A stretch of 64,000 bases of DNA from Opitutus sp. ER46 (GTDB lineage: Bacteria; Verrucomicrobiota; Verrucomicrobiia; Opitutales; Opitutaceae), in NCBI RefSeq assembly GCF_003054705.1, contig NZ_QAYX01000024.1:186001-250000 (forward strand), in the 5' to 3' direction. Below, piece by piece: positions 1 to 64,000 of this stretch. The stretch's first letter is position 1, and each line of letters starts with the position of its first letter. Both the position numbers and the translations under genes were made by a program. The notes under the pieces are model-generated. The model saw nothing but the letters and a program-made list of their open reading frames with translations. It made no database searches and was not told the DNA's origin.

Positions 1-313
1 TCTGCGTGCTGCTTAATCCGGTCTAGAAACGGCGCAAATGGAGCGGCTTTTTGCGATATGCAACCCATGCCGCGCGCCTGTCTTTTGTTAGTCGCTGCCA
101 TTAGCTTTTTTGCGCGAGTGTTTGCCTGCGCATTAGCCAGATTTGCCTTGCCAGAAGCCAAACCGCCTGCACGTTTTCGGCGAATCGTTAGAGAAAGCGT
201 TGAGATGACAGTTTCTGGTGAGTCGTTGGCTGAGCGTTTGGCTTAAGTGATGATTTCGAAACCCAAGTTGGGAACGGACTGCCAGTAGACGGTGGATCTA
301 CGAGACATCACTA
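1..313. other. Leader region without a confident gene
   Basis: No supported gene is seen here. The stretch is clearly less GC-rich than the rest of the window. It carries a possible 62-codon ORF (58-246, plus strand) with a hydrophobic start, but that ORF has no recognisable family and no ribosome binding site. The stretch may be a long 5' untranslated leader of the RRM gene at 314, which also lacks an obvious Shine-Dalgarno sequence. It could instead be the 3' part of a structured RNA cut by the window edge. Confidence 0.3.
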
Positions 314-679
314 ATGAGTAACTCCAAACTGTACGTCGGTAACCTGTCCTTCAAGACGACCGAGGATGAGCTGCGCGCGCATTTCGGCCAGTTCGGCAGC
401 GTGACCGACGTTTACGTCGCGATGGATAAGATGACCGGCCGCCCGCGCGGTTTCGCGTTCGTCACCATGGGCACGCCCGAAGAGGCCAAGGCCGCGGCGG
501 AAAAGATCAACGGCACCGAGCTCGGTGGCCGTCAGCTCACCGTCAATGAAGCGCGTCCGAAGGAAGAGCGTCCCGCCGGTGGTTTCGGCGGTGGCGGTCG
601 TGGCTTCGGCGGCGGCGGCGGTGGCCGCGGTGGCTTCGGTGGCGGTCGTGACCGCGATCGTGGCGAGCGTCGCTACTAA
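314..679 (+). CDS. Glycine-rich RRM RNA-binding protein
   Basis: Small single-stranded RNA-binding protein of 121 residues. One RRM fills residues 4-82: RNP2 is LYVGNL near the N-terminus and RNP1 is RGFAFVTM around residues 45-53. The C-terminal third is almost pure Gly/Arg/Phe (FGGGGRG-type repeats) ending in DRDRGERRY. This is the layout of cyanobacterial and verrucomicrobial Rbp proteins, which are often cold-induced and thought to act as RNA chaperones. The ATG at 314 is chosen because the RRM begins at once. No clear ribosome binding site precedes it. A strong terminator follows at 707. The next gene is a DEAD-box helicase on the same strand, so both may serve RNA remodelling, though the terminator argues for separate transcripts. 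Confidence 0.93.
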
Positions 680-706
680 TCCAGCGTCCCTAACCTAGCA
701 TTTTCG

Positions 707-746
707 AGGGACGAATCCCTTCGGGGGTTCGTCCCTTTTCTTTTTC
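707..746 (+). terminator. Intrinsic terminator after the RRM gene
   Basis: Stem AGGGACGAATCCC (707-719) pairs with GGGGTTCGTCCCT (724-736), with one G-T pair, across a TTCG tetraloop. A T-rich tract follows (ttttcttttt). It lies 28 bases after the RRM stop codon. Confidence 0.9.
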
Positions 747-881
747 GCAGCCCGAGGCTGCGCAAAAGGGAAGGGCTCCGAGAACGGAGGCAGGGGCTGT
801 GGTGATCACTGGCCGTGCGCGTTTCTTTTTTTCCCTCGATCCCAGACTCCGGTTTTTGCCGCGCATCGCGGCGTATTTCTC

Positions 882-2315
882 ATGCCTTTCAAAGCTCTCA
901 ATCTTTCCCCAGCGGTGCTCCGCGGCGTCCAAGCCGCGGGCTACGCTGAACCCACGCCGATCCAGACGCGCGCGATTCCCGTCGTGCTCGGCGGTGGCGA
1001 CCTCATCGGCTCGGCCCAGACCGGCACCGGCAAGACGGCGGCGTTTGCGCTGCCGATCCTGACGCGGCTCGGCGCTTCCATGGCCGGCCGTTCCGGGCCC
1101 CGCGTGCTCGTGCTCGAGCCCACGCGGGAACTCGCGGCGCAGGTTGAAACCGCGTTTCGCGATTTCGCCCGCTTCTCCGATTTGCGCCCGCTCGCCGTAT
1201 TCGGCGGCGTCGGCTATGGCCACCAACGGTCCGAGCTGCGGCGCGGCGTCGACATCATCGTGGCCACGCCCGGCCGGCTGGTGGACTTCCTCAAGGAGGG
1301 CGCGCTTTCGCTGCGCGACGTGCAGATCCTCGTCCTCGACGAGGTCGATCGCATGCTCGACATGGGATTCCTCCCGGTGGTGAAGGACATCATCGCGCGC
1401 TGCCCAAAGGAGCGCCAGACGCTGTTCTTCTCGGCCACCGTGCCCCCGGAGATCGCGGCCGTCGCATCTTTTGCACTACGCCACCCGACGCGCGTCGAGA
1501 TCGGCGTGAACCGCTCGATCACGAAGTCCGTGAGCCATGCGCTGTACCCGGTGGCCTACGAGCAGAAGTTTGAACTGCTCGAGGCGCTGCTCGCCCGCAC
1601 CGACTTCGACAGCGTGCTGATCTTCTCGCGCACGAAACACGGGGCCGACCGCATCGCGCGCCGGCTCAAGCACCAGCACAGCGTCGCCGTGCTGCATGCC
1701 AACCGGTCCCAGAACCAGCGCATCGAGGCGCTTGCCGGGTTCAAGAGCGGCAAGTACGCGATCATGGTCGCGACCGACATCGCGGCGCGCGGCATCGACG
1801 TCGCGGGCGTGTCCCATGTCATCAACTACGACGTGCCGGAGAACCCCGAGGATTACGTGCACCGGATTGGCCGCACCGGCCGGGCGCAGGCTGTGGGCGA
1901 CGCGTTCACGATCGTCACGCCGGAGAATGCGTCCGACGTGCGCGACATCGAGCGGTTTATCGGGGCGAAGATCCCGGAGCTGCAGCTCGAAGGCTTTGCG
2001 TATCAGCCGATGGGCGCGCCGCGGCCGAAGCCGCAGCGCGGCCAGCAGGGGCAGCGCGGCGGCTTCTCGCGTGGCGGCCGCAACGGTTCGTCCCGCCAGG
2101 AACCGCGCGGTGGCCAGCGTGGCGGTGGCGGCGGGCAGCGTGGCGGTGGTCACGCGGACTCACGCGGAGCGAACTCACGTTCCGCTGGCGATTCGACGCC
2201 TCGCGGCGGCGACCAGCCGCGGGCTTCGGGTTCCGCCCCGGCGGCAGCCCCGGCGGGCGGCCAGGCAGCCGAACCCAAGCGCCGGTTCTTCCATCTCTGG
2301 CGCGGCCGTCGCTAA
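882..2315 (+). CDS. DEAD-box ATP-dependent RNA helicase (RhlE-like)
   Basis: Superfamily 2 RNA helicase of 477 residues that unwinds or remodels RNA in the cytoplasm. Motifs in order: Q motif PTPIQTRAIP (24-33), Walker A AQTGTGKT (45-52), PTRELAAQ (80-87), ATPGR (128-132), motif II at 153-156, SAT, ARGID, and HRIGRTGRA. Motif II reads D-E-V-D (codons at 1338-1349) instead of D-E-A-D. The two acidic residues that bind Mg-ATP are kept, so the enzyme is probably active. The C-terminal ~90 residues are low-complexity Gly/Arg/Gln (RGG-like), as in RhlE proteins, and should bind RNA. A terminator follows at 2342. Confidence 0.94.
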   Translation: MPFKALNLSPAVLRGVQAAGYAEPTPIQTRAIPVVLGGGDLIGSAQTGTGKTAAFALPILTRLGASMAGRSGPRVLVLEPTRELAAQVETAFRDFARFSDLRPLAVFGGVGYGHQRSELRRGVDIIVATPGRLVDFLKEGALSLRDVQILVLDEVDRMLDMGFLPVVKDIIARCPKERQTLFFSATVPPEIAAVASFALRHPTRVEIGVNRSITKSVSHALYPVAYEQKFELLEALLARTDFDSVLIFSRTKHGADRIARRLKHQHSVAVLHANRSQNQRIEALAGFKSGKYAIMVATDIAARGIDVAGVSHVINYDVPENPEDYVHRIGRTGRAQAVGDAFTIVTPENASDVRDIERFIGAKIPELQLEGFAYQPMGAPRPKPQRGQQGQRGGFSRGGRNGSSRQEPRGGQRGGGGGQRGGGHADSRGANSRSAGDSTPRGGDQPRASGSAPAAAPAGGQAAEPKRRFFHLWRGRR

Positions 2316-2341
2316 GCGACGCCTGATTCGCCTCATTTCCG

Positions 2342-2377
2342 GCCGGCGGCGCGCACGCGTTCGCCGGCTTTGTTTTT
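2342..2377 (+). terminator. Intrinsic terminator after the helicase
   Basis: GCCGGCG (2342-2348) pairs with CGCCGGC (2362-2368), followed by TTTGTTTTT. It lies 27 bases after the helicase stop codon. Confidence 0.8.
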
Positions 2378-2452
2378 CCCGGCGAGCAGCTTGCGGCAGT
2401 GCCCTGTCGCCGGGGTGGACTCGGCGACGCCACGGCCCTGCAATGGCCGGCC

Positions 2453-3052
2453 ATGCCGGTCTCCCGCTCCGCCCTCGAACGCCACTTCGCCGCGCTGCGC
2501 GCGTGCGAGCGGTGTCCCCGCATGGTGCGGCCGCCGGTGCATGGTCGTCCGGTGGCGAGCCGCGTGCTGCTGGTCGGGCAGGCGCCGGGCGACAAGGAGC
2601 CGGTGCTCGGCCGGCCGTTTGCGTGGACGGCGGGGAAGACGCTCTTCAAGTGGTTTGAGGCGGCGCTGGGCTGGACGGAAGACGAGGCGCGCGACCGGAT
2701 CTATTTCGCGGCGGTGTGCCGGTGTTTCCCGGGCAAGCGGCCCGAAGGGGGCGACCGCGTACCGGCGCCAGAGGAGATCGCGGCGTGCTCCCACTGGCTT
2801 GAGCGCGAGTTCGAGCTGTTGCGGCCGAAACTCGTGCTGCCCGTGGGCAAGCTCGCGATCGCGCAGTTCCTGGGCGAGCGTCCGCTCGTGGAGACCATTG
2901 GTCGCAAGTTCCCGGTCGAGTACCGCGGTCACCTGGCGAACTGCATCCCGCTGCCCCATCCCTCCGGCGCCTCGACCTGGCATCGCACCGAGCCCGGGAA
3001 AACCCTGCTCGTCCAAGCGCTTGCGCTGCTCGCGAAGGAAATTCGGGAGTGA
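2453..3052 (+). CDS. Uracil-DNA glycosylase superfamily protein (family 4-like)
   Basis: Base-excision repair glycosylase of 199 residues. The active-site loop is GQAPGDKEPVLGRPF (42-56) and the second motif is HPSG (169-172). Cysteines at 18, 21, 89/91 and 112 match the spacing of the four iron-sulfur ligands of family 4 enzymes (CxxC, then a Cys before the PGN-like loop, then one in the next helix). The family removes uracil from DNA. The first motif differs from the textbook GEAPG (Gln at position 2), so substrate range is uncertain. The ATG at 2453 is preferred over an upstream start at 2399, because the CxxC region then sits at the usual distance and the upstream residues look non-homologous. 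Confidence 0.85.
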   Translation: MPVSRSALERHFAALRACERCPRMVRPPVHGRPVASRVLLVGQAPGDKEPVLGRPFAWTAGKTLFKWFEAALGWTEDEARDRIYFAAVCRCFPGKRPEGGDRVPAPEEIAACSHWLEREFELLRPKLVLPVGKLAIAQFLGERPLVETIGRKFPVEYRGHLANCIPLPHPSGASTWHRTEPGKTLLVQALALLAKEIRE

Positions 3053-3066
3053 AAGTGAGCGCAGGA

Positions 3067-3189
3067 GTGAGAGTGAAAGTGAGCCTGAAGGTGGGGCGGA
3101 ATGGCTGGGGAGAATTTGGCGTCGGGATGGCGATGGCGTTGAGGCGTGAGCATCGGCGTGAGCACTTTCACCCTCACTTTCACTCTCAC
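3067..3189. repeat. 17-bp perfect inverted repeat made of GTGAAA/GTGAGA words
   Basis: GTGAGAGTGAAAGTGAG (3067-3083) is repeated in perfect reverse complement at 3173-3189, 89 bases apart. The spacer is rich in gtgag words. The same word family recurs in other spacers of this window (49018-49050 and 63345-63372). Confidence 0.8.
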
Positions 3190-3191
3190 TC

Positions 3192-3232
3192 GGCCGCGGC
3201 GGACAGCCGCGGCCTTCTTCGCTCTTGTTCTT
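3192..3232 (+). terminator. Hairpin terminator between the UDG and FKBP genes
   Basis: GGCCGCGGC (3192-3200) pairs perfectly with GCCGCGGCC (3206-3214) over a GGACA loop. A pyrimidine-rich tail (ttcttcgctcttgttctt) follows. Confidence 0.65.
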
Positions 3233-3281
3233 GCGGGGGCTTCTGTGTTCGCTCCCGGCGACTTTCTCCACCGTGCTCACC

Positions 3282-3803
3282 GTGAAATCTCTGGCTAAAC
3301 TCCTTTTTGGACTCTCGCTGACCATGCTCGCGGTGTCCCCGGCCTTCGCGCAGCGCGAGAAGCTGCCTCCGGAGGACCTGGAATACGTCGAACAGAATTG
3401 GCCCGACGCCAAGAAGACGACGACCGGGATCCGCTATGTGGTCATGCGCGGTGAAGGCCAGGGCGAGCCGGCGCGGCCGGGCGACAAGGTCAGCGTCAAT
3501 TACGTCGGCCGGCTCCTGCGCGGAAAGATCTTCGACCAGAACAACAGCAAGGAGCGCCCGTTCATGGTGCGGGTGCGCCGCAACGAGGTGATCGAGGGCT
3601 GGGACCAGATCCTGCAGCTGATGCGGAAGGGCGACAAATGGCTCGTGATCATTCCGCCGGAACTTGCCTACGGCACCCGTGGCCAGCCGCCGGATATTCC
3701 GCGCGCGTCGACGCTGGTGTTCGAGATGGAGATTCTCGAGATCGAGCGCACCGCTTCCAACATCCCGCCCCCGCCGGAGCCCAAGCGGAAGCGGAAGGGT
3801 TGA
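3282..3803 (+). CDS. Secreted FKBP-type peptidyl-prolyl cis-trans isomerase
   Basis: Prolyl isomerase and folding helper expected in the periplasm. Starting at the GTG at 3282 gives a clean signal peptide (KSLAKLLFGLSLTMLAVSPAFA, split here as KSLAKLLFG and LSLTMLAVSPAFA) cut before QREKL. A TTG start at 3225 would add 19 unlikely residues. The FKBP fold follows: VSVNYVGRLLRGKIFD, EVIEGWDQILQLMRKGDKW, IPPELAYG and TLVFEMEILEIE, with the hydrophobic ligand-pocket residues present. The tail is short and basic (PKRKRKG). The gene converges on rarD with no intergenic base: the two stop codons abut at 3803/3804. Confidence 0.9.
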   Translation: MKSLAKLLFGLSLTMLAVSPAFAQREKLPPEDLEYVEQNWPDAKKTTTGIRYVVMRGEGQGEPARPGDKVSVNYVGRLLRGKIFDQNNSKERPFMVRVRRNEVIEGWDQILQLMRKGDKWLVIIPPELAYGTRGQPPDIPRASTLVFEMEILEIERTASNIPPPPEPKRKRKG

Positions 3804-4721
3804 TCAATCGCGGCCGAGCGCGGCGACCCGCTTGCGCTGGGTCCAGATGCTGTCGGCCGTGTAGAGGGCCAGGCCGGCCCAGATGAAGCCGAAGCAGAGC
3901 ACGCGTTCGTGCGGGAACGGCTCGTGGTACACCCACACGCCGAGCACGAACTGCACGCTCGGGGTGATGTATTGCAGCAGCCCAAGCGTCGACAGCCGTA
4001 TCCGCCGCGCCCCATACGCGAACAGGATCAGCGGGACCGCGGTGATGACGCCCGCGCTGACCACGAGCAGGCTGCGGCCGAGGCCCACGCGCCCGAGCGC
4101 GCCGACGCCGGTGTGGTGCCACCACAGGAGCAGCGCGATGGCGAAAGGCGCCAGCAGCAGCGTCTCGACCGTCAGACCGGTGAGCGCGCCCAGCGGCGAC
4201 TGCTTGCGCATGAGGCTGTAGCCGCCCCAGGTGGCGGCGAGCGCCAGCGCGATCCACGGCGGCCGGCCGAGCTGATACACCAGCAGCGCGACGCCGAACG
4301 CGGCGCAGGTGATGGAAATCCACTGCGCGCGGCGCAGGTGCTCGTGCAGGAGGAAGCGGCCGGTCGCGACATTGACTAGCGGCACCAGGAAGTAGCCGAG
4401 ACTCGCCTCGACGACATGGCCGGTGTTCACGCCCCAGACATAAACCAGCCAGTTGCCGGTCAGGAGCGTCGCGCTGACGAAGTTGATGAGGAAGGCGCGC
4501 GGACCCGAAAGCGCGGCGCGCACGTCGCGCAAACCGCCCTGCAGCAGCACGAGACCGAGGACAAACACGAGCGACCAGACATGCCGGTGCGCGATGAGCT
4601 CGAGGGCGTTGATGTCCGCCAACTGCTTCCAGTACAGGGGCACGAGACCCCAGAGCAGGTAGCAGGCAATGGCGGCGAAGGCGCCGCGTGAGGCGGCGGG
4701 TGTGGGAGGTGCGGGAGGCAC
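3804..4721 (-). CDS. RarD-type EamA-family membrane transporter
   Basis: Inner-membrane protein of 305 residues with ten predicted hydrophobic helices. The start AFAAIACYLLWGLVPLYWKQL and the following ELIAHRHVWSLVFV are typical of RarD, the drug/metabolite transporter subgroup first linked to chloramphenicol sensitivity. The physiological substrate of the family is not settled. The start codon is GTG (4719-4721), with a Pro-rich N-terminus before the first helix. The C-terminus is basic (TQRKRVAALGRD). It is convergent with the FKBP gene and has a separate small lipoprotein gene upstream on the same strand. Confidence 0.9.
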   Translation of the reverse strand: MPPAPPTPAASRGAFAAIACYLLWGLVPLYWKQLADINALELIAHRHVWSLVFVLGLVLLQGGLRDVRAALSGPRAFLINFVSATLLTGNWLVYVWGVNTGHVVEASLGYFLVPLVNVATGRFLLHEHLRRAQWISITCAAFGVALLVYQLGRPPWIALALAATWGGYSLMRKQSPLGALTGLTVETLLLAPFAIALLLWWHHTGVGALGRVGLGRSLLVVSAGVITAVPLILFAYGARRIRLSTLGLLQYITPSVQFVLGVWVYHEPFPHERVLCFGFIWAGLALYTADSIWTQRKRVAALGRD

Positions 4722-4813
4722 GGGATGAATCCGTGCGACCGGCCGGCTGGCGTCAATGCGCGGGCCGGCTGTGCCGGTGGTCGCGGCGGGCTGCTAAGCC
4801 CAGCCGGGGCGGG

Positions 4814-5077
4814 TTACTTGAGCTTGTCGGCGAAGCTGAACTTCTCGTGAAACTCCTGCCGGGCCTGCTGTTCGGCGGCGGCGCCGGTGACGCCCTGGGC
4901 GGCCAAGTCGCTCACCCGGCGGGCGATCCAGCGGTCCCGGAACTCGAGCTCGGTCTGCGTCGCGATGGCGGCATTCTCCTTCGGCTTCTTTCCCTTGGAG
5001 GATTTGCGGAAGAACATGCAGCCCGTGGAGGAGAGGACCGCGATCGTCAGCAGGCAGAGGATCAGGCGTTTGGTCAT
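4814..5077 (-). CDS. Small lipoprotein of unknown function
   Basis: 87 residues. The N-terminus MTKRLILCLLTIAVLSSTGC is a lipoprotein signal peptide with lipobox STGC (Cys 20). The mature part is short, charged and probably helical (KSSKGKKPKEN, then a Glu/Arg/Gln-rich segment ending FSFADKLK). I do not recognise a family. The ATG at 5075-5077 is chosen because it begins the signal peptide exactly; a much longer open frame upstream on this strand is antisense to the Pro-rich gene and is not credible. Likely membrane-anchored and periplasmic. Confidence 0.75.
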   Translation of the reverse strand: MTKRLILCLLTIAVLSSTGCMFFRKSSKGKKPKENAAIATQTELEFRDRWIARRVSDLAAQGVTGAAAEQQARQEFHEKFSFADKLK

Positions 5078-5233
5078 CGGTTGAAGCAAGTTAGGACCCA
5101 TGCTCCGAACGGCGAGCGAAACTTTAGTTCCGTGGCGACGGACGGGACCCGGGAGACGAGCGGGGATGACGCGCGGGATTTTAGCGTGTTTTTGGTTTCG
5201 CGCTGCCTGGCGAAACGCGTTTGATCGACCCCC

Positions 5234-6799
5234 ATGAGCGACGAGCCCGCGCCGATGCCATCGCTTCGCCTGAAGCCCCGCCTTCAATCGCAGCCGGACC
5301 CGGCCGCGGCCCCCTCCGAGCCCGCCGCGACGATTCCGCCGACCCCGCCTTCGCCGCCGCCCGTGGCAGAGCCGGTGGCAACGATTCCGCCGACCGTCGC
5401 CGACCCTGCGCCCCGCATTCGCCTGAAGCCGCGCTTGGTGGCAGAGACCGGTCCCGCGGCTGAGCCTGCCGCCGCCGCGCCATCCGCCCACGAGCCTCCT
5501 CCTCCCGCGACGATCCCGCCGACCGAGGTCGTTCCAGCAACGATTTCCCCCGCCGCGACGATTCCGCCCACGGCAACGATTCCACCCGTGGCGCCGGTAC
5601 CGTCGGCGGCATCCAGTGTGCCGCCGCCCGTCCTTTTTCGTTCCGACCCGATTCCTCCGGTGCCCGCACCGACCCTCCCGCCCTCCGATGCCAATGCCGC
5701 CTCGACGCCCGGCGGCGATGAGTCGGCGGACGCGCCGAAATTCAAGCTCAAGCCCAAGGCGCCCGGCGTCACTCCGCCCCCCGCGGTCATCGGCGCGCTC
5801 CCGCCCGCGGTCATCCTGCCTCCTCCTCCGGCAGTGGCCGAGCCGATCCCTGCCGTCGTGCCGCCGCCGCCGCTGCCGAAGCCGGTGGTTGCCGGGCCGG
5901 GCAGTGAGGCGGGGAAGCCACCGAGTTTTCCGGTCGTCGCCCCGGCAGCCGGGGCGACGGCCCCCGCGCCGAAGCCAATTCCCCACATCAAGCTGAAGAA
6001 GCCGCAAGAGCTGATCGTTGACGCACCGCCTCCGGCCGCGCTCGCGCGCAGACCCACCCGCGCGAAACCGCCCCGGCTCAAGCTGATGCTCGGCCTTGGT
6101 GCCGGGGCGCTCGTCGTCGTGCTTGGCGCGATCGTTTGGTTCACCGTCTTCCCCGCAGATTCATTGCCAGCGGCCCGACCTGTGCCGGCGAAGGCCAAGC
6201 CCGCCCCTTCGCCCGCCCCGGCGACGAAATCACCGCCGTCGACGCCCGCCCCTGTGCCCGCGCCGACGCCGACGGCCTCGGCTCCGACACCTTCCGCGAC
6301 GCTCAACGCCCTCGCTCACGCGCCAGCCCAGGCCGTCAACAGGGCGCAGGCGGTCGTCAACACGCAGGCGGGCCGCGCCCAGGGCACCAATGCCATCGTG
6401 ACGAGTGACGCCCCGGTGCCGAGTCCGACCACCGTCGCACCCGCGGCCACGCCGCCTCCCGCGCCGGCCTCCACCGCTTCATCCGCGCCCGCCGCGTCCA
6501 CCAAGCGGCCCGCGACGGTCACAAACGTCACGCCGACGGTGACCGAACTCGGAGAGGGCGTGTCCGCCTCGCGTCCAGGGGAAGTGAGCGGGGCGAATGC
6601 GGCCTTCCGCACTTTTGTGGCCAACGCCCGCGTGTCCGGGGTGATTGGCGGCTCGTCGCCGAAGGCCCTCATCAACGGCAAGCTCGTGCGCGTCGGCGAG
6701 ACCGTCGACGCCGGTCTCGGCATCATCTTCGACGGCGTCCGCGACAATCAGCTCATCTTCAAGGATCGCTCCGGTGCGACGCTCGCGCGCCGGTACTGA
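5234..6799 (+). CDS. Proline-rich single-pass membrane protein with repeated LKPRL-type motifs
   Basis: 521 residues, family not recognised. Residues 1-285 are Pro/Ala-rich and disordered-looking. They carry repeated ATIPPT words and a basic motif seen four times: LRLKPRL, IRLKPRL, FKLKPK and IKLKKP. One membrane helix follows (LMLGLGAGALVVVLGAIVWF, about residues 288-310), then a second Pro/Ala/Thr linker. The C-terminal ~70 residues form a compact domain (FRTFVANARVSGVIGG, NGKLVRVGETVD, ARRY) that resembles the end domains of secretion or pilus accessory proteins (PilP/GspC style) in general pattern only. Topology suggests a cytoplasmic N-terminus and periplasmic C-terminus. Expressed alone. 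Confidence 0.8.
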   Translation: MSDEPAPMPSLRLKPRLQSQPDPAAAPSEPAATIPPTPPSPPPVAEPVATIPPTVADPAPRIRLKPRLVAETGPAAEPAAAAPSAHEPPPPATIPPTEVVPATISPAATIPPTATIPPVAPVPSAASSVPPPVLFRSDPIPPVPAPTLPPSDANAASTPGGDESADAPKFKLKPKAPGVTPPPAVIGALPPAVILPPPPAVAEPIPAVVPPPPLPKPVVAGPGSEAGKPPSFPVVAPAAGATAPAPKPIPHIKLKKPQELIVDAPPPAALARRPTRAKPPRLKLMLGLGAGALVVVLGAIVWFTVFPADSLPAARPVPAKAKPAPSPAPATKSPPSTPAPVPAPTPTASAPTPSATLNALAHAPAQAVNRAQAVVNTQAGRAQGTNAIVTSDAPVPSPTTVAPAATPPPAPASTASSAPAASTKRPATVTNVTPTVTELGEGVSASRPGEVSGANAAFRTFVANARVSGVIGGSSPKALINGKLVRVGETVDAGLGIIFDGVRDNQLIFKDRSGATLARRY

Positions 6800-6830
6800 A
6801 GGCGTGGGTGGAGCGGCGGCGCACCTGGGC

Positions 6831-6855
6831 GCGGTGATGCCGAGCGGATCACCGC
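6831..6855. terminator. Hairpin between convergent genes
   Basis: GCGGTGAT (6831-6838) pairs with ATCACCGC (6848-6855). It lies between two converging stop codons. No T-tract is present on either strand, so termination is only inferred from position. Confidence 0.35.
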
Positions 6856-6873
6856 GCGCGCGGTGTCGGCAGC

Positions 6874-7548
6874 TCAACGGCCCTGGAACGCGGCGCGAAT
6901 GGCGCCGATGACTTCCTTGTCCGTGAGGATGCCGAGCACGCCGTTCACGACGAACTGGATGCCGATGCACAGGATCAGGAAGCCCATGATCTTCGAGAGC
7001 GCCTGCATCCCGTTCACGCCGACGATCTTCACGACGCGGTCGGCGAGCCGGAGCGTGATGTAGGAAATGATCGCGACGATCACGATCCCGAGGATGATCG
7101 CGACGTAGTCGGTCCACGCGGTGGCGAGCGAGGTGAAGCCGATGGTCATGGCGATCGAGCCGGGGCCGGCGAACAGCGGCATCGCGAGGGGCGAGAACGA
7201 GACGTCACGTTTCGCCTTCGCCTCGTCGCGGGCGTCGTTGGTGAGGTCACCGCCGGGGCCCATCAGCAGGCCGGAGCCGATGCCTGCAACCAGCAGGCCG
7301 CCGGCGATGCGCAGGCCCGGAATGGAGATGCCGAAGAAGCCCATGATGAACGTGCCGCCAACCAGGAAAGCCACGAGGATGGCGACCATGTAGAGGCACG
7401 CCGCGCGGAGCTGCTGGTGCCGCCGTTGCGGCGTGTCGCCTTCCGTGATCGCCAGGAACGTGGGGGCAGAGGCGAGCGGGTTGATCAGCGGAAGCAGGGC
7501 GATGACGGTGCCCAGGGTGAGTTCCCAAAAGTGGCGGAAGTTCTGCAT
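6874..7548 (-). CDS. MarC-family integral membrane protein
   Basis: 224 residues with six hydrophobic helices. The N-terminal LTLGTVIALLPLINPLASAPTFLAIT (helix 1, with the NP motif) and the later PLAMPLFAGPGSIAMTI are hallmarks of the MarC/UPF0056 family. The family sits in the inner membrane; its transport role is unproven, and the old link to multiple antibiotic resistance has been questioned. Length is normal. The ATG at 7546-7548 starts a short amphipathic lead before helix 1. Its upstream flank holds a repeat with GATAATGTCC iterons (7733-7842). Confidence 0.9.
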   Translation of the reverse strand: MQNFRHFWELTLGTVIALLPLINPLASAPTFLAITEGDTPQRRHQQLRAACLYMVAILVAFLVGGTFIMGFFGISIPGLRIAGGLLVAGIGSGLLMGPGGDLTNDARDEAKAKRDVSFSPLAMPLFAGPGSIAMTIGFTSLATAWTDYVAIILGIVIVAIISYITLRLADRVVKIVGVNGMQALSKIMGFLILCIGIQFVVNGVLGILTDKEVIGAIRAAFQGR

Positions 7549-7732
7549 ACGCGGAGAGAACGGCGAAGCGAAGCGGCAGCGTACCCGGCCAAAGGATCCG
7601 AGTGGACACCAATTTCAAACCGCGGGCGGCTTTGCTGCTTTTGGGGGATGGGCGACTCCGGGGCGGCCGACCATCAGCGGCCAGGGCGAAGCCAGCCGCT
7701 GCAACGCGACCAGGAGGCGCTCGGAAGGAGCC

Positions 7733-7842
7733 GGAGGGGACGAGCGGTGCAATTATTATCGACGTCGCATCAACGACTAACGGGATAATGTCCAGATACT
7801 CCGAATAATGTCCGGATACTCCGCGATAATGTCCGGATACTC
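7733..7842. mobile_element. Iteron-bearing dispersed repeat, copy A
   Basis: This block shares its order of elements with 37045-37134: GGAGGGGACGA, then GCAATTATTA, then GGGATAATGTCCAGATACTC, then further GATAATGTCCGGATACTC units. Copy A has three iterons with ATAATG at 7785, 7805 and 7826 (period 20-21). It lies in the 372-base spacer between marC and the dus gene, where nothing else is seen. The AT-rich iterons stand out from the GC-rich surroundings. Repeated sub-terminal units of this kind are known at ends of IS21-family elements, but no transposase is present, so a remnant or non-autonomous element is an inference. Confidence 0.55.
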
Positions 7843-7920
7843 GCCCGGTCGCCGAACTGCGGGCTGGGGCAGCATGCGCTGGCTTCCGACTCCCGGGGGA
7901 AGGCAGCGGCCGGCTCGGCG

Positions 7921-9027
7921 CTACCAGAGCTCGACCGGGCCCTTGGGGACGGGGATGGCGTCGCGTTCGCCATCTTCGCTCTCCGGGCGCATGAATGACG
8001 CTACGAGCGGGGCGGGCGCATAGCGCACGTCGAGCCGGCCGCTGGCGTCGCAAAACTGGGCGCGCCACTCGAGGTACTCGGCGATGGCGGCCTCGAAGTC
8101 CGCGCGCGAGGTGATGGTGATGATCCGGCGCTTGAAGGGTTTCGCCGGGCCGAAGCGCTTGGCGTACCACGGGGCCACCCGGCGGAACAGCCGGGCGCCA
8201 TGTTCCTCGCCGTAGAACTCCACGTAACGTTCGAAGTGGCGCCGGAGGACGTGGATGCGCTCGGCGAACTCCGGTTCGGGCAACAGTTCGCCCGTCGTGA
8301 GGAGGCGGTGGGTACGCCGGAAGATCCACGGGTCGTAGAAGGCGCCGCGGCCGATGCTCACGCCGGCGCAGCCGGTCTGGGTGATCATCTCGCGCGCGGC
8401 CTCGGGCGTGGTGACGTCACCGTTGCCGATCACCGGGATGTGGCGCGCGGCGGCGACGACCTGCCGAATGCCCGCGAGATTCACGCGGCCGGAGAAACCC
8501 TGCGCCCGCGTGCGGCCGTGCACGAACACCGCGGCGATGCCGGCGTTCTCGAGCACGCGGACGAGGTCCGGCGCGGTGAGGTTCTGGTCGTCCCAGCCGA
8601 GCCGCATCTTGGCGGTCACGGGAATCTTCACCGCCGCGACCATGCCGCGCACGAGGGCCGCGGTCTTGTCGAGTTCGGTCATCATGGCCGAGCCGCCGCC
8701 GACGCGGACGACTTTTGGGACGGGGCAGCCCATGTTGATGTCGACCGACTGGGCGCCGAGTTCCTGGCAGATGATGGCGGCATCGCGCATCTCCTCGGGC
8801 ACGCCGCCGAAGAGCTGGATCGCGAGCGGCTGGTCCTGGGGCGCGGTGGCGACGAGGCGCATGGCGCCGCGGTTGCGCTCGATGAGCGAGCGGGCGTTGA
8901 CGAGATCAGTGGTGGCCCAGCCGAGCCCGCCGAGTTCGCGCACGGTCAACCGCATCGGCAGGTTGGTGTAACCAGCCAGTGGAGACAGGAACAGGTTCGA
9001 GGAGAGCTCGTAGGGCCCCAGGCGCAT
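7921..9027 (-). CDS. tRNA-dihydrouridine synthase (DusB-like)
   Basis: FMN-dependent enzyme of 368 residues that reduces uridines in the D-loop of tRNA using NADPH. Evidence: SPLAGYTNLPMR (FMN-binding start of the barrel), DINMGCPVPKV with the catalytic Cys, AKMRLGW, FVHGRTRAQGFSG, PVIGNGDV and IGRGAFYDPW. The C-terminal helical domain is of normal length. ATG at 9025-9027; the TIM barrel begins about 15 residues later. A MalY-type lyase lies 114 bases upstream on the same strand and may share the transcript. Confidence 0.93.
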   Translation of the reverse strand: MRLGPYELSSNLFLSPLAGYTNLPMRLTVRELGGLGWATTDLVNARSLIERNRGAMRLVATAPQDQPLAIQLFGGVPEEMRDAAIICQELGAQSVDINMGCPVPKVVRVGGGSAMMTELDKTAALVRGMVAAVKIPVTAKMRLGWDDQNLTAPDLVRVLENAGIAAVFVHGRTRAQGFSGRVNLAGIRQVVAAARHIPVIGNGDVTTPEAAREMITQTGCAGVSIGRGAFYDPWIFRRTHRLLTTGELLPEPEFAERIHVLRRHFERYVEFYGEEHGARLFRRVAPWYAKRFGPAKPFKRRIITITSRADFEAAIAEYLEWRAQFCDASGRLDVRYAPAPLVASFMRPESEDGERDAIPVPKGPVELW

Positions 9028-9141
9028 CGGGCCGAAGGTCGGGCATCGCTGCGCCGACGTCCAATCCGATTTCGGCGCGGCGCGGTGCTGCGTCCGGGCG
9101 GCGGATAAGGGTGGTGGTCGCGTCCCCGCGGACGGGCGGCG

Positions 9142-10293
9142 TCAGCCGCGGAGCCCCTGCTTCATCCGCCGTAGCGCTTCAGCGAGGACCGAGCGCGGGC
9201 AGCCGAAATTCAGGCGCAGGTGGGAGCCGCGCGGGGCACCGAAGAAGGCGCCGTCGCTGAGGCCGACGCCGTGCTGCTCGAAATGGGCGACCGGGTCCGG
9301 CAGGCCGAGTGCGCTCACGTTGAGCCAGGCGAGGTAGGTGGCCTCGATGGGGGCATCGACGCGGATCGCAGGCATTTCGCGGGCGAGAAACTCGAGGAGA
9401 AAATCACGGTTGCCGCGCAGCGTGGCGAGGAGGGCCTGCCGCCACGGTTCGCAATGGCTGTACGCCGCCTCGCAGGCCGTGAAGCCGAGCGTGGTGACCT
9501 CGGCCACGATCCCGGCGGTGGCGCGGACGAACTGCGCGCGGAGCGCTGAGTCGGGGATGACGGCGAAGGAGGTGCCGAGTCCCGGCACGTTGTACGTCTT
9601 GCTCGGCGCCATCAGCGTGATGGTGCGCGCGGCAATGTCGGCGCCCAGCGATGCGGTCGGCACGTGGGGCAACTGGGGGTCGAGAATCAGATCGCAGTGA
9701 ATCTCGTCCGAGCAGAGCACCAGGTTGTGCCGCGCGCAGAAGTCGGCGAGCCGGAGGAGTTCGTCCCGCCGCCAGACCCGGGCGAGCGGGTTGTGCGGGT
9801 TGCAGAGGAAGAAGAGCTTCGTGCGCGGCGTGACGGCGGCCTCGAGCTGCTCCCAGTCGATCTCCCAGCGGCTGGTGCGGCCGGCCCAGGGGACGGTCAC
9901 GGAGACGCGCCCGCTGTTCTTGGGCGCGGTCATGAACGGAGGGTATACGGGGCTCAGCGAGAGCACCTCGTCGCCCGGGGCGGCAAAGGCCTGGGCGGTG
10001 ACGTTCAGGCCGACCACGAGTCCGGGCAGCCACACGAGCCACGCCGGGTCGATCGCCCAGCCGTAGCGTTGCGCGAGCCCCTGCACGACCGCGGTCACCG
10101 TGGAGTCCGTGGGGCGCGCGTACCCGAAGACGCCGTGGTCCACGCGCCGGTGCAGGGCCTCGAGGATCGCGGGCGGCGAGACAAAGTCCATGTCCGCCAC
10201 CCACATCGGCAGGACGTCACGCCCCGCGTACTTCTGCCACTTCTGTGAATCAGTGCCGTGCCGGTTGATCGGCGTCTCGAAATCGAAAGTCAT
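9142..10293 (-). CDS. MalY/PatB-family PLP-dependent C-S lyase
   Basis: 383-residue fold-type I aminotransferase-like enzyme. MWVADMDF near the N-terminus, the FGYARP segment, SDEIHCDLIL and the PLP-lysine motif MAPSKTYNVPGL are typical of the PatB/MalY group, which mostly cleave cystathionine or cysteine conjugates (beta-lyase, EC 4.4.1.13). The final substrate cannot be told from sequence. ATG at 10291-10293 begins MTFDFETPINRHGTDSQKW, the family start. A 14-residue extension upstream is possible but not conserved in kind. Confidence 0.9.
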   Translation of the reverse strand: MTFDFETPINRHGTDSQKWQKYAGRDVLPMWVADMDFVSPPAILEALHRRVDHGVFGYARPTDSTVTAVVQGLAQRYGWAIDPAWLVWLPGLVVGLNVTAQAFAAPGDEVLSLSPVYPPFMTAPKNSGRVSVTVPWAGRTSRWEIDWEQLEAAVTPRTKLFFLCNPHNPLARVWRRDELLRLADFCARHNLVLCSDEIHCDLILDPQLPHVPTASLGADIAARTITLMAPSKTYNVPGLGTSFAVIPDSALRAQFVRATAGIVAEVTTLGFTACEAAYSHCEPWRQALLATLRGNRDFLLEFLAREMPAIRVDAPIEATYLAWLNVSALGLPDPVAHFEQHGVGLSDGAFFGAPRGSHLRLNFGCPRSVLAEALRRMKQGLRG

Positions 10294-10540
10294 GCGGTGG
10301 GTCGTCCAGTGAACCAACATTCGCGCCCAGGGCACGGAGTTTTTTGGCCTGGCGCGTCATCGCCGCCAGTGCTGGGAAATTCTTGCGCGGTGTGACGGCG
10401 CGGTGGGGCGTTTTTTCCCAGGGGCCGGGTGGGGTCATGTCGCCAAGTTGCGGTGGCAGCGCGGGTTGGCGCGCGCGCGGCGCTGGTCCGCGGCATGCAA
10501 TCACGGGGGCATTCATCGCAACCAAAAGGAGAACACCACC

Positions 10541-10993
10541 ATGAGACTCATCCGTTACACCTATCCCAACTACCGCAGCCTGGCTCCTTCCTACAGCGGG
10601 CTGGGCCGCTCGCCCTGGTCCGGTCTCGAGACCGAGATGGACCGGCTCTTCGAAACCGCGCTGCGCGACTTCGGAGGCGTCGTGAACAACGACCAGTTCC
10701 CGGTCGATCTTTTTGAAGATGCCGACCACGCGTACGTCCGGGCGGAGCTGCCCGGTCTGAGTCGCGACGACATCAATGTCGAGATGGCCGAGGGCAATCT
10801 GACGATTTCCGGCAAGCGCAAGTCCGAAGGCCCGGAGGGCGAGGAGACCTTTTCGTTCAGCCGCTCCGTCCGCCTGCCCGACGAGGTCGATTCCGGCAAG
10901 GTCAGCGCCAGCTACGAGCACGGCGTCCTGACCGTCACGCTGCCGAAGCGTGAGGAAGCCAAGCCGAAGAAGATCACGGTGTCCGTGAAGTAA
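10541..10993 (+). CDS. Hsp20/alpha-crystallin small heat-shock protein
   Basis: Holdase chaperone, 150 residues. The N-terminus has aromatic and PW-rich segments and EMDRLFETA. The alpha-crystallin domain spans about residues 45-145, with PVDLFEDADHAYVRAELPGL, INVEMAEGNLTISGKRK and the C-terminal GVLTVTLPK (the conserved GVL strand). The start is fixed by a good ribosome binding site, AAAAGGAGA, 11 bases before the ATG at 10541. A second Hsp20 gene follows 52 bases later. No CIRCE element (TTAGCACTC inverted repeat) is seen in the 247-base upstream spacer. Confidence 0.95.
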   Translation: MRLIRYTYPNYRSLAPSYSGLGRSPWSGLETEMDRLFETALRDFGGVVNNDQFPVDLFEDADHAYVRAELPGLSRDDINVEMAEGNLTISGKRKSEGPEGEETFSFSRSVRLPDEVDSGKVSASYEHGVLTVTLPKREEAKPKKITVSVK

Positions 10994-11045
10994 ACCGGCG
11001 CCGCATCATCCCACCCGAATCTCACAACCTGAACCTCACTTCATC

Positions 11046-11447
11046 ATGTCTCTTCTCAACACTCTGATTCCCTCCCTCTCCCGTTCGCCTGCTTCGCGGC
11101 CGAGCGAGAACTCCACCAGCGAGCCGACGATCCGGCCGGCCTATGAGATCAAGGAAAACCCCGACGCGTACGGGCTGACCGTGTACCTGCCGGGCGTGAC
11201 CAAGGAGAACCTCGAGATCACGGCCGAGGAAGGCCAGCTCCGGGTCCTGGGCCGGCGCGCCTGGAAGCGTCCGGAGGCTTGGTCGGTCGTGTACCGCGAG
11301 AGCACGGACGCTCCGTTCGAGCTGGTGCTCACGCACGACAACCTGATCGATCCCGACAAGATCGTGGCTGAGCTGAAGGATGGCATCCTGCGCGTTTCCC
11401 TGCCGAAGCACGAAGCGTTGAAGCCGCGCAAGATCACCATCGCCTGA
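11046..11447 (+). CDS. Second Hsp20-family small heat-shock protein
   Basis: 133 residues, a diverged tandem partner of the preceding Hsp20. The alpha-crystallin domain covers residues 33-133: AYEIKENPDAYGLTVYLPGV, LEITAEEGQLRVLGRR, and the GILRVSLPKHEALKPRKI end. Instead of EMDRLF it has a Ser/Pro-rich N-terminus (SRSPASRPSENS). Pairs of Hsp20 proteins often form mixed oligomers, so the two genes probably act together from one transcript ending at the terminator at 11481. Confidence 0.93.
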   Translation: MSLLNTLIPSLSRSPASRPSENSTSEPTIRPAYEIKENPDAYGLTVYLPGVTKENLEITAEEGQLRVLGRRAWKRPEAWSVVYRESTDAPFELVLTHDNLIDPDKIVAELKDGILRVSLPKHEALKPRKITIA

Positions 11448-11480
11448 TTCTGACTCCCGCGCGGAGTCCGTCACTCCAAC

Positions 11481-11512
11481 CGCCGGACCTTTCGGGTCCG
11501 GCGTTTTCTTTT
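11481..11512 (+). terminator. Intrinsic terminator after the Hsp20 pair
   Basis: CGCCGGACC (11481-11489) pairs perfectly with GGTCCGGCG (11495-11503) over a short loop. TTTTCTTTT follows. Confidence 0.92.
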
Positions 11513-11549
11513 GGCGTGGGTACGTGAGCGCGTCGCCGCCGGCGGGGGC

Positions 11550-12536
11550 TCAGTTGTGGTCGTCGCCCTTCGGCGTGACCACCGGAGTCTTGTCGGCGCC
11601 CGCCGCCGGGATGAGCAGGCTCATCAGAATCGAAGTGGCCAGGACGCAGCCGATGACGGCGAGGGAGGTGCCAGTGGTGATATGGAACCAGTGTTCGCCG
11701 AGCATCTTCACGCCGATGAAGCAGAGGATTACGGCGAGGCCGATCTTCAGGAAGCGAAAGAGCTTCATGATGCCGTTGAGGGCGAAGTAGAGCGACCGGA
11801 GTCCGAGGATCGCGAAGATGTTCGAGGTCAGCGCGACGAAGCTGTTCTTGGTGATCGCCAGCACGGCCGGCAGGGAATCGAGCGCGAAGACCACGTCGGT
11901 GGTCTCGATGACGATCAGGACGATGAACAGCAGGGTGGCCACCCAGCGGCCATTCTCGCGGACGAAGAAATGCGAGCCGTGGAAGCGGTCGCTGACGGGG
12001 AAGTGGCGGCGGAAGAACCGGACGGCGATGTTGTGGGAGGGATCGACCTCCTCATCCTTGCCGGGCAGGGCGAGCTTGATGCCGGTGTAGATCAGGAACG
12101 CGCCGAAGATGTAGAGGATCCAGTGGAAGCGGGAGATGATGCCGACGCCGATCAGGATGAACGCGGCGCGCATGACCACGGCGCCGATAATGCCCCAGAA
12201 GAGCACCCGATGCTGGTATCTCGGTTCCACGCCGAAGAACGAGAACACCACGATGAAGACGAAGACGTTGTCGACGCTCAGGCAGAGCTCGACGAGGTAG
12301 GCAGCCAGATATTGTTGGCCGAGCTCCGCGCCTTCGGTCCACCAGACGAGTCCGCCGAAACTGACGGCGAGGGTGGCCCAGACGCCGCACCAGATCAGGG
12401 CTTCGCGCATCTTCACCTCGTGGGCGTTGCGCTGGAAGACACCCAGATCGAGCGCCAGCATGAGCGTGATCAGCACAAAGAAACCAACCCACGCCCACCA
12501 GGGCATGGTCGAAATCACAGCTAGGGCGGTAGACAT
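11550..12536 (-). CDS. TerC-family membrane protein (Alx-like)
   Basis: 328-residue integral membrane protein. Eight to nine helices carry the TerC signatures: MLALDLGVF, LVWWTEG, SVDNVFVFIVVFSFF, ETTDVVFALDSLPAVLAI and RSLYFALNGI. The family has been tied to tellurite resistance and to manganese export; conserved intramembrane Asp residues suggest metal ion movement. ATG at 12534-12536. No yybP-ykoY (manganese) riboswitch could be recognised upstream by eye. Divergent from the MscS gene across a 191-base spacer. Confidence 0.92.
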   Translation of the reverse strand: MSTALAVISTMPWWAWVGFFVLITLMLALDLGVFQRNAHEVKMREALIWCGVWATLAVSFGGLVWWTEGAELGQQYLAAYLVELCLSVDNVFVFIVVFSFFGVEPRYQHRVLFWGIIGAVVMRAAFILIGVGIISRFHWILYIFGAFLIYTGIKLALPGKDEEVDPSHNIAVRFFRRHFPVSDRFHGSHFFVRENGRWVATLLFIVLIVIETTDVVFALDSLPAVLAITKNSFVALTSNIFAILGLRSLYFALNGIMKLFRFLKIGLAVILCFIGVKMLGEHWFHITTGTSLAVIGCVLATSILMSLLIPAAGADKTPVVTPKGDDHN

Positions 12537-12727
12537 GGGGGCGGGAGTGTGGTCACCGTCATGCGGCGCGCCAAGTCGGTAACGTTCCGAAAATCATCGG
12601 CGTTTCCATCCTGCCGGTCTGGGCGCGCCTCGATGGGGGCCAACGGCCCCGGAGGGATGGGACCGGGGCCAGCCCGCCGCCTCCGGCTTTGACAACCCGG
12701 CCGGGGTTTCTTCAGTCCTCGGCCCTT

Positions 12728-14089
12728 ATGAAGCGCGTGCTGCAGTTGATGTCCCTCGTGGTGGCCTGCTGGGCCGCCATCCCAGCGATGGCTGCCGAGT
12801 CGCAGTCGACCGAGCCGGCGGCAGCGGTGGCAGACGGCAAAACGACCGTGGTGCAGACCGACACCGGGAGTAGCACCCAGGTGGTGGCGGCCACGGCGGG
12901 GGCGACGGGGACGGCGCCCAACGTGACGGTCGTGAACAAGGGCAGGACGGTCGCGACCGACCTGCTTGAGCGCTTTGTGAGCTGGTTGCACCGGTTTTTC
13001 CCCCAGGTGGATGACCAGTTGTTCCACTGGATTGCGTGCGGCATCATCGTGCTCCTGGCGGTCGTGCTGCGGCACCTGATCACGAACATCATCTTTTTCT
13101 ATCTCAAGAAGCTGGCTTCAAAGACGGAGACGACGCTGGACGACAAGCTCTTCCCGGCGATGGAGACGCCGACCGCCACGCTGGTCATGGTCGTGGGTAT
13201 CTTCGCGGCGCTGACCGTGCTGCAACTGTCGCCGGAATCCGACGTGCTGATCGGCAATAGCGCCAAGATGGCGATCCTGGCCGTGATCGTCTGGGGCCTG
13301 ATTCGCGCGGGTGGCGCGCTCCTCGATCACCTCGAGGAGGTGGCGCACGGGCGGCAGATGACGGTGGCGACGTTCATGCCGCTGATCAAAAAGACGCTGC
13401 TGGTCTTCGCGGTCATCCTCGGCGTCCTGATCATCCTCGATAGCGTGGGCGCGCCGGTGAAGGTGTTCCTGACCTCCCTGGGCATCGGTGGCCTGGCCTT
13501 CGCCCTGGCGGCGCAGGATACGATCGCCAACCTCTTCGGCTCGTTCGTGGTGGTGATGGATCAGCCGTTTCGCGTGGGCGACACGGTCAGGATCGCCGGC
13601 CAGGTCGGCACGGTGGAGGACATCGGGTTGCGTTCCACCAAGTTGCGGCTGGTGGACAAGTCGCTGCTCGTCATCCCGAACAAGTCAGTCGCTTCGGAAT
13701 CGATCACCAATCTGGCGCGCTTCGCCCGTCGCCGCGTGGAGCAGGTGATCGGCCTGACGTACGACACGAAGCCCGAGCAGCTCGATACGATGGTGGCCGA
13801 TCTGCAGAAGCTGATCAGCAGCCAGCCCGAGGTGGATCCGGCCTCGGTCATGGTCTACTTCCGCGATTTCAACAGCTCGTCGCTCGATCTCTGGATGGTA
13901 TACGAGACGCCGGACCCGGATTTCCGGAAGCACATGGTGGTCCGCCAGCGACTCAACCTGGCCATCATGCGGCTCGTCGAGTCGCGCGGCCTGTCGATGG
14001 CGTTCCCGACGCAGACCATCCAGTTCGACGGTCCCGTTGCCCGCCAGCTCGCCGCCGCCAAGACGCCGGCCGTGCCGCAGGCGAAGTAG
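12728..14089 (+). CDS. MscS-family mechanosensitive ion channel with signal peptide
   Basis: 453 residues. The N-terminal MKRVLQLMSLVVACWAAIPAMA is a signal peptide, followed by a Thr/Val/Ala-rich periplasmic stretch and then four to five membrane helices. The MscS pore helix is LTSLGIGGLAFALAAQDTIANLFGSF (about residues 240-266), and the beta domain follows at DQPFRVGDTVRIAGQVGTVEDIGLRSTKLR. Acts as a safety valve against hypo-osmotic stress. The ATG at 12728 is chosen because it starts the signal peptide; a TTG at 12689 would add 13 residues. A terminator lies at 14121. Confidence 0.93.
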   Translation: MKRVLQLMSLVVACWAAIPAMAAESQSTEPAAAVADGKTTVVQTDTGSSTQVVAATAGATGTAPNVTVVNKGRTVATDLLERFVSWLHRFFPQVDDQLFHWIACGIIVLLAVVLRHLITNIIFFYLKKLASKTETTLDDKLFPAMETPTATLVMVVGIFAALTVLQLSPESDVLIGNSAKMAILAVIVWGLIRAGGALLDHLEEVAHGRQMTVATFMPLIKKTLLVFAVILGVLIILDSVGAPVKVFLTSLGIGGLAFALAAQDTIANLFGSFVVVMDQPFRVGDTVRIAGQVGTVEDIGLRSTKLRLVDKSLLVIPNKSVASESITNLARFARRRVEQVIGLTYDTKPEQLDTMVADLQKLISSQPEVDPASVMVYFRDFNSSSLDLWMVYETPDPDFRKHMVVRQRLNLAIMRLVESRGLSMAFPTQTIQFDGPVARQLAAAKTPAVPQAK

Positions 14090-14120
14090 TCCCGCGCGAA
14101 TCGCATCCTCGTCCGAGTTC

Positions 14121-14152
14121 ACGGGCCGCCGCGGGGCGGCCCGTTTGTTTTG
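14121..14152 (+). terminator. Intrinsic terminator after mscS
   Basis: ACGGGCCGCC (14121-14130) pairs perfectly with GGCGGCCCGT (14135-14144), followed by TTTGTTTT. It may also mark the end of the exporter operon arriving from the other strand at 14172. Confidence 0.92.
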
Positions 14153-14171
14153 GTGGCCCGCGACAGGCGGG

Positions 14172-15302
14172 TCAGCCGGTGGTCTTGTGGAACCGGCTCA
14201 CGGCGAAAGCCATGACCGCGATGCCGAGGGCGACGAGGGCTGCCATCTGGGGCCAGAGCACGTCGAAACCCACGCCCTTGAGAAACACGCCGCGGATGAT
14301 GACCAGGAAGTACCGCAACGGATTGAGGAACGTCAGCCACTGCACCGCGATGGGCATGTTGGCGATCGGGTAGATGAACCCGGAGAGCAGCATGGCCGGG
14401 AAGAAGAAGAAGAACGTCGTCATCATGGCCTGCTGCTGCGTGCTGCTGACCGTGGAGATGAACAGGCCGATGCCGAGGGTGCTGAGCAGGAAGCAGGCGG
14501 TGCCTCCGAGGAGCAGGAGGAAGCTACCGCGGATTGGAATCTCGAACCAGTACACGCCGACCAACGTGACGAGGGCCACGTCGACGAAGCCGATCACGAT
14601 GAACGGGGCGAACTTGCCCAAGATGAACTCGAGCGGCCGGATCGGCGTGACCATGATCTGCTCGATCGTGCCGACCTCCTTTTCGCGCACGATCGCCATG
14701 CCGGTGAGCATGAGCGCGATCAACATGACGAGCACGGCCATGACGCCGGGCACGAAGTAGTTTCGGCTCTCCAGGTTGGGGTTGAACCAGGCGCGGGGAC
14801 GGAGCTCCACGGCGCCGATGCTCAAGGGTCTTCCTGCACGCCGCAGGGTGGAATCCAGCATGACCTCGTTGTTGTAGCCCGTCGCGATGACGGAGCTGTA
14901 GTTCAGTACCAGTCGGGCGGTGTTCGAATCGGAGCCGTCCACGATCAGCTGCACGGGCGCGGGCCGGCCGCTGCGCAACTGTGCCTCGAAGCCGGCGTTG
15001 ATCTGCAGGATCGCGGCCGCGCGTGTGGCGTCGATTTCCGCCCGCGCGACGGCCTCGTCCTGCGTGGTGGTCACCGCGTCGAAATAGTCGGACCCCGTGA
15101 AGCGCGCGATGAGCGTGCGGCTGGCGGGCGTACCGTCGCGGTCGATCACCACGAGCCGCACGTGCCGCACATCCATGGTGACGGCGTAGCCGAAGATCAG
15201 GGTCTGGATGATCGGGATGCCGAAGATGACCATGCGCATCCGGGGATCGCGGAACACGGAACGGAACTCCTTCCGGAGCATGGTGAGGATGCGTTCCCAC
15301 AT
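14172..15302 (-). CDS. ABC-2 exporter permease (YbhR-like), last gene of the operon
   Basis: 376 residues. One N-terminal helix (RMRMVIFGIPIIQTLIFGYA) is followed by a ~150-residue external domain with VDGSDSNTARLVLNYSS, then five C-terminal helices including GMAIVREKEVGTIEQIMVTPI (the cytoplasmic coupling segment). This is the ABC-2 type of drug/lipid exporter permease. It is closely similar in layout to the gene before it, two bases upstream, and the pair should form a heterodimeric channel. In the E. coli ybiH-ybhGFSR locus the matching pair is ybhS and ybhR. ATG at 15300-15302. Confidence 0.9.
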   Translation of the reverse strand: MWERILTMLRKEFRSVFRDPRMRMVIFGIPIIQTLIFGYAVTMDVRHVRLVVIDRDGTPASRTLIARFTGSDYFDAVTTTQDEAVARAEIDATRAAAILQINAGFEAQLRSGRPAPVQLIVDGSDSNTARLVLNYSSVIATGYNNEVMLDSTLRRAGRPLSIGAVELRPRAWFNPNLESRNYFVPGVMAVLVMLIALMLTGMAIVREKEVGTIEQIMVTPIRPLEFILGKFAPFIVIGFVDVALVTLVGVYWFEIPIRGSFLLLLGGTACFLLSTLGIGLFISTVSSTQQQAMMTTFFFFFPAMLLSGFIYPIANMPIAVQWLTFLNPLRYFLVIIRGVFLKGVGFDVLWPQMAALVALGIAVMAFAVSRFHKTTG

Positions 15303-15304
15303 GG

Positions 15305-16438
15305 CTATTGGAGCTTTTTGCGGAACCGGGCGACGGCCAGGCCGAGCACGATGGTGGCGAAGAGGGTGAGGAAGAGTGCGTCGGCCCAGAGCGTCTCGAG
15401 CCCCACGCCGCGCAGGTAGATGCCCTTGACCAGTGCGACGAAGTAGCGGGCCGGTACGATGGTCGTGATGACCTGCACGGGAATGGGCATGTTCGCGATC
15501 GCGAACATGAAGCCCGACAGCAGGAAGGCCGGCAGGAAGGTCGAGACCATGGCGAGCTGGCTCGCGAGCAGCTGCTGACGGGCGATGATGCTGAGCAGGA
15601 TGCCCTGCGACAGGGTGCCGACGATGAAGAGCGCGGCCATGGCGAACAGCAGCGCGACGTTGCCGCGCAGCGGGACGTCGAAGAGGTAGACGGCCATGAG
15701 CACGGCGATGAGGACATCGAGCATGCCCACGACGAAGTAGGGCAGCAGCTTGCCGATGATCAGCTCGGCCGGCTTCACCGGCGTCGAAATGAGCTGCTCC
15801 ATCGTGCCGCGTTCCCATTCGCGCGCGATCGTGAGCGAGGTGAGCAGGGCGGCGATCAGGCCCATGATGACGGCGATGAGCCCGGGGATGATGAAGTTCT
15901 TGGACTCGAGGTCCGGGTTGAACCAGACGCGCGGTCGGAGATCGAGCGGGGCCACCGCGGCGCCCCCGTTGCTGCGCCGGGCCTGGTCGAGCAGGATCTG
16001 CTGGTTGTAGCCGAGGGTGATCGCCTGCGTGTAGCCGAGCACGATGGCGGCGGTGTTGGAGTCCGAACCATCGATCACGGCCTGCAGCGAAACCGTGCGG
16101 CCGGCGCCGAGTCGGGCGCCGAAATCAGGCGGGATCACGAGCGCGAGCAACGCGTCCCGCGTATCGATCACCCGGTCGATCGACTGGTAGTCATCCCGGG
16201 CGCCGACGAACGAAAAGTAGCGGGAGCCGCTGAACCGCGCGACCAGTTCGCGGCTTTCCGGCGAATGACTCTGGTCCCACACGACGAACGGCACACGGTC
16301 GACGTCGAGCGTCAGCGCGTAGCCGAAGAGCAGGATCATCAGCATCGGGATGCCGATCGCCATGCCCAGGCTGCGCGGGTCGCGCCGGATGTGGAGGGAT
16401 TCCTTGCGGGCGATGGCCCAGAGTCGCTGGAAGTTCAT
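15305..16438 (-). CDS. ABC-2 exporter permease (YbhS-like)
   Basis: 377 residues, same architecture as its partner downstream: N-terminal helix (LGMAIGIPMLMILLFGYALTL), external domain with VIDGSDSNTAAIVLGYTQ, and the coupling segment LTIAREWERGTMEQLISTPV before five helices. Its ATG overlaps the stop of the ATPase gene by four bases (ATGA, 16435-16438), a sign of translational coupling. The repeated DGSDSNTA motif in both permeases suggests an ancient duplication. Confidence 0.92.
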   Translation of the reverse strand: MNFQRLWAIARKESLHIRRDPRSLGMAIGIPMLMILLFGYALTLDVDRVPFVVWDQSHSPESRELVARFSGSRYFSFVGARDDYQSIDRVIDTRDALLALVIPPDFGARLGAGRTVSLQAVIDGSDSNTAAIVLGYTQAITLGYNQQILLDQARRSNGGAAVAPLDLRPRVWFNPDLESKNFIIPGLIAVIMGLIAALLTSLTIAREWERGTMEQLISTPVKPAELIIGKLLPYFVVGMLDVLIAVLMAVYLFDVPLRGNVALLFAMAALFIVGTLSQGILLSIIARQQLLASQLAMVSTFLPAFLLSGFMFAIANMPIPVQVITTIVPARYFVALVKGIYLRGVGLETLWADALFLTLFATIVLGLAVARFRKKLQ

Positions 16439-17418
16439 TGGTGCACCTCCGACTGCGGCGAACCGGCGCGGTCGCGCGCCTCGATGAGCGAGACGAAGAC
16501 GTCCTCCAGCGTGGGCGTGATCCGGCCCACGTGGTGCGGCGTGAACCCGCCGCGTTCCAGGGCGGCGCGGGTCGCCTGGAGCGCGGTGTCGGCGTCGCGC
16601 GCAACCGCGTGCAGCCCGCGGCCGAACAGCGCCACTTCGGAGATCTCGGGCAGCGCCTCGAGCACGGACATGGCGTCGTTGGCGCGGGGGCAGTCGATCT
16701 CGAGGACGGCGTCGGTCATGTGCCGCGTCTTGAGCTCGCGCGGCGTCCCGAGCGCGATGAGCTCGCCGCGGTACACGACGCCGAGACGGTCGCAGTACTC
16801 CGACTCCTCCATGTAGTGCGTCGTCACGAAGACCGTCACGCCGCGCCCGGCCAGCGTATAGATCAGATCCCAGAACTGGCGGCGGCTGTTGGGATCCACG
16901 CCGGAGGTGGGCTCGTCGAGGAAGAGGATGGGCGGTTCGTGCAGCACGGCGCAGCCGAGCGCGAGCCGCTGCTTCCAGCCGCCGGACAGGTCGGACGTGC
17001 GCGAGCGGCGGTGTTCGGTGAGGCCTGCCATCTCGAGCACCCAGGCCTTGCGTTCGGCCTTCTTCGCCGGCGGGAGCCGGTAGATGCCGCTGTAGAAGTC
17101 GATGTTCTCCTCGACCGTCAGCTCGTCGTAGAGGGAGAACTTCTGGCTCATGTAGCCGATGCGGGTCTTGATCGCCTCGGTCTGGCGGCGGATGTCGAAG
17201 CCCGCGACCCGGCCCTCGCCGCCGGTGGGCGTAAGCAGCCCGCAGAGCATGCGGATGGTGGTGGACTTGCCGGCCCCGTTGGGCCCCAGGAAACCGAAGA
17301 TCTCGCCGCGTCGGACCGAGAACGAGATGCCGGCGACGGCGCGAAACGAGCCAAAGCGTTTCTCGAGGTTCGAGACCTCGACCACGACTTCGGTGACGGC
17401 ATCGGGTTGGGTGGGCAT
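16435..17418 (-). CDS. ABC exporter ATPase (matches YbhF C-terminal half)
   Basis: 327-residue nucleotide-binding subunit that powers the two permeases. Walker A GPNGAGKST, Q-loop MSQKFSLYDELTVEEN, signature LSGGWKQRLALGCAVLHEP, Walker B ILFLDEPTSGVDP and the H-loop VTTHYM are all intact. The sequence resembles the second ATPase domain of E. coli YbhF, a protein that there carries both ATPase domains in one chain. ATG at 17416-17418 lies four bases after the stop of a 32-codon ORF. The C-terminal ~80 residues form the usual extension that ends in VFVSLIEARDR. Confidence 0.92.
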   Translation of the reverse strand: MPTQPDAVTEVVVEVSNLEKRFGSFRAVAGISFSVRRGEIFGFLGPNGAGKSTTIRMLCGLLTPTGGEGRVAGFDIRRQTEAIKTRIGYMSQKFSLYDELTVEENIDFYSGIYRLPPAKKAERKAWVLEMAGLTEHRRSRTSDLSGGWKQRLALGCAVLHEPPILFLDEPTSGVDPNSRRQFWDLIYTLAGRGVTVFVTTHYMEESEYCDRLGVVYRGELIALGTPRELKTRHMTDAVLEIDCPRANDAMSVLEALPEISEVALFGRGLHAVARDADTALQATRAALERGGFTPHHVGRITPTLEDVFVSLIEARDRAGSPQSEVHQ

Positions 17419-17422
17419 GGGA

Positions 17423-17521
17423 TCAGTTCTGCGAGTGGGGCTCCCCATGGTCGTCGTGCCCGCCGGAATCGGTGGCTGCGAGGACGGTCAACAGCGCGAG
17501 GACGATGACGGCGTAGATCAT
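17423..17521 (-). CDS. Putative 32-residue membrane peptide in the exporter operon
   Basis: A 99-base ORF too short for normal gene callers. The peptide begins MIYAVIVLALLTVLAA, a single hydrophobic helix, and ends with a soluble tail GGHDDHGEPHSQN that holds three His and several acidic residues. Its ATG overlaps the stop codon of the upstream ATPase gene by four bases (ATGA, 17518-17521), and its own stop lies four bases before the ATG of the next ATPase gene. It is in a different frame from both ATPases, so it is not a leftover of a fused gene read in frame. The tight coupling is the main argument that it is translated. Function unknown; small single-helix partners of transporters exist in other systems. 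Confidence 0.55.
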   Translation of the reverse strand: MIYAVIVLALLTVLAATDSGGHDDHGEPHSQN

Positions 17522-18447
17522 GACGCGGCCTTTTGGTTCGCCAGCACGGCAACGAACACGTCCTCGAGCGACGGCTCAATGGGGTGCAGGGAAAGAAGTT
17601 CGATCCCGGCGTCGCGCAGGAGCTGGCGCACCCGGGCTTCGGTGGCGGCGGCGTCGCGTGCGGCGACGTGGAGCCGGTCGCCGAACAGGCCGACGGTGGC
17701 GTTGGTGAGTGCGCCGCGCAGGACGGCGGCGGCGGCGCGCGGCGCGGGCACACGGACCTCGAGGAGGGCGCCGGGCATGAGCTGCTTCACTTCGTCGGGC
17801 GTGCCGAGCCCGAGGAGCCGGCCGGCGTGCAGCAGCGCGAGCCGGTTGCAGCGTTCCGCCTCATCGAGGTACGCGGTTGACACGAAGATCGTCACGCCGT
17901 CGCGCACAAGCTGGTAGAGGATGCGCCAGAAGTCGCGGCGGGAGACCGGGTCGACGCCGTTGGTGGGCTCATCGAGGAACAACACGCGCGGCGTGTGAAT
18001 GAGCGCGCAGGCGAGACCGAGCTTCTGCTTCATGCCACCGGACAGATTGCCGGCGAGCCGCTGCTTGAAGGGCGTGAGGTTGCTGAAACCCAGGAGCTGG
18101 TCGAGCCGCTCGGCGCGTTCGCGGGCGGTGACGCCGTAGATGTCGGCGTAGAAGCGGATGTTCTCGAGGACGGTGAGGTCGGGGTAGAGGCCGAAGCGCT
18201 GGCTCATGTAGCCGACATGCGCCTTCAGCGGCTCGGCCTGGCGCACGACGTCGTAGCCGGCGACTGTGGCGGTTCCGCTGGTGGGCGGGAGAATGCCCGT
18301 GAGCATCCGCATGGTCGTCGTCTTGCCTGCGCCGTCCGGGCCGACCAGGCCAAAGATCTCGCCCTCGGCGACCTCGAGATCGAGGGCGTCGACTGCCTTC
18401 GTGGGACCGAAGGAGTGGGACAGAGCGCGGGTGTGGATGGCGGGCAT
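17518..18447 (-). CDS. ABC exporter ATPase (matches YbhF N-terminal half)
   Basis: 309 residues. Walker A GPDGAGKTTTMRML (Asp in place of the usual Asn, as in the first domain of YbhF), Q-loop MSQRFGLYPDLTVLEN, signature LSGGMKQKLGLACALIHTP and Walker B VLFLDEPTNGVDP. The H-loop region reads FVSTAYLDEAERC, with Ala-Tyr where His is usual, so this site may be the poorly hydrolysing one of an asymmetric pair. ATG at 18445-18447. Its 5' flank up to the HlyD stop is filled with CAGATGT-type repeats. Works with the next ATPase as a heterodimer. Confidence 0.92.
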   Translation of the reverse strand: MPAIHTRALSHSFGPTKAVDALDLEVAEGEIFGLVGPDGAGKTTTMRMLTGILPPTSGTATVAGYDVVRQAEPLKAHVGYMSQRFGLYPDLTVLENIRFYADIYGVTARERAERLDQLLGFSNLTPFKQRLAGNLSGGMKQKLGLACALIHTPRVLFLDEPTNGVDPVSRRDFWRILYQLVRDGVTIFVSTAYLDEAERCNRLALLHAGRLLGLGTPDEVKQLMPGALLEVRVPAPRAAAAVLRGALTNATVGLFGDRLHVAARDAAATEARVRQLLRDAGIELLSLHPIEPSLEDVFVAVLANQKAAS

Positions 18448-18449
18448 TT

Positions 18450-18540
18450 CAGATGTCAGAGGTCAGATGTCAGAGGTCAGATCTCGGAAGCCAGAAGTGA
18501 GAGGCCAGATGTCAGATGTCGGAGGTCAGATGTCGGAGGG
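18450..18540. repeat. CAGATGTC/CAGAGGTC microsatellite
   Basis: Tandem 8-base words (cagatgtc, cagaggtc, ggaggtca and variants) fill the spacer directly before the ATPase start codon at 18447. The same words occur at 54062-54215. The tract contains no ribosome binding site. Confidence 0.85.
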
Positions 18541-18605
18541 CGGGGGATGACAGGCGCGGAGCGAGGGCGGCGGGCCGAAGGTGATTTGGAATGGTAATGT
18601 GATCG

Positions 18606-18655
18606 GTGGCTGGCTTCCGGCCTCAGGCTTCCGGCTTCTGGCCTCCGGCCTCTGG
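18606..18655. repeat. Degenerate GGCTTCCGGCCTC repeat overlapping the HlyD stop
   Basis: Words such as ggcttccgg, ggcctcagg and ggcctccgg are repeated. The last eight or so codons of the HlyD gene, including its stop at 18623, are made from this tract. Confidence 0.7.
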
Positions 18656-19618
18656 AATGTGCACGTCGGCGGGCATGCCGGGCTTCAGCTCGTCGTTCGG
18701 GTTGTTGATGTCGACCTTCACGCGGAAGACCAACTTCACGCGCTCCTTGGTGGTCTGGACGGTCTTGGGCGTGAACTCGGCCTCGGAGGCGATGAAGCCC
18801 ACGATGCCTTCGTACGACTTGCCGGGGAAGGAATCGGTGGTGACAGCGACCTTTTGGCCCCGGCGGAGGCGGCCGAGGTCGGACTGATCGAGGTAGGCGC
18901 GGACCCAGACGTGGACGGTGTCGGCCACGGTGACGACGGGCGTGCCGGGGGAGACGAACTCGCCGGGCTCGAGGTGGTGGGAGAGAACGACGCCGGTGAG
19001 CGGCGACACGAGCCGGGTGTTGTCGACCTGGGTTTCGGCGAGGGCAACGGCGGCGCGGGCCTGCGCGACGCGGGCGCGCGCCTGCTGGATGACCTCGGCG
19101 CGCGGACCCTCGCGCACGAGCTGGAGCTTCTCGCCGGCTTCGACGACGCGGGCCTCGGCGACTTTGAGCTGGGCCTCGGCGGTATCGTGTTCGCGGGTGG
19201 AGATGGCGGCTTGTTGCAGGAGCTCCTGCTGGCGTTTGAAGTCGACCCGGGCGCGATCGCGTTCGGCCTCGGCGCTTCGCAGGGCGGCGGCGGCAGCGGC
19301 GATCTCCTGCGGACGCGAACCGGCCTCGAGCTCCGCGAGCGCGGCCTCGGCGGCGGCGAGTTCGGCGCGGCGCAAGGCGAGCTGCTGCTTCTGCTCGATG
19401 TCATCGAGCTGGGCGACCAGCTGCCCCACCTTCACTGGATCGCCCTCAAATACGGGCCGCTGGGCGATGCGCCCTGCGATCTTGAAGCCGAGCTGCGCGT
19501 CGACGACTTCGATGTTGCCGGAGAGAACCCGGGCGCCGTTGGGATCGACCCGGGAACGGTTGCAGCCGACGGCGAGGAGGAGCGCGGCGCAGGCGAGGGA
19601 GAGGGCGGCGGATTTCAT
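18623..19618 (-). CDS. HlyD/RND-type membrane fusion lipoprotein (YbhG-like)
   Basis: Periplasmic adaptor of 331 residues for the ABC exporter. MKSAALSLACAALLLAVGC is a lipoprotein signal with Cys 19. Then come a first lipoyl half (VLSGNIEVVDAQLGFKIAGRI), a long coiled-coil hairpin of about 120 residues rich in Ala/Glu/Arg, the second lipoyl half (DNTRLVSPLTGVVLSHHLEPGEFVSPG) and a beta-barrel. E. coli YbhG has the same role. The C-terminus (PEAGGQKPEA) is encoded by an intergenic-type repeat, so the ancestral stop was probably a few codons earlier. Confidence 0.92.
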   Translation of the reverse strand: MKSAALSLACAALLLAVGCNRSRVDPNGARVLSGNIEVVDAQLGFKIAGRIAQRPVFEGDPVKVGQLVAQLDDIEQKQQLALRRAELAAAEAALAELEAGSRPQEIAAAAAALRSAEAERDRARVDFKRQQELLQQAAISTREHDTAEAQLKVAEARVVEAGEKLQLVREGPRAEVIQQARARVAQARAAVALAETQVDNTRLVSPLTGVVLSHHLEPGEFVSPGTPVVTVADTVHVWVRAYLDQSDLGRLRRGQKVAVTTDSFPGKSYEGIVGFIASEAEFTPKTVQTTKERVKLVFRVKVDINNPNDELKPGMPADVHIPEAGGQKPEA

Positions 19619-19782
19619 GTCAGGCGGAGAAGAAGGAGATCAGGGCGTTGAGATAGCCGGCCGGGTGGTCGGCGGGAGCCGAGACCGGCGGGACGCGCGT
19701 GGCGCGAGTGCGGCGGCGGGCGACGCGGCTCGAAGGGCGCGTCCGATCCGGGAGGCTGGGGCGCCGCTGCGGAGGCTTGGGT

Positions 19783-20430
19783 TCAGGTGCTCTTTTCATA
19801 TTCCTTGCGGCCCGCGGGGGTGAGCAGTCCGGAGAAGAACAAATGCAGGCCGCGCTGGAGCGTCTGCGGAAGGGTAAGCTGGGTCCGTTCGAGGACGGCA
19901 GGCTGCACGAGGCCGCGGATCGCCTGGAGCCAGAACTCGGCGGCAAACGCGGGATCGACATCGGCGCGGACCTTGCCCTCGGCGATGCCCATGCGAACGA
20001 GTTGTCCGAAGACCACGGGAATGGTCTGGCTGCGGATATCCTCGATCTTGCGGTACGTGGCGGGGGCAAAGCGCTCGAGATCACGCAGGACGGCGGGCGA
20101 CAGGCGCGCGAGGTTGGCGCTGGCGACGTCGACCACGCCCGAGATGCGCTGGGGAAACGTGAGGGTGGGATCAGCCAAGACCGCCTTCATGCCGCCCTGG
20201 ATGCTGGCGCCCATCAGGTCGATGATCTGGTTGACGATGGCGTCCTTGCTGGGGAAGTGCACGTAGAGCGTCTTCTTGCTGACGCCCAGCTCGTGCGCGA
20301 GCTGATCCATGGTGAACGCCTGGTAGCCGTAGGTGAGCATCAGTCGGCGGGCCGCGTGCAGCAGGCGCGCGCGCTCAGGCGGCTGCTGATCGAACACGGT
20401 ATCGGCGGAGTAGGCTGGGCGAGAAACCAT
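19783..20430 (-). CDS. TetR/AcrR-family repressor of the exporter operon (CecR-like)
   Basis: 215 residues. The N-terminal HTH lies at LLHAARRLMLTYGYQAFTMDQLAHELGVSKKTLYVHFPSKDAIV (about residues 16-60), followed by a variable ligand-binding domain. It is the first gene of the group and stands where E. coli has ybiH (cecR), which represses ybhGFSR and responds to drugs such as cefoperazone and chloramphenicol. ATG at 20428-20430 is preferred over a TTG 30 bases upstream. A perfect 14-bp palindrome (20498-20511) 68 bases upstream is a likely operator. The 164-base spacer to the HlyD gene holds nothing I can name. Confidence 0.9.
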   Translation of the reverse strand: MVSRPAYSADTVFDQQPPERARLLHAARRLMLTYGYQAFTMDQLAHELGVSKKTLYVHFPSKDAIVNQIIDLMGASIQGGMKAVLADPTLTFPQRISGVVDVASANLARLSPAVLRDLERFAPATYRKIEDIRSQTIPVVFGQLVRMGIAEGKVRADVDPAFAAEFWLQAIRGLVQPAVLERTQLTLPQTLQRGLHLFFSGLLTPAGRKEYEKST

Positions 20431-20497
20431 GGAAACCGAAAGAGGTCCTAGAGTTTCCAATTGTCAAGCCGCCCGCCGCGGCGCCGCCGGAACCGGC

Positions 20498-20511
20498 TTG
20501 TTACGTAACAA
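20498..20511. promoter_or_regulatory. Candidate TetR operator palindrome
   Basis: TTGTTACGTAACAA is a perfect 14-bp palindrome in an otherwise GC-rich 138-base spacer between the divergent TetR and nucleotidyltransferase genes. TetR-family repressors typically bind such sites and control their own gene. Binding is inferred from position and symmetry only. Confidence 0.5.
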
Positions 20512-20568
20512 CTTCGGATGACGCGCATCGCGCGTTGACGCCGCGCCGGGGACGCGTCTGCTCGCGTC

Positions 20569-21477
20569 ATGTCGCTCTCCCTCGTTGTCCTCGCTGCCGG
20601 CATGGGCTCCCGCTACGGCGGCCTGAAGCAGATCGATCCTGTCGGACCCGCGGGCGAAACCGTTTTGGATTACGCCGTGTTCGATGCGCTGCGGGCCGGG
20701 TTCACGCGCGTGGTGTTTGTCATCCGCCGCGATTTCGAAGCGGTGTTCCGGGAGAAGATCGGCGCGCGGTATGCCGGACGCGTGGCGGTTGAGTACGTGT
20801 TCCAGGCGGCCGACGTGCTGCCGTCAGGTTATGCGCCGTTCCCGGGACGGGAAAAACCGTGGGGCACCGGGCATGCGGTGTGGTGTGCGCGCGACGCGGT
20901 GCAGGACAACTTCGCGGTGATCAACGCGGACGACTTTTACGGCGCCGACTCGTTTCGGCGGCTCGCCGGCTTCTTGCGCGGCGCGAACATGCGCGGGCCG
21001 CGGGCCGCGTTCGCGATGGTGGGCTTCCGGCTGGCGAACACGCTGTCGGAGCACGGTACGGTCTCGCGCGGGGTGTGCACGACCGGGGCCGACGGAGCGC
21101 TGCAGGCGATCGTGGAGCGGACGAGCATCGCGCCGGCGAACGTTGGCCCGGGGCTTGCGTATTCCGGCCAGGAGATCGTCTCGATGAACTGCTGGGGTTT
21201 CACTCCGGCGCTCTTCCCCGCGCTGGAGGCGCAGCTGAGCGATTTCCTCGCGGGCGTGACGGCGAGGCCGCCGGGGGCCGGCGTGGATCCGATGAAGGCT
21301 GAGTTCTACCTGCCGGCGGCGGTTTCCACCATGATCGGGCGGCGCGAGGCGGACGTACAGGTGCTGCCCACGGACAGCAGTTGGTTTGGAGTGACGTATC
21401 GCGAGGACAAGCCGCGGGTCTCGGCGGCGATCGCCGACCTCGTCAAGGCGGGCACGTACCCCGCGCAGCTGTTCTGA
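20569..21477 (+). CDS. Sugar-phosphate nucleotidyltransferase-like protein
   Basis: 302 residues, GT-A/Rossmann nucleotidyltransferase fold. The N-terminal LVVLAAGMGSRYGGLKQIDPVGPAGETVLDYAVFDA is the nucleotide-binding signature (LAAGxGxRxG plus the K-Q-I-D-P-V-G segment). GTGHAVWCARDAV and VINADDFYGADSF complete the active site, with the Asp pair for the metal. It probably activates a sugar-1-phosphate with NTP, but the sugar cannot be told and the family (relatives are annotated as MobA-like or NTP_transferase) is broad. ATG at 20569; iolB follows 114 bases later on the same strand. Confidence 0.85.
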   Translation: MSLSLVVLAAGMGSRYGGLKQIDPVGPAGETVLDYAVFDALRAGFTRVVFVIRRDFEAVFREKIGARYAGRVAVEYVFQAADVLPSGYAPFPGREKPWGTGHAVWCARDAVQDNFAVINADDFYGADSFRRLAGFLRGANMRGPRAAFAMVGFRLANTLSEHGTVSRGVCTTGADGALQAIVERTSIAPANVGPGLAYSGQEIVSMNCWGFTPALFPALEAQLSDFLAGVTARPPGAGVDPMKAEFYLPAAVSTMIGRREADVQVLPTDSSWFGVTYREDKPRVSAAIADLVKAGTYPAQLF

Positions 21478-21591
21478 CGAATTGCGGCGGCCGCTGGACT
21501 TTGCGGTCGACCGCGTGGAACGTTTGCGCTCCGACATCACCGCGGGCGTTCCGGCAATGGGTGCCGGGAGGCGGCGGCTGTCGCTGCTCGC

Positions 21592-22437
21592 ATGGCCAAA
21601 CTGATTCGCGCTGCTGCCAATCGAAACGCCCCGATCGTCGAGCCGGGTGCTGAGACCCTGACCCTCAGCTACTTCACGGTGTTGCGGCTGTCCGCGGGAC
21701 AGACCCAGACCCTCGACGTGCCGCAATGCGAACTGCTCTGCGTGGTGTTGTCGGGGCGCGCCGACATCGCGGCGGGCGCGCGGGAGTTTCGCAACGTGGG
21801 GCGCCGCGCGGATATCTGGGACGGACCGGCGGACTCGGTGTACTGCGGGACCTGCCCGCGCATGACCGTGCGCGCGGCGCGCGACGGCACGGAGGTGCTG
21901 GTGGTGGGCGGGCTTTGCGAGCAGCCGTTCGCCCCGTTCCGCATCGCGCCGGAGGAGGTCGAGGCGATCGACATCGGCTCGGTGGAGACGCATTCGCACC
22001 GGCGGATGTACTGCATTCTCGGACCCGCGGCGACGGGACGCGTCGGCCGTCTCTATGCGGCCGAGATGCTGGTGTCAGAGGGTTGCTGGATGGGTTATCC
22101 GCCACACAAGCACGACCAGGAGCAATTGCCGGACGAGGCGGATTTCGAGGAGGTGGGCCACTTTCGCTTCCGACCTGAATCGGGTTTTGCGGCGCAGTTC
22201 TGCTACGACGGCACCGTGGCCGAGCCGATGTGCTTCAAGGCGCAGCACGGCGACACGTTCCTCGTGGACCGCGGGTACCATCCCGCGGCCATGGCGCCGG
22301 GCTACCAAGGGTATGTTTTCCGCGCCATGGTAGGTCGCCAGGGGCGGAGGTTCGCCCCCAAGTTCGAGGCGCAGCACCGCCACTTGGTCGACCGGATCCC
22401 GGGCGTGGCGGCGATGGTGGAACGCTTCCAGCAATGA
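21592..22437 (+). CDS. 5-deoxy-glucuronate isomerase (IolB/KduI family)
   Basis: 281-residue bicupin. IolB converts 5-deoxy-D-glucuronate to 2-deoxy-5-keto-D-gluconate in myo-inositol breakdown. Evidence: the start TLTLSYFTVLRLSAGQT, the metal-site segment GCWMGYPPHKHDQEQLPDE (His-x-His plus Glu), and the second cupin end DTFLVDRGYHPAAMAPGYQGYVFRAMVG. Length matches IolB. No other iol gene is present in this window, so either the pathway is scattered or the enzyme serves a related uronate route. Confidence 0.9.
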   Translation: MAKLIRAAANRNAPIVEPGAETLTLSYFTVLRLSAGQTQTLDVPQCELLCVVLSGRADIAAGAREFRNVGRRADIWDGPADSVYCGTCPRMTVRAARDGTEVLVVGGLCEQPFAPFRIAPEEVEAIDIGSVETHSHRRMYCILGPAATGRVGRLYAAEMLVSEGCWMGYPPHKHDQEQLPDEADFEEVGHFRFRPESGFAAQFCYDGTVAEPMCFKAQHGDTFLVDRGYHPAAMAPGYQGYVFRAMVGRQGRRFAPKFEAQHRHLVDRIPGVAAMVERFQQ

Positions 22438-22468
22438 CCGGTGGCGGCGCGTGCGCCGCGCCGGTGGC

Positions 22469-23008
22469 TCAGCTCTTGTCCGCCGCGAGAACCTTGAGGA
22501 CGTCGGCCGCCTGCTGGTCGGTCTTGGCCTTGTAGTCCGCCCAAACGATCTTGCCGTCCTTGATGAGGAAGGCCTGGCGCGCGGCGAACTCGCCGATGGC
22601 CGGGACGCTGCGCACGGGTACGCCGAAGGCCTTGATCACGGCCCGGTCCGGGTCCGCCAGCAGCGTGAACGGGAAATGCTCCTCGGCCTTGAACTTGGCC
22701 TGCGCGGCGACGTCGTCGGTGCTGACACCGAACACCGCGACGCCCTGGCGGGTGAGTTCCTCGTAGGCGTCGCGCAGCGAGCAGCCCTGGGCGGTGCAGC
22801 CGCTGGTGCCGGCGCGCGGGTAAAAATAGACCAGCGTGTAGCGCTGTTTCTTATACGCGTCGCCGAGGTCGATCCGGGTGCCGGCGTCCGTGGTGGCGGT
22901 GACCGCGGGCGCCGGGTCCCCGACTTTGAGCGGTTCGGCGTGGGCGCGGGCGGAGGCGAACAGAAAGGTGAGCAGCGACATAAGGGCGAGGGGGAGGCGG
23001 GTTTTCAT
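22469..23008 (-). CDS. Secreted PrxQ/BCP-type peroxiredoxin
   Basis: 179 residues. MKTRLPLALMSLLTFLFASARAHA is a signal peptide, so the enzyme works outside the cytoplasm. The AhpC/TSA fold contains YFYPRAGTSGCTAQGCSLRD, with the peroxidatic Cys and a second Cys five residues later as in BCP/PrxQ proteins that form an intramolecular disulfide. It removes peroxides with thioredoxin-like electron supply; DsbD and TlpA proteins encoded elsewhere in the window could provide it. The ATG at 23006-23008 starts the signal peptide. Convergent with iolB; a GC-rich hairpin fills the 31-base gap. Confidence 0.9.
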   Translation of the reverse strand: MKTRLPLALMSLLTFLFASARAHAEPLKVGDPAPAVTATTDAGTRIDLGDAYKKQRYTLVYFYPRAGTSGCTAQGCSLRDAYEELTRQGVAVFGVSTDDVAAQAKFKAEEHFPFTLLADPDRAVIKAFGVPVRSVPAIGEFAARQAFLIKDGKIVWADYKAKTDQQAADVLKVLAADKS

Positions 23009-23051
23009 GCCGCCGCACCGTGCCCAGAACCCCGCCCGACGCAAACGGCCC

Positions 23052-23906
23052 TCAGGCCGCCGCACCGCTGGCGCGGGCGGCGCGGACGGAGAGGACGGCG
23101 CGGGCCGTGACCGCGGTCAGGACCACGGCGCCGCCCACCAGCGCGAACGGGGATGGCCGTTCCCCGCTCCAGAGGAGGACCCAGATGGGGTTGAGGATCG
23201 GCTCGATCACCGGGATGAGCACGGCCTCGAGGGCGGTGACATGCCGGATGGCGCGGGCGTACAGCCAGTACGACACGCCCAACTGGACGACGCCGAGCGT
23301 CAGCAGCGCGCCCCAGCCGATGCCCGGCAGGGCGGGAGATTGGACGATCCACCAGAGGCCGACGGCGAACGCGAGGAAGTTGCCGAGGATGATCGATTCG
23401 ACGGCGGAGGTGTTCTTCTGGCGCCGCAGGGCGACGGTCATCGCGGCGAAGCAGACGCCGCTGATCACGGCGATGACGTTGCCGAGGACGTGCGTGAGTT
23501 CGAGGGCATCGGCGAAGAACAGGGCCATGCCGAAGAGCACGGTGCCGATCGTGATCCAGTCGGCGCGCGAGGCGCGCTCGCCGAGAAACCAGGCGCCAAG
23601 CAGGGCGACCCACACCGGGGCGGTGTACTGGAGCAGGATGGCGTTGGCCGCGGTGGTGAGCTTCGTGGCGGTGCAGAACGTGACGGTGCAGGCGGCGTAG
23701 GCGATGGCGCCGATGACCTGGTCGCGGGAGAAGTGAAACCGCAGCGCGCGATTCGTCGCCAGCAGGAACACGCCGGCGATCAGGCCGCGCGCGCCGGCGA
23801 CGGCGAGGGGAGACCAGGTGACGGCCTTGATCAGCAACCCGCCGAGGCTCCAGCACAGGGCGGCGGCGACGAGCAGCAGGACGGAACGTGAATGAGCGGC
23901 GTTCAC
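23052..23906 (-). CDS. EamA/DMT-family transporter
   Basis: 284 residues with ten helices in two EamA repeats. LLLVAAALCWSLGGLLIKAV opens the first and VISGVCFAAMTVALRRQK the second. The typical loop YTAPVWVALLGAWFLGERASRADW closes the first repeat and PVIEPILNPIWVLLWSGERPS the second. Drug/metabolite exporter of unknown substrate. The start codon is GTG (23904-23906). It lies 43 bases upstream of the peroxiredoxin on the same strand, perhaps co-transcribed. Confidence 0.9.
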   Translation of the reverse strand: MNAAHSRSVLLLVAAALCWSLGGLLIKAVTWSPLAVAGARGLIAGVFLLATNRALRFHFSRDQVIGAIAYAACTVTFCTATKLTTAANAILLQYTAPVWVALLGAWFLGERASRADWITIGTVLFGMALFFADALELTHVLGNVIAVISGVCFAAMTVALRRQKNTSAVESIILGNFLAFAVGLWWIVQSPALPGIGWGALLTLGVVQLGVSYWLYARAIRHVTALEAVLIPVIEPILNPIWVLLWSGERPSPFALVGGAVVLTAVTARAVLSVRAARASGAAA

Positions 23907-24029
23907 GGAGATGAAGGGCCAAGTGGTGGCAGCCGGGCGCCCGCGGGCAACGGCAAACCCGCCGGGGCCACGGTGTGCCGGCGGGCCGCGCGGGCTGCTG
24001 TCCGGTTTCGAGCGACGATGGCGCTAGCG

Positions 24030-26183
24030 TTACCGGGCCGCGTTGGCCCGGGGCGCCGAAGAGAGCGGGGTGGGCGGGAGCCGGCGGGCGGGGCGCAGGA
24101 CGCTGTGGTTGACCGGCCGTAATTGGTCGGGCGTGAGTCGGGGGAGATCGGGCAGCGTGTCGCGGCGGACCTCGCGCAGCCAGTCACGAGCGAGAGCGCG
24201 GAAGGTATCCCAACGCTCGGCGAGGAAAAGGTCGCGGTCGCGCCAGCCGGAGGCGGGACCGATGAGCGGGCCGGCATGGGCGACCTGCCGCAGCAGGCTA
24301 CGCCACTCGGTGAGGAGGCGGTCGATGTCGCCGCGACCGGCGGTCTCAACCTCCGCGATGACCTCGCGGGCGCGGGCGCCGTCGGCGATCAGGGCGCGCA
24401 CGGCTTCGCTACCGCCGGAACCGTACTGCGGTGGCAGGCCCTCCTGGAGCCAGCCCTCGATGGTGAGCCGCCGGTAGGCGAAATTGCACGCGGCGGCGAG
24501 CCGGCCGAGACGCCGCGGGTTGGTGCCCGAAAAGCGGTCGCCGGCGAACAGGTTGGCGGCGTCGAACAGCAGGTCGTCGACGGGGTACCGGCGATCCTCG
24601 AGCGCGGCGGAAAGCGCAAGGCCTTCGGGACCCAGGAAGCAGGACACGATCTCGCCGCGCGCGGTGAGCCGCAGCTGGCGGTCGAGCACGCCGGTGCGCT
24701 GCCATTGCCAGAGGAGGGTGGGCTGCGGCGAGAAGCCGAGGCACTCGGCGCGGTGGCGGCACCCCTGGCAGCCGGGGAACGGATGACGCTCGCGCCGGAC
24801 GAGCCGGGCGCGGCCGGTGTCGGTGTGCTCCCCGCAAGGCAGGGCGGTGGGGTCGAGCTGCGCGGTCTGTTCGGATCCGAGCGCGACGTGTTCCTCGCTG
24901 AAAAAGCGGCCGGACTCAGTGCCGGCGAGCTCCAGGGCGTCGCGGCCGGCGCGCAGTTGCCGCAGGAAGAACGCCCAGGGCAGCGGGGCGGCGCGCTTGA
25001 GGCGCAGGGGTTCGGCCCGGCGCATGCGCAGGCTGCTGCTGCTCACGAGCACGTAGCCCACGTCGTCGAGTCCGCGCCGACCCGCGCGGCCGATCATCTG
25101 CAGGAGGTCGTGCGGCGCGATTTCCCGGTCGAGCTGGTCGTGGCGGAAACTGCTCGCGGTGATCAGCACGGAGCGCAGCGAAAAGTTGATGCCGGCGCTG
25201 AGCCCGAGCGTGGCGACGACGGCGCGGAGCTGCCCCGCCTTCGCCAGCGGCTCGATGACCCCGGCGCGCTGGGCGTAGCTGAGCCCGCTGTGGTGGTAGG
25301 CCACGCGGTTGCGCAGGAGCTTCGCGAGGGCCGGGCCACACATCTGCTCCTGTTCCGGCGTGAGCGTCAGCGGGTCCGGGAGCGGGAGCTCGCGGGCGAA
25401 CTGCCGGGCCAGCCGCTCGGCATCGCGCCGGTGCGGCGCAAACACGAGCACGGGGCCCATGCCCTCGCGCAGGGCGCCGGCGACGCGCTTCGACCAGAAA
25501 CCCTCGATGCAGCGTGGGAGCCCGTGGATGAGTTCATCGACTTCGACCTCCTCGAGCTGCACCGGGCGGATGTGATGCTCGATCACCTCGGCATCGCGGC
25601 CGAGCCGCCGCAGCCACGCGGCCACGTCGTGCGGGTTGGCGACAGCGCCGGAGAGCAGGAGGAGCTGCAGGCGTCGCGGGGCCGCGAGCAGCACGCCTTC
25701 GTAGTGATTGCCGCGGTGCGCATCGGCGAGCCAGTGGTACTCGTCCACGACGAGCAGCGAGAAGCTGGCCGCGCGCGGGGCGGCGCCGCGGCGGGCTTCC
25801 GCTGCGGGTGAGGCCGCGGCGTCGGGTTCGCGCCGCCACGCGGCATCGTCAACCACCAGACCCTGCACGGCTTCGAGCGTGGCAACGACCACGGGGGCGT
25901 CGGGATCGACGCAGAGATCGCCGGTCGTGATGCCCACGTGCCAGCCGCGGGTGCGCCACTCGGCGTACTTGTCGTTGGCGAGTGCGCGCGTGGGCACGGT
26001 GTAGAGCGCGCGCCGCGCGAAACTCGTCTGCTCGGCCCAGCGCTCAAAGACGTAGGTTTTCCCGGCTCCGGTCGGTGCGTCGACGATCACGTCGCGTCCG
26101 GCGCGCAATCCCGCCAACGCCAACGCCTGCCATTTGTCTGGCAGCATCAGCTTTTGCAGGCCGGCGAAGGCGTCGGAGAGCAC
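24030..26183 (-). CDS. Ski2/Hel308-like superfamily 2 helicase
   Basis: 717 residues. Helicase core: LPDKWQALALAGLRAGRDVIVDAPTGAGKTYV (Q-like motif and Walker A), TVPTRALANDKY (Ia), VVATLEAVQ, LLVVDEYHWLAD (motif II is DEYH), LLLSGAVAN (III), VLVFAPHRRDAERLA (IV), LSAGINF (V) and MIGRAGRRGLDD (VI). These fit the Ski2/Hel308/Lhr side of the family. After the core there is a cysteine cluster, GCQGCRHRAEC (near 24741-24775), and then a helical domain. The start codon is GTG (26181-26183); an ATG 12 codons in is possible. Role unknown, RNA decay or recombination repair are candidates. The Cys cluster suggests a metal site. Confidence 0.88.
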   Translation of the reverse strand: MLSDAFAGLQKLMLPDKWQALALAGLRAGRDVIVDAPTGAGKTYVFERWAEQTSFARRALYTVPTRALANDKYAEWRTRGWHVGITTGDLCVDPDAPVVVATLEAVQGLVVDDAAWRREPDAAASPAAEARRGAAPRAASFSLLVVDEYHWLADAHRGNHYEGVLLAAPRRLQLLLLSGAVANPHDVAAWLRRLGRDAEVIEHHIRPVQLEEVEVDELIHGLPRCIEGFWSKRVAGALREGMGPVLVFAPHRRDAERLARQFARELPLPDPLTLTPEQEQMCGPALAKLLRNRVAYHHSGLSYAQRAGVIEPLAKAGQLRAVVATLGLSAGINFSLRSVLITASSFRHDQLDREIAPHDLLQMIGRAGRRGLDDVGYVLVSSSSLRMRRAEPLRLKRAAPLPWAFFLRQLRAGRDALELAGTESGRFFSEEHVALGSEQTAQLDPTALPCGEHTDTGRARLVRRERHPFPGCQGCRHRAECLGFSPQPTLLWQWQRTGVLDRQLRLTARGEIVSCFLGPEGLALSAALEDRRYPVDDLLFDAANLFAGDRFSGTNPRRLGRLAAACNFAYRRLTIEGWLQEGLPPQYGSGGSEAVRALIADGARAREVIAEVETAGRGDIDRLLTEWRSLLRQVAHAGPLIGPASGWRDRDLFLAERWDTFRALARDWLREVRRDTLPDLPRLTPDQLRPVNHSVLRPARRLPPTPLSSAPRANAAR

Positions 26184-26323
26184 GCCGGCATCGTGCGCCT
26201 GCGCGGCGGGTCGTCAAATGCCGGGACGTGCGGAAATCGTTCGCCGGCTCGGCGGCGCACGGTGGATTTCGCCGCAGCGCTGAGTCAACCGTTCGGCGCC
26301 CGCCGTTCGGCCTTGATTTGGCG

Positions 26324-28693
26324 CTAGAAGCGAATGCCAGCGACGGCCTGCCAGACCCGGCCGGCGTCGATGGTGTAGCGATACCAGGAGCCGACGTAAT
26401 AGATGTCCCGATTGTCGAACAGGTTGGTGACCTTGAATGACAGGTTGTACGTGCACCGGCGGGCCTTGCGCTTGTAGCTGACGATGGTGTCCACGCGCCA
26501 GTAGTCGGGGAGGGGGCCCCAATTCGGTTCGTTGTGGATGGTGGCGTTGGTGAGGTCGCGTTCGCCGGTGTAGATGGTGCCCAGGCTGAGGCCCAGGCCC
26601 TTCAGTTTGCCGCGGCTGAAGTTGTACTTGTTGAACAAGGTGAAGCGAAAGCGCGGGGAGAGATCCTTGGCCACGCCGGTAAGCTCATTGCGGGCATCGG
26701 TGTCGGAAAAGCCGCCGATGACGAGCCAGTCGTCGGTGATGCGGCCGTTGACACTCACCTCTGTGCCGCTGCTGTGCTGGCCGCTGACCTGGACGTAATA
26801 GTCGGTGCGCCCGGGGGTGGTGTCCTTCTGGGCGACGTTGTCCTGCATGATGTCGAACCATGTCACCAGGCCGGAGATACGGCCGCGGAGGAGACTAAAG
26901 CGGGCGCCAACCTCCTTCTGGTTTCCTTCCTCGGGTTTCAGTTCAGAGCCGTCGGGCTGGAGGGTGTACACCGGCGAGAAGGAGCTGTTGAGGTTGGCGT
27001 AGAGCGAGAGGGTCTTGGCGGCATTGGCGTGCCACACCACGCCGACGCTGTGCGTGGTAGCGTCAGCGGTTTGGTAAGTGGTGGGCTTGCTCTCGAGCAG
27101 GACCTTGTTGGGGAAGGTGCCGCTGGCGAAGGCGATCGTCTTGCGGGCGTAGTGCGACTGCCGCACGCCCGCCATGACGTAGAAGCGGTCGTGCCAGAAC
27201 GAAAACACGTCGTTGGCGTAGAGATCCTGGTTGGAGGTGTAGGTTCTGGTGGAGGTGTCGAGGTAGAGCGGCGAGCGCGCGTCGACGGCGGGGGTGGGGG
27301 TCTCAAGGCCGCGATCCAGCAGGTTGATGGGGAGCAGCAGGTTCGGGTTGAAGCCGGCGAGCCTGGGGTTGGCGAGGAACTCGGCGTAGCTGAGGTTCGG
27401 GTAGGTGAAGTACTTTGCCGAGGCCGAGGCATCCGCGATGCGGCCGTCGCCCGCGAGCTTGGCGCCGGTGAGGCCGCCGTAGTTCTGGCTGGACCGCATG
27501 ATGGTGTTGGTGTCGTAGACTTGGATCCAGCCCTGACCGAGGAGGAGCCGATGATTCAGGGGGCCGGTGCGGGCTTGCCAGACGAGTTCGTTGCGCAAGC
27601 GATAGTTGTCCGTGTTCTGCGGCCGTGAACGCCATTGGCGCGGCATCAGCGCCGCGTCCTTCAGGATCACGAGGCCATCGGAGAGCGCCTGGGTTTCGAC
27701 GTTGTTCTGGGCTCGGTTCTCGAACTGGAACTGGGACCGGAACTGCAGCGAATCGGAGAACGCGTGACGGAAGTCGGTGGAATAGACGCGTCGCAGGTTG
27801 CGCCGGTAGTCATCCGGACTGATCCAGGCGATCTTGCGGGGGAACTTGTGGTAGGTGCCGTCGCCCGTGACGATGCCGTAGGGGTCGCCGTTGTGGACGG
27901 GGGTCTCCCAGCTGGCCTGGCTCTCCTTCCAATTGTAGAAGTAGTCGATGATGAGCTTCGTCGGCTTGGCGATCTGCCAGGCGAGGGAGAGGGCGAGGCC
28001 GTCCTCCTGGCGGCGCTGGCCGAACCACGTGTAGCCGCGATCGTAGATGCCGTTCGCGCGGAAGAGGAGGGTCTTGCCGCCGAAGACGGGGAGGGGCTGG
28101 TTGTAATCGACCTCGCCGCGGTACGAGCTGTGGTCGCTGGCCACCACGCGCGCGCTGGTGAACCAGCGCGGCTGCGGCTGCTTCGTGATGCGGTTATAGG
28201 TTCCGCCATACCCGCCAGCGCCGTAGAGGATCGCGGCCGGGCCGCGGATTACCTCGACCCGCTCGATGTTGGCGAGCGGCTGCGAGCCGAAGCCGCTCGT
28301 CTGGGCGAATCCGTTCAAGAAATTGGTCCCCACGCTGGCGGACCCGCGCGCCATAAAGCCATCGTTCTCCGTCGTTTTCATGGACGACGAATCGTACGCG
28401 AGCAGGTCGGAGGAGTCGGTCGCGAGCAGGTCCTCAATGAACTGTTGGTTGAACACCGTGACGTTCATCGGGATATCCTCGATTGCGGTGTTCATGCGGG
28501 TGACCTCGGCGGCATTGGTGGAAAGGTAGCCGACGTCCTTTGACGAGGTTACCTCGAAGACCGAGAGCTGGATGGTCTCGTCCTTGGCGGGGGCATCCGT
28601 GGTGGAGGCCGGTGAAATGGACTGGGCGTGGGCTGCAGGAACGACGCCGAGGGCGAACGCGAGGGTGCAGGCAAGGTTTCTGATAGCATTCAT
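26324..28693 (-). CDS. TonB-dependent siderophore-type outer-membrane receptor
   Basis: 789 residues. Signal peptide NAIRNLACTLAFALGVVPAAHA, then a TonB-box region (ETIQLSVFEVTSSKDVGY), a plug domain (PMNVTVFNQQFIEDLLATDS, NIERVEVIRGPAAILYGAGG) and a 22-strand barrel ending in the aromatic GIRF. The VFEVTSSKDVGY wording before the plug is frequent in Opitutus-type receptors. The single-subunit barrel and plug resemble ferric-siderophore receptors such as FhuE/FpvA, but the ligand is not shown. ATG at 28691-28693. A 309-base spacer before it contains three hairpins (28764-28908). Confidence 0.92.
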   Translation of the reverse strand: MNAIRNLACTLAFALGVVPAAHAQSISPASTTDAPAKDETIQLSVFEVTSSKDVGYLSTNAAEVTRMNTAIEDIPMNVTVFNQQFIEDLLATDSSDLLAYDSSSMKTTENDGFMARGSASVGTNFLNGFAQTSGFGSQPLANIERVEVIRGPAAILYGAGGYGGTYNRITKQPQPRWFTSARVVASDHSSYRGEVDYNQPLPVFGGKTLLFRANGIYDRGYTWFGQRRQEDGLALSLAWQIAKPTKLIIDYFYNWKESQASWETPVHNGDPYGIVTGDGTYHKFPRKIAWISPDDYRRNLRRVYSTDFRHAFSDSLQFRSQFQFENRAQNNVETQALSDGLVILKDAALMPRQWRSRPQNTDNYRLRNELVWQARTGPLNHRLLLGQGWIQVYDTNTIMRSSQNYGGLTGAKLAGDGRIADASASAKYFTYPNLSYAEFLANPRLAGFNPNLLLPINLLDRGLETPTPAVDARSPLYLDTSTRTYTSNQDLYANDVFSFWHDRFYVMAGVRQSHYARKTIAFASGTFPNKVLLESKPTTYQTADATTHSVGVVWHANAAKTLSLYANLNSSFSPVYTLQPDGSELKPEEGNQKEVGARFSLLRGRISGLVTWFDIMQDNVAQKDTTPGRTDYYVQVSGQHSSGTEVSVNGRITDDWLVIGGFSDTDARNELTGVAKDLSPRFRFTLFNKYNFSRGKLKGLGLSLGTIYTGERDLTNATIHNEPNWGPLPDYWRVDTIVSYKRKARRCTYNLSFKVTNLFDNRDIYYVGSWYRYTIDAGRVWQAVAGIRF

Positions 28694-28763
28694 GGCAGGG
28701 CTTTGCGTTGGGGAGGCGATGGGGAGGCGGGAGGGAGGGCGGACGCCGAAGCAGCGCGCGTGA

Positions 28764-28908
28764 GGCATCAGCCGGAGTACCCGCTGCGGCTGGCGAAGGA
28801 ATGCCCGACCAGTGGTGCCAAAAGGAGACCACTGTGCCCGTCGACTCCCCGCGCGGCGTGCCGCCGCCGCCTGCCCCGACTGGGGTTAGTCCCTCAGCCA
28901 CCGGGACC
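28764..28908 (-). promoter_or_regulatory. Structured leader upstream of the TonB receptor
   Basis: Three stem-loops in a row on the leader strand. (1) GGTCCC with GGGACT at 28888-28908. (2) A perfect 7-bp stem CAGTGGT/ACCACTG at 28810-28834 with an 11-base loop. (3) A compound stem GGCAT/ATGCC (28764-28768 with 28801-28805) enclosing CAGCC/GGCTG (28769-28773 with 28788-28792). The block is 71 bases before the receptor start and suggests a cis-acting RNA. I could not match it to the cobalamin, SAM-I or TPP consensus. The rest of the 309-base spacer 28694-29002 shows nothing further. Confidence 0.45.
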
Positions 28909-29002
28909 ATGCGGCCCAGACGTGCGTCAAAAACCGATCACAAATCGGCGGTTGGGGCCGAGTCCATTGACCGGCCTGCCGCTCGTGCCGATACCGCCCC
29001 TG

Positions 29003-29362
29003 ATGCAACGCTTCGCTCTCCTGACTTTTCTCCTGCTCGCCGCGCCGTGGGCGCGCGCGGATTGGTGCGAGTTGCGTGCGGGCATGGATCGCGATTCCGC
29101 ATGGCGCTGCGCGGGGGTGCCGTTGCTGCAGAACGAGGCCCGCGGTGGGAACGCCATGTGGACCTACGATCGCTGTGGCTACATCATCTTCGAGCGCGGG
29201 CGCGTGGCCTATTGGGATGCGCCGAAGCCAGAGCCGAAGAAACCTGCCCTAGCGAAGACAACGCCGCCGGCGCCGGCGCCGGCGCGGCCCGCGGCTCCCG
29301 CTCCTGCTTCCAGAATTGCGGCCGAGCAGCACACGCCCGTGGCCGCGCCCGCGAAGTCCTGA
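29003..29362 (+). CDS. Small secreted protein of unknown function
   Basis: 119 residues. MQRFALLTFLLLAAPWARA is a signal peptide. The mature start DWCELRAGMDRDSAWRCAGVPLLQNEARGGNAMWTYDRCGYIIFERGRVAYW has three Cys and looks like a small compact domain with a beta-sheet (resembling SmpA/OmlA-like or DUF2845-type domains in general pattern). A Pro/Ala/Lys-rich tail follows. No family assignment is possible. ATG at 29003 is chosen because it begins the signal peptide. Converges on the GH31 gene, 52 bases away. Confidence 0.75.
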   Translation: MQRFALLTFLLLAAPWARADWCELRAGMDRDSAWRCAGVPLLQNEARGGNAMWTYDRCGYIIFERGRVAYWDAPKPEPKKPALAKTTPPAPAPARPAAPAPASRIAAEQHTPVAAPAKS

Positions 29363-29414
29363 ACGTTCGACGCGGGCCGGGCGGTGCGGGGCCACCCGGC
29401 AGGCGTTGCAGGGC

Positions 29415-32279
29415 TTACGGCAGGACGACGTGCAGCGGCTCACCGCGGTACGTCACCGTTTGCAGGATCTTGGGCATGAACTCGAAGGGCGTGCCGCGCG
29501 ACGCGGACACGAGCACGATCTGGAAGGTGCGTTGCTCGAGCATGCCGGGGAAGCGGCCCGCGCGCGCGCCGATGGTCAGCGTCTTCTTGGCGTCATTCCA
29601 CGCCAGCGGGATGCGGGCGAACTCGCCGCGCTCGTAGCCGTAGCTCAGCCCGTCGTCCTCATAGAGGCTGAAGAGGCCGTCGGCGCCGGCGTAGATGCGG
29701 AGGGTGATCGGATCCGCCGGCTTTTCCGTGGTGTACTGGCGATCCGGTCCGAACGGCACGATTGAGCCCGCGCGCACAAAGAGCGGCATCTGCTCGTAGG
29801 GTGCCGCGACGGTTTCCGTGCCGGCTTTGGCGTGATGCGCGCCGGTCCAGAAGTTGTACCAGCCGCCGGCCGCCTGCGGCAGGTACACGCTGCGCTCGCG
29901 GGCCTTGTACTCGGTCACGGGCGCCACGAGGAACGCGGGCCCGAACAAGTACTGCGTGGAGTCACGCGCGGCGATGGCGTCGTTGGGGAAGTCCATCACC
30001 AACGGCCGCATGAAGGTGGCGTCGTCGTGGGTGACGGCGCCGGCGACGGCATAGATGTAGGGCAGGAGCTGGTAGCGCAGCCGGTTGAAGGTGGTGATCG
30101 TCTGGTACACCGGGTGCGTGTCACCGCCGAAGGCCCACGGCTCGCGGGGTTGTGATTCGCCGTGGAGGCGAACCAGCGGGACGAACGCGCCGAACTGGAA
30201 CCAGCGGGCATTGAGCTCGCACCACTCGTCGCGAGCCTCCGCCGTCAGCTTCTTGCCGAGGAAGCGCGGCGGGGCGGTGAATCCGCCGATGTCCATGCTC
30301 CAATAGGGAATGCCGGACATCGAGTAACCGAGCCCCGCGGCAATCTGGCGGCGCATGCTGTCCCAAGTGCTCGAGATGTCGCCCGACCAGGTGGCGCTGG
30401 CGTAGCGTTGGAGACCGGCGAAACCCGAGCGAGTGAGGATGAACACGCGTTGGTCGGGCGCGGCGGCGCGCTGGCCTTCGTACACCGCCCGGCTGTTCAT
30501 CAGCGCGTAGGCGTTCAGCACGCGCGCGCCGGTGCCGAGCGCGGTCGGATTCATGCGCAGCTTTTGCTGGGTGAGGTCGGGCGGGGAGGAAATATCCGGC
30601 TCCGTGGCATCCATCCACCAGGCGTCCACCTTCTTGGTGAACAGGCTGTCGTGCACCTGGCTCCAGAACAGCTCTCGCGCCTCGGGATTGAAGGCGTCGT
30701 AGTCGGTATAAGGATACCCGACCCAGTCCTTCACGCCTTCCCAGAGCAGTGGTGGGTAGAGGAAGCCGCGCCGGTGCAGCGCGTCGAAGTGCGCCGTGCC
30801 GGGGTAGAACTTGCCCCAGACGGAGATCATGAGCCGGGCGTGGTACTGGTCGTGAATGGCGTCGATCCAGGCCTGCGGATCGGGAAAGCGCGCGGGATCG
30901 AAGGCGTGGGAGCCCCATTCGGCCTCCTTCCAGTAGAACCAGTCCTGCACGATGTTATCGATCGCGATACCGCGGCGGCGGAACTCGGCCAGCACGTCGA
31001 GGCTTTGCTGGGCCGTCTCGTAGCGCTGCTTCGATTGCCACAGCCCGAGCGTCCAGACCGGCAGGAGCGAGGCGCGGCCGGTCAAGGCGCGATAGCCGGC
31101 GATCACCTGGTCGAGCTGCGGGCCGTAGACGAAGGTGTAGTCGATGCCGTCGCCCACCTCGGACCAGAGCGTGATCGGCCGGTCCGCGGCGGGCGTCTTC
31201 CAGCGCAAATTCATCTCGTTGCCCGAATGGTCGCGGGTCCATTCGACGCGAATCCGGTGGGTGCCGGCGGTCAGGGCGACCCGCGCCTGCTTCGGATACG
31301 GCAGCCAGTCGTGCCACCAGTTCTGGATCACGAGCTGGTCGTCGATCCAGACCGCGGCTCCGTTGTTGGAGTAGGTCTGGAAGGTGTGCGCGCCTGCCAC
31401 CGCGACGTCGAACGTGCCTTCCCAGCGCACGCCAATCGTGCCCTTGGGTGGCAGCCCGGGATGGACCGCGGTGTTCGGCTGGCTGGGCCCTTTGGGCAGC
31501 GAGATGGCTATGTCGTCCGCGCGATGGCGAAACAGCGGTTGCTGGAACCGGCCGTCACCGAAGTAGGTGACGGTGAGCGCGCCGGGCTGACCGTCGAGGT
31601 CCTTCAAGGCCTTCGCCGGCAAGGGGGCAAATGGCCGCAGGTCGCCGAAGCGGGTGTACGAGGGGTTGTCCCAGAGGAGGCCATAGCCGCGGCTGGAGAC
31701 CAGGAATGGCACGGCGACGGTGCCGTTGTGCTGCCAGAGTTCGAGATCGGTGTCGCGGATGTCGACGACGCCAAGCTGGTGCTGGCCGAGGCCATGCAGG
31801 GTTTCGTCGCCGACCGCCTCCCATTGCTGCTGCACATGGGCGGTCGTTTCACCCTGGACGATTGCCCGCTCGATTTTCCGACCACCGGTGCGCTCCGCAA
31901 GGATCGGCTCGCCCGCCGCAGTCAGGAAGCCGACGGCGCCGCTGGCGCGGTCGACCCGTACCTGCAGCCGGGCGGTCCGGAGGGTGAGTGTCGCGTCCGT
32001 GGCGTCCGCCGTCCATGCCGGCACGGAGGCGAGCCGGTCGGAGGTGACGATCAGGCTCTCGCGGTCGAAGAACGCCCGGTCGGCCGCCACCGCGATGCGG
32101 ACGATCGTGTCCCCGCGGACCTGGAGTCGCAACCAGCCGGCGGGAACCGGCGCGACGATGCCGTCGGCGAGACGGGCGAACGGCGCGGCGGGGCTGGGCG
32201 TTGGCGCAGGAGCGGTCGGCGCCGCGGCGGAGACGCAAGCGCTCAGCAGCAGCGCGGGGGCGAGGAGATGCAACTTCAT
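29415..32279 (-). CDS. GH31 alpha-xylosidase/alpha-glucosidase lipoprotein with PA14 insert
   Basis: 954 residues. MKLHLLAPALLLSAC is a lipoprotein signal (Cys 15). An N-terminal beta-sandwich is interrupted by a PA14 domain (WEGTFDVAVAGAHTFQTYSNNGAAVWIDD and HRIRVEWTRDHSGNEMNLRW). Then comes the GH31 barrel with WWMDATEPDI, whose first Asp is the nucleophile, and WSGDISSTWDSMRRQI with the acid/base Asp, followed by C-terminal beta domains. A PA14 insert at this place is known from bacterial alpha-xylosidases acting on xyloglucan oligosaccharides, so xylose removal is the best guess. ATG at 32277-32279. Confidence 0.92.
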   Translation of the reverse strand: MKLHLLAPALLLSACVSAAAPTAPAPTPSPAAPFARLADGIVAPVPAGWLRLQVRGDTIVRIAVAADRAFFDRESLIVTSDRLASVPAWTADATDATLTLRTARLQVRVDRASGAVGFLTAAGEPILAERTGGRKIERAIVQGETTAHVQQQWEAVGDETLHGLGQHQLGVVDIRDTDLELWQHNGTVAVPFLVSSRGYGLLWDNPSYTRFGDLRPFAPLPAKALKDLDGQPGALTVTYFGDGRFQQPLFRHRADDIAISLPKGPSQPNTAVHPGLPPKGTIGVRWEGTFDVAVAGAHTFQTYSNNGAAVWIDDQLVIQNWWHDWLPYPKQARVALTAGTHRIRVEWTRDHSGNEMNLRWKTPAADRPITLWSEVGDGIDYTFVYGPQLDQVIAGYRALTGRASLLPVWTLGLWQSKQRYETAQQSLDVLAEFRRRGIAIDNIVQDWFYWKEAEWGSHAFDPARFPDPQAWIDAIHDQYHARLMISVWGKFYPGTAHFDALHRRGFLYPPLLWEGVKDWVGYPYTDYDAFNPEARELFWSQVHDSLFTKKVDAWWMDATEPDISSPPDLTQQKLRMNPTALGTGARVLNAYALMNSRAVYEGQRAAAPDQRVFILTRSGFAGLQRYASATWSGDISSTWDSMRRQIAAGLGYSMSGIPYWSMDIGGFTAPPRFLGKKLTAEARDEWCELNARWFQFGAFVPLVRLHGESQPREPWAFGGDTHPVYQTITTFNRLRYQLLPYIYAVAGAVTHDDATFMRPLVMDFPNDAIAARDSTQYLFGPAFLVAPVTEYKARERSVYLPQAAGGWYNFWTGAHHAKAGTETVAAPYEQMPLFVRAGSIVPFGPDRQYTTEKPADPITLRIYAGADGLFSLYEDDGLSYGYERGEFARIPLAWNDAKKTLTIGARAGRFPGMLEQRTFQIVLVSASRGTPFEFMPKILQTVTYRGEPLHVVLP

Positions 32280-32599
32280 GGGGAAAGGGGCGCGCCGAGC
32301 GGAGACGGTTTCCGCACCGACGGCAATGGCAACCACCGGGCGCGCGGGTTGACCGCCAAACGCCAGCCACTCGCGCCAGCGGCCATTGGCGTATCAAAGT
32401 ATAAAATACCGTAACGAACGCTATGCTCGACCTGCGTAGTAACCGCAGCCTTGGCGGATTCAATCGCCAAGCCGGTGGTGCCGATTCCACCCTTCTGACG
32501 CGTCGCCCCAGAACCATCCCGCCGGAGTTCCATCGCTGGACCCCGAGACGGACGCTGTTGTCCGTGCCTGGGCGCGGGTGGCGCGCCATTTCCCCCATC
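32280..32599. promoter_or_regulatory. Divergent promoter region with AT-rich palindrome
   Basis: This 320-base spacer separates the divergent GH31 and surface-protein genes. No ORF is supported. An AT-rich island at 32391-32409 (GTATCAAAGTATAAAATAC) has GTAT/ATAC ends in inverted orientation around a central AGTAT. It stands out from the GC-rich surroundings and may contain a -10 element or an operator for one or both genes. Confidence 0.4.
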
Positions 32600-35500
32600 A
32601 TGCGCATTCCCAACCTGACGGCCCGAGCCGCCACTCTCCTGCTGTGTGTCCTGGCATTCCTGAGCCCGTCGCCCTCGGCGAAGGCAAGTGAGACGGTCCT
32701 GATCACGCCGAACCTGGTGACGTTCGGAAACGCGGACGACGCTTTCTCCGGTCCGTTCAACATCGGGTTCACGTTCAAGTACTGTGGCGTCGACTACACC
32801 CAGTTCTACGTCTCAACCAATGGCGTCCTCTACTTTGCCGGGGCAGATGGGGCGTTTTCGAACACCGCCCTCACCGACCGTACGGGCAACTTGGGCGTGT
32901 ATGCGCTCTGGGATGACCTCTGGATCACGAACGGCGTCACCAAGGTGCTCTACACCACGACGGGTGAGGCGCCCAACCGCCGCTGCATTCTCCAGTGGAC
33001 GAATCTCTACAGCTACAACGAGCCCTACGAGGTCGGCACGTTCAACATCGTGCTGCACGAGGAGACGGGAAAGATTGAGATCTTCTACCGCAATATGCTC
33101 GGGGCGAGCGCCCAGCGCCGCTATGGGACCTCGGCCACCATCGGCCTGGTGGGCACCGCCTACACGACCCAGTTCAGCTTGAACTCCCCGGTGGCCACCG
33201 AGGCGCTCCAGCTGACCTACACGCCCACGGGCGTCGGCCTCGCGCCCTACAACGCGACCACGCAGACGGTGACGGTCGCGAATGCCTCGAGCATCCCGAC
33301 CTACTATCTCGCCTACACCGACTCGCCGAAGACGCCGGTGACGCTTTCCGCCAATCCGGATGCGGGCCAGGTCATCCTGTCCTGGGACTTAAGTTCGCTC
33401 GGGCAGACGCCGACGGGCTACCGCGTGCGCGTATCCAGTGATGCCACGATGGCCGGCTTGACGGAGTACACCGTGGACGCGGCGAATGTGGCCGGCCGGA
33501 CGCACACGCTTACCGGACTCACCCCGAACGGCGTCTACTACTGGCAGGTGGTCTCGATCGCCGGCACGTCGACGATGGTCTCGCAAGTGGCGAGCTTCAC
33601 GAACAAGCCAAACCAAAGCCCGGTGGCGGCGAGCGCGTCGTTCACCACCGACCAGAACACGGCGTACAACGGCACGCTCACTGCGACCGACGCCGAAGGC
33701 GACCCGCTCATCTATTTCATCGTGAGCCAGCCCCGCAACGGCCGGCTCAGCATGCCCGATTCCTCCTCTGGCGCGTACACCTACACGCCGCTCACCTCCT
33801 TCTCCGGCACGGATACGATCACCTTCAAGGCCTTCGACGGCATGGCGTACTCCAACCTGGCCACGATCAGCATCACGGTGGGCGCCCCCGTGGCGGCGGC
33901 GACGTTCACCGAGCTGCCGGTCTCCCGCGTGCGCATGGTGGGGCAGCCGGTGTCCTTCAGCATCGCGGCCACCGGCGCCGGGCCGCTGTCGTATCAGTGG
34001 GTCAAGGACGAGGTGGCAATCTCGGGTGCGACCGACACGACCTACACGATCGCGGCGGTCGCGGCGGCCGACGCTGGCGAGTATCGGTGTGTCGTGACGA
34101 ATCCCTCTGGCCCGGTGATGTCGGCCGCGGGCGTTCTTACCGTTCAACCTCCGATTGCCTGGACTCCCGCCACGCTCAACTACGGCACCCCCCTCGGGGC
34201 GGCGCAGCTCAACGCGTCCGCCGGAATTACCGGCACGTATGCCTACACGCCCGCGGCTGGCACCCAGCTCGGGGTTGGCACGCACACGTTGAGCGTCACG
34301 TTCACCCCGACTGACTCAGATACCTACCTGCCGGCGACGACCACTGCGACGCTTACGGTTGCGAAGGCGCCTCTCACCGTGACGGCGGCGAATGCCTCGC
34401 GGGCCTACGGCCAGGCCAATCCCGCGCTGACGGTTTCCTACAGCGGCTTCGTGCTGGGCCAGACGGTAGCGGCGCTGACGACTGCGCCGACGGCGAGCAC
34501 GGCTGCGACCGCGGCCAGCGCCGTGGGCACCTATCCGATCGTTCCGGCCGGTGGCGTTGCGGCCAATTACAGCTTCATCTACACGAGCGGTACGCTGACC
34601 GTGACGCAGGCGCCCGTGGCCGTGTCCGTGGGGCCGCTGGACTTCGTGTACGACGGGACCCCGAAGGTCACGCAGGCCGTAACGAGTCCCCCGAATCTTT
34701 CGGTGCGCATTACCTATGCGGGCTCCACGACGGCGCCCACCAACGCGGGCACCTATGTGGTGGTCGGCACGGTGACGGAGGCAAATTACGTGGGCAGTGT
34801 GACCTCGCGGCTCGTGATCGCCCGGCAGGCGCAGACGATCAGCTTCCCGGCGCCGACGGTTCGCCTGGGCGAGCCGGTGGCGCTGGCGGCGACCGCCAGC
34901 AGTGGCCTGCCGGTCACCTACACGGTGGTTTCCGGCTCGGCTACGATCAGCAACGGTAGTCTGACCGTGACCGGTGGCGGCGCGGTCCGGATTCGCGCCA
35001 CCCAGGCGGGCAACGACAACATCGAGCCCGCCTCGGCGGAGTTGACGGTCACGGCGGCGCCCAAGCAGGACCAGACGATCACGTTCGCCGCCCCGGCGAA
35101 CCACTCGTCGACCGACGCACCGTTTGCGCTCGCGGCGACCGCCACGTCGGGCCTGCCGGTGACCTTTACCCTCGTGAGCGGCCCGGCGCTGCTCTCCGGC
35201 AATCAGGTCACGCTGTCGGGCGGCTCCGGCATCGTCGTGGTGCGCGCTTCCCAGGCGGGCAACGACACCTGGAACCCGGCGCCAGACGTGGTGCGCACGT
35301 TCACGGTCACCGCAGTCGGCCCGCTGGTTTATTTCGGGCGCGTCGGAGACACTGGCTTTGCGGCCAGTGTGAACGCCGATGGCCATTCGGGCACGATGAT
35401 CGGCACGTTGCCGGGCAGTGGGGAGGCGTTTGTCGTCTCCTTTACGCCGACGGCCGATGGCACGTGGACGGCGACGGTGAACACGGTTCCGTTTGGCACG

Positions 35501-36856
35501 AACTCGGTCAGTGCGTCGGCCGAACGCTTCCTTGAAATCACGAAGGGCCTGTCGCTGCCGGAGTCCGAGGACGGCGCGGCCGATCCGGTCATGGGCGCCG
35601 CGGCGGCCACGACGCGAACCTTCCGGGGCCAGCTTTCCGGCTCAGTTTTGACCGGGACCATCGACGATCTCGGGCTGACGTTTAGCGCCGTGCTGGTGGC
35701 ACCGGCGGGACCGACGGCACCGATCGCCGGCTATTATCAATCGGCGACGCTGGATTCGGCGGCGGGCGCGATTTACTCGATCGTGGGCACGCAGAACGAA
35801 GCCTACGTCCTTGCGATCACGCCCACGTGCGTTGCCGGCAACGTCGGCACGGCGTCGGCGGATGGCGTCATCGCCGTCGATCTGGGCAATGCGACGAAGG
35901 TCGAGGCCAAGGTGGATGCGCCGACGACGGTTGTGACCGGCACGCTGACCACTTCGGGTGGGGTGCCGGAGTCATTTGCCGGGTTGGCCGGTACGGCGGT
36001 CCGGACGGACCGGCTGGTTAACCTGTCGACGCGGTCGCGCGTGCAGGCAGGCGTGGCGGAACTCATCACGGGTTTCGTGGTGGCTGGTTCCCAGCCCAAG
36101 ACGATGCTCCTGCGCGCGGCGGGGCCGACGCTCGCGCGCCTCGGCGTGGCCGACGCGATCTCCGCGACGGACCTGAAACTCTATGACCAAAGCGGCCAGC
36201 TCCTGCAGGCGGTCAGTGGGTGGAAGAGCGATGCCCGCCTGGCGGAAACCTTCGCGCGGCTCGGCGCGTTTGGCCTCTCGCCTGACGACCGCGAGTCCGC
36301 GCTGCTGGTGACGCTTTCGCCCGGCCTGTACACGATGCACGTGGTGCCGGGCCAGGGGGCCGCGGCGGCGGGCGGCGTGGCGCTGGCGGAAATCTACGAT
36401 GCCAGCGAGAACCCGCAGGCGGATTACCAGCGGCTGGTGAACATCTCCTCGCGCGGCCGCCTGACCTCAGGCGACGGCGTCCTGATCGGCGGCTTCGTGA
36501 TCACCGGCAACTCGCCCAAGCGCATCCTGATTCGCGGCATTGGCCCGGGACTGGCCGACCTTGGCGTGAGCGGGGTGCTCCCCAATCCCATGCTCGCGGT
36601 TTACGCCAGCGGCGGGGTGATCGCCCGCAATGACAACTGGGGCACGCCGGTGACGCTGAGCGCGGCGCAGGTGGCCGCTACCGCCACGCAGATCACCGCC
36701 GCGGGCACCGAGGTCTACGCCTACCCGCTGCGGGCGGGGAGCTGCGATGCCGCGGTGATCGTGACCCTCGCACCCGGCACCTATACCGCGATGCTGAGCT
36801 CGGCCGATGGTGGCACGGGCGCGGCGATGATCGAGGTGTACGAGATCGCGCAGTGA
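32600..36856 (+). CDS. Giant multi-domain surface/secreted protein
   Basis: 1418 residues. The signal peptide is TARAATLLLCVLAFLSPSPSAKA. Domains in order: a nidogen-like N-terminal region (FTFKYCGVDYTQFYVSTNGVL), a fibronectin III-like domain (PTGYRVRVSSDATM), a cadherin/VCBS-type domain (DQNTAYNGTLTATDAEGDPL), an Ig-like domain (SYQWVKDEVAISGATD, DAGEYRCVVTNPSG), several MBG-type repeats (ASRAYGQANPALTVSYSGF) and related beta-sandwiches. The last ~280 residues hold two copies of a module starting LVNLSTRSRV and LVNISSRGRL, each with a GF(V)(V/I)xGxxPK(T/R) strand. Probably exported or on the cell surface, as an adhesin or matrix protein. ATG at 32600 begins the signal peptide; an upstream frame-open stretch to 32423 is not used. 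Confidence 0.85.
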   Translation: MRIPNLTARAATLLLCVLAFLSPSPSAKASETVLITPNLVTFGNADDAFSGPFNIGFTFKYCGVDYTQFYVSTNGVLYFAGADGAFSNTALTDRTGNLGVYALWDDLWITNGVTKVLYTTTGEAPNRRCILQWTNLYSYNEPYEVGTFNIVLHEETGKIEIFYRNMLGASAQRRYGTSATIGLVGTAYTTQFSLNSPVATEALQLTYTPTGVGLAPYNATTQTVTVANASSIPTYYLAYTDSPKTPVTLSANPDAGQVILSWDLSSLGQTPTGYRVRVSSDATMAGLTEYTVDAANVAGRTHTLTGLTPNGVYYWQVVSIAGTSTMVSQVASFTNKPNQSPVAASASFTTDQNTAYNGTLTATDAEGDPLIYFIVSQPRNGRLSMPDSSSGAYTYTPLTSFSGTDTITFKAFDGMAYSNLATISITVGAPVAAATFTELPVSRVRMVGQPVSFSIAATGAGPLSYQWVKDEVAISGATDTTYTIAAVAAADAGEYRCVVTNPSGPVMSAAGVLTVQPPIAWTPATLNYGTPLGAAQLNASAGITGTYAYTPAAGTQLGVGTHTLSVTFTPTDSDTYLPATTTATLTVAKAPLTVTAANASRAYGQANPALTVSYSGFVLGQTVAALTTAPTASTAATAASAVGTYPIVPAGGVAANYSFIYTSGTLTVTQAPVAVSVGPLDFVYDGTPKVTQAVTSPPNLSVRITYAGSTTAPTNAGTYVVVGTVTEANYVGSVTSRLVIARQAQTISFPAPTVRLGEPVALAATASSGLPVTYTVVSGSATISNGSLTVTGGGAVRIRATQAGNDNIEPASAELTVTAAPKQDQTITFAAPANHSSTDAPFALAATATSGLPVTFTLVSGPALLSGNQVTLSGGSGIVVVRASQAGNDTWNPAPDVVRTFTVTAVGPLVYFGRVGDTGFAASVNADGHSGTMIGTLPGSGEAFVVSFTPTADGTWTATVNTVPFGTNSVSASAERFLEITKGLSLPESEDGAADPVMGAAAATTRTFRGQLSGSVLTGTIDDLGLTFSAVLVAPAGPTAPIAGYYQSATLDSAAGAIYSIVGTQNEAYVLAITPTCVAGNVGTASADGVIAVDLGNATKVEAKVDAPTTVVTGTLTTSGGVPESFAGLAGTAVRTDRLVNLSTRSRVQAGVAELITGFVVAGSQPKTMLLRAAGPTLARLGVADAISATDLKLYDQSGQLLQAVSGWKSDARLAETFARLGAFGLSPDDRESALLVTLSPGLYTMHVVPGQGAAAAGGVALAEIYDASENPQADYQRLVNISSRGRLTSGDGVLIGGFVITGNSPKRILIRGIGPGLADLGVSGVLPNPMLAVYASGGVIARNDNWGTPVTLSAAQVAATATQITAAGTEVYAYPLRAGSCDAAVIVTLAPGTYTAMLSSADGGTGAAMIEVYEIAQ

Positions 36857-36905
36857 GCTCGGAGTGAAGGGGCCCCAGCGAAGATGGGGCACTGAAGCAG
36901 TGAAC

Positions 36906-36944
36906 GAGGACCGCGCGCCCGCCGGCGCCGGTCCTCTTTGTTTT
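36906..36944 (+). terminator. Intrinsic terminator after the giant surface protein gene
   Basis: GAGGACCG (36906-36913) pairs with CGGTCCTC (36929-36936), followed by tttgtttt. It begins 50 bases after the stop codon, in a 330-base spacer that also holds repeat copy B at 37045-37134 and nothing else recognised. Confidence 0.75.
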
Positions 36945-37044
36945 CCCAACGCTTCAGGCGTCCTCCATTCAAGCACGCTTGCCCTCGGCTGCTGCGCGCT
37001 TCGCTGGGCCACTTCAGCGTTCGCGGTCGCGAATGCCGGGACTA

Positions 37045-37134
37045 GGAGGGGACGATGGCTGCAATTATTACTACCTAATGGACAGCGAGTAGTGGGATAA
37101 TGTCCAGATACTCGCGGATAATGTCCGGATACTC
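37045..37134. mobile_element. Iteron-bearing dispersed repeat, copy B
   Basis: Second copy of the block at 7733-7842, same strand. GGAGGGGACGA is at 37045-37055 and GCAATTATTA at 37061-37070. Two iterons GATAATGTCC(A/G)GATACTC lie at 37096-37113 and 37117-37134 (period 21). The part between GCAATTATTA and the first iteron differs in sequence and is slightly shorter than in copy A. No transposase is nearby. Confidence 0.55.
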
Positions 37135-37186
37135 GGGCACCAGGATGGTGCCCGCCCACGCCTCGTTTGCTCCCTCAGCCGTTCGC

Positions 37187-39373
37187 TCAGGCTGACGGGG
37201 CGGCATTGCCGCCGACGGACTCCGCGCGCGGGAGCGCGTTGAGCACGATGGCGGGGGTGAGGAGCTCGGGGAGGATGACGGGGTCGGCGCGGCCCGGCAG
37301 CCAGATCACGTTGAACGGGACGGCGGAGCGGCCGTATTTCGCGAGCTCCGTGGTGATCCGCGGGTCGCGGTTGGTCCAGTCACCGCGCAGGGTCGCGATC
37401 TTCCGGTCGGCGAAAGCGCGAAGCACGTCGTCGCTGTGGAACACGAGGCGCTTGTTCGCCTGGCAGGTGGCGCACCAGCGCGCCGTGAAGTCGACGTAGA
37501 CGATCCGGCCCTCGGCGCGCAGCCGTGCCACGGCGTCCGGGCTCCACGGTTCCCAGGTGACTTCCGGCGCCTGCGTGGACGTGGCGGACGGCGCGGCGAC
37601 GCTGCGCGGCCAGCCGAGCCAGAGACCAAGCGCGCCAACAACGATGAGCGACGCGAGGCCGAAGCGCGCGCGGCCGGCGGAGGCGCCGGGGGTGCGCCAG
37701 CGGCCGTACATCCAGACGGCGAGCGCCACAAGGACGAAGCTGAAGAGCGCGCTGAGGAAACGTTCCTCGCTGAGCTGTCCGGCGAGCACCCACGCCAGGT
37801 AGCCGGCGGTCGCATACAGCGGAAACGCCATGAACTGCTTGAACGTTTCCATCCATGCCCCGGGCCGCGGGAGTGCCTTCACCGCCTGCGGGAAGATCGA
37901 AAGCAGGAGGTATGGCAGCGCGAGGCCGAGGGCGATTGCGGTGAAGATCACGAACGATTCGACCGTGGAAACCGCGAGTGCGGCCCCGAGCGCGGGAGCG
38001 AGGAACGGCGCGCTGCACGGCGTCGCCACAACGGTCGCCAGCACACCGCTGAAGAACGAGCCGCTGTAACCCGACTTCATTTGCAGGTCGGAGCCGACGG
38101 ACGTCGCGCTGAGGCCGAACTCAAAGACCCCGCTCATGTTCAGGCCGAACACCAGCATCAGCACCGCCAGCGCGTAAACGAACGCAGGCGACTGCAACTG
38201 GAAGCCCCAGCCGAGTTGGTCGCCGCCGGCGCGCAGCACCGCGAGCAGTCCCGCCAGCGTCCAGAAGGAAAGGAGCACACCGAGCGCAAACGTCAGCCCG
38301 TGCAGCGCAACCCGCCGCCGTTCGTGTCCCGCCTGATTCACGAAGCCCAGGATCTTGATGCCCAGCACGGGGAAGACGCAGGGCATGAGGTTGAGGATGA
38401 GCCCGCCTACGAAGGCCAGCAGGAGGGTGCCGGCGAGGCCGCCGGTCGCGGCGGAGCCTGCGGCACTGGTGCCCGGGGCCGCCGCGTTGGTGTTGGTGGC
38501 TCCCGCCGGGGTGGCGGTCGCGATGGGCGCGTCCGAGAGAGGAGCGTCAACGCGCAGTCCCGGCAGCGCGCCCTCGGGGCGCCAGCCCGGATCGGCGGCG
38601 AGCACGCCGCGCAGGTGCGTCGCGTCCTTCGGCCCATCAGGTGAGAGGGCAAGCGTAAGCGTGGTCGCGCCCCCGCGGACCTCGGCCGGCTGCGGCTGGT
38701 CGTAGGCAACGAGCCCGTCGTCCGCGAAGAACCAAAGCTTGGCGGGAACCGGCGCGCTGGCGGCCGCCGGCCGCACGGTCAGCGTAATGGTTTTCCCCTG
38801 ACGCGTCGCGGTGGTGGCCCAGGCCGGATCGGTCCGCGGCAGCGTGTCGCGAGCGCGCTGCACCCGTGCGCCCCAGGTGGCGTCGGGTGTGGGCGCCTCG
38901 GTGCGGATTGGGAGCGTGACGCTGACGTCGGCATTGCCCGGCACGCAGGTGGCGGCGCACATGAGCCAGTCGGCGCTGGCGCGGAGGGTAACGTTGGTGC
39001 CGGGCGCGAGGTTGGCGGGAGGCGTGAGCGTGACGGGGAGGAGAACCTCGTCGCTGTAACCGTTGCCCGTGATCGTGCCGGTGTGATCGCGGATGATCGT
39101 GGGCGTGGGCCACTGGATGTCGCCGGCCTCCCAGCCAGCCGGGAGGTCCCAGGTGAGCGTCGTGGGCAGGCCGGTGCCGGGGTTGATCCAATAGGTGTGC
39201 CAGTGCGGGGCGTGGACCAGGCGCAGGGCGACCGTGACCGGCCGGCCGGGCTGGATCGACGCCTCCGCGGCGACAAGCGTTGCCTGCACATGGGAAGGCT
39301 CGGCGCCGCGGGCGGGCAGAAAAGCGACGAGGATGAGCAGGAAGAATCCGAGGAGACGGCGAACGGACGGCAT
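37187..39373 (-). CDS. Thiol:disulfide interchange protein DsbD
   Basis: 728 residues carrying reducing power across the inner membrane to the periplasm. Signal peptide PSVRRLLGFFLLILVAFLPARG. An N-terminal beta domain follows (HTYWINPGTGLPTTLTWDLPAGW), with a Cys-containing stretch LMCAATCVPGNADVSV. The eight-helix core has the two buried cysteines in LMPCVFPVLGIKILGF and VVATPCSAPFLAPALG. The C-terminal thioredoxin domain has VDFTARWCATCQANKRLVF (CxxC). Likely partners are the two TlpA-type thioredoxins at 45616 and 46945. ATG at 39371-39373 starts the signal peptide. Confidence 0.93.
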   Translation of the reverse strand: MPSVRRLLGFFLLILVAFLPARGAEPSHVQATLVAAEASIQPGRPVTVALRLVHAPHWHTYWINPGTGLPTTLTWDLPAGWEAGDIQWPTPTIIRDHTGTITGNGYSDEVLLPVTLTPPANLAPGTNVTLRASADWLMCAATCVPGNADVSVTLPIRTEAPTPDATWGARVQRARDTLPRTDPAWATTATRQGKTITLTVRPAAASAPVPAKLWFFADDGLVAYDQPQPAEVRGGATTLTLALSPDGPKDATHLRGVLAADPGWRPEGALPGLRVDAPLSDAPIATATPAGATNTNAAAPGTSAAGSAATGGLAGTLLLAFVGGLILNLMPCVFPVLGIKILGFVNQAGHERRRVALHGLTFALGVLLSFWTLAGLLAVLRAGGDQLGWGFQLQSPAFVYALAVLMLVFGLNMSGVFEFGLSATSVGSDLQMKSGYSGSFFSGVLATVVATPCSAPFLAPALGAALAVSTVESFVIFTAIALGLALPYLLLSIFPQAVKALPRPGAWMETFKQFMAFPLYATAGYLAWVLAGQLSEERFLSALFSFVLVALAVWMYGRWRTPGASAGRARFGLASLIVVGALGLWLGWPRSVAAPSATSTQAPEVTWEPWSPDAVARLRAEGRIVYVDFTARWCATCQANKRLVFHSDDVLRAFADRKIATLRGDWTNRDPRITTELAKYGRSAVPFNVIWLPGRADPVILPELLTPAIVLNALPRAESVGGNAAPSA

Positions 39374-39478
39374 GGCAGTGGAGAACGTGGTGATTTGGGG
39401 CGCGGCGGCAAACCCGCACCGGGAAACGCCGCCGGCCAGGGCTCCGGGGCGTGGTGGCAACCTCCGGATGCCGGCGGT

Positions 39479-40408
39479 TTAGTGATCGAACAACGGCGTC
39501 GAGTAGTAGCGCTCGGCGCGGTCACAGAGCACGGTTACGACGCGCGCGTCCGGGCCCAGCTCGCGGGCGAGCCGGAGCGCGGCGGCGACGTTGCCACCGC
39601 TCGAGGTGCCGACGAGCAGACCGAATTCGCGGCTCAGCCGGCGCGCCATGCTCACTGCCTCGCCGCTGGCGATCTTGACGATGCCGTCGAGGTTGGCGCC
39701 GACGAGCAGTGGCGGCACGTAGCCGCCGGCGATGCCTTCGATGAGATGACAGCACGGGCACTCGCCGGAGAGCATGGCGGCCTCGGCGGGTTCCATGGCG
39801 AAGACGCGGACGTTGGGGCATTGGCGGCGCAGACCCCGGCCGCAGCCGACGAGCGTGCCGCCGGTGCCGTACCCGGCGACGAACGCGTCCACGCGTCCCC
39901 CCGTTTGCTCCAGGATCTCGACGGCGGTGCCTTCCTCGTGGTCACGGGCGTTGATCGGGTTTTCGAACTGGCGCGGGAGAAAGTAGCGGGGCTCGCGGGC
40001 GGCGAGCTCCAGGGTGAGGTTGATTCCGGTGGCGTAGCCCTTGGTGGCCTTGAAGAGATGCACCTCGGCGCCAAGCTGGTGCATCAGGTGGCGGCGCTCG
40101 ATGCTCGCGGTGTCGCTCATCGCGATGTGCACCTGATAGCCCTTGGCGGCGCCGACCATGGCGAGCGAGATCCCGGTGTTGCCGCTGGAGCACTCGAGAA
40201 TGATCGAATCCGGCCGCAGCAGCCCGCGCGCCTCGGCGTCCTCGATGAGGCAGCGCGCGAGCCGGTCCTTGATCGAACCGGAGGGATTGAGGAACTCGGC
40301 CTTGGCCCACACCGTGAGGCCCTCGGCGGCGAAGCGCAGGGGCATGAGGGGGGTGTGGCCGATCAGGTCGAAGACCGGCGGATGGGCCGGGGCAGACGAA
40401 GCGGACAT
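39479..40408 (-). CDS. Cysteine synthase-family PLP enzyme (CysK/CysM type)
   Basis: 309-residue fold-type II PLP enzyme. FLNPSGSIKDRLARCLIED holds the PLP lysine, ECSSGNTGISLAMVGAAKGYQ the substrate loop, and FVAGYGTGGTLVGCGRGLR and GTSSGGNVAAAL the phosphate and ring contacts. It should make cysteine from O-acetylserine and sulfide, or act in a related beta-replacement reaction; cystathionine beta-synthase cannot be excluded. No CBS or regulatory domain is present. Normal length. ATG at 40406-40408. Divergent from the sigma/FecR fusion gene. Confidence 0.88.
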   Translation of the reverse strand: MSASSAPAHPPVFDLIGHTPLMPLRFAAEGLTVWAKAEFLNPSGSIKDRLARCLIEDAEARGLLRPDSIILECSSGNTGISLAMVGAAKGYQVHIAMSDTASIERRHLMHQLGAEVHLFKATKGYATGINLTLELAAREPRYFLPRQFENPINARDHEEGTAVEILEQTGGRVDAFVAGYGTGGTLVGCGRGLRRQCPNVRVFAMEPAEAAMLSGECPCCHLIEGIAGGYVPPLLVGANLDGIVKIASGEAVSMARRLSREFGLLVGTSSGGNVAAALRLARELGPDARVVTVLCDRAERYYSTPLFDH

Positions 40409-40546
40409 GGCGGCATCCTAGCCTGCGGATCCGGCTGCTGGCTATGGACCAAAGGGAGTAAACGTTCGGCGTTCGGCGGACCGTCCGAAAAACGGTTCGA
40501 CAACCGGCGGCGATTGGCGCACCTGTTCGGGCACCCCATCACCCCA

Positions 40547-41179
40547 ATGACGCCTGTTTCCCACGGACAAGGCCGTCCTTCCGCATCGGCGGTTGCCAAG
40601 CGCGAGGACCACGAGCTGGAGCTGCTGGATGAGACGATCCACCACCTGCCGAAACGTTGCCGCGAAGTGCTGGTGTTGCGCATGCGCCACGGCCTGACGC
40701 TCACCCAGATCGCGCGCGAGCTGGGCCGCAGCGAGGAGACCGTGGTGTCGCAGGCCTGCGCGGGCGTGCGGCGCGGCATGGAGTCGTTTGCCGACGAGGC
40801 CGCCGCGGCGCCGGGGGACGTCACCGACGAGATTCGCAATGCGGCCGCGGAGTGGGTGGTCGAGGAGGATCGCGGGCTGTCGCCGCCGGAGCGGGCGGAG
40901 CTCGAGACCTGGCTGGCGGCGGCGCGGGGCCACCGGGCGGCGTGGGAGGAAGCGCGCGCGGCGTGGCGACACCTGGAACGGTGCACGGAGCTTTCGGAGC
41001 GCAATGTGATGACGGGGGAGGACCTCACGCCGCTACCGGCGGAATCGGCGACCCCGGCGCGGCCGGCAGACGAAGGCGAGGGCGGGCCGACGATTGGAGT
41101 GTGGTCCAACTGGATGGCGGTCGCGGCAGCAGGGCTCCTCGTGCTGATGGGCGCGGGCTATGTGACTTACCTGCTCTAG
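40547..41179 (+). CDS. Sigma-70 region 4 / FecR N-terminal / transmembrane fusion protein
   Basis: 210 residues with an unusual order. Residues ~22-80 are a sigma-70 region 4 HTH (DETIHHLPKRCREVLVLRMRHGLTLTQIARELGRSEETV, then QACAGVRRG), close to FecI-type ECF factors. Residues ~95-145 match the FecR cytoplasmic N-terminal domain (AAAEWVVEEDRGLSPPERAELETWLAA, then HRAAWEEARAAWRHLE). After a short linker comes one membrane helix (NWMAVAAAGLLVLMGAGYVTYLL) and the protein ends there. The sigma region 2 and the periplasmic FecR sensor are both missing, and the 138 bases upstream leave no room for region 2. In normal systems FecR's cytoplasmic end binds region 4 of FecI; here both parts are one chain. 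ATG at 40547. Confidence 0.8.
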   Translation: MTPVSHGQGRPSASAVAKREDHELELLDETIHHLPKRCREVLVLRMRHGLTLTQIARELGRSEETVVSQACAGVRRGMESFADEAAAAPGDVTDEIRNAAAEWVVEEDRGLSPPERAELETWLAAARGHRAAWEEARAAWRHLERCTELSERNVMTGEDLTPLPAESATPARPADEGEGGPTIGVWSNWMAVAAAGLLVLMGAGYVTYLL

Positions 41180-41208
41180 CCTAGCCGGCCGGTCGCCATC
41201 GGCTGGCG

Positions 41209-42360
41209 CTACTGCAGGATCGTGATCAGCCGGGCGCGGCTGGGGACGCCGGCCTTCGCCAGGATGGAGTGCAACTGCTTCTTGATCGTGGGGACTGATT
41301 TCCCGAGCGCGGTGGCAATTTCCTTGTTGGCCAGGCCGCGGCGGAGGAGCGGCACGAGCTCGCGTTCCGCCCCGCTGAGGCGCGCCAGCAGCGCGGTGGT
41401 GTTGGGTCCGGGGTCCTGGTGGGCCGGACTCAGGTGCGTGACCTCGGTGATGCGGATGAGAAACGTGGGCGCGGAAAGGCGGAGGGCGTGCGGACGCAGG
41501 AGCGTGATCGTGGCCTGCAGCTCCGGGTGCGCCGGATGGGAAATCGTTCGCCGCAGGAGGCGGATCGCGCCGGGTTTCGGGCTGCTCCAGCTCTCGCGCA
41601 GTTCCCGGCAGGCGGTGCGCAGGTCCTCGGGGACCTCGAGGCGCGCGGGTGTTTTCAGCATCCGGGCCGCGCCCCGGCCGTGGGCCCAGGCGGCGCACAT
41701 GCGGGCGGCATAGCGGTTGGCGTGCTCGAGTCCCAGCTGCCAGTTGAGCAGGACGGTGGCGACCGGCAGATCGAGCAGCGACGTCTCGAGATCCGTGCGA
41801 ATGGCGCGGGAGTTCTCGAGCAGCCGCACGCGCTGCAGCGCCGAGGCAAAGTAGGGGTAGGCTTCCTCGAAGAGCGCGGCTTCGTCCGGGGAGAAGGTCG
41901 GCTGGTTGAAGGCGCGGTTGATGAAGAGCGAGCTGTGCACGATCGGGCCGGTCCGGAAGGACATGCCGAGGAAGTCGTGCCACCCCTCGGGCACCATCAC
42001 CTCCTGGAACCAGATCGTCTTTTCCAGCTCGGCAAGCGCCGGGAGCGTCTGGTTCTGGCCGCGGTACACCTGGGTGTTGGGGTGGCGTTCGAAGTAGGCG
42101 CCGACGATCTGCGCGTGTTCCTGCCGGAAGGCGCGCTCCTCCGGGGTGCGGCCGCGCTTCGTGGGGAAATCGCTGCGCACGATCAGGGCCTGCTCGGTAT
42201 CGACCTCGAAATCGAGGTAGTTGAGGAAGACCTCGCCGCCGGTGTGCGGCACGGCCGTGCGGCAGAACTTCACCGCGGCGTCCGCAAAATCTTCATACGT
42301 CACCGCCGCGCACACATCGAGCAGCGCGGTGGCGAGAGCGGGTTGGCGGGTGAGCAGCAT
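41209..42360 (-). CDS. LuxR-family transcriptional regulator
   Basis: 383 residues. The C-terminal ~60 residues are a LuxR/GerE HTH: LSGAERELVPLLRRGLANKEIATALGKSVPTIKKQLHSIL. The N-terminal ~300 residues are not a known receiver or acyl-homoserine-lactone domain; they have GAF-like stretches (LDFEVDTEQALIVRSD, EVMVPEGWHDFLGMSF). ATG at 42358-42360 starts MLLTRQPALATALLDVC; 23 further upstream residues are possible. Its target is unknown; the TonB receptor to the right is divergently placed across a 341-base spacer and is a natural candidate. Confidence 0.87.
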   Translation of the reverse strand: MLLTRQPALATALLDVCAAVTYEDFADAAVKFCRTAVPHTGGEVFLNYLDFEVDTEQALIVRSDFPTKRGRTPEERAFRQEHAQIVGAYFERHPNTQVYRGQNQTLPALAELEKTIWFQEVMVPEGWHDFLGMSFRTGPIVHSSLFINRAFNQPTFSPDEAALFEEAYPYFASALQRVRLLENSRAIRTDLETSLLDLPVATVLLNWQLGLEHANRYAARMCAAWAHGRGAARMLKTPARLEVPEDLRTACRELRESWSSPKPGAIRLLRRTISHPAHPELQATITLLRPHALRLSAPTFLIRITEVTHLSPAHQDPGPNTTALLARLSGAERELVPLLRRGLANKEIATALGKSVPTIKKQLHSILAKAGVPSRARLITILQ

Positions 42361-42701
42361 GGCTGGTGGAGACGTCCGCGCGTCGAGTACGCAGGCATCA
42401 AAGCCAAGGCCGTGCCAGCGGCAGGGCAAGGCCGGAGCCCGTCAGCGCCCCGACGCAGGCTGGTCGCTGGCCACTGAAGCTGCCACCGTCGGCTGGACGG
42501 CCGCGCAGTTACCTGTTGCGCCGCAGCCGCTAGGCACCCTGGGCGGCGCCTCCCGGGTGGCGCGGGGGCAGATGCCTGGGACCGAGGTGAACATGACACG
42601 CCGCGGTCGCTTTCAACCTTACGGACCATTGGTGGTGGTCCGAAAACTGGTGTTTAATCCTTGTGTCCACAGCGTCCGGTCAGCTTCCGCCACACACACC
42701 T
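42361..42701. promoter_or_regulatory. Divergent spacer between the LuxR regulator and TonB receptor
   Basis: No gene is supported in this 341-base stretch. A perfect 7-bp hairpin CGGACCA/TGGTCCG lies at 42622-42642. An AT-richer patch after it contains TTTAAT at 42653-42658, which could be a -10 element for the receptor gene 44 bases downstream; a weak TTGGTG at 42629 is spaced 18 bases before it. The rest is GC-rich and featureless. Confidence 0.35.
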
Positions 42702-45497
42702 ATGCAAAACGTGACTTCGCGCCGCCTGCGGGCTGCGCTTTTCGCGACGATTCCCCTGCTCGTCGCCCCGGTGACTCGCGCCGCCAGCGAGCCGACCGTT
42801 CCCGCCCCTGATCGTCCCCCGACCGCTCCCGCCGTGGTGCCGGTACCGAAGGAACCCGACGAAATCAGCGCCACGGCGCCGACGAAGCTCGCGCCCGTGG
42901 AGGTCACCGGTTCCCGGATACGCACGCTGGGCGCGGAGGTGACCTCGCTGCCGGTCTTTTCGCTCAACCAGATCGAGCTTGAGCGCCGCGGCGTCGAACG
43001 GCTGGCGGACATCCGCTGGGCGATTCCGCAGCTCGGCGCGGCGGTCGGCTTCAATGACAACCTGATGAACGGCGGCACCTCGCGCGCGCAGCAGGTGGGT
43101 ACCTCCTTCAACCTCCGCGGCATCGGCGGCAACTCGACGCTCGTCCTGATCGACGGTCGCCGCATTCCGCACACCGGCCAGGAGGCGCCCGGCGGTGCCG
43201 GTGGCCGCGAGGACTTCAGCGTGGATGGCATCCCGATCTCGGCGATCGAGCGCATCGACGTGCTGCCGGAGGGCGCGGGCGCGGTCTATGGCTCGGAGGC
43301 CATCGCGGGCGTCGTGAACATCGTGCTGAAGAAGAACTACACGGGCGCCGAGCTGCGCGTGGTGTACGACAACACCTTCGACAGCGACGTCGGCCAGACG
43401 ACGGTTAGCCTGGTCGCCGGCTTCCGCGCCAAGAAGCTGAGCACGTTCCTGACGCTCTCGTACGAGAATCAGAACGGGTTGGCCGCGAAGGACCGCTGGT
43501 TCTCGGCGACCTACGACACCCGCATCTGGGGCAGCACGAGCACGAGCTTCCTCTACAACGGCGCCGCCGGCACGGGCACGCTGGGTTCAAGCAGTTATCC
43601 GTTCTATCCCGGGCAGGCCAACCTGCCGGGGCTGACCACCAACAAGGTCAGTATCCCCACCGGCTCGAATGGCACCACCGCGGCAAACGCGGCCTACACG
43701 ACCACCGGCGCGACGATTTACGATGCGGCGCAGTATGCCATGAGCATCGATCCCGCCACGCGGAAGAGCGTGATCTGGAAAAATGATTACGACCTCCTGC
43801 CGTGGGCGCGCGTGTACGGCGAGGCGCGCTGGAGCCGTTTCGAAAACAGCTATATCGGCAGCCCCGTCTCGCTCACCACGGCGCTTCCCGCCGGATACCC
43901 GGGCAACCCGTTCTCCTCGACCGCCTACCTCAGCAAAGTGTTCTGGGACCTCCCGCGGCCGCAGACCGAGTCAGCCCAGGAGAACATGGCTGTTACTCTG
44001 GGAGTGAAGGGCGACTTTCTTTCAACCTGGCGTTACGATGTGAATGCGAGCTGGGCCCGCAACGTCGTCAGCGACGACGCCATCGCCGCCGGGTTCAACT
44101 ACAGCCTGCTTAACGCCGCCATGAACTCGGCCAACAAGCCGATCCTGGCCTACGACAGTCTGAACGGGCGCGATCCCAACGCCGCGGGCGTGCTCGCAGC
44201 GCTGATGCCGGTGGCGGATCACAAGGACACGACCGACACTTACCAATATAGCGCGACGGCGGATGGCACCGTTTGGGATGGTTGGGCGGGGGCCCTGCGG
44301 GCGGCGGTGGGCGTCGAAGCCGGCGAGGAGAAGGTGAAATTCTGGCGCGAGCCAAGTCCGGTGACGCCGACGTACGTCCTGACGAAGCCATTCTCGCGCC
44401 GGCTGGAGGCAGCGTTTGCGGAGGTGACGGTGCCGCTCCTCTCCAAGGACCAGCACATCCCGCTGGTGCATCGATTGGAGGTCGGCGGAGCGGTGCGCGC
44501 GACGGATTACTCCGATGCGGGCTCGGTCACCACGCCGACGTACCGCGCGCTGTTCCAGCCGGTGAAGTGGCTGACGGTTCGCGGCTCGCGCTCGGAAGGG
44601 TTCAAGCCGGTCCGGCTGTACGACCTGCAGGCGCCGGTTTCAAAGTTCACCTCCACACTCACGAGCACGAGCCGGGTGTTCGACCCGCTCCGCGGCAATG
44701 AAGCCGTGCTCGGAACGTATGACTACCTGAGCGGTGGCAATCCGACGCTCAAACCCGAGGACTCCGTCTCCCGGAATGCCGGCATCGTGATCGATATCCC
44801 GGGTCGTTGGTTCAAGGGTTTCTCGGTGTCCGCCGACTACTACGACCTCGAGTACTCGGACCGCTCCGGCTCCACGAGCCTGCAGAACCTGCTGAACTAC
44901 TTCCCGGAGCGGATCTCACGCGCCACGCCCACGGCCGACGACATTGCGCATGGGTATGCGGGACGGATCACCGGCTGGGATGCCAGCAATCTCAACCTCG
45001 CGAAGGTCTGGACCAAGGGGTGGGACTACCAGGTCCGTTACCATCGGATGTTTGGCGCGAACGAGATCTCGATCATCGCGGCGCTCTCCGATCCCAATGT
45101 GATCTACACGAAGGCGACCCCGGCGGCGACCCCGTCCTCCACCTATGGCCACCAGCCGAAACGGGCGCGTTACTCGGCATTCTGGGCCAACGGTCCCTGG
45201 AGCGCCGGCGTCTCGGTCGCGCAGCAGGGCAAGTACTTCATCAACGGGCTGAGCTCTACGGCGTACCCGTCCATCATCACCTGGGATCCCCAGGTCTCCT
45301 ACAACTTCGGCGGCAATCCCCGCTTCCACAAGGAAGCCCAGGAGTGGTGGGTGCGCGGACTGTCGGGCATGAAGGTGTCGTTGACGATCGTGAACGTCTT
45401 CAATCGTGAGCCGTCGATGGCCGATGCCGCGAACGGTCGGATCGTCGTCGATCCGCGGCTGCGACGCTACATCGTGAGCGCGGCGAAAAAGTTCTGA
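42702..45497 (+). CDS. TonB-dependent outer-membrane receptor, second type
   Basis: 931 residues. Signal peptide (RRLRAALFATIPLLVAPVTRA), a Pro-rich linker, then a TonB-box-like APVEVTGSRI and the plug: SLPVFSLNQIELERRGVERLADI, LRGIGGNSTLVLIDGRR, ISAIERIDVLPEGAGAVYGSEAIAGVVNI. The barrel ends in an aromatic residue (SAAKKF). This plug style (GSRI, then ALVLIDGRR) is that of receptors for carbohydrates, peptides or other polymers rather than siderophores, but the ligand is unknown. ATG at 42702 is chosen over a GTG at 42663 because it lies closer to the signal peptide. Two thioredoxin genes follow. Confidence 0.92.
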   Translation: MQNVTSRRLRAALFATIPLLVAPVTRAASEPTVPAPDRPPTAPAVVPVPKEPDEISATAPTKLAPVEVTGSRIRTLGAEVTSLPVFSLNQIELERRGVERLADIRWAIPQLGAAVGFNDNLMNGGTSRAQQVGTSFNLRGIGGNSTLVLIDGRRIPHTGQEAPGGAGGREDFSVDGIPISAIERIDVLPEGAGAVYGSEAIAGVVNIVLKKNYTGAELRVVYDNTFDSDVGQTTVSLVAGFRAKKLSTFLTLSYENQNGLAAKDRWFSATYDTRIWGSTSTSFLYNGAAGTGTLGSSSYPFYPGQANLPGLTTNKVSIPTGSNGTTAANAAYTTTGATIYDAAQYAMSIDPATRKSVIWKNDYDLLPWARVYGEARWSRFENSYIGSPVSLTTALPAGYPGNPFSSTAYLSKVFWDLPRPQTESAQENMAVTLGVKGDFLSTWRYDVNASWARNVVSDDAIAAGFNYSLLNAAMNSANKPILAYDSLNGRDPNAAGVLAALMPVADHKDTTDTYQYSATADGTVWDGWAGALRAAVGVEAGEEKVKFWREPSPVTPTYVLTKPFSRRLEAAFAEVTVPLLSKDQHIPLVHRLEVGGAVRATDYSDAGSVTTPTYRALFQPVKWLTVRGSRSEGFKPVRLYDLQAPVSKFTSTLTSTSRVFDPLRGNEAVLGTYDYLSGGNPTLKPEDSVSRNAGIVIDIPGRWFKGFSVSADYYDLEYSDRSGSTSLQNLLNYFPERISRATPTADDIAHGYAGRITGWDASNLNLAKVWTKGWDYQVRYHRMFGANEISIIAALSDPNVIYTKATPAATPSSTYGHQPKRARYSAFWANGPWSAGVSVAQQGKYFINGLSSTAYPSIITWDPQVSYNFGGNPRFHKEAQEWWVRGLSGMKVSLTIVNVFNREPSMADAANGRIVVDPRLRRYIVSAAKKF

Positions 45498-45502
45498 TCG
45501 CG

Positions 45503-45535
45503 TCGGCTGGTGCTGCGCGATGCGGCGCCAGCCGA
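45503..45535 (+). terminator. Hairpin after the TonB receptor gene
   Basis: TCGGCTGG (45503-45510) pairs with CCAGCCGA (45528-45535) six bases after the stop codon. There is no T-tract, so it may stabilise the mRNA end rather than terminate. Confidence 0.4.
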
Positions 45536-45615
45536 AGTGGCGGTCGACGGCGCCTTCACCGGCGCCTCCCTTTGGCTTCACTCTCGTCACCCCCATAACC
45601 GTCCTCCGTTTTCCT

Positions 45616-46875
45616 ATGAAGAAGTCCCTCCTCCTGCTGTCGGCGGCGCTCGCCCTGACCGCGCAAGCTGCGCCTGACGCCAAACCGACCGGTGCCAGCG
45701 AGTCGTCTGCCGCCACCCCGGTCCCGGCGGTCGAAGCCAAGAGCCAAATCGAAGCCGACTATGACGCGGTGTTCACGATCTGGCGGCGCAAGGCCCCGGA
45801 GGAGCTGAGCCGGAAGGATCGTGCCTTCTGGAGGTTTCAGGACGAGACGATGCGGGCGTTCGCGGCGGCGGCGCGGGCGTTCGCGCAGAAGTACCCGAAC
45901 GATCCGCGCCGGTTCGACGGGCTGGTGCAGTCGAGCTTCACGCGTCCATGGTTCATCGAGGATTTCAAACCCGCGTTCGACGCCCAGCCGGGCGAAAGAA
46001 ACTTGATCGTGGACCAGGCGAAGCTCGACGCCTTCCAGGCCGAGCAGGCCAAGCTGCTGAGCGAGGTGGCGGCGGCGCCCGACGCGAGCCCGCGCCAGCG
46101 CGGAGGCGCGTTCTTTGCGTTGCTGGCGGACGCTCGCGGCAAGGCGCGGGCGGCCGGGCAGGCCTTTGACATCACGCAGTATCAGCCGCTCGTGGACCGC
46201 GTCGTCACGACCCTCGGTGACGAACGCATGATGCCGGTGGTCGAGCAATATGTTGGCGGATTGCGCGAACAGGCGCCGGCGGCGGCGGACGCCTTTGTGG
46301 CGCAGCTGAAGACGAACCCGAAGGTCGCGGTGGCGCTGCAGGCCGCGGAGGACCGCCAGAAGGCGGAGGAGGTCAAGGCAGCCGAAGCGGCGAAGCGCCG
46401 GGCGGCCGAGATCGGCACGCTGAAGTTCACCGCCGCCGACGGGCGCGAGGTGGATCTGGCCAAGCTGCGCGGCAAGGTCGTGCTCGTCGATTTCTGGGCG
46501 ACCTGGTGCGGGCCATGCGTGGCGGAGATCCCGAACGTGGTCGCGAACTACCAGAAGTACCACGACCGCGGCTTTGAGGTGATCGGCATCACGCTCGAGA
46601 ACCCCGCCTTTGCCCAGAAGGACGACGCTGCGGCGAAGGAGCGGAAGCTCGCGGCGGCGAAGCAGAAGATGCTCGATTTCGCCGCGAAGCGGCAAATGAC
46701 CTGGCCGCAGTATTTTGACGGCAAGTGGTGGAAAAACGACTACGCCGTCGCGTATGGCGTGAACGCCATTCCGGCCATGTTCCTGCTGGATCAGGAGGGC
46801 CGGATCGTCTCGACCGAGGCGCGCGGACCGAAGCTCGAGTCCGAGATCCGGCGCCTGCTGAAGATTACCGACTAA
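45616..46875 (+). CDS. TlpA/ResA-type thioredoxin protein with helical N-terminal domain
   Basis: 419 residues. Signal peptide KKSLLLLSAALALTAQA. Residues ~25-270 are an Ala/Arg/Glu-rich helical region (QKYPNDPRRFDGLVQSSFTRPWF) with no family I can name. The C-terminal ~150 residues are a TlpA-like thioredoxin with VLVDFWATWCGPCVAEIPNVVANYQ (CxxC) and GVNAIPAMFLLDQEGRIV (cis-Pro). It should act as a periplasmic thiol reductant, supplied by DsbD. ATG at 45616 begins the signal peptide. The gene is 118 bases after the receptor and may be read with it. Confidence 0.9.
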   Translation: MKKSLLLLSAALALTAQAAPDAKPTGASESSAATPVPAVEAKSQIEADYDAVFTIWRRKAPEELSRKDRAFWRFQDETMRAFAAAARAFAQKYPNDPRRFDGLVQSSFTRPWFIEDFKPAFDAQPGERNLIVDQAKLDAFQAEQAKLLSEVAAAPDASPRQRGGAFFALLADARGKARAAGQAFDITQYQPLVDRVVTTLGDERMMPVVEQYVGGLREQAPAAADAFVAQLKTNPKVAVALQAAEDRQKAEEVKAAEAAKRRAAEIGTLKFTAADGREVDLAKLRGKVVLVDFWATWCGPCVAEIPNVVANYQKYHDRGFEVIGITLENPAFAQKDDAAAKERKLAAAKQKMLDFAAKRQMTWPQYFDGKWWKNDYAVAYGVNAIPAMFLLDQEGRIVSTEARGPKLESEIRRLLKITD

Positions 46876-46944
46876 GCCGGGGTTCCGGCCGGCAGGGGTT
46901 CGCGGGCCGGCCCGCGAACCCGGCGGCGGGTATTCAGGCCGAAC

Positions 46945-47481
46945 TTACAGTTTGAAGCCGGCGGACTTGAGGGCCTCGTCCAAGGCTTCCTCGGTGTCAG
47001 GACCGGCGCCGACACCGGAGAACAGAATTTTCCCGTCCTTGCCGATGAGGTAGAACGTCGGGATGCCGGAGACATTGTACTTGGCCTTGGCGATGTTGCC
47101 GGGCGCACGGCCGGCCGGGTCGAATACCTTCAGGTAGGTCGTCGGCACCTCGGGTTTGGTCTGCCAGCCATCGAATGCCTCCTGCTTGTCCCAGACGCAG
47201 ACGCCGAGGACCTGAAGGCCCTGCGCGCCGAGCTTCTGATGGAGGTTTTCCATGTGGGGCATCGCCTTCTTGCAGGGGGGGCACCAGGTAGCCCAGAAGT
47301 CGACGAGGACGACCTTGCCGCGGAAGTCGGAGAGCTTGACCGGCGAGCCGTCGGGCTTGTTGGCGGTGAAATCAGGAGCGTCGGTGCCGTTGGCAAGAAG
47401 TTGCGGACGATTCTGAGCTTGGGCGGAGAGGCCGAAGGCGGAGAGGAGCAGGGCGAGCGTAAGAAGCAGGCGAGTTTTCAT
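46945..47481 (-). CDS. TlpA-like periplasmic thioredoxin
   Basis: 178 residues. Signal peptide KTRLLLTLALLLSAFGLSAQA. The thioredoxin fold has VVLVDFWATWCPPCKKAMPHMENLHQ (redox CPPC) and NVSGIPTFYLIGKDGKILFSG with the cis-Pro after Ile. A CPPC-type redox pair and the AMPHME helix are typical of TlpA/ResA reductants, which depend on DsbD or CcdA for electrons. Convergent with the larger TlpA gene across a 69-base gap. ATG at 47479-47481. Confidence 0.92.
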   Translation of the reverse strand: MKTRLLLTLALLLSAFGLSAQAQNRPQLLANGTDAPDFTANKPDGSPVKLSDFRGKVVLVDFWATWCPPCKKAMPHMENLHQKLGAQGLQVLGVCVWDKQEAFDGWQTKPEVPTTYLKVFDPAGRAPGNIAKAKYNVSGIPTFYLIGKDGKILFSGVGAGPDTEEALDEALKSAGFKL

Positions 47482-47586
47482 GGTAGTACCGGCGGAAACT
47501 GGCGGAATCCGGGCGGATGGCAACTCGCCGGCGGCGGCCGCGGCGCCGCCCCCCAGTCGGGGAGGACGGCGTGGCGCGGGAGGAAC

Positions 47587-50376
<2,790 letters not shown>

Positions 50377-53082
50377 TCAGGCCGGCGCGTTGGTGGCCTT
50401 GAGGGCGGCGGCGATGGCGTCGAGCAGCTCGGGTTCGCCATAGGGCTTGTCGAGCACGGTGGTGACGCCGAGCGCACGGAGTTGCTCCCGGCTCTCGTCG
50501 TCAGACGTCGGCGAAATCATGCCGGACATCGCGATCACGGGAAGCTTGGGGTAGCGCTGCCGCACTTCGCTCGTGAGGCGGATGCCGTCGAACTTCGGCA
50601 TCATGATGTCGGTGATGACGACGCGAATATCGGTGGGGCGCAGCTCGAGTTCCTGCAGCGCCTCGGCGCCGTCGGCCGCGGTGTGCACGGTGAAACCGGC
50701 GCGCCGGAGCACGGAGGAAAGGACGGTGAGAATGGCGAGCTCGTCGTCGACCACGAGCACGTGTTCGCCCTGGCCGATCTTGCGGTGCGAATTGGCGCCC
50801 GCGGCGGGCGCGGGGGTGCTTTCGGGACCGGCGGACGGAAGGAAGACCCGGAACTCGGAGCCGTGGCCGAGCTGGCTCGAGACATCGACAAACCCGCCGT
50901 GGCCGCGGACGAGACCGTGAACCGTGGAGAGGCCCAGCCCGGTGCCGCGACCGCGGGGCTTGGTGGTGAAGAACGGCTCGAACAGATGGTCGAGCACGTC
51001 GGGTGTGATCCCCGTGCCGGTATCGACGACGCTGATGCAGACGTACTCGCCCTCCACGGCCGAGGGAATGCGCAGGAGGTCTTCCGCGGTGATGTGGTGG
51101 TTCCGGGCGCCGATCGTGAGGGTGCCACCCTGCGGCATGGCGTCGCGCGCGTTGAGCGCGAGGTTGAGGAAGACCTGGTGGAGCTGCGTGGGATCACCGA
51201 CGACCGGGCGGGCGTCCGCGGCGATCTCGAGCTTGTGGACGATGTTCCGAGGGAAGGTCTCGCGGATGATGCTGCTGAGCTCCTTGAGGAGAATCTTTGG
51301 CTCGATGGCGAGCCGCTGGCCCTCGGCGCCGCGCGAAAAGGTGAGGATCTGCTGGACGATGCTGCTGCCCCGGCGGGCGGCGGCCTCGATGGGTTTGAGC
51401 AGTTGGGCGTCCTCCGGCGAACGATAGCGCATTTCGAGGAGGCCCGTGGAGAGGAGGATCGGCGTGAGGACGTTGTTGAGGTCGTGGGCGATGCCGCTGG
51501 CGATGAGGCCCACGCTTTCGAGCCGTTGCGCGCGCAGCAACCGCTTCTCGAAGTCCTTGCGCTCGGTGATGTCGCGGGCCGACGCACAGGTCACGCGGCG
51601 GCCGTGCAGCTCGAGGGCAACGGTGACCACTTCGACATCAAAGGTGCTGCCGTTGCGGCGACGGTGGCGGGTCTCGACGCGCACGGGCCGGACGCCGATC
51701 TGTGACAGGCGCCGGCGCAGGTCGTCGCCCGGATCGATCGTCCAATCCTCAAGGCACAGCTGCCCGATGTCGCTGCGGCTGAAGCCGCGCTGGCGGAGAA
51801 AAGTGTCGTTGGCCTCGATGAGCCGACCGTCCCCGTCGAGGAGGTGGATGGCGTCGACGGAGACGTCCATCAGCGCGCGGTAGCGGGCAACCTCGCTGGC
51901 GAGCGCCTGGTCGATGACGCGGCGTTGGGTGATGTCGCGAGTGACGCCGAGCAGCCCGGTGAGGCGGCCGTTGGCGTCGTGAAATTCGCTCACCCGCATC
52001 TCGGTCCAGACGGTGGAGCCGTCGGCGCGGCGCTGCTGGACCTCGAGCAGCCGGGTGCTGATGGGCTGGTTGCGTTCCACGGCCTCCCTCGTTTCCCGCA
52101 GCAGGTCATCGAACGCCCCGATGCTGTCCGGAGTAAAGATCTCGCTGGGTCGCAACTTGAAGCACTGGGCCGGGGTGTAGCCGAGGAGGCGCTCGATGGC
52201 CGGGCTGACGTATTGGAGCGTCGCGTCGAATCCGATGACCCAGATGACGTCCTGGCTGTTCTCGGCCACGAGCCGGTAGCGTTCCTCGCTGCTGCGCAGG
52301 GCGGCTTCCGCGGCGGCGCGCAGGTCTTTTTCGGCGAGTGCCTCGATGCCGAACTCGAGGTCGGCCGTGAGCTCGTTGAGCATGCCGAGGATGTCGGGCG
52401 TGAAGTAGCCCGCGGCATCGCTGTACACGATCAACGCCATGGGCGCCGAACCGGCGGGGCGGAACGGGATCGCGGCCAGCGACTTGGCGCCGCAGCGCTG
52501 ACGCATGGAGGCAAGTTCGCCCGCCCGGGGACCGAGTTGTTGGAGGGAAACGGGCCGACCGAGGCGCAGGGTGTCGACGACGCGGGCGAGATCAGGGTCG
52601 ACCGCGAGTTCGGCCGCGGTGATGGCGCTGGGCGGTGGCGGGCCGGCGTGGGCGATCGACACGGTGACACTCTCCGCGCTGTTGCTGCGGCCGATCCAGG
52701 CGGCGCAGAAGCCGCCCGGCTCAAGCAGGGCGTCGCAGATGGCCTGGCAAAGGGCCACGGTGTCGGTGGGGCGGATGATGCGGTGGTTGACGGCGGTGAC
52801 AGTCGCATACATCCGGCGCGTCTGCTCGGCTCGGACCCGGGCGAGGGTGAGGGCCTCGGTTTCTTCGATCGTGCCGGAGTAGAAGCGACGGGCCCAGACA
52901 TAGAGGAGCCCGGCGGTGATGCCGATGAAGAGGAATTCCTTGAACGCATCGAAGGCGATGCTGCGGTAGAGGTCCTCCACGGCCGATTCGAGCAGGACTT
53001 CGGTGACGAAAACCCACGCGATGCCGGCGGCGGCATAGGCGAGCGTGAGTTTTAGAGGCTTGGAGAGGGAGCGGGCTGACAT
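50377..53082 (-). CDS. Hybrid sensor histidine kinase with GAF, two PAS and a receiver domain
   Basis: 901 residues. Two N-terminal helices (LKLTLAYAAAGIAWVFVTEVLL, and FLFIGITAGLLYVWA) anchor it. Then a GAF-like domain (ICDALLEPGGFCAAWIGR, LAAIPFRPAG), PAS domains (RYRLVAENSQDVIWVIGFD and RYRALMDVSVDAIHLLDGDGRLIEAND), HisKA with the phospho-His in GLIASGIAHDLNNVLTPI, HATPase_c (LALNARDAMPQGG, GTGITPDVLDHLFEPFFTTKPRGRGTGLGL), and a receiver with phospho-Asp in VVITDIMMPKFDG and Lys in LDKPYGEPEL. No partner response regulator is adjacent. It is an orphan hybrid kinase; the signal is not known. Confidence 0.93.
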   Translation of the reverse strand: MSARSLSKPLKLTLAYAAAGIAWVFVTEVLLESAVEDLYRSIAFDAFKEFLFIGITAGLLYVWARRFYSGTIEETEALTLARVRAEQTRRMYATVTAVNHRIIRPTDTVALCQAICDALLEPGGFCAAWIGRSNSAESVTVSIAHAGPPPPSAITAAELAVDPDLARVVDTLRLGRPVSLQQLGPRAGELASMRQRCGAKSLAAIPFRPAGSAPMALIVYSDAAGYFTPDILGMLNELTADLEFGIEALAEKDLRAAAEAALRSSEERYRLVAENSQDVIWVIGFDATLQYVSPAIERLLGYTPAQCFKLRPSEIFTPDSIGAFDDLLRETREAVERNQPISTRLLEVQQRRADGSTVWTEMRVSEFHDANGRLTGLLGVTRDITQRRVIDQALASEVARYRALMDVSVDAIHLLDGDGRLIEANDTFLRQRGFSRSDIGQLCLEDWTIDPGDDLRRRLSQIGVRPVRVETRHRRRNGSTFDVEVVTVALELHGRRVTCASARDITERKDFEKRLLRAQRLESVGLIASGIAHDLNNVLTPILLSTGLLEMRYRSPEDAQLLKPIEAAARRGSSIVQQILTFSRGAEGQRLAIEPKILLKELSSIIRETFPRNIVHKLEIAADARPVVGDPTQLHQVFLNLALNARDAMPQGGTLTIGARNHHITAEDLLRIPSAVEGEYVCISVVDTGTGITPDVLDHLFEPFFTTKPRGRGTGLGLSTVHGLVRGHGGFVDVSSQLGHGSEFRVFLPSAGPESTPAPAAGANSHRKIGQGEHVLVVDDELAILTVLSSVLRRAGFTVHTAADGAEALQELELRPTDIRVVITDIMMPKFDGIRLTSEVRQRYPKLPVIAMSGMISPTSDDESREQLRALGVTTVLDKPYGEPELLDAIAAALKATNAPA

Positions 53083-53274
53083 ACTGGCGGGAAGGCCGGC
53101 AGTGGCGCGGCTCAAGGATAGTGCGGGCGGCGGGGGAAGCGCTTGGATAAATCGGCGCGGGAAACGCGTAGCCGAGGGGAGGGCGCGACCATGCCCCTGC
53201 GTTGGCGGCAAGTAAAGCCACCTGACGGCCCCCGGGGCGAATTCACCCGCTCGGGCGTGAGCTTCGCGTGGGCG

Positions 53275-54015
53275 TCAGGCCGGCTGGCGAAGCCGTGCGC
53301 AGACGATCCCGGCGGCGACCGCGGCGTTCAGCGATTCCGCGCCGCCGAAGCGCGGGATCGTGATCCGTTGCGTGAGACGCGCGGCGACGGCGGGAGAAAG
53401 CCCGCGGCCCTCGCTGCCGATGACCACGATCGCATCCGCCACCGGCGTGAGTGCGTACAGGTCGGTGCCGACAAGGTCGCAGCCGAGGATCGGCACGCCC
53501 GGGCTGACCGTCGTGAGCGTGACCGGGAGGTCGGCGCGAAAGGCCGGCATGCGGGCGAAGGATCCCATGCTGGCGTTGATGACCTTTTGGTGGAAGAGGT
53601 CCGCGCAGTCGCGCGACAGCACGACACGGGCGAAGCCGAACCAGTCCGCGATGCGAAGGAGCGTGCCGACGTTGCCCGGATCCTGGACGCCATCGAGGGC
53701 GAGGGTGAGACCGTGGTCCAGTTCGCCGGACGCCAGGATGCGGTCGGGAATCACGCCGACGGCGAGGACGGAGGACGGTGTCGGGAAGTGGCTCACGCGC
53801 TCCATCTCGGCGACCGAGACCGACGTCACGCGCGCAGGCGAGTCGGGCGTCGGGCCCGACCACTCCGGGGTGACGTAGAGTTCCGAGAGCGGCAGCCGGG
53901 CAGCGAGCAGTTCGGTGACAACCTTCTCACCCTCGACAACGAACAGGCCGAGATCTTCGCGGTGTTTCTTCTCGCGCAGGGAACGCAGACGCTGGATTTC
54001 GGCCTTGGTGAGCAC
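53275..54015 (-). CDS. TrmH/SpoU-family RNA 2'-O-methyltransferase
   Basis: 246 residues. An N-terminal substrate-binding domain (EIQRLRSLREKKHREDLGLFVVEGEKVV) precedes the SPOUT knot: ALDGVQDPGNVGTLLRIADWFG (motif 1), IVVIGSEGRGLSPAV (motif 2) and ITIPRFGGAESLNAAVAAGIV (motif 3). It uses S-adenosylmethionine to methylate rRNA or tRNA; the exact nucleotide is unknown. The start codon is GTG (54013-54015). The spacer upstream is filled with CAGATGT-type repeats. Confidence 0.93.
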   Translation of the reverse strand: MLTKAEIQRLRSLREKKHREDLGLFVVEGEKVVTELLAARLPLSELYVTPEWSGPTPDSPARVTSVSVAEMERVSHFPTPSSVLAVGVIPDRILASGELDHGLTLALDGVQDPGNVGTLLRIADWFGFARVVLSRDCADLFHQKVINASMGSFARMPAFRADLPVTLTTVSPGVPILGCDLVGTDLYALTPVADAIVVIGSEGRGLSPAVAARLTQRITIPRFGGAESLNAAVAAGIVCARLRQPA

Positions 54016-54061
54016 GGGAGGAGCGTCGCCGGTTGGCGGCGGCGCCGCAAGCGGGCAGAAG

Positions 54062-54215
54062 GTCAGATGTCAGATGTCAGATGTCAGATGTCGGATGTCA
54101 GATGTCAGATGTCGGATGTCAGACGTCAGAGGCCGGACGCCGGATGCCAGAAGACTGAGGCCGGATGCCAGAAGACGGAAGCCCGAGGACGGAAGACGGA
54201 GGACGGAGGACGGAT
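54062..54215. repeat. CAGATGTC microsatellite, second locus
   Basis: About twelve tandem CAGATGT/CGGATGT words (54062-54135) grade into GGATGCCAGAAGAC words and then a GGAAGACGGAGGACGGAGGAC run to 54215. It shares its unit with 18450-18540. The 245-base spacer 54016-54260 holds no gene. Confidence 0.9.
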
Positions 54216-54260
54216 CGGTCCGATCCGTCGGATCAGCCGGATCGTGGCCTGGCGCAGGGG

Positions 54261-54923
54261 CTAGGCGCTGGGGGCTGGGGCGAGCTCGAGCACGGGGCGG
54301 CAGAAGGCGCCGGAGCAGCCGGGCCAGTTTAGCGGAAGGGCCCAGAACTTGACCGGGGCGGGCAAAGCAAAGGCGGCGGGCGGGAAATGGAGATCCTCGA
54401 CGACCCACACGCCGGCGCCGAGGAGGACGGTGTGGGTCTCCTCGTTCTGCGGGCCGCTGCCCCCGATGGAGTAATGGTCGATCCCCACGCCGCGTATCCG
54501 GTGTTCGACGACCCAGCGCGCGGCATCGGGGGCAAGGAATGGTGAGTGGTGCAGCCATTCGGGCGTCTTGGCGCGCTTGTCGCCCCAGCCGGTCGCGAGC
54601 AGCACGATGTCGCCGGGCGAGACGCGCGGCAGCTTCGGCGCGAGCAGGGCGGCGGAAATGGGGGCGTTGGCCGCGATGCCGCGCAGGTCGACGATCCAGG
54701 CCGGCCCCACGAAGGTTTCGAGCGGCATCTGGTCGATGGACTTGCCCCCCGCGATCTTGTGCAGCGGCGCGTCGAGGTGACTGCCGGTGTGCGTGGCCAT
54801 GGCGATCTCCTCCATGCGCCAGCCGTCCTGCGGATGATCGGCGGTGCGCCGGAACGAGACCGGCACATGCACCGGGCAGTTCGGCGCGGCATCATAGAGC
54901 GGCTGGGAGAGGTCGAGGAGCAT
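54261..54923 (-). CDS. Cyclase-family (kynurenine formamidase-like) metal hydrolase
   Basis: 220 residues. The family motif HxGTHxDxPxH appears here as HTGSHLDAPLH (about residue 48), giving the metal ligands. DIVLLATGWGDKR and GVGIDHYSIGG complete the fold. Members include arylformamidases (KynB) and other amide/ester hydrolases of unknown substrate. With no other kynurenine genes nearby, the substrate stays open. ATG at 54921-54923 begins MLLDLSQPLYDAAPNCPVH, a typical start. A GGGAATGAGGG-type repeat lies upstream. Confidence 0.9.
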   Translation of the reverse strand: MLLDLSQPLYDAAPNCPVHVPVSFRRTADHPQDGWRMEEIAMATHTGSHLDAPLHKIAGGKSIDQMPLETFVGPAWIVDLRGIAANAPISAALLAPKLPRVSPGDIVLLATGWGDKRAKTPEWLHHSPFLAPDAARWVVEHRIRGVGIDHYSIGGSGPQNEETHTVLLGAGVWVVEDLHFPPAAFALPAPVKFWALPLNWPGCSGAFCRPVLELAPAPSA

Positions 54924-55091
54924 GGAGGAAGGGAATGAGGGAAGATGGGAGTGAGGGAATGAGGGCAAAAGCGGGGCCGGAAGGGCGAAGTGACGGAGGG
55001 GGGCGATTCAGGATCTTTCTCTTTATCTTACTCGTCCTCTTTCTCTCAGCGACGTCGGCCTATCGACTGGCCCACCGTCACCCTCGCGGTT

Positions 55092-56741
55092 TCATTTTTC
55101 CGCCTTGGCCGGCTTGAATTTGAAGGTGGCTTGGGTGCGGACGACGACAGGCTTTCCCTTGCTCTTGGGCGGCTCGTACCACCAGGCGCTCACGGCCTGC
55201 ACGCCGGCGTAGCCGAACGACGGGGCGGTGGCGCTGACGATGCGCGGCAGGAAGACGTGGCCCTCCTCGTCGACGAGAAACTCCACGACGGCCTCGCCTT
55301 CCTGATTGGCGAGTTCCGCGGTCACCGGCCGTTTCGGGCCCGAGCGGGAAATTTGCTTCAGCGGCTCGTCGAGCGCCTCCGGGGACACGATGCGCTCGGG
55401 CCGGTTCTTCTCGAGCTTGAGGAGGGCATCGGTGTCCTCGTCGCGGTACTCATCACGGTTGAACGCCTGCTCGAACTTCAGCATGTGCGGGACCGGTTTG
55501 CCGTTCAGGCGCGCGGGCTCGAAGTCGAACCGCTCGAGGGCCGCCGCCGTGGCCAGCCCGAACTCGGGGACACTGGCCGCAACGACCTTTACGTCGGTGA
55601 CCGTGCCGCGCGCGTCGATGAGCGCAACGACCGTCGCGCTGCCCTCGGTGCGGCCGAGACGGAGTGCATAGGGATACACCGGAAGCTGCACGTTGCGGAG
55701 CTTTGGGGCCGTGTCGTAGCGGAATTCCGGCGGCAGCTTCGACTGGTCCTTGATGACCGGAATAACGAAGGCCTCCCGGCCGCGATTAAGGGTGAACTGA
55801 ATGGGGACCCGGATGCGTGACTTGACCGCTTTCCCTGCGCGCTCGGCGGGCCGGAATGTCCACTCACGTACCGCGGCCAGCGCAGGTCGGTTGAAGGCGG
55901 GATTGGTGGAGGAGCGAACGGTGGCGCGTTCGACCTTGCCAGACTCGCTCACCACGAAATCGACGGTGACCGTCCCTTCGAAGCCGTACCGGCGCATCGC
56001 GGCGGGATATCTTGGCGGCATACGGGTCAGCGGCTTGGCCGGGGTGGTCAGTGCCCACGGCGCGCTGGGCGGCGGCAGGCAGACAACCTTCATTTTCAGC
56101 TCGGCGGGGATGGGCGTGCCATTGTTGCGCGCGGGGGCAAACCGCCAGGACTTCACCGCCTGTTCAATCACGGTGGCGGCCTCGTCCTCGACGTTGTCCG
56201 GCAACTTCACCGTCGTGACGCTGCCGTTGGGGTCGACGGCGAGGGTGACGGCGACCTGCGCCTGGGGTTCGTTGCCGGCGGTCGGGTGTACCCGCGGAAA
56301 CGCCGGGGTGACACTCAGGAGCCGGGGGGTGGCGGTGGGAGCATTTTCGACCGCGGAAACGGGGTTGAAGATGACCGCGAACCAGATGTTGCCGCCCACC
56401 TTTTTCCCGGCGCGCCGGGCGGGTGAGAACTGCCACTCGGACAGCCGTTCGCCGGCGGCGTCGCCAAACGCGCCATGGGTCGCGGCCACGACGGAGGTGC
56501 CGGTGCTTTTGCCATCGGCCGTGAGCTCACGGCGCACGATCGTGTAGCCCGGTACGGTGGTTCCGAGTGCCTTGGCCGGGTACTCCAGAATGAAGGGGGC
56601 CTTGGGCGCCGGCATCTCGTCGGGCGCCGGGTCGGCACTGTACCAGACGGGACTGGTGACGAAAGCGTCTTGGGCGCGGAGGGCGGGGCTGAGCAGCGTG
56701 GCGCAGAGCGCGAGGACAACGGGGAGGCGACGAGGCTTCAT
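55092..56741 (-). CDS. Secreted protein with five TonB C-terminal-like repeats
   Basis: 549 residues. Signal peptide KPRRLPVVLALCATLLSPALRA and no other membrane helix. The TonB_C signature (hydrophobic, aromatic-x-Phe/Tyr-x-Pro-Ala) is seen five times: LSEWQFSPARRAGK, VKSWRFAPARNNGTP, VREWTFRPAERAGKAV, LERFDFEPARLNGKPV and VSAWWYEPPKSKGKPV. A normal TonB has one such domain at its end, plus an N-terminal anchor and Pro-rich arm, both missing here. It might bind several receptors or peptidoglycan in the periplasm, or use the fold for another task. ATG at 56739-56741. It lies 224 bases downstream of the HtrA gene on the same strand. Confidence 0.85.
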   Translation of the reverse strand: MKPRRLPVVLALCATLLSPALRAQDAFVTSPVWYSADPAPDEMPAPKAPFILEYPAKALGTTVPGYTIVRRELTADGKSTGTSVVAATHGAFGDAAGERLSEWQFSPARRAGKKVGGNIWFAVIFNPVSAVENAPTATPRLLSVTPAFPRVHPTAGNEPQAQVAVTLAVDPNGSVTTVKLPDNVEDEAATVIEQAVKSWRFAPARNNGTPIPAELKMKVVCLPPPSAPWALTTPAKPLTRMPPRYPAAMRRYGFEGTVTVDFVVSESGKVERATVRSSTNPAFNRPALAAVREWTFRPAERAGKAVKSRIRVPIQFTLNRGREAFVIPVIKDQSKLPPEFRYDTAPKLRNVQLPVYPYALRLGRTEGSATVVALIDARGTVTDVKVVAASVPEFGLATAAALERFDFEPARLNGKPVPHMLKFEQAFNRDEYRDEDTDALLKLEKNRPERIVSPEALDEPLKQISRSGPKRPVTAELANQEGEAVVEFLVDEEGHVFLPRIVSATAPSFGYAGVQAVSAWWYEPPKSKGKPVVVRTQATFKFKPAKAEK

Positions 56742-56965
56742 GGGGTGGCGTGCCGGCGCAAAGCGAGGTGGCGCGAGCACTTTGTGCAACGGGATGCCCA
56801 ACTGCTTTGGCGTTGGCAAGCCGCGGAGCGGTCGTAGGCAACCAACCCCTCGAATTGGGACATTCGCCGCGGACGTCGTCGCCGCGTCTCCGTCCCATGT
56901 GGGTCCGGCGCAATGGGTGCAATCGGCCAGGAGCGCTGATGACCCAATCCCGCCGCGAGCGGGAG

Positions 56966-58642
56966 CTACTTCTTCGACTCGTCGACGACGACGAACCGCG
57001 TGCCGCCGGCGCGCCAGATCAGGATCATGACCTTGGGGCCCTTGATCTGCTCGCTGAGCTTAACGGCCTCGTCGGCGTTGCGGGTCGGCTTGCGGTCGAG
57101 CTCCAGAATGACGTCGCCCTCGCGCAGGCCCTGTTTGGCGGACGGGCTGTCGGGATCGATTTTCGTGATCAGGGCGCCCTTGATTCGCGCCGGGATCTGC
57201 AGCTCGTCGCGCATCTCGGGGGTGATGTCGCCGACGGTCACGCCGTTGAGCACGCCGTCGTCACTGGCTTCGGCGTCGTTGTCCTCGTCGCCACCGGTGC
57301 TGCCCGCGAGCCGGTTGGGGCGCAGGCCGAGCTTGGCGCGGACCTGGGCAGGCTTGCCGTCGCGCAGGTAGTCGACGGTGACCTCGGTGCCGGGTGCGAA
57401 CTGGGTGACCTGGAGCTGGAGGTGGCGTTGGTCGCGGATCTCCACGCCGTTGACCTTGGTGATCACGTCGCCGGCCTTCAGGCCGACCTTCTCCGCGGGA
57501 CTGTCGGCGCTGACCTCGGTCACGAGGGCGCCGCGCTCGGCGCCGAACGAGGCAGCGATGTCCTCGGTGAGATCTTGGGTGGAGACGCCGAGGAAGCCGC
57601 GTTCGACGCGGCCCTTGGTGACGATCTGTTCGGCGACGAAGCGGACGAGGTTGGCGGGAATGGCAAAGCCCACGCCGTTGAACCCGCCGCTACTGCTGAG
57701 GATGGCGGTGTTGATGCCGACGACGCGGCCGTCGCTGTCGATCAGCGCGCCGCCGGAGTTGCCGGGGTTGATGGCGGCATCGGTCTGGATGAAGTCCTCG
57801 AGTTGCTCGATCCCGAGCTGGCCGCGGCTGAGCGCGCTGACGATGCCGCGGCTAACGGACTGCCCGATGCCGAACGGATTGCCGATCGCGAGCACGACGT
57901 CGCCCACCTGCAGTTGGTCGCTGTCGCCGAACACGGCGGGCGCGAGCGGGGCGACCGGCTCGATCTTGAGGACGGCGATGTCGGCGAGCGCATCGCGGCC
58001 GATGACCTTGGCGACCTGCTTTTTGGTCGACTCGCCAATGGAGACCTCGACCTCGTCGGCGCCGGAGATCACGTGGTTGTTGGTGAGGATGTAGCCGTCG
58101 GCGGAGACGACGACGCCGGAGCCCAGACCGCGCTCGACGCGGTCCGGCATGCGACCGCTGCGCCCCTGGCGGTGACCGGGGATGTCGAAGAAGCGGCGGA
58201 ACATCGGGTCGTTGAGAAACCCGGAGAGATCCTGGCCCTTCACGGTCTTCTTCGAATAGACGAACACGACGCTCGCGGCGGTCCGGCGGACGACGGGAGC
58301 ATAGCTGACGCGATCGGGTGCGTCGCGGTTGATCGGCTTCGGGTCGATGACGAGCCTGAGCGGCGCGCGCTTGGCAAGGTCGGCGGCACTGTCCGCCGGT
58401 TCGCCCTTGGCCGGCTTCTTCGCGTCGCCCTTGCGCAGGGATGGCTCGTCGGGAACGACGGTCTTGCCGGGCGCCAAGGCGCCTTCCTGCGGCTGGACGC
58501 GCTCGCTGGCGGCGGGCTGGTCCTTGGCGTTGCGCTTGTTGTCGATCAGCGCGTCGCCCGCGAGGGCGCGGCTGAGTGGCAGTAGGGTGAACGCCAGGGC
58601 GAGGAGAAGGCGCGGGGAGGACCGACGTGAAAAGGGATGCAT
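56966..58642 (-). CDS. HtrA/Do-type periplasmic serine protease with two PDZ domains
   Basis: 558 residues. Signal peptide SPRLLLALAFTLLPLSRALA, then a long charged linker. The trypsin-like domain has the catalytic triad in ILTNNHVISGADEV (His), ALADIAVLKIE (Asp) and INPGNSGGALIDSDG (Ser). Two PDZ domains follow (FLGVSTQDLTEDIAASFG and GVTVGDITPEMRDEL). Degrades or refolds damaged envelope proteins, like DegP/DegQ. The N-terminal linker of about 85 residues before the protease is longer than in E. coli DegP. ATG at 58640-58642; repeats lie in the upstream spacer. Confidence 0.93.
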   Translation of the reverse strand: MHPFSRRSSPRLLLALAFTLLPLSRALAGDALIDNKRNAKDQPAASERVQPQEGALAPGKTVVPDEPSLRKGDAKKPAKGEPADSAADLAKRAPLRLVIDPKPINRDAPDRVSYAPVVRRTAASVVFVYSKKTVKGQDLSGFLNDPMFRRFFDIPGHRQGRSGRMPDRVERGLGSGVVVSADGYILTNNHVISGADEVEVSIGESTKKQVAKVIGRDALADIAVLKIEPVAPLAPAVFGDSDQLQVGDVVLAIGNPFGIGQSVSRGIVSALSRGQLGIEQLEDFIQTDAAINPGNSGGALIDSDGRVVGINTAILSSSGGFNGVGFAIPANLVRFVAEQIVTKGRVERGFLGVSTQDLTEDIAASFGAERGALVTEVSADSPAEKVGLKAGDVITKVNGVEIRDQRHLQLQVTQFAPGTEVTVDYLRDGKPAQVRAKLGLRPNRLAGSTGGDEDNDAEASDDGVLNGVTVGDITPEMRDELQIPARIKGALITKIDPDSPSAKQGLREGDVILELDRKPTRNADEAVKLSEQIKGPKVMILIWRAGGTRFVVVDESKK

Positions 58643-58820
58643 GACGAGGGAAATGGACCGGCGCGAGGAGGCGAGGTGACGGAGGAGGCCGAGGGTGTGC
58701 CAGAGAACGGGCACATTGGGTGCTCGATCGTGGCAATCGGCTCGGGTGGAGGGAGGTTGCTACACGCCGTGGGGCGAAAAGCAAACCGGGGGCTGGTGAT
58801 TGAGCGTTTCACGGGCGGGA

Positions 58821-58918
58821 CACGGAGGTCACAGAGGTCGGAGGAGGGCACGGAGCGGAGACCTGACCGGGCTGGGGGTTTTCCTCCGTGTGCTCCTCCG
58901 TCCTCTGTGCGCTCTGTG
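58821..58918. repeat. Inverted ACACGGAGG-type microsatellite
   Basis: The left arm at 58821-58855 (cacggaggtcacagagg, then tcggaggagggcacggag) and the right arm at 58884-58918 are mostly complementary. Shared blocks include CACAGAGG, CGGAGGAG and CACGGAG. Together they could form a ~35-bp imperfect hairpin with a 28-base loop. The 384-base spacer 58643-59026 holds no gene. Confidence 0.85.
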
Positions 58919-58958
58919 ACGAGAACGAGAACGAGAACGAGAACGAGAACGAGAACGA
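58919..58958. repeat. GAGAAC hexanucleotide tandem repeat
   Basis: Six GAGAAC units in a row (58921-58957), preceded by GACGAGAAC. A further GACGAGAACGAC occurs at 59008. The same hexamer is at 49209-49228. Confidence 0.9.
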
Positions 58959-59026
58959 GGGCCAGGGCGGCTATCGTAACGGGGACCGGCCCTCAATCCC
59001 TCCTCTGTGACGAGAACGACGGTCGC

Positions 59027-59503
59027 TTAGGTCCGGGCGAGGGTCGCGCGGTCGCGCAATTGTTTCACGCGATCGTGGGCGGCCTGGATCTTTTCGTAAT
59101 GGGTCTGCAGGAGGGCGTGCGTCGCGGGATCGATCCCGTCGGTGCGCAGCGCCGCCTTGATCGCGTCCACGGCGATGTCCTCGCCGCGTTCCATTTCGGT
59201 GAGCAGGGCCGCGGTCGGGTTAGCGGCGGTGGCGGAACGGAGGTCCATCCAGGTCCGATGGACGCCGCCGGCTGCGGTGGCGGGCGCATCGTCCGGGTCG
59301 CCTCGGAGGACGCGAATCCGCTTGGCGCATTCCTTGACGAGGCGGAGGAGTTCCTTCCGGTACGGCTCGAGTTCGCGGCGCACCTCGAGGTCAGGGAGAT
59401 CGCGGGCGGCGGTGGCATAGCCCTCGGCGCTGTCGCGGTAGATTCGCAACAGCGCGAGGAGCGTGGACAGGGCAATGTCTTCCTCGGGACGCATTCGCCC
59501 CAT
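59027..59503 (-). CDS. PA2169/DUF2383-like four-helix protein
   Basis: 158 residues, all-alpha. STLLALLRIYRDSAEGYATAARDLPDLEVRRELEPYRKELLRLVKECAKRI matches the first pair of helices of the ferritin-like DUF2383/PA2169 family (a short ~110-150 residue bundle); the second pair is ALLTEMERGEDIAVDAIKAALRT and HALLQTHYEKIQAAHDRVKQLRD. It lacks a clear set of iron ligands. The function of the family is unknown; members are often induced by stress. Start ATG at 59501-59503 (another in-frame ATG is 9 bases later). Divergent from glyQS. Confidence 0.8.
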   Translation of the reverse strand: MGRMRPEEDIALSTLLALLRIYRDSAEGYATAARDLPDLEVRRELEPYRKELLRLVKECAKRIRVLRGDPDDAPATAAGGVHRTWMDLRSATAANPTAALLTEMERGEDIAVDAIKAALRTDGIDPATHALLQTHYEKIQAAHDRVKQLRDRATLART

Positions 59504-59610
59504 AGTGTCCCCGGCGAGCCGATGGTTCGCTACCGGGGACTCGCCGGAGCGGCAGCGGTGTGAGGCCGGCATTGACCGCGCCCGCGGCACCCGGCTAACT
59601 CTCGCGCCTT

Positions 59611-61137
59611 ATGTCCGCCGAATCCTCCGCTCCTGCCGCGTCCATGGACGCCATCGTCGCGCTCGCGAAACGCCGTGGCTTCATCTTCCAGTCGTCCGAG
59701 ATCTACGGCGGTTTGAACGGCTTCTTCGATTACGGTCCGCTGGGCGTGGAGTTGAAAAAGAATATTCGCGACTGCTGGTGGAACGACATGGTGCGCCGCC
59801 GCGAGGACGTGGTGGGCCTCGAGAGTTCGATCATCATGCACCCCAAGGTTTGGGAAGCGTCTGGCCACGTGGCCGGCTTCACGGATCCCCTGGTCGACTG
59901 CAAGGTGAGCAAGCAGCGTTACCGGGCGGACCAGCTGTTCTTCGCCCCCGTCGTGGTTGACGGCAAGGTGGTGGGCTACGTGTCGGCCCTCGAGAGCGAG
60001 CGCACGACGGCTGCGCTGCAGGAGGCGGCCGAGACCCTCAAGCGCAAGAAGGCGATCCAGGGCCAGCTCGCGCCGGTGCAGCCCCGCGACATGACCGAGG
60101 CGAAGCCGGAGGAGATCGCGCTGATACCGTCGCCGGCGACGGGCGAGCCGGGCAGCCTGACGCCCCCGCGCGCGTTCAACATGATGTTCGAGACGTACGT
60201 CGGCCCGATGCGCGACTCGTCGGCGGTGGCTTACCTGCGGCCGGAGACAGCGCAGGGCATGTTCGTGGATTTCCGCAACGTGACCGACACCGGCCGCGTA
60301 AAGCTGCCCTTTGGTATCGCTCAGGTGGGCAAGTCCTTCCGTAACGAGATCACGCCGCGCAACTTCATCTTCCGGTCGCGTGAGTTCGAGCAGATGGAAA
60401 TGGAGTACTTCATCCATCCGGACGCCGACTGGCTGAAGTGCCACGAAGAGTGGCTGCAGTGGTGTCAGAACTGGCTGCTCTCGATCGGCTTGCCGGCTTC
60501 GAAGCTGTCGCTGTTTGAGCACGCGAAGGAGAAACTGGCGTTCTACTCGCGCCGGACGGTGGACATCATGTTCGAGTACCCGTTTGGCGTGCAGGAGCTT
60601 TGGGGTATCGCGGCGCGCAGCGACTACGATCTCCAGCAGCACCAGAAGTTCAGCGGCGTGCCGCAGACGTATTTCGACGAGGCGACGAAGCAGAAGGTCG
60701 TCCCGCACGTGATCGAGCCGGCGGTCGGCGTCGACCGCATTCTCCTGGCCGTGCTTTGCGCCGGCTATGCGGAGGAGGACGTGACTGACGACAAGGGCAA
60801 GGTCGAGAAGCGGACGGTGCTGCGGCTGTCGCCGCGCGTTGCCCCGGTGAAGGTGGCGGTGCTGCCCTTGTTGAAGAACAAGGAGGCGCTGGTGGCCCGG
60901 GCGCAGGCGCTCTACACGAAGCTGAAGCGCAAGTACGCGGTGTTCTACGACGAGGCGGGCGCGATTGGCCGCCGGTATCGTCGTCAGGACGAGATCGGCA
61001 CGCCGTGGTGCGTGACCATCGACTTCGACACGATCGAGAAGGATGGCACCTTCACGCTGCGCGAGCGCGACTCCATGCAGCAGCGCCGGATCAACGAAGC
61101 CGAGCTCTTCGCGCTGCTGGACGAAGCCGTGTACTGA
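59611..61137 (+). CDS. Glycyl-tRNA synthetase, alpha2 type
   Basis: 508-residue class II synthetase that charges tRNA-Gly, of the single-chain dimeric type found in many bacteria and in eukaryotes, not the alpha/beta tetramer of E. coli. Motif 1 region [22 protein letters not shown]; motif 2 [31 protein letters not shown]; motif 3 [10 protein letters not shown]. The C-terminal anticodon-binding domain spans about residues 400-508 ([30 protein letters not shown], with the [12 protein letters not shown] end). ATG at 59611 directly follows a C/T-rich leader. A long GC hairpin lies just after the stop codon. Confidence 0.97.
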
Positions 61138-61146
61138 TCGACGGCA

Positions 61147-61174
61147 GTCGCGCGCGCTGAACCGCGCGCGCGAC
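61147..61174 (+). terminator. Perfect GC hairpin after glyQS
   Basis: GTCGCGCGCGC (61147-61157) pairs perfectly with GCGCGCGCGAC (61164-61174) over a 6-base loop, nine bases after the stop codon. No T-tract follows, so it may protect the 3' end or depend on a factor. Confidence 0.45.
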
Positions 61175-61182
61175 GTTCGCAC

Positions 61183-61412
61183 GTTGCAGGTTCCCGAACC
61201 ACGGAAGGGCGGAGGGTGGAACCGCGAAAGGCGCGAACAGGCGCGAAAACGTGGGGTGGGCGGGCGGTGGCGCCGATGTTGGCAGGTTGCAGGTTTGAAG
61301 GTGGCAGGTTCGGAACCACGGAGGGCCGAGGACCGCGGATTTTCGCGGGTGGGTTTGCGGCCGTTCGCGGTTCAAACCGGGCTTAACCACGAATGCACAC
61401 GAATGGACACGA
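61183..61412. repeat. Imperfect repeat block and ACCACGAATGCACACGAATGG tract
   Basis: The 367-base spacer 61138-61504 holds no gene. GTTGCAGGTTCCCGAACCACGGA at 61183 and a near copy (gcaggttcggaaccacgga) around 61303 form a direct repeat. An ACCACGAATgc/ACACGAATgg tract lies at 61386-61412; this kind of tract is widely seen in genomes of environmental bacteria. The whole resembles the other purine-rich spacers of the window. Confidence 0.65.
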
Positions 61413-61504
61413 CGGTTGGGAGACGGAGTCCTGCCGTGGAACGGCTGGACCGTTCGTTCGCTTGCACTTGGGCGGGGCATGCGCCCAGTGTTTCCGCTTT
61501 CCTG

Positions 61505-62323
61505 ATGTCTCTGCTCGACCGACTTGAACGAATCTTTGGCCGCTTCGCGGTGCCCAACCTCGCCCTGTACCTGGTGATCGGGCAGGTGTTCGTGTTTGTC
61601 TCACGGATGTTCGGGCTGCTGCCGGTGGAGAAGCTGATGTACGCGCCGGTGCTGGTGCTGCAGGGCGAATGGTGGCGGCCGCTCACGTTCATGTTCGTGA
61701 TCCCGCTCCCGCAAGGGTTGTTCGGGTACGTGTTCACGGCGTTCGGTTGGTACCTGTTCTACATGATGAGCAGCGCGATGGAGTCCTACTGGGGCGTCTT
61801 TCGCTTCAACCTGTTCCTCTTCACTAACTGGCTGCTGACGGCGGCGCTGGCGTTCGTCACGCCCTACACGCCGGTGACGAATCTCTACATTCTGGGCGCG
61901 GTGTTCCTGGCGTATGCGTTCATCAACCCGGACTTCGAGTTGCTGCTGTTCTTCGTGCTGCCCCTGAAGATCAAGTGGATCGCGCTCTTCACGTGGGCGC
62001 TGTACGGCGTGAACTTCTTCCTCGGCAGCTGGGGGCTGCGGCTGCAGATCGCGGCGGCGGCGATCACGTTCCTGCTGTTCTTCGGCAGCACGATGCTGCG
62101 CGGCGCGCGGCAGAGTCAGCGGCAGTCCGCCGCCCGCACCGAACGCGCGCGTGAGCAGGTGCAGCCGCGGCATGTGTGCTACGTCTGCGGCAAGACCGAC
62201 CTCTCGCATCCGGACCTGGATTTCCGCTACTGCTCCAAGTGCGCCGGCGACCAGTGTTACTGCCCGGAACACATTCACAATCATGCCCACGTCGTCGCGT
62301 CGGAAGACCAGGCCGGCCACTGA
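61505..62323 (+). CDS. Rhomboid-like membrane protein without catalytic Ser, with zinc-ribbon tail
   Basis: 272 residues. Six membrane helices at ~17-190 have the rhomboid pattern: GEWWRPLTFMFVIPLP resembles the WR motif of loop 1, and YWGVFRFNLFLFTNW follows. The GxSG catalytic motif and the later catalytic His are not found; the expected place reads LYILGAVFLAYAF. It is probably a pseudoprotease related to Derlin-type proteins. The C-terminal tail CYVCGKTD, FRYCSKCAGDQCYCPEHIHNH has five or more Cys and three His and should bind zinc. ATG at 61505 chosen as the start of MSLLDRLERIFGRF. Its end overlaps the prmB start by 41 bases. Confidence 0.8.
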   Translation: MSLLDRLERIFGRFAVPNLALYLVIGQVFVFVSRMFGLLPVEKLMYAPVLVLQGEWWRPLTFMFVIPLPQGLFGYVFTAFGWYLFYMMSSAMESYWGVFRFNLFLFTNWLLTAALAFVTPYTPVTNLYILGAVFLAYAFINPDFELLLFFVLPLKIKWIALFTWALYGVNFFLGSWGLRLQIAAAAITFLLFFGSTMLRGARQSQRQSAARTERAREQVQPRHVCYVCGKTDLSHPDLDFRYCSKCAGDQCYCPEHIHNHAHVVASEDQAGH

Positions 62324-63224
62324 TCCCTTCGCGGGCGCCGCGGCGCTCGAGACGCCCGGGGCGTGGCTCGCTTTCGCGGAGAAACTGCTCGAGGAGCGCG
62401 GCGTGGCGCTCGGGCAGGTCGCGACCGACGCGCATGACGAGGCGTTGTACCTGATTCTTCGGACGCTCGGGTTTGAGCTCGATGTGCCGGTTTCGGTGCT
62501 GCGGCGCCGGCTCACGCCGGCGCAGCGCGCGAGTCTGGAGGCCGTCTTTTGCCGGCGCGTGATCGAGCGCGTGCCGGCGGCGTACCTCACGCGCGAGGCG
62601 TGGCTGGGTGAGCACCGGTTCTACGTCGACGAGCGGGTGATCATCCCCCGCAGCTACTTTCTCGAACTCATCCCCGGGCAACTGGGCGAGTGGCTGCCGG
62701 AGGGTGGCGCGAACGTCCGCCACGCGGTCGACGTCTGCACCGGCTCGGGCTGCCTCGCGATCCTGCTCGCGCACCAGTTTCCCTCGGCGCGCGTGGATGC
62801 CTGTGACCTGTCGGCCGACGCACTGGCGGTAGCGAAGCGCAACGTGCACGAGCACGGCGTGGCGTCGCGCGTGCATTTGTACCAAAGCGACGTGCTCGAT
62901 GCGGTGCCGCCGGCGAAGTACGACATCATCCTCAGCAATCCCCCGTACGAGCCAAGCGGACTCGTGGACCAGCAGACCCCAGAGTTCGCGGCGGAGCCGC
63001 GGATGGCGCACGACGGCGGCGCCGACGGGCTCGTCGTCATTCGCAAGCTGTTGCGGCAGGCCCGAGCGCGATTGCAGCCGCATGGCATCGTCGTGATCGA
63101 GGTCGGCGGGCTGCGCGAAGCGATCGATCGCGAGTTCGGCAAACTCCAACCGCAGTGGCTGCCCACGGCGGACGGCACCGACTGCGTCGTGCTCTTCCAG
63201 GCACACCGGCTCGGGGAAGGCTGA
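62283..63224 (+). CDS. Ribosomal protein uL3 N5-glutamine methyltransferase (PrmB)
   Basis: 313-residue SAM-dependent methyltransferase. The N-terminal helical domain (LILRTLGFELDVPVSVLRRRL) and the segment RVPAAYLTREAWLGEHRFYVDERVIIPRSYFLELI match PrmB, which has FYVDERVLVPRS rather than the HemK/PrmC wording. The SAM site is VDVCTGSGCLAILLAHQFP and the catalytic NPPY is in ILSNPPYEPSG. E. coli PrmB modifies a glutamine of ribosomal protein L3. The first ATG at 62283 gives a short basic N-terminus; it overlaps the rhomboid gene and suggests coupled translation. Confidence 0.9.
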   Translation: MPTSSRRKTRPATDPFAGAAALETPGAWLAFAEKLLEERGVALGQVATDAHDEALYLILRTLGFELDVPVSVLRRRLTPAQRASLEAVFCRRVIERVPAAYLTREAWLGEHRFYVDERVIIPRSYFLELIPGQLGEWLPEGGANVRHAVDVCTGSGCLAILLAHQFPSARVDACDLSADALAVAKRNVHEHGVASRVHLYQSDVLDAVPPAKYDIILSNPPYEPSGLVDQQTPEFAAEPRMAHDGGADGLVVIRKLLRQARARLQPHGIVVIEVGGLREAIDREFGKLQPQWLPTADGTDCVVLFQAHRLGEG

Positions 63225-63372
63225 AGGAAGCCAACGCTGAAGGAAGCGAAGGTTGAAGGCGGAAAGCTGATAGGCGGAAATCGGACGACTGAAAGCTGAG
63301 GGTGGAAGGCGGAGGTTGGGCCAGCGAGAACGCCGCTTATATCCACTTTCAGTCTCACTCTCACTTTCACTT
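63225..63372. repeat. Degenerate GAAGGCTGAAGG and CACTCTCACTTTCAC tracts
   Basis: After prmB, words like gctgaaggaagc, ggttgaaggcgg and gctgagggtggaaggcgg run to about 63320. A CACTTTCAGTCTCACTCTCACTTTCAC tract follows at 63345-63371, the reverse of the GTGAAAGTGAG words seen elsewhere. No gene is seen. Confidence 0.75.
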
Positions 63373-63387
63373 CGGCCGGGGCTTATG

Positions 63388-63443
63388 ACACGGTCTTGGC
63401 TCTTGTGAGCTTCAACTTTGAAACCGTGTTGGGGACTACCCCA
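63388..63443 (+). promoter_or_regulatory. Two hairpins in the leader of the YeiH-family gene
   Basis: ACACGGT (63388-63394) pairs with ACCGTGT (63423-63429). Then TTGGGG (63429-63434) pairs with CCCCAA (63439-63444), which includes the A of the chosen start codon. The second hairpin would place the start codon in a stem and could dampen initiation. Lower GC than the surroundings. Confidence 0.35.
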
Positions 63444-64000
63444 ATGAATGGCCGGCAGCGGCTGGCCGCGGCGCTGTTGATCGTGGGTGGTCTGCTCGCG
63501 TTGCTGCCGTGGACACCGCCCTGGGCCGCGTTGCTGGCCGGGGCCGCGCTGGCGCTGACGCTGGGCAATCCGATTGCGCAGCGCACCGGCGTCGCGGCCA
63601 AGCATCTGCTGCAGTTTGCGGTGATGGGCTTGGGCGCTGGCGTGAACCTGACGATCGTCGCGCGCGTCGGCAGCCAGGGGTTGCTCTACACGTTGGTCGG
63701 ACTGCTCGCGACCTTCGCGTTTGGGGCCTGGCTGACGACGCGGTTTGGCATTGCGCCGAAGGTCGGCGCGCTGATCAGCGCGGGCACGGGCATCTGCGGC
63801 GGCAGCGCGATCGCGGCGGCGGCGCCGGCGGTGGGCGCGCGGCCGGAGGAAACGTCGGCGGCGCTCGCCGTCGTGTTCCTGCTCAATGGCGTGGCGCTGC
63901 TCGTGTTTCCGCTCGCGGGCACCTGGATCGGCTTTGATCCGCACCAGTATGGGCTCTGGTGCGCCCTTGCGATTCACGACACGAGCTCAGTCACCGGTGC
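63444..64000 (+). CDS. YeiH/UPF0324-family membrane protein, partial
   Basis: Open to the right window edge (185 codons seen). Hydrophobic helices from LAAALLIVGGLLALL onward, then ALTLGNPIAQRTGVAAKHLLQFAVMGLGAGVNL, ISAGTGICGGSAIAAAAPAV and LAIHDTSSVTGA; these last two segments are family signatures. Members have been proposed as sulfate or other anion exporters; the substrate is unproven. The ATG at 63444 gives MNGRQRLAAALL; a GTG at 63405 would add 13 residues. The gene is cut by the window, not by a stop codon. Confidence 0.9.
   Translation, partial: MNGRQRLAAALLIVGGLLALLPWTPPWAALLAGAALALTLGNPIAQRTGVAAKHLLQFAVMGLGAGVNLTIVARVGSQGLLYTLVGLLATFAFGAWLTTRFGIAPKVGALISAGTGICGGSAIAAAAPAVGARPEETSAALAVVFLLNGVALLVFPLAGTWIGFDPHQYGLWCALAIHDTSSVTG

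Follow-up and report, generated by a model that had tools for sequence, protein, structure and literature searches.

A single-chain fusion of sigma region 4 and a FecR-type anti-sigma domain in Opitutus sp. ER46, probably a degenerate form of a FecI/FecR pair

One open reading frame in the window (the whole stretch of 64,000 nucleotides from Opitutus sp. ER46 that was analysed) joins sigma region 4, a FecR-type anti-sigma domain and a membrane helix in a single chain of 210 residues (Table 1). The fusion is probably degenerate, and it may well be a minimised FecI/FecR remnant; this is the reading that we prefer, although tentatively. Such a remnant would have been formed in three steps, namely the loss of the stop codon that separated fecI from a fecR in the same frame, by which the genes were joined, the removal of FecI region 2 through in-frame loss, and the truncation of FecR directly after its membrane helix. 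The product would hold region 4 and the FecR domain that binds region 4 in one chain. Its likeliest state would be that of a self-capped, membrane-anchored and transcriptionally inert protein, since a chain that carries both partners but no region 2 would most simply cap its own region 4 with the anti-sigma domain in cis and drive no transcription.

Table 1. The fusion and the neighbouring features in the window
Feature	Positions	Strand	Basis or remark
Fusion ORF, 210 aa	40547..41179	+	sigma region 4 - FecR anti-sigma domain - membrane helix; start ATG 40547, stop TAG 41179
Sigma-70 region 4, residues 25-70	40619..40756	+	Pfam PF08281; alignments
FecR N-terminal anti-sigma domain, residues ~96-145	40832..40981	+	DUF4880 at 99-138; alignments
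C-terminal membrane helix, residues 192-210, predicted	41120..41176	+	hydropathy; stop codon directly after
Cysteine synthase-like (cysK-like) gene, PALP	39479..40408	-	domain match
Spacer to divergent cysK-like gene, 138 bp	40409..40546	.	coordinates
LuxR-type regulator (GerE), divergent to TonB receptor	41209..42363	-	domain match
TonB-dependent receptor, plug + barrel, without STN match	42663..45497	+	Pfam
TlpA/Redoxin protein, behind the receptor in relatives too	45610..46875	+	domain match

The domain assignment draws on several kinds of evidence. Pfam reports Sigma70_r4_2 (PF08281) in the first half of the chain at 39.7 bits against a cut-off of 25.7. In the second half, the FecR N-terminal family DUF4880 scores just under its cut-off in the protein scan (E = 1.9e-5, 24.8 bits; cut-off 25) and above it in the genome scan (28.7 bits, the weakest of nine such sites). 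DUF4880 is a short family with matches in seven of 14 control genomes, in two of them above the cut-off, and stronger evidence is therefore given by a leave-one-out profile made from 55 Opitutaceae fecI-fecR pairs with the fusion excluded, against which region 4 of the fusion scores 66.9 bits and the anti-sigma domain 50.4 bits. By hydropathy, a single predicted membrane helix follows the anti-sigma domain, as in FecR anti-sigma factors, and this is the most hydrophobic 19-residue stretch of the chain (Kyte-Doolittle 1.91, compared with 1.88 and 1.94 in two FecRs). Searches of solved structures with the fusion protein gave matches to the region-4 half only. Pfam, the family profile and hydropathy thus confirm the original prediction, made from the sequence alone, that a region 4, a FecR-type N-terminus and a membrane anchor are combined here, and the profile score of the second half argues against the case raised in it that this part might not be FecR.

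Across the gene junction the fusion is collinear with an ordinary fecI-fecR operon, matching the last ~75 residues of FecI and then the start of FecR up to the membrane helix, and the sequences closest to it are fecI-fecR operons of the usual two-gene kind. The collinearity favours a remnant. So do the 28 of 58 pairs in which fecI and fecR lie in the same frame with a gap of 3-24 bases, a set in which same-frame pairs are favoured, the fusion having served as the query. Where the two genes share one frame and are separated by so short a gap, a single stop loss would fuse them. The first residues of the fusion, MTPVS, resemble many FecI starts (MPPxD) and suggest that the FecI start may be retained, but the resemblance covers five residues and was given no weight.

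Neither of the missing parts was found near the fusion. In the window, tblastn at E 0.1 gave three matches to sigma region 2 (best E 0.036) and seven to the FecR periplasmic piece (best E 0.011), none of them between 30,435 and 43,061. The ORF itself has the region 4 of an ECF sigma factor (FecI) without region 2, and it stops with the membrane helix without a FecR periplasmic domain. An assembly break is unlikely, because the genome is 100% complete in 25 contigs and the one that encloses the ORF is 732 kb long. We reject an assembly or frameshift artefact, the second case against itself that the original prediction had named, since region 2 is absent from all nearby frames and the contig is long. 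The claim that the chain cannot work as a free sigma factor is supported by established sigma biology.

The missing region 2 could in principle be supplied from elsewhere, with the fusion acting as the region-4 half of a split sigma factor that is completed by a separate region-2 protein, as in SigO/RsoA; SigO is described as using region 4 alone (PMC8103513). In the genome, 41 region-2 matches were found at E 0.01, none of them inside the window, and all 41 are in proteins that also have region 4 (33 scanned proteins and eight FecI; the region 4 of L335 lies 0.4 bits below the cut-off, and a more diverged region 2 would escape this search). A split-sigma role is hardly credible for this reason and was rejected, with no lone region-2 protein in the genome at E 0.01.

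Searches of 252 family genomes and of 387 genomes sampled from the phylum, which scored at most the best 54, 12, 8 or 14 candidates per genome and which weak relatives may escape, brought up no ortholog of the short fusion; this favours a remnant. A locus search with the fusion alone as query gave 58 pattern matches and no relatives. A profile search of the 252 family genomes (to ~E 2e-31, at most the best 14 candidates per genome scored) lists 68 matches that span both halves, that is, with a model end at 144 or beyond. Among these listed matches 65 contain at least one internal stop and three are stop-free, namely the window ORF and one match each in genomes G059 and G110, while an open-frame scan of the collected loci gave only the fusion and G059. 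Conservation across Opitutaceae, which the original prediction had proposed to check, was thus not borne out, since the family genomes searched yielded no conserved short fusion. Together with the two-gene organisation of the nearest relatives, this makes fusion and truncation a better explanation than a purpose-built switch.

In G059 (L090; G059:C1, ~681822-682202) FecI and FecR form one stop-free ORF with region 2 in a different frame. It is either a frameshift in the assembly or a pseudogene, and it was rejected as a second fusion because of the frame of region 2. The match in G110, which belongs to another genus (L299:7982-9142; G110:C21), is one uninterrupted ORF of 386 residues. It contains sigma regions 2 and 4, followed by the anti-sigma domain, a membrane helix with a hydropathy of 1.52 and a C-terminus made of the last ~74 FecR residues, which share 50.7% identity with the C-terminus of a FecR in the genome of the window. 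An AcrB-type pump gene adjoins the chain, and the TonB receptor of the window has no match within the 18 kb examined around it. In-frame FecI-FecR fusion therefore happens elsewhere in the family, which is in favour of a remnant in the window.

The position beside cysK is common to the fusion and to fecI-fecR pairs. The pairs were found on the divergent side of cysK in 11 of the 37 relatives examined (G008, G104, G251, G157, G098, G169, G101, G170, G171, G090 and G172), in some of them with another gene between; the 37 were taken from the 56 other family genomes that have a cysK match, and 15 of them were examined with only ~1.5 kb of flank. This shared position favours a remnant. Seven of the 11 pairs are present in the tree described below, where they are spread over three clades apart from the window ORF, and no cysK was found within the 20 kb examined of G177 and G014. 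Because the seven fall in three other clades, they do not point to a direct positional parent, and this counts against a remnant.

The adjacent receptor has no STN match, and the nine STN matches of the genome are all outside the window; the STN TonB receptor that stands beside the pair in cell-surface signalling is therefore absent at the fusion, where a LuxR-linked receptor occupies the neighbouring place. In G008 and G251, the two tested, the receptor after the cysK-side pair carries STN. The missing STN match speaks for a remnant, but STN is an imperfect marker, as Pfam also reports none in the receptor after the intact pair of G177. At 48% identity or more the receptor is found in 14 genomes including that of the window, and in the 13 others it is accompanied by TlpA in all 13 and by a divergent LuxR in 11 (of the two loci without LuxR, L154 begins just ahead of the receptor, and L161 begins 2.6 kb ahead of it and has no LuxR match). 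Since LuxR, receptor and TlpA recur without the fusion in other genera, this module does not need the fusion. The envelope signal that the original prediction saw in these neighbours is weakly supported at best, given a receptor without STN and a module that occurs by itself. The module (41209-46875 in the window) lies near cysK and dsbD here, in G057 and in G058, a setting that hints at the uptake of a sulfur or thiol compound.

The fusion is strongly diverged. In a tree of 56 rows (55 pairs and the fusion; L081, L035 and L100 were dropped from the 58 pairs because the motif script found no region 4 in them), it groups with G177 and G014 (support 99/95), and its end branch of 1.92 is the longest of all, compared with 0.34 and 0.32 for its two sisters, a length for which the tree program warns that placement is unsure. 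Its profile scores are the lowest of the 56 rows, by a clear margin for region 4 (68.4; next 91.7) and by a narrow one for the anti-sigma domain (63.8; next 65.1), and the basic cluster that precedes the membrane helix in most aligned FecRs is absent by eye. The long branch, the low scores and the missing cluster all point to a remnant.

Other features of the same alignment speak against simple decay. The fusion keeps 20 of the 21 columns conserved at 90% or more (hypergeometric P ~2e-7) and 31 of the 35 conserved at 80% or more (P ~7e-10), where P is the chance if retained positions were random, although only 57 of 126 columns are identical between it and its sister L068. Near-invariant columns kept despite this low match indicate that constraint acted along most of the branch, over which pre-fusion and post-fusion time are not separable in this test. 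When 210 codons were left to unconstrained drift without indels (500 runs), the frame was stop-free in only 3.2% at 45% identity and in 16% at 70%, and the real frame reaches precisely to the end of the membrane helix. These points count against a remnant. Codon usage, calculated from tables that exclude the gene being scored, gives the fusion a score of 0.18 versus 0.32-0.69 for 28 chunks of nine window genes; the score lies inside the range of 0.15-0.49 spanned by eleven fecI and fecR genes from this genome. Being ordinary for fecI/fecR genes, it gives no sign of decay, a further point against a remnant, and by itself speaks neither way.

It is most improbable that the frame is an untranslated chance ORF or a dead pseudogene from which no protein is made. 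High G+C keeps frames open (this one for 844 aa) and no clear ribosome-binding site was seen by eye ahead of the ATG, but the G+C of the three codon positions (0.754/0.531/0.853) fits coding, and the fecI/fecR-like codon usage and the conservation pattern also stand against a dead frame.

In the main rival reading, the fusion would have been kept as a dominant-negative competitor that swaps partners with the eight other FecI/FecR pairs of the genome. Anchored in the membrane, its region 4 and anti-sigma domain would titrate the FecR domains or the region 4 of FecI in these pairs and so damp cell-surface signalling. That near-invariant positions were kept despite fast change is in line with such a role, as are the eight pairs available as targets, the coding-type G+C and the codon usage shared with the fecI/fecR genes. 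Moreover, three tryptophans appear to be retained: W103, W122 and W133 of the fusion are spaced almost as W19, W39 and W50 are in E. coli FecR, a correspondence judged from spacing and not from an alignment to that protein, and these three residues, with L13, are reported to be needed for induction in E. coli (PMC9249621). Against a competitor stand the lack of an ortholog among the genomes searched and the reported specificity of FecR-FecI binding, E. coli FecR1-85 being described as not binding PA2468, the FecI equivalent of P. aeruginosa (PMC9249621). Binding in trans would also have to compete with cis-capping. We regard a retained competitor as possible but rather doubtful. The fuller proposal, in which a self-capped membrane module of region 4 and anti-sigma domain without region 2 serves as a dominant-negative regulator of other FecI/FecR circuits, a decoy derived from a fused and trimmed sensor operon, seems unlikely.

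IutY-type hybrids are activated via cleavage by Prc and RseP. A self-inhibited switch, in which RseP would cut the anchor of the fusion and free region 4 and the anti-sigma domain as a small DNA- or RNA polymerase-binding regulator, is an improbable reading here. Truncated forms of IutY in which the membrane helix is retained are reported to be active without signal in an RseP-dependent manner (PMC5411451), and by analogy the anchor of the fusion might be cut constitutively; the genome also encodes a strong Peptidase_M50 match (171 bits). Yet the periplasmic sensor is gone and no STN receptor is adjacent, so that nothing is left to gate a switch, a region 4 that lacks region 2 would not be expected to initiate transcription, and no ortholog was seen. 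The minimised remnant remains the preferred reading.

Several other sigma factors of the same genome are joined to additional domains. One ORF (L336:1393-2784; G000:C24, ~696892-698283) joins a sigma factor to a TonB-type domain, with ECF sigma regions 2 and 4, a hydrophobic stretch at ~244-262 and TonB_C at 369-445 (E = 3.6e-18). Three more ECF sigma factors (L323, L331 and L333) of 481-536 aa have a hydrophobic stretch near residue 230 followed by long, differing C-terminal parts, a layout similar to that of the TonB_C fusion. ECF sigma regions 2 and 4 are also joined to an HDOD domain (L317:214-2031) and to a GNAT acetyltransferase domain (L314:991-2040).

Adjacent genes that share one frame offer a ready route to sigma/anti-sigma fusion. 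A short form that works would be a naturally occurring sigma decoy; one that does not is an example of how FecI/FecR-type systems shrink.

Among known systems, the FecI/FecR pair shares with the fusion a collinear region 4 and FecR N-terminal domain. In E. coli, residues 9-59 of FecR are reported to bind FecI, the N-terminal region of FecR to interact with region 4, and N-terminal FecR fragments to render FecI constitutively active (PMC9249621). The fusion differs in being one chain and in lacking region 2, the FecR periplasmic domain and an adjacent STN receptor. A second relative in design is IutY of Pseudomonas putida, in which a sigma factor and a FecR-type anti-sigma factor are fused (PMC5411451, PMC9249621, PMC8999054) and which likewise combines a sigma part and a FecR-type part in a single chain with one membrane helix. 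As described in these sources, IutY comprises both sigma domains together with a FecR-like periplasmic domain, and its cytoplasmic part consists of the two sigma domains in a predicted model (PMC9249621), whereas the fusion has region 4 and the cytoplasmic FecR domain and does not show the IutY-type order of complete sigma factor, helix and FecR periplasmic domain. The split sigma SigO-RsoA of Bacillus subtilis (PMC8103513) resembles the fusion in having region 4 without region 2, but SigO is described with a region-2 partner protein and none was found in the genome of the fusion.

Sigma factors fused to anti-sigma parts are reported for ECF36, 48, 52 and 53 and for ECF243, the group of IutY, and IutY is named there as the only such fusion with proteolytic activation shown by experiment (PMC8999054). 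Among the matches listed from the open-licence literature, region 4 with a FecR domain and without region 2 was not found. Closest within the family is the G110 chain, also an in-frame FecI-FecR fusion with an anti-sigma domain and a membrane helix; it differs in keeping region 2 and the FecR C-terminal residues and in lying at another locus, beside the pump gene. The Opitutaceae thus add two layouts, the full FecI-FecR chain of G110 and the region 4 with anti-sigma core of the window.
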